Assembly: GCA_030591195.1 (NCBI GenBank)
Contig: JAUVBO010000027.1
Location: 1-11,474, forward strand
Origin: Pseudomonadota bacterium
GTDB lineage: Bacteria > Myxococcota > Polyangia > GCA-2747355 > JACKDQ01
DNA: 11,474 nt
Direction: 5' to 3'
This document shows, piece by piece, positions 1-11,474 of this stretch (positions are counted from its first letter, which is position 1; each line of letters begins with the position of its first letter). The notes beneath the pieces are model-generated. The model ran no database searches. It was not told the origin of the DNA and saw nothing but the letters and a program-made list of their open reading frames with translations. A program made the translations under genes and the position numbers.

Positions 1-909
1 AGGGTCGACGGGCTGATCGCCTGGTCCAGCTCCCGGGTTGGCAACCACGACATCTACCTGATGAAGACCGACGGTGCGCTGGTGCGGCGGTTGACCCGCT
101 CGGAACACGTCGACTGGTATCCGCGCTTCTCGCGCGACGGCAAGCGGATCCTCTTCACCCGCAGCAAGCGTGGCTGGGTCGCGGAGACCGACGCCAACCG
201 GCTCAACAAGTGGGACCTGTTCCTGATCGACACCGCTGGCGGACCGCCAAAGAAGATCGTCGACAACGCCAGCTGGGGCACCTGGATCGGCGCCGACGAG
301 ATCCTCTACTCGCGCAAGACCAAGGTCTTGACCAGGAAGCTCGATGGGACCGAGACGTTGCTCGTCGACAGCACCCAGGTCGAGGGGCTTGGCGGCGCCG
401 ACCTGCAGACCCCCCACCTCTCGCCCGACCGCAAGTTCCTCACCATCACGCTGCGCGGCGCCAGGCGCGAGACCGGTATCTACAACCTCGGCGAGAAGAC
501 CTGGGTCGCCACCGGCCAGGGATGCCAGGTCAACTGGTTCCCCGCCGGGGATCGCATCATCTGGATCAATCCCTCGGGCAACGGCGGCAGCGAGGTCTTC
601 AGCATGCCGGTGGCCGGCGGAAAGCCGACCAAGGAGTTTTCCGCCGAGGAGATGCGCTTCATCGACATCCCCGGGCGGCAGTCCCACGAGTACTTCCCCC
701 AGCTGTCGCGTGCTGGCAAGTGGCTGGTCTGGGGTGCCACGCGCCGCGGGCACGACCACGACATCGCCGACTACGACGTCTTCATCTGGCAGGTCGGGTC
801 GCCCCACGGCGAGGTGGCCCGGCTGACGTTCCACAGCGGCAACGACCGCTGGCCCGACATCTTCATCCCCCAGCAGCCCGAGGCTGCCGCAGCGGGGGCC
901 AGCAAGTGA
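1..909 (+). CDS. TolB-like PD40 beta-propeller protein, 5' partial
   Basis: The frame is open from base 1, so the gene begins outside the window; the in-frame ATG at 61 is internal because repeat sequence continues upstream of it (GLIAWSSSRVGNHDIYLM). The visible 302 residues contain repeated PD40/WD40-type blades. Typical pieces are DIYLMKTDG, WYPRFSRDGKRILFTRS, DLFLIDTAGG and TPHLSPDRKFLTI. These match the periplasmic TolB C-terminal propeller pattern, in which each blade carries an SPDGxxIAF-like strand and a DIYxxxxDG strand. The C-terminus is a short Ala-rich tail. Family knowledge suggests a secreted or periplasmic protein-binding propeller; the missing 5' end hides any signal peptide, so the location is inferred. 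The stop overlaps the next gene by four bases (GTGA), which implies translational coupling to the outer-membrane-type protein. The ligand or partner is unknown. Confidence 0.85.
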   Translation, partial: RVDGLIAWSSSRVGNHDIYLMKTDGALVRRLTRSEHVDWYPRFSRDGKRILFTRSKRGWVAETDANRLNKWDLFLIDTAGGPPKKIVDNASWGTWIGADEILYSRKTKVLTRKLDGTETLLVDSTQVEGLGGADLQTPHLSPDRKFLTITLRGARRETGIYNLGEKTWVATGQGCQVNWFPAGDRIIWINPSGNGGSEVFSMPVAGGKPTKEFSAEEMRFIDIPGRQSHEYFPQLSRAGKWLVWGATRRGHDHDIADYDVFIWQVGSPHGEVARLTFHSGNDRWPDIFIPQQPEAAAAGASK

Positions 910-1979
910 GCACGCCGCAGAACCTGCCGCGCGCGCTCTTCGTCGCCGTGACCTTGGGTCTGGTCGTCCTCTCGCTCGAGCCGTTGCTCGATCGCACGCT
1001 GGCCCACCGGCAAGCCCGGCAGGTCACCAGCGCGGCCGCCGAGGCGGTGGCGGATGGAGGGCAGGGTCCCGGCACGCGCTGTGGCGAGGACCGGACGGCG
1101 CTGCTGCGGCTGCGGGCTCACGCGCCGTTGCTGAGCAGCTGGGAAAACGTCGGCGGGTGTGGTGCCGGTGGGGGAGGGGCGAGCTCGACCAGCGGCGGCG
1201 CGAAGTGGATCGGCCGCGGCGTTCGCGGCGGGCGCTTCGATCTGCAGTGCATCGGCAGCCAGACCTTCGCCCCCGATGGCGCGTACTTCACCACCGTCAA
1301 CACGCGGGTCGCCACGGGCGCCTTGCTGCAGAAGTGGAGCATCGCGGCCAACATCCCGCTGGTGCACAAGCGGCAGGAGCTCGAGGAGATCGACGCCGGC
1401 GTGGCGCCCAGCGGCTTCGGCGACGTCAGCCTCGAGCTGACGCGCAAGCTCGGCATCACCAACGCCAGCATCGCGACGCTGGTGGTGAGCTTTCCGCTGG
1501 GGGCTCACGACGCCGTTCGCCAGGGCGTCGTGCTGCCACAGCACCTGCAGCTCGGCGCCGGCGTGCCGAGCTTCACCGGGGTCTTCGAGCACACGGCCGA
1601 CTTTGACGGCGGGCTGATGGTCCTCGGCGGCAGCTTCACCTATGGCGGCTGGGAAAACAGCATCAAGGACTTCCGCGCCCCGAGCATCGCCGCCTACAGC
1701 TACGTCGGCTACATGCTCGGGCCCTTCGTCCCCTCGGTGGGCTTGACCGCCGCAGCCAAGCTTGGCCAGGACCGCGAGGGTGATCGGGCCGAGGAGGACC
1801 TCGAGCTGCGGCAGTCGAAGGCGCTGGAGGAGGTGCCGATCGCCACCGCCACGGTCAACCTCGGGCTCGAGTGGTCAACCGACTGGTTCGCCCTGTTGCT
1901 CTCCGCCGCGACACCTTTCTCCGCCGACGGGGTCGAGTCGTTCACCCTCTCGCTCGGTGCCTCCACCTCGCTCTTCTGA
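906..1979 (+). CDS. Outer-membrane beta-barrel-like protein
   Basis: This 357-residue protein starts at a GTG inside the stop codon of the preceding gene; the same frame is open further upstream, but that part is only a shadow of the propeller gene. Residues 10-24 form one hydrophobic stretch (ALFVAVTLGLVVLSL), read as a signal peptide or anchor. A Gly-rich segment with one Cys follows at about residues 83-101. The remainder has alternating hydrophobic/polar strands with many aromatic and Gly residues (for example DGGLMVLGGSFTYGG and YSYVGYMLGPFVPSVGL) and ends in a terminal Phe, as expected of a beta-barrel recognised by the BAM machinery. It loosely resembles the transporter-like barrels annotated as meta-pathway phenol-degradation family, but I cannot assign it firmly. 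Context suggests an envelope role together with the propeller and glycan genes. The substrate is unknown. Confidence 0.75.
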   Translation: MSTPQNLPRALFVAVTLGLVVLSLEPLLDRTLAHRQARQVTSAAAEAVADGGQGPGTRCGEDRTALLRLRAHAPLLSSWENVGGCGAGGGGASSTSGGAKWIGRGVRGGRFDLQCIGSQTFAPDGAYFTTVNTRVATGALLQKWSIAANIPLVHKRQELEEIDAGVAPSGFGDVSLELTRKLGITNASIATLVVSFPLGAHDAVRQGVVLPQHLQLGAGVPSFTGVFEHTADFDGGLMVLGGSFTYGGWENSIKDFRAPSIAAYSYVGYMLGPFVPSVGLTAAAKLGQDREGDRAEEDLELRQSKALEEVPIATATVNLGLEWSTDWFALLLSAATPFSADGVESFTLSLGASTSLF

Positions 1980-1997
1980 TCGCGTCCGAGACCATCG

Positions 1998-3083
1998 ATG
2001 ACCCCGGCCGCCCCCCCCGAGCAACAGCAGACCCTGCGGATCGCCGTTCTCGGTGGCGGTGGCTTCCTCGGCTCGCACCTGATCGCGGCCCTGCTGGCGC
2101 GCACGGCCCACCGGTTGATCGCCGTCGATGTCGATCTGGACCGGCTCGATCAGCTGGGCCGGGCCGAGGGGCGCCTGCGACGAGTCGAGGCGTCGATCAG
2201 CGAGCCGGGGATCGTCGAGGCTGCGGTGGACCAGAGCGACCTGGTGATCTCGCTGACAGCCCTCTGCAACCCCTCGCTCTACAACACCCGCCCGCTCGAG
2301 GTGATCGACGCCAGCTACACCGACCTCGTCCCGCTGGTCCGGCGCTGCGCCGCCTTGCGGCGCCGGCTGGTGCACTGCTCGACCTGCGAGGTCTATGGTG
2401 CCACCGCCCCGGACACGCTCCTCTCCGAGGACCAGACGCCGCTGGTGCTCGGCCCGGTGCACCGCGAGCGCTGGACCTACGCCTGCGCCAAGCAGCTGCT
2501 CGAGCGAACGATCTGGGCCCTTGGTCAGCACGGCGAGCTGCCGTTCACCATCGTCCGGCCCTTCAACGTCATCGGGCCGCGGATGGACTACCTCGCGGGG
2601 GTCGACGGCGACGGCATCCCCCGGGTCCTGGCCTGCTTCATCGGCGCGCTGCTGGCCGGTGAGCCGCTCGCGCTGGTCGACGGCGGCCATCGGCGCCGGT
2701 CGTTCATCTGCGTCGACGACTTCGTCGGCGGGATGCTGCGGGTGATCGCGCGGCCGGAGGCCTGTCGGGGGACGATCCTCAACCTCGGCAACGCCGAGAA
2801 CGATGTCTCGATCGCCGAGCTCGCCGACCGGCTCGCGGCCGTCTTCGTCGAGCGGCACGGCGGGATCGATCCCGGGCGGCAGGTTGTCAGCGGCGAGGCG
2901 TTCTACGGCCCCGGCTACGACGACGCTGAGCAGCGGATCCCAGACATCGCTCGGGCGCGGCGCCTGCTCGACTGGCAGCCGACGACGACGCTGGCGCAGA
3001 TGCTGCCCCCGATCATCGACGACTACGTCGCCCGCTACGCTGGCCGGATCCCGGCGCGGTCCGCGGGACGGGCGCAGGGGTGA
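1998..3083 (+). CDS. UDP-apiose/UDP-xylose synthase-like SDR enzyme
   Basis: This 361-residue extended short-chain dehydrogenase of the ArnA/AXS branch probably converts UDP-glucuronate, with bound NAD+, to a decarboxylated pentose nucleotide. The NAD-binding GxxGxxG lies at residues 19-25 (GGGGFLG), and the YxxxK pair is Tyr161/Lys165 in RWTYACAK. From remembered sequences, plant AXS fits better than the ArnA dehydrogenase domain. Shared stretches are NTRPL (96-100), STCEVYG (128-134), FTIVRPFN, IGPRMD, IPRVLACF (207-214), and FYGxGYDD before RIPD (302-316). Both cysteines linked to plant AXS chemistry have counterparts, Cys90 (ALCNP) and Cys130 (STCE), where E. coli ArnA has Ser at the second site. 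Glu131, Arg158 and Arg313 are also kept. It lies 18 bases after the barrel gene without a strong Shine-Dalgarno and overlaps the GT2 gene. The alternative is a plain UDP-xylose or UDP-4-ketopentose synthase. Confidence 0.85.
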   Translation: MTPAAPPEQQQTLRIAVLGGGGFLGSHLIAALLARTAHRLIAVDVDLDRLDQLGRAEGRLRRVEASISEPGIVEAAVDQSDLVISLTALCNPSLYNTRPLEVIDASYTDLVPLVRRCAALRRRLVHCSTCEVYGATAPDTLLSEDQTPLVLGPVHRERWTYACAKQLLERTIWALGQHGELPFTIVRPFNVIGPRMDYLAGVDGDGIPRVLACFIGALLAGEPLALVDGGHRRRSFICVDDFVGGMLRVIARPEACRGTILNLGNAENDVSIAELADRLAAVFVERHGGIDPGRQVVSGEAFYGPGYDDAEQRIPDIARARRLLDWQPTTTLAQMLPPIIDDYVARYAGRIPARSAGRAQG

Positions 3084-3826
3084 GCCGCGTCGGGCCGCGG
3101 CGCGGGATCGTCATCCCGGCCTTCAACGCCGCGACGACCCTGCCGGGGGTCTTGCGCCGGATCCCGCGCGAGACGCTGGCGAACCTGGCCGGGATCTGGA
3201 TCGTCGACGACGGCAGCCGGGACGGCACCGCCGCAGTGATCGAGGCGCTCGCTCGCGAGCACCGGACAGTGAGCGGCGTGTGGTTGCCGCGCAATCGCGG
3301 CTATGGCGGCGCGATGAAGGCCGGGCTGGCGGCGGCGCGGGAGGCCGGGGTGGAGCAGCTGGCTTGCCTCCACGCCGACGGGCAGTACGCGCCCGAGCGG
3401 CTGCCGTCGCTGCTCGCGGCGCTGGGCGACGAGGAGCTCGATCTGGTTCAGGGTTCGCGCATCGCCTCGGGCACCGGGATCAGCGGCGGGATGCCGCTCT
3501 ACAAGTACGTCGCCGGCCGGCTGCTGACCTCGCTCGAGAACCGCGTCTTCGGCCTGCGGATGACCGACTACCACAGCGGCTACCTGGTCTACGGTCGCCG
3601 GGCGCTCGAGCGGGTGCCGTTTGCCGCGCTCAGCGACAGCTTCGACTTCGACCTCGAGGTGATCGCCTGCTGCCGGGCCCTGGGGCTCTGCATCGGCGAG
3701 CTGCCGATCCCGACCCACTATGGCGACGAGGTCTCCTACCTCAACCCCGCGACCTACGGGCTGCGGGTGCTGCGCGTGATGGGCAACTACCTCGTCGGAC
3801 GGTACGATCGCTTGGTCCGAGCCTGA
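3080..3826 (+). CDS. DPM-type GT2 family glycosyltransferase
   Basis: This 248-residue GT-A fold enzyme is of the dolichol-phosphate mannose/glucose synthase-like group. The GTG start overlaps the preceding TGA by four bases, with an AGGGG run just upstream. Visible motifs are IPAFNAA (12-18), the nucleotide-binding VDDGSRDGT (42-50), NRGYGGAMKAGL (72-83), the metal-binding HADGQY (98-103) in place of a DxD, and the family signature GGMPLYKY through SFDFDLE (136-193). The C-terminal PTHYGDEVSYLN (211-222) is also typical. No membrane helices follow the catalytic domain, so it is a cytoplasmic or peripheral enzyme of the short DPM1 type and not the ArnC/GtrB type with two C-terminal helices. 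Family enzymes usually transfer a sugar from a nucleotide donor to a polyprenyl phosphate. Position suggests it could use the product of the adjacent SDR enzyme, but donor and acceptor are not determined by the sequence. Confidence 0.9.
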   Translation: MSRVGPRRGIVIPAFNAATTLPGVLRRIPRETLANLAGIWIVDDGSRDGTAAVIEALAREHRTVSGVWLPRNRGYGGAMKAGLAAAREAGVEQLACLHADGQYAPERLPSLLAALGDEELDLVQGSRIASGTGISGGMPLYKYVAGRLLTSLENRVFGLRMTDYHSGYLVYGRRALERVPFAALSDSFDFDLEVIACCRALGLCIGELPIPTHYGDEVSYLNPATYGLRVLRVMGNYLVGRYDRLVRA

Positions 3827-3851
3827 CGCCTGCGGAGCCAAAGGGGGAACG

Positions 3852-5975
3852 ATGAACGGCCACAACCCGGGCAGGGTCTTCAGCTCGCTGCTCCTCGGCG
3901 TCGGGCTCGCGGTGGGGTGCAACGGCGCGGGCTTTCCCTGGCCCCTCGAGGACCCGGGCAAGGTGGGCAGCGCGGGGCTGGGCCACGCCGAGGTCGAGCA
4001 GCTCGGCGCTGGCTACGACCGGCGTCTGGCCAGGGCGATGGTCCGGCGAGTGGCGCGGCCGACGCGAGCCAACCTCGACTACGCGGCCTACGCGGCGAAC
4101 GTGATGTTGCATCAGCCCGACGCCGAGGTGGTCCAGCCCGAGGGTCAGGTGCGGGTGGACCAGGCCCAGCTCTTTGACGGCTTCGTCGTCGCCGACAGCA
4201 TCGTCGCTGCCATCGCCAGGACGCCCCTGACCGAGGCCGAGCGTCGCGCGCCGCTGGCGTTCACTCCGCTGGTCGACTACCTGTCCCAGTGGGACCCGGC
4301 GCAGGGCGGCCCGCTGGAGGACGCGCGGGCGGCGGTCCGAGGCGAGACCTGGGGCGCGACCAAGCGTCCAGGGACGACGTTTCAGCAGATCGTCGCGCTC
4401 TACGTCCACCGGCCGGCGGGCGGGGCGGTCCAGCTCTGGGCCCGGATCGAGTTCCAGCCGTGGGCCAAGCTCTTTGCGGGCATGCCCGACGAGGACGGCG
4501 ATGGCTATCCCCAGGTCTACGGGCGGCTGAAGGGCGGGCTGGCGAGCTCGGCGGTGATCGCGCGGATCGAGGAGGACTACATCGGGCGGGTGCTGTCGGC
4601 CGCCGAGGTCCTTACCTGGGCCAACGAGCTGGCCAGCTACTGGTACCCCTCGCACAACACCGACATCGCTGACCTCGGCGGGGCCCAGGTCTGGCCAGCG
4701 CCGGCGACGGAGCGGGCGGTCACAGCGTCCCTCGGGGGACTGTCGATCAGGGAGCCGACGCTGGTGATTCGCGGCAAGCCCCACGGTCAGCCGATCTATA
4801 ACGTGATCGTCGTGCCGGGGATGCCGAGCTTGAGCGCGAAGAAGAAGGCGTCCGGCGGCGCGGCGGGGGCCACGGCGTTGGTCGCGGCGCTGAAGCAGGC
4901 CAAGGTCAGCGCCGACCCCGGCCCGTTGGTCGAGGCGCTCGAGGCGGAGCGCGACCGACAGGCCGGCAAGGGCGGGGCCGCCGGGCAGGGTGGGTACCAG
5001 GGCTGGGCCCGGCGGCTCGCCCCGCTGCATCGCGCGATTCGCCGGCAGCTGAAGCGGCGGCCGAAGAAGCTCCAGACGCTGATCGGCAGGCAGGGGTTTC
5101 TCTTCTACCGCAGATCGCTCGACTCCGTCGTCGGCGGCGACGTGCAGCAGCAACCCAAGGGAAAAAACCCGATGCCGGCGATCCTCGCCTTCCAGCAGCA
5201 CCTGGCGCGACACGGCGTCGACTTCTTGCTGGTGCCGGTGCCGACCAAGGCGGAGGTCTTCCCCGACAAGCTGCGTCACAGCCGGGTCAGGGCTGACCAG
5301 CTCGAGCCGATCAACCCCTACGGTCGCAAGTTCCTGCTCGAGCTCGCGCGCGGCGGGGTGGAGGCGGTCGACCTGCTGCCGACCTACCTGGCGGCGCGCG
5401 CCAAGCGGGGACCGGAGGACGAGCTGCTCTACCAGCCCCAGGACACCCACTGGACCGATCGCGGGCTGCGGATCGCCGCGCGGACCATCGCCGAGCGGAT
5501 CAAGCGCTACCCGTGGTACCCCGCCCTGGCCAGGAGGGCCGTCAAGTACGGCACCAGGGCGGTCTCGTTCCAGCGGCTCGGCGACCTGCACTCGCGGCTT
5601 GCGCCGCCAGAGCAACCCCGCTTCAAGCCGGCCCAGCTCGTCGGGCACCAGGTGCTGAGTCCGGACGGCAAGCCCTACGAGGATCAGCTCGGCAGCCCGA
5701 TCGTGATCATCGGCGACAGCTTCACCGGCGTCTTCCAGCGGACCTACTGCAAGCACGCCGGGGTCTCGGCCCACGTCGCGCGGGAGATCGGCTACCCCGT
5801 CGATCTCGAGATGAGCTGGGGGGGCGGTCCGAGCGTGCGCCAGCGGCTGCTCGAGCGGGGAGTCGACGCGTTGAAGAAGGTCCGCCTGGTGATCTGGCTC
5901 TTCGCCAGCCGCGACTTCCACAACTACTGGGAGGACTGGGAGGTGCTGGAGGCCGCCAAGTCTCCTGGAAAGTGA
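3852..5975 (+). CDS. Large lipoprotein with AlgX/AlgJ-type SGNH acyltransferase domain
   Basis: This 707-residue exported protein starts at an ATG preceded by a strong purine-rich site (AAGGGGGAAC, 3841-3850). Residues 9-23 form a lipoprotein signal ending LAVGC, so Cys23 is the likely lipidation site. The large N-terminal domain (about 24-320) is not recognised; it includes an acidic DEDGDGYP (213-220) that could bind calcium. A Lys/Ala/Gly-rich linker (about 330-405) follows. The C-terminal part (about 408-707) opens with GRQGFLFY, like the GWLFY start of AlgX/AlgJ domains. It has DTHW (531-534), supplying the catalytic Asp and His, and GDSF (621-624), supplying nucleophile Ser623. AlgX and AlgJ O-acetylate exported polysaccharide in the periplasm, usually with a membrane-bound MBOAT partner; none is visible here. 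Position after the SDR and GT2 genes suggests acylation of the glycan they help make. The acyl group and acceptor are unknown. Confidence 0.85.
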   Translation: MNGHNPGRVFSSLLLGVGLAVGCNGAGFPWPLEDPGKVGSAGLGHAEVEQLGAGYDRRLARAMVRRVARPTRANLDYAAYAANVMLHQPDAEVVQPEGQVRVDQAQLFDGFVVADSIVAAIARTPLTEAERRAPLAFTPLVDYLSQWDPAQGGPLEDARAAVRGETWGATKRPGTTFQQIVALYVHRPAGGAVQLWARIEFQPWAKLFAGMPDEDGDGYPQVYGRLKGGLASSAVIARIEEDYIGRVLSAAEVLTWANELASYWYPSHNTDIADLGGAQVWPAPATERAVTASLGGLSIREPTLVIRGKPHGQPIYNVIVVPGMPSLSAKKKASGGAAGATALVAALKQAKVSADPGPLVEALEAERDRQAGKGGAAGQGGYQGWARRLAPLHRAIRRQLKRRPKKLQTLIGRQGFLFYRRSLDSVVGGDVQQQPKGKNPMPAILAFQQHLARHGVDFLLVPVPTKAEVFPDKLRHSRVRADQLEPINPYGRKFLLELARGGVEAVDLLPTYLAARAKRGPEDELLYQPQDTHWTDRGLRIAARTIAERIKRYPWYPALARRAVKYGTRAVSFQRLGDLHSRLAPPEQPRFKPAQLVGHQVLSPDGKPYEDQLGSPIVIIGDSFTGVFQRTYCKHAGVSAHVAREIGYPVDLEMSWGGGPSVRQRLLERGVDALKKVRLVIWLFASRDFHNYWEDWEVLEAAKSPGK

Positions 5976-5991
5976 TCGCCCTCGGTCGGAT

Positions 5992-6043
5992 CAGCAGTCA
6001 CCCCGCTCCGGATGCGCAACGCGAGACGGCGGGGTCACTGCTG
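5992..6043. terminator. Possible bidirectional terminator hairpin between convergent genes
   Basis: CAGCAGTCACCCCG (5992-6005) and CGGGGTCACTGCTG (6030-6043) form an inverted repeat with 13 of 14 positions paired and a 24-base loop. It begins 16 bases after the stop of the AlgX-like gene, and the right arm covers the stop codon of the facing lipoprotein gene. Location and symmetry suggest transcription from both sides ends here. There is no T-run on either strand and the loop is long, so a classical intrinsic terminator is uncertain. Confidence 0.4.
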
Positions 6044-7771
6044 GCAGGCCGCCTGGCCGAAGGACCACGGCGGCAGCAGCATCCGCGCTTGCCATGTCGA
6101 CAGGCTCAGCTCGCGCTGGCTCGTCCGCGCCGGATCGTGGATCGTCGCCGCGAGCTCGTAGGCGAAGTCGAAGTGCTCGACCAGCCGCGGCACGCCGAAG
6201 CCGATGTTGACCTTCCAGCCCTGGCTCGCCGCGACCATCCGTTCGCCGTCGTAGGTCACGCAGAGTCCGCCCTGCACGTAGCCGAGCTTGCGGTCGATGA
6301 CCTTGATGCCGCTGGCGCTGGCCACGACGTGGTGCAGCCCACCGAGATGAAACAGCGTCCCGTTCCAGGCCGCCTTGGCGATGTCGATCACGTTGGTGAA
6401 GCTGCCGAGCAGCGTCGAGGCGACGGTGGCGAGGTCGAGCCCACCGCCGACCAGCGCACCGACGCCGATCTTGAACAGGATCGTGAGCAGCACTGCCGAG
6501 TCGGACGACATCGAGGTGACGTAGATCGCGCCGTCGGGCATGAAGGCCACGTCGCTCGGCACGTGGGCCTCGGGCAGGGACAGGCGCTCGACCCGGTGCG
6601 CGCCTCGCCGGACGTCGATCACCGAGATGGTGCTGTTGTCCAGGTCGAGGTTGTAGGTCTCGGGGACCAGGGCACCCAGGCCACCTCCGGCGAGCACCGC
6701 GGCGGTCTGGCCGTCGCCGGACAGCGCGAGTGCCTGGGCGCTGCCTCCCCGGACCTTGATCAACCCGAGGGCACCCGAGAGCAGGGGAATCGGCAGGTCG
6801 ACCATCGGCCGGACCGGGCTGCCGTCCGAGATCACGATGCCCTCGTGAATCACCAGGGGCGCTGACGGGGTGGAGATGTCATGGACCGAGATCTGGTCGG
6901 CGGCGCCGTCGAGCACTACCGCTCGCGTGCCGTCCGGACCGAGCGCCACCTTGGTCAAGAACCCGGCATCGATCTCGGGCAGAGCCCCCCCGGTGTCGAT
7001 CGAGACCGACCGGATCGCTCCTACGGCCACCGGGCGCCGCGGCTCGCTGATGTCGTACAGCGTGACGTGCAGGCCGCGGGCCACGGCGAGCACCGGCGCG
7101 TCGCCAGCCGTCGCGAGGCCGAAGACTGGCATCCTCACCGAGCCGTTGTCGCTGACCTCGCCCGGCAGCAGGGCCGGGCCGCCTGCTGCGGTGAGGTCGA
7201 TGACCCGGATCGCTGGCGCCGCGGTGGCGCTCGCGGCCGTGCCGACGTAGGCCACGGCGCTGTCGTCGGACAGGGCCAGCCACTCGGCGTCGGGGACGTC
7301 GAGGCGCATCGAGGTGTCGCTGATCTGGCCCGGGCTCGCTTCCTCGAGGACGGCCACCTGGTGGCCGGCGGGCATGCTCACCAGGTGATAGCGCCTGACC
7401 GTCAGCTCGAACGAGGTCTCGCCGCCATCGCAGGCGATGATCGGACGCTGGCGACCGACCGGGATCCCCTCGGGGACCTGGAGCTGGATCTCCTCGGAGC
7501 TCACGGCGATCACGCGGGCCTGGGCGGTGCCGAGGCGCACCGAGCACGCCCCGTCGAGGTGCTGGCCGGCGACACCGATCCACTCGCCGACCACGGCGGC
7601 TCCGTCGCCATCGTTGTCAATGACGTGGCTGACCGAGGGGGACGCGGGCAGGTCCGGTGTGCCCTCGTCGGCTCCGGCATCGATGACGTCGCCCGCCCCT
7701 GCTCCAGGGGCGCTGCTCTGGCAGCCCACCGTCGCCAACACGAGACATCCGAGCACCGATCGCCAGATCAT
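6035..7771 (-). CDS. Beta-propeller lipoprotein with IPT/TIG-like domain
   Basis: The start is set at the ATG at 7771 because a GGAGG lies six bases upstream and the resulting 578-residue protein begins with a compact signal, MIWRSVLGCLVLATVGC, with likely lipidation at Cys17. The frame extends to an earlier ATG at 7822, which would add an Arg-rich extension and spoil the signal. After an Ala/Gly/Asp-rich linker, residues of roughly 45-130 resemble an IPT/TIG immunoglobulin-like fold (VVGEWIGVAGQHL, IQLQVPEGIPVGRQRP). The rest has propeller-style repeats such as WLALSDDSAVAYVG, VALGPDGTRAVVLDG, ALALSGDGQTAAVLAG and DVAFMPDGAIYVTSM, as in YVTN/LVIVD surface proteins. A hydrophobic insertion lies near residues 420-460. 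It is probably an outer-surface or periplasmic binding protein. Its ligand is unknown, and no enzymatic motif is seen. Confidence 0.85.
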   Translation of the reverse strand: MIWRSVLGCLVLATVGCQSSAPGAGAGDVIDAGADEGTPDLPASPSVSHVIDNDGDGAAVVGEWIGVAGQHLDGACSVRLGTAQARVIAVSSEEIQLQVPEGIPVGRQRPIIACDGGETSFELTVRRYHLVSMPAGHQVAVLEEASPGQISDTSMRLDVPDAEWLALSDDSAVAYVGTAASATAAPAIRVIDLTAAGGPALLPGEVSDNGSVRMPVFGLATAGDAPVLAVARGLHVTLYDISEPRRPVAVGAIRSVSIDTGGALPEIDAGFLTKVALGPDGTRAVVLDGAADQISVHDISTPSAPLVIHEGIVISDGSPVRPMVDLPIPLLSGALGLIKVRGGSAQALALSGDGQTAAVLAGGGLGALVPETYNLDLDNSTISVIDVRRGAHRVERLSLPEAHVPSDVAFMPDGAIYVTSMSSDSAVLLTILFKIGVGALVGGGLDLATVASTLLGSFTNVIDIAKAAWNGTLFHLGGLHHVVASASGIKVIDRKLGYVQGGLCVTYDGERMVAASQGWKVNIGFGVPRLVEHFDFAYELAATIHDPARTSQRELSLSTWQARMLLPPWSFGQAACQQ

Positions 7772-7788
7772 GATCTGCCTCCGCCGCC

Positions 7789-7807
7789 TGCTTCGGCGCA
7801 CGAAGCA
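7789..7807 (-). promoter_or_regulatory. Perfect hairpin directly upstream of the ribosome-binding site
   Basis: TGCTTCG (7789-7795) and CGAAGCA (7801-7807) are perfectly complementary, giving a 7-bp stem with a 5-base loop. In the minus-strand message it ends six bases before the GGAGG (7778-7782) of the beta-propeller lipoprotein gene. It could influence ribosome access or mRNA stability. No function is proven by the sequence, and short stems arise easily at this GC. Confidence 0.35.
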
Positions 7808-7900
7808 CGCCACAAGACGCACGAGCTACACCCCAACAGTACACGATCGGATTCTTGCGGGTAGGTCGGTCCCTCTAGCCCCGTGTGGGCGAAGCGCGTC

Positions 7901-8968
7901 TCAGCTGCAGTATTCCTTGAGGTGACACTGGGTTACCCCGTTGAAGTGGCAACAGCTCGACCAGCTGAGGTAGCAGCACTCGCCGTTGCAGACGCCGTAG
8001 CCCGAGTTGCACTTCTTGGTGCAGGTGCCCTGGTTGCACTCGCCGTAGCCGTCGCCCTGGGGCGGCTGGCAGACGTTGCCGCAGCTGCCGCAGTTGTTCT
8101 CGTCGTAGTTGAGGTCGACGCAGGAGCCACCACAGTTGGTCTTGGTGCCGCTGCAGCTGACGTCGCACTGGCCGGCGTTGCAGGTCGGGGTGCCGCTGGT
8201 CGACCCGCAGGCCTGACCACAGGTGCCGCAGTGGTTGACGTCCGAGGCCAGATCGACGCACTCGCCGTACGGCCACTCGGTCAGCGTGCACAGCGTCTTG
8301 CCGGCCGGGCAGGCCGGCGCGCACTGACCGCTGACGCAGGTCACCGATCCGCCCTGAGTGTATGCGCACTGGTTGCCGCAGGTGCCGCAGTTGTCGGTGT
8401 CGTGGGTGGTGTCGAAGCAGCCCTCGCCGCAGCGCTGGGCGCCGCCGGCGCACTGAAAGTCGCAGGTGCTGTTGCTGCAGACCGGCGTCGCCTTGTCCGG
8501 CGCGTCGCAGCCGAGGCCGCAGTCTCCGCAGTGCGCCGGATCGCTGGCGGTGTTGACGCAGCTACCAGCGCAGATCGTCTCGCCGGTGCCGCAGCAGCTG
8601 TGGGTCGCGGGGTTGCAGGGGTTGCCGGCGCAGTGATCGTCGGTGGCGCAGCCGGGCAGACAGCGGCCGTTGCCGAGGTCGCAGTAGTGGCCACTCGGAC
8701 AGCCGGTGCCCTCGCGGCAGTCGCCCGCGCTGGCCTGGCACTGTCCGTCGACGCAGAGGTCGTCGCCGCAGGACTTGCCGCAGCCGCCGCAGTGGGCCGG
8801 CTCCGTCAGCGGATCGACGCAGGATCCGCCGCACGAGACCCAGGGCGGCAGGCAGAGTCCGCCGCTGCCGGTGGGCTTGCTCGGTCCAGGGTGGTCCTTG
8901 TCAGCGCTGCCGCAGCCGCTGGTGACCAGCAGGCCGAGGAGAGAAAGGGACAGCATCGCTCGATTCAT
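7901..8968 (-). CDS. Cysteine-rich modular lipoprotein, myxobacterial type
   Basis: The ATG at 8968 is chosen because a GGAGGT lies just upstream and the 355-residue product starts with a signal, MLSLSLLGLLVTSGC, ending at candidate lipid Cys19. The open frame continues upstream but has no better start. The mature protein is about 16% Cys (57 by my count). Five modules (residues 46-77, 133-169, 180-216, 227-268, 279-316) share near-fixed spacing: C-x3-C-x9-C-x2-C-x3-C-x(4-10)-C-x4-C, with the core D-x2-x-C-G-x-C-G. The first Cys gap is longer in module four. A distinct segment (84-126, with CPSGHYC and CLPGC) sits between modules one and two, and a C-terminal block has paired CC. Such repeats are common in secreted Myxococcota proteins, where disulfide-rich stalk or adhesion roles are presumed. 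Partner and true function are unknown. Confidence 0.88.
   Translation of the reverse strand: MNRAMLSLSLLGLLVTSGCGSADKDHPGPSKPTGSGGLCLPPWVSCGGSCVDPLTEPAHCGGCGKSCGDDLCVDGQCQASAGDCREGTGCPSGHYCDLGNGRCLPGCATDDHCAGNPCNPATHSCCGTGETICAGSCVNTASDPAHCGDCGLGCDAPDKATPVCSNSTCDFQCAGGAQRCGEGCFDTTHDTDNCGTCGNQCAYTQGGSVTCVSGQCAPACPAGKTLCTLTEWPYGECVDLASDVNHCGTCGQACGSTSGTPTCNAGQCDVSCSGTKTNCGGSCVDLNYDENNCGSCGNVCQPPQGDGYGECNQGTCTKKCNSGYGVCNGECCYLSWSSCCHFNGVTQCHLKEYCS
8021..8833 (-). repeat. Five degenerate repeat units encoding the Cys modules
   Basis: The units correspond to 8738-8833, 8462-8572, 8321-8431, 8165-8290 and 8021-8134. They share recurrent plus-strand words such as GTGCCGCAG that reflect the conserved CGxCG core. 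The DNA copies are diverged while the Cys spacing is kept, which points to old duplication under protein-level selection and not to a recent tandem expansion. Confidence 0.75.
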
Positions 8969-8973
8969 CACTG

Positions 8974-8985
8974 ACCTCCGGAGGT
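8974..8985 (-). promoter_or_regulatory. Ribosome-binding site inside a 12-bp palindrome
   Basis: ACCTCCGGAGGT is a perfect palindrome whose minus-strand copy provides GGAGGT six bases before the ATG of the Cys-rich lipoprotein. The site decides the start at 8968. The symmetry could serve as an operator or be a by-product of a strong Shine-Dalgarno sequence. Confidence 0.5.
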
Positions 8986-9025
8986 GATCCAGATCTGCCG
9001 GTGGTCCTACGAGTCGCGGAGGTGA

Positions 9026-9069
9026 GGCTTCCCGACGATTGTCGCGGGGGCAGTGGCCCGCACGAAGCC
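9026..9069 (-). other. Possible three-way-junction RNA between two minus-strand genes
   Basis: GGCTTC (9026-9031) pairs with GAAGCC (9064-9069), enclosing a small stem CGAC/GTCG (9033-9036 with 9041-9044) and a second stem CGGG/CCCG (9045-9048 with 9057-9060). It lies in the 131-base gap between the metallopeptidase-like gene and the Cys-rich gene, so it would be in the 3' region of the former or the leader of the latter. The stems are short; it may be a weak terminator or chance. I saw no convincing promoter in this gap. Confidence 0.25.
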
Positions 9070-9099
9070 GAGGGAGGTTGATGCTGGCGGTGGTGACGG

Positions 9100-9984
9100 T
9101 CAGGTCATGTTCGGGTAGGTGCCGAGTCCCACCTGGGCCTTCTTGTGTGCCCACTGGACGGCCGCCTTGCTGTAGCTTGGCAGGTAGACGTTGGGCGTAG
9201 CGGTCGACGCTGCATTGGCGAGCATCTTGGTGATCAGCGCTCTGGGGCCCAGGGCGCTGGTGAACTTGCCGTTGTGACCTCCTGAGGTCGTGTATGGTCG
9301 CTTGCCGCCGTGCAGGGTCAAGCTGATGGGCCACTCGTTCTGCTCGACGTTCAGCTCCTCCATCAGGATCAGCCCCCACTCCTTGTAGGCCTGCTGCTGG
9401 GCCTCGCTCGCCAGCTGGGCAGCTGCTGTGAGCCTGATGGTGTCGAGGTACCACTTTGGATTGCCGATGTACTGGCACGCGTGTCCCAGCTCGTGCGCCA
9501 ATCGCACCGGGTCGCAGAGTCCGGTCTGACGAAGCCCGCTCGGCTTTTTCGCCTTCGGGAATGCGGAAGTATTCCAGGTGCCACTCCGCTTGAGCCCGCT
9601 GCCGTCGACGGTGTATTCCGCGAACACCTTCTTTTCAGGCACGAAGGTCGGGATGCCCAATCTCACCAGCGCGAACTTGCCGGTCGTGGGCTTTGCCAGC
9701 GAGGCGGAGAACTCGCTGTGAACCTCTGGTGGCGTGAAGAAGGTGTCCTGCGGATGGGACCCAGAGCCGTACAGCGCCACGGTGATATCCGAAGCGCCGA
9801 TGATCTGCTTGATCTCCGTCCAGCGCGCGTCCTGGCTCTCATCGAGGACGGTGAGCATCTTTGTGATCGCGGTGTCATACTGATCGAGGGAGCCTGTCGC
9901 GCCCCATCGCTGAGCGACGACGATCCTCTCCATCTGGGCGCGGGCGTTCTTACCGGCGCTGCTCAGCAGCTTGTACGATCCCAC
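9100..9984 (-). CDS. Zinc metallopeptidase-like protein (HExxH), possibly M91/NleD-like
   Basis: The GTG start at 9984 is supported by AGGAG seven bases upstream. The 294-residue protein has no signal peptide or membrane segment. The key feature is HELGH at residues 164-168 within DPVRLAHELGHACQYIG, the zincin motif in which both His bind zinc and Glu165 is catalytic. About 40 residues on, MEELNVEQNE (208-217) offers Glu residues that could be the third zinc ligand, recalling the E-x-N-x-x-x-N/E region of M91-type effector peptidases such as NleD. The assignment to M91 is a resemblance by eye and not secure. Two hand-counted 60-base lines gave about 60-62% GC against about 67% in the glycan operon, so recent acquisition is possible. 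Lack of a signal suggests a cytoplasmic protein or one exported by a specialised secretion system. The substrate is unknown. Confidence 0.72.
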   Translation of the reverse strand: MGSYKLLSSAGKNARAQMERIVVAQRWGATGSLDQYDTAITKMLTVLDESQDARWTEIKQIIGASDITVALYGSGSHPQDTFFTPPEVHSEFSASLAKPTTGKFALVRLGIPTFVPEKKVFAEYTVDGSGLKRSGTWNTSAFPKAKKPSGLRQTGLCDPVRLAHELGHACQYIGNPKWYLDTIRLTAAAQLASEAQQQAYKEWGLILMEELNVEQNEWPISLTLHGGKRPYTTSGGHNGKFTSALGPRALITKMLANAASTATPNVYLPSYSKAAVQWAHKKAQVGLGTYPNMT

Positions 9985-10253
9985 AGGTCTTCTCCTTTGG
10001 AGTCAGTGACAGCGGCGCGGTCCGGTGGCACGAGGGCAGCAACTGCAGCTCGCGACTCGAGGGCCGCGACACGGCAAGGTTGCCGAGATTCCGCATCACG
10101 CGATGATACCAGAGGCGGCGTGAGGCCTCAGGGATCTCGTCGGCTGATCGGCTCGGTAAGCGGTGGCGACGCGTGCGACGCGCTCGGGGCTCGCAGGCGC
10201 CTGGCACGGCGGCACGCTGGCGGCCGACTGGGTCGAGGCGGTATCATCGGCTG
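9985..10253. other. Divergent intergenic region
   Basis: This 269-base spacer separates the minus-strand metallopeptidase-like gene from the plus-strand pair that follows. It contains the minus-strand promoter candidate and a perfect 10-base inverted repeat, CGATGATACC (10101-10110) and GGTATCATCG (10240-10249). The second copy places a TATCAT -10-like box (10242-10247) 6 bases before the GTG at 10254, without a recognisable -35. An open frame across part of this region (minus, ending at 9950) has no ribosome-binding site or protein-like composition and is not called. Confidence 0.6.
10103..10131 (-). promoter_or_regulatory. Candidate sigma70-type promoter for the metallopeptidase-like gene
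   Basis: Reading the minus strand, CTGAGG (10126-10131) is followed after exactly 17 bases by TATCAT (10103-10108). These match three of six -35 positions (TGA) and four of six -10 positions. Transcription would start near 10096 and give a leader of about 110 bases before the GTG at 9984. It is the best promoter-like pair I found in the window. Confidence 0.45.
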
Positions 10254-10460
10254 GTGCGCTTCCTGCTTTCAGCGCTGGTCGGGGTCGCCGATGGCGTGAT
10301 CGTCACCCGGGACGCCGAGGGCGCCTGGGATGTGCAGGATCCGCTGCCCACGCCCCGACTCAACGACGTGTCCGTGGTCCTCGACCAACGAAAGGCGGTG
10401 GTGGGCTACGCGGTAGGCGAACGGGGCGTGATGGCCAGGCTTGGCTCGGTCCTGCCGTGA
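10254..10460 (+). CDS. Small ORF resembling a single propeller blade; possibly leaderless or a gene remnant
   Basis: This would encode 68 residues from a GTG at 10254. No Shine-Dalgarno is visible, but a TATCAT box ends 6 bases upstream, which would fit a leaderless message. The product reads GVADGVIVTRDAEGAWDVQ, then LNDVSVV and VGYAVGERGVMARL. That is the pattern of one Ycf48/BNR-type propeller blade (DGVI-x-R, GxW, LxxVS, GYAVGxxGxxxR). A single blade cannot close a propeller, so this may be the tail of a larger decayed gene, although I found no continuation in other frames upstream. Its stop overlaps the next GTG start by four bases, suggesting that its translation feeds that of the lipoprotein. 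The alternative is an untranslated leader of the lipoprotein gene. Confidence 0.5.
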   Translation: MRFLLSALVGVADGVIVTRDAEGAWDVQDPLPTPRLNDVSVVLDQRKAVVGYAVGERGVMARLGSVLP

Positions 10461-11335
10461 GGCGCGGGCGCCCGCTCTGGCTCGTGGGGCTGGTCCTCGT
10501 CAGCGGTGGTTGTCCGGATCGTGTCGCCCCCACGCCGTCCCGCATCGAGCCGATCGGTCCGCTGACCCGCGAGCTGCTCGCGTTTGGTGAGCAGGCCCGG
10601 CTCGATCTACAGCTCGAGGTGCCGGATGCGGCGGCGACTCGGCGACGGCTCGTGGGGCTCGTTGGCCGGGTCCGTCGAGCGCTCGAGGGAGAGAAGCTCG
10701 TCGGCGGAGCGGCGGTGGTCAGGATCAACCGCCTGTTGTTTGGCGAGCTCGGCTACCGGCGGGAGGTCCACGACCGGTCTCCGGAGCTGATGCTGCTGTC
10801 GCGGATCCTCGAGCGACGCCGGGGATCCTGCGTCGGCCTCGGCGCGCTCTATCTCGCGCTCGGCGAGGCCACGGGGCTGCCGATCCGGGGCGTGCTGGTT
10901 CCGGGACACTTCTTCGTCCGGCTGGATCCAGCGAAGGGGCGTCGCCTGGGCATCGAGCTGCTCAAGCGCGGGCGCGCGATGCCTGCCGCTTGGTACCGCC
11001 GCAAGTACCGGGTGCCGGATCGAAACCCGACCTACCTCGCGCAGAGCCTGACGGCCAGCCAGTCCCTCGCAGTGTTTCGCTACAACCTCGCCAACGAGTA
11101 CCGCCTGCGCGGCCAGTACCGCCGGGCGCGGGCGGCATACGAGGCGGTGCTGGAGCAGCTCCCGCGCTTCGCCGAGGCCCGGGCCAGCCTCGGGTTGGTG
11201 CACCAGCTACAGGGCCACCGCGCGCTGGCCTTGCGGGCCTACGTGCAGGCCCGCAAGGACAACCCCAAGATCCAGGGCCTGGACCAGAACCTCGAGGCCC
11301 TGGACCAGCGCCTCGAGGCATCGAGCAAGCGCTGA
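10457..11335 (+). CDS. SirB1/transglutaminase-like TPR lipoprotein
   Basis: The GTG at 10457 lies in the preceding stop and gives 292 residues beginning with a lipoprotein signal, LWLVGLVLVSGGC, with candidate lipid Cys19. The same frame is open upstream, but that part has no protein-like character. Residues of roughly 45-165 match the SirB1 (transglutaminase-like core 2) pattern: VVRINRLLFGELGY, then RRGSCVGLGALYLALGEATGLPI with Cys125, then VPGHFFVRL with His151. Cys and His occupy the positions of a transglutaminase-type active site; a third residue is not obvious, and activity in this family is mostly untested. The C-terminal part (about 205-285) holds two TPR repeats (YNLANEYRLRGQYRRARAAY and ASLGLVHQLQGHRALALRAY). 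It is probably an envelope-anchored protein-interaction or processing factor. Its role cannot be fixed from the neighbours. Confidence 0.82.
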   Translation: MRRGRPLWLVGLVLVSGGCPDRVAPTPSRIEPIGPLTRELLAFGEQARLDLQLEVPDAAATRRRLVGLVGRVRRALEGEKLVGGAAVVRINRLLFGELGYRREVHDRSPELMLLSRILERRRGSCVGLGALYLALGEATGLPIRGVLVPGHFFVRLDPAKGRRLGIELLKRGRAMPAAWYRRKYRVPDRNPTYLAQSLTASQSLAVFRYNLANEYRLRGQYRRARAAYEAVLEQLPRFAEARASLGLVHQLQGHRALALRAYVQARKDNPKIQGLDQNLEALDQRLEASSKR

Positions 11336-11366
11336 TCCGGACTACCGGCCGCCGTGACCGCCGCCG

Positions 11367-11474
11367 TCAGTCGCCGAAGAGGACGTGCCAGATCAGGCGG
11401 CGGATCCCGTGGTGGCCAGCCTGGTTCGGGTGAATGCAGTCGTACTGGAGCCAGAGCGTCGGGTCGTCGGCGTG
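11367..11474 (-). CDS. SGNH/GDSL hydrolase, C-terminal fragment
   Basis: The minus strand reads 35 codons from the window edge to a TGA at 11367-11369. The product ends with LQYDCIHPNQAGHHGIRRLI followed by WHVLFGD. The DCIHPN segment is block V (DxxHPN) of SGNH/GDSL esterases, supplying the catalytic Asp and His, and the following GH-x-GI-x-x-LI is the usual closing helix. The rest of the gene, including the GDS nucleophile block, is outside the window, so substrate and export signal are unknown. It converges on the TPR lipoprotein gene with only 31 bases between stops; no clear terminator is seen there. Confidence 0.72.
   Translation of the reverse strand, partial: HADDPTLWLQYDCIHPNQAGHHGIRRLIWHVLFGD

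Follow-up and report, generated by a model that had tools for sequence, protein, structure and literature searches.

Apiose, a branched sugar, is known chiefly from plants, where it is essential in pectin, and to our knowledge few bacterial apiose makers have been described. UDP-apiose synthases (UAS, or AXS) have been proven in Geminicoccus roseus, Xanthomonas pisi and Candidatus Entotheonella, with the product of the X. pisi enzyme demonstrated by MS and NMR, and in that 2017 study the surroundings of the four UAS genes showed no evident operon conservation (PMC5607165). In X. pisi, the apiose operon has the order XpUAS-XpApiT(GT90)-XpXylT(GT2), and the 2018 paper describes this operon as apparently exclusive to X. 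pisi (PMC6193724). Regarding the mechanism, oxidation at C4 is coupled with retro-aldol opening and precedes decarboxylation, according to PMC5324594. For AXS1, background was drawn from PMC12820599 and PMC7984243, the former of which connects Cys100 with proton transfer and ring opening. In the UDP-apiose literature searched, no account was found of the lineage described here, of a link to Myxococcota or of an undecaprenyl link.

Here, a stretch of 11,474 nucleotides (the window) was analyzed, in which a UAS/AXS homologue of 361 aa, an extended SDR protein, is encoded on the plus strand at 1998..3083. The reading frame is intact from ATG 1998 to the stop at 3083, with GC contents by codon position of 0.74/0.49/0.92, a pattern also displayed by its neighbours, and the peak at the third position is what a real gene of such DNA would show. 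Both by sequence and by fold, the best solved relative is Arabidopsis AXS1 (6H0N), which is 43.8% identical and gives a match of 299.5 bits (E 3.1e-88), far beyond chance. The aligned stretch comprises 333 residues compared with 356 in AXS1, so some plant loops are absent, and the window gene lies in a bacterial operon. The preliminary description had matched Cys90 and Cys130 to Cys100 and Cys140 of plant AXS. Alignment to AtAXS1 bears this out, with Cys90 (codon 2265..2267, plus strand) located within LTALCNPSLYN and Cys130 (codon 2385..2387, plus strand) within HCSTCEVYG. The motifs it quoted can all be found in the translation, namely STCEVYG, ALCNP, RWTYACAK, IGPRMD, IPRVLACF and FYGxGYDD followed by RIPD (FYGPGYDDAEQRIPD). 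Furthermore, the window synthase agrees with AtAXS1 at all ten active-site positions tabulated for AXS1 in PMC12820599, corresponding in window numbering to Cys90, Tyr95, Thr129, Cys130, Glu131, Arg158, Tyr161, Lys165, Asn190 and Arg313. The traits of an extended SDR are likewise present, with the invariant glycines G19, G22 and G25 of GxxGxxG and the catalytic residues T129, Y161 and K165. Many close relatives already carry the JGI name UDP-apiose/xylose synthase, and the label is therefore not new.

The two cysteine sites were compared across the family, in a table of loci that excludes the near-copies L015, L017, L025, L056 and L061 and among the nearest homologues listed (P0002-P0120; best 120 of 1,774). 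At the Cys100 site, all 119 listed homologues have Cys, in contrast to Ala in the rows of the ArnA clade and in those that are UXS-like. At the Cys140 site, the same 119 sequences are divided into 112 with Cys, 4 with Ala and 3 with Ser. The residues of E. coli ArnA are Ala393 and Ser433, in accordance with the earlier claim of Ser at the second site in ArnA-type decarboxylases, whereas the window synthase has Cys at both. That claim had been used to separate UAS from ArnA, an argument that fails: the proven X. pisi UAS (L021, on contig NZ_JPLE01000032, the contig given in PMC5607165) has Cys at the first site and Ser at the second. Ser is also found at the second site of the Alloyangia pacifica enzyme (L014), which is named but not assayed in PMC5607165. 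In Sorangium L006 and the related L007 and L010, Cys at the first site is combined with Ala at the second, and within the clade of the window synthase some relatives bear Ser or Ala at the Cys140 site. The second AXS cysteine was accordingly ruled out as a UAS marker. As judged from sequence, only the first cysteine separates the families here, a rule that fits both proven enzymes compared, AXS1 and X. pisi UAS. At L023 7989-12547, the homologue reverses the X. pisi pattern, having Ala at the Cys100 site and Cys at the Cys140 site. It is followed by the same GT2 glycosyltransferase as in the window, an SDR and a PMT_2 gene, and provides a naturally occurring test case for the cysteine rule.

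A tree of 63 rows, including UXS, places the window synthase inside a largely myxococcal clade of 30 rows (100/100). The ArnA/U4kpxs rows (7 rows, 100/100) and the UXS-like rows (5 rows, 100/100; a name based on scores and residues and not on assays) are separate. This tree holds 16 of the 119 listed homologues (P rows) and leaves out the above near-copies as well as L057, L072, L073, L074 and L078, and the trees contain one plant sequence and omit the Geminicoccus and Entotheonella enzymes. The placement inside a UXS or ArnA clade that would have contradicted the preliminary description is absent. Its reading as a UDP-apiose synthase candidate is supported by this position, by AXS1 as best relative and by UAS-like residues in 9 of the 12 columns that separate eight UAS rows (L016, L022 and L058 left out) from seven ArnA-clade rows, and only its reliance on the second cysteine is lost. 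An ordinary UXS or an ArnA-type decarboxylase of polymyxin-type lipid A modification is thus disfavoured and very improbable: it belongs to the same superfamily, and the ArnA decarboxylase/U4kpxs model PRK11908 matches with 267.9 bits, but this score falls below the NCBIfam cut-off of 294, as does that of X. pisi UAS (275.5), the length of 361 aa leaves no room for a formyltransferase domain, and the scanned neighbouring proteins include no arnB- or arnD-type family.

The phylogeny agrees less well with a close kinship to the proven synthases, since the clade of the window synthase forms a separate lineage and is not nested among them. With UXS as outgroup, this clade joins ArnA, L023 and Fibrobacterota L011 (97/88; 63-row tree), and holding the 50 bearers of the Cys100-site cysteine against the 13 other rows is weakly rejected (AU p 0.029). 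When UXS is omitted, 35 such bearers, the plant and X. pisi UAS among them, lie on one side of a branch, opposite four ArnA-clade rows and L023 (99/96; 40-row tree), an arrangement not seen with UXS. The placement nearer ArnA may be partly a long-branch effect. Taken at face value, it favours an enzyme making mainly UDP-xylose or UDP-4-keto-pentose, with the accompanying GT2 protein acting as a polyprenyl-phosphate pentosyltransferase for that sugar. The pairing of the same GT2 in L023 with a homologue that lacks Cys100, the Ala at the second site of Sorangium-type members and the fact that GrUAS itself yields UDP-Xyl beside UDP-Api, at about 1 to 1.7 (PMC5607165), point in the same direction. 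The uniform cysteine at the first site in the listed homologues, replaced by Ala in ArnA-clade and UXS-like rows, and the predominance of UAS-like separating columns argue against it, and it is considered improbable. The window enzyme is, on its residues and relatives, a well-supported UDP-apiose synthase candidate that adds a new member to a known family, and the probability that its product is UDP-apiose (with UDP-xylose) is put at roughly 80%.

The distribution was surveyed in 377 genomes from the phylum of Sorangium So0157-2, with the top five candidates per genome scored. Twelve genomes carry a homologue whose first site is Cys, four carry an ArnA-clade homologue (L068-L071), and one, G158, the genome of L023, carries a homologue in which Ala occupies the first site. 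A second UAS group (100/100), in which both cysteines are kept, is made up of the homologues of eight of these 12 genomes (L059, L060, L062-L067). Judging from the relatives of its synthase, the window is apparently of myxococcal origin.

Immediately downstream of the synthase, at 3080..3826 on the plus strand, lies a gene for a GT2 glycosyltransferase of 248 aa resembling polyprenyl-phosphate sugar synthases, the GTG start of which overlaps the UAS stop by four bases (GTGA). The ten best fold matches of its model are all polyprenyl-phosphate sugar synthases, and its GT-A fold is closest to DPMS, ArnC and GtrB. The best NCBIfam match is PpgS, likewise a polyprenyl-phosphate sugar synthase, though at 69.6 of 370 bits it is far below the cut-off. 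From simple hydropathy no membrane helix is found, compared with two in E. coli ArnC, to which the protein is 27% identical. Some polyprenyl-phosphate GT2 members, human DPM1 for example, have no C-terminal membrane helices. The modelled protein thus has the appearance of a transferase that loads a sugar onto a lipid carrier in the membrane. In combining a UDP-GlcA decarboxylase with a GT2 of the polyprenyl-phosphate type, the locus resembles the ArnA-ArnC-ArnT aminoarabinose route, and a GT87 or PMT_2 gene comes after the UAS-GT2 pair in L022 and L023. It differs in that the ArnA clade is separate, in the missing formyltransferase domain and in the lack of ArnC's two hydrophobic segments. As an alternative for the GT2 in an enzyme pair that does make UDP-apiose, a cytoplasmic transferase placing the sugar directly on some other acceptor, whether soluble or a lipid different from polyprenyl phosphate, is unlikely, given the fold matches, the PpgS match, distant as it is, and the GT87 and PMT_2 genes of L022 and L023.

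The association between the GT2 and UAS genes extends well beyond the window. The 14 genomes that served as positive control all carry a UAS homologue, which has Cys100 in all but one and Ala in the remaining genome. A GT2 match of at least 232 bits occurs in 13 of the 14, with none in G343. In 11 of these 13 genomes no more than 1 kb separates it from the UAS gene, and in G195 and G009 it is on another contig. One extra match each under 1e-50 (44-45% identity) is located away from UAS in G195 and G271. Among 64 genomes without a UAS homologue as best match (60 in list order plus four with an ArnA-clade gene), none has a GT2 match at E<=1e-50. Fisher's test for this co-occurrence gives 6e-14, a value that ignores kinship. 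Within the second UAS group, from genomes of the same phylum (L094-L097 and L099-L102; both cysteines in those checked, with the UAS of L102 outside the tree), GT2 is convergent with UAS at six of the eight loci (L094, L096, L097, L099, L101, L102), indicating that the linkage survives rearrangement. At L099, two YbjQ-type genes lie between the convergent genes.

Comparison with the X. pisi operon reveals both likeness and difference. The window synthase belongs to the same family as the bacterial UAS and shares the catalytic residues, including the cysteine at the Cys100 site (checked against X. pisi L021 only). Its identity to X. pisi UAS is 40.2%, with Cys versus Ser at the second site. A four-base overlap between UAS and a glycosyltransferase gene is common to both operons. 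The X. pisi operon has a GT90 gene, which tblastn did not find in the window or the clade loci, and among 36 loci GT90 was detected only at L019, L020 and L021 (tblastn, 1e-10). The window GT2 has no full-length similarity to XpXylT, and a relationship between them was rejected, as only matches of 20 and 72 residues were obtained (best E 0.002). The UAS-GT90 pair of X. pisi is also present in Lysobacter chinensis (L019 4851-7024, GT90 73% identical) and in a Lysobacterales MAG (L020 7938-10258, GT90 65% identical).

In the window, five genes are co-directional on the plus strand. A PD40 beta-propeller gene (1..909, PF07676), truncated at the left border of the window, is followed by a gene that we name, as a guess, an outer-membrane-type conserved protein (906..1979, no Pfam match). 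Its start at GTG 906, which overlaps the PD40 stop by four bases, is our reading; relatives align to residues 232-589 of the longer ORF 210-1979. After UAS and GT2 comes a gene for an AlgX/SGNH-domain protein of 707 aa (3852..5975, PF16822, E 2.5e-26), with a signal sequence containing the lipobox-like LAVGC, a candidate carbohydrate O-acyltransferase. The last member of the conserved cluster is a Transglut_core2 and TPR protein (10163..11335, plus strand, PF13369, E 1.1e-18), the start of which is uncertain, as a lipobox-like stretch begins near 10493.

This arrangement was examined in 12 named loci of the clade (L001-L010, L024, L026), and the conserved operon observed there is unlike the context described for the four UAS genes in PMC5607165. 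The order UAS, GT2, AlgX-like is maintained in all 12; in L003 a stretch of approximately 1.7 kb with two ORFs precedes the AlgX-like gene, and in L005 UAS is followed by a gap of approximately 0.3 kb. The Transglut/TPR gene follows the AlgX-like gene in all ten loci that are long enough to show it (L002 and L009 stop short of it), and a PD40 gene lies upstream of UAS in 10 of the 11 that reach that far (absent in L005; L004 is cut). The outer-membrane-type gene is directly upstream of UAS only in L001, L003, L005 and L009, and is therefore not a constant member. L006, L007, L008, L010, L024 and L026 display the order MBOAT, short AlgX-like, SDR, PD40, UAS, GT2, AlgX-like, Transglut/TPR. Fibrobacterota L011 combines UAS and GT2 with an SDR gene, an MBOAT gene and a pair of AlgX-like genes, and the first part of a PD40 gene is included at the end of the locus. 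The cluster-adjacent SDR of the relatives gave general SDR matches only, every NCBIfam hit being below its cut-off. The polytopic TPR protein of L006, with 7-8 hydrophobic segments, may be of GT-C nature. It was rejected as a homologue of the L023 PMT_2 protein, for which BLASTP returned nothing (E 0.39).

Three minus-strand genes at 6035-9984 separate the AlgX-like and Transglut/TPR genes in the window. Since these two are directly adjacent in all ten sufficiently long clade loci, the block looks like an insertion in this lineage. It encodes a lipoprotein-like protein of 578 aa (6035-7771), an MXAN_6577-like cysteine-rich protein (7901-8968; NF041328, 140 bits with a cut-off of 100; STIG1-type match PF04885; lipoprotein-like signal from ATG 8968) and a protein with the zinc-protease-type motif HELGHACQ (9100-9984), the first and last having no Pfam or NCBIfam match at 0.001.

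The conserved operon points to a lipid-linked apiose pathway. During the first stage, the synthase would use tightly bound NAD+ to oxidise UDP-glucuronate at C4. The ring would then be opened by C2-C3 retro-aldol cleavage, a step to which Cys90 (Cys100 of AXS1) is probably tied. Decarboxylation, re-closure mostly to the furanoid branched sugar and reduction would give UDP-apiose, with UDP-xylose as by-product. During the following stage, the GT2 would move apiose from UDP to polyprenyl phosphate, comparable to ArnC with formyl-aminoarabinose. The lipid-linked apiose would subsequently be flipped and used by a membrane enzyme of the GT-C type, candidates for which are found only in the clusters of relatives. 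Finally, the glycan may be O-acylated by MBOAT- or AlgX-type proteins to become a surface glycan. The pathway as a whole, from UDP-glucuronate through UDP-apiose and lipid-linked apiose to an O-acylated surface glycan, is regarded as reasonably probable, less so than the first product.

For the enzyme family, the sequence rule is corrected, in that the second AXS cysteine is no mark of UDP-apiose synthases. The operon suggests a new variant of bacterial apiose use, and it is also present in a named strain, Sorangium cellulosum So0157-2 (L006). More tentatively, with the odds somewhat against it, there may be a second bacterial apiose route, lipid-linked, in which a UAS is tightly paired with a new GT2 class (apiosyl-phosphopolyprenol synthase). 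In Myxococcota and Fibrobacterota this pair would supply a conserved cluster responsible for the assembly and O-acylation of a cell-surface glycan containing apiose. The window GT2 would then represent a testable second apiosyltransferase family, dissimilar to the X. pisi GT90. If true, apiose would be a built-in part of some bacterial surfaces rather than the oddity of a single strain.
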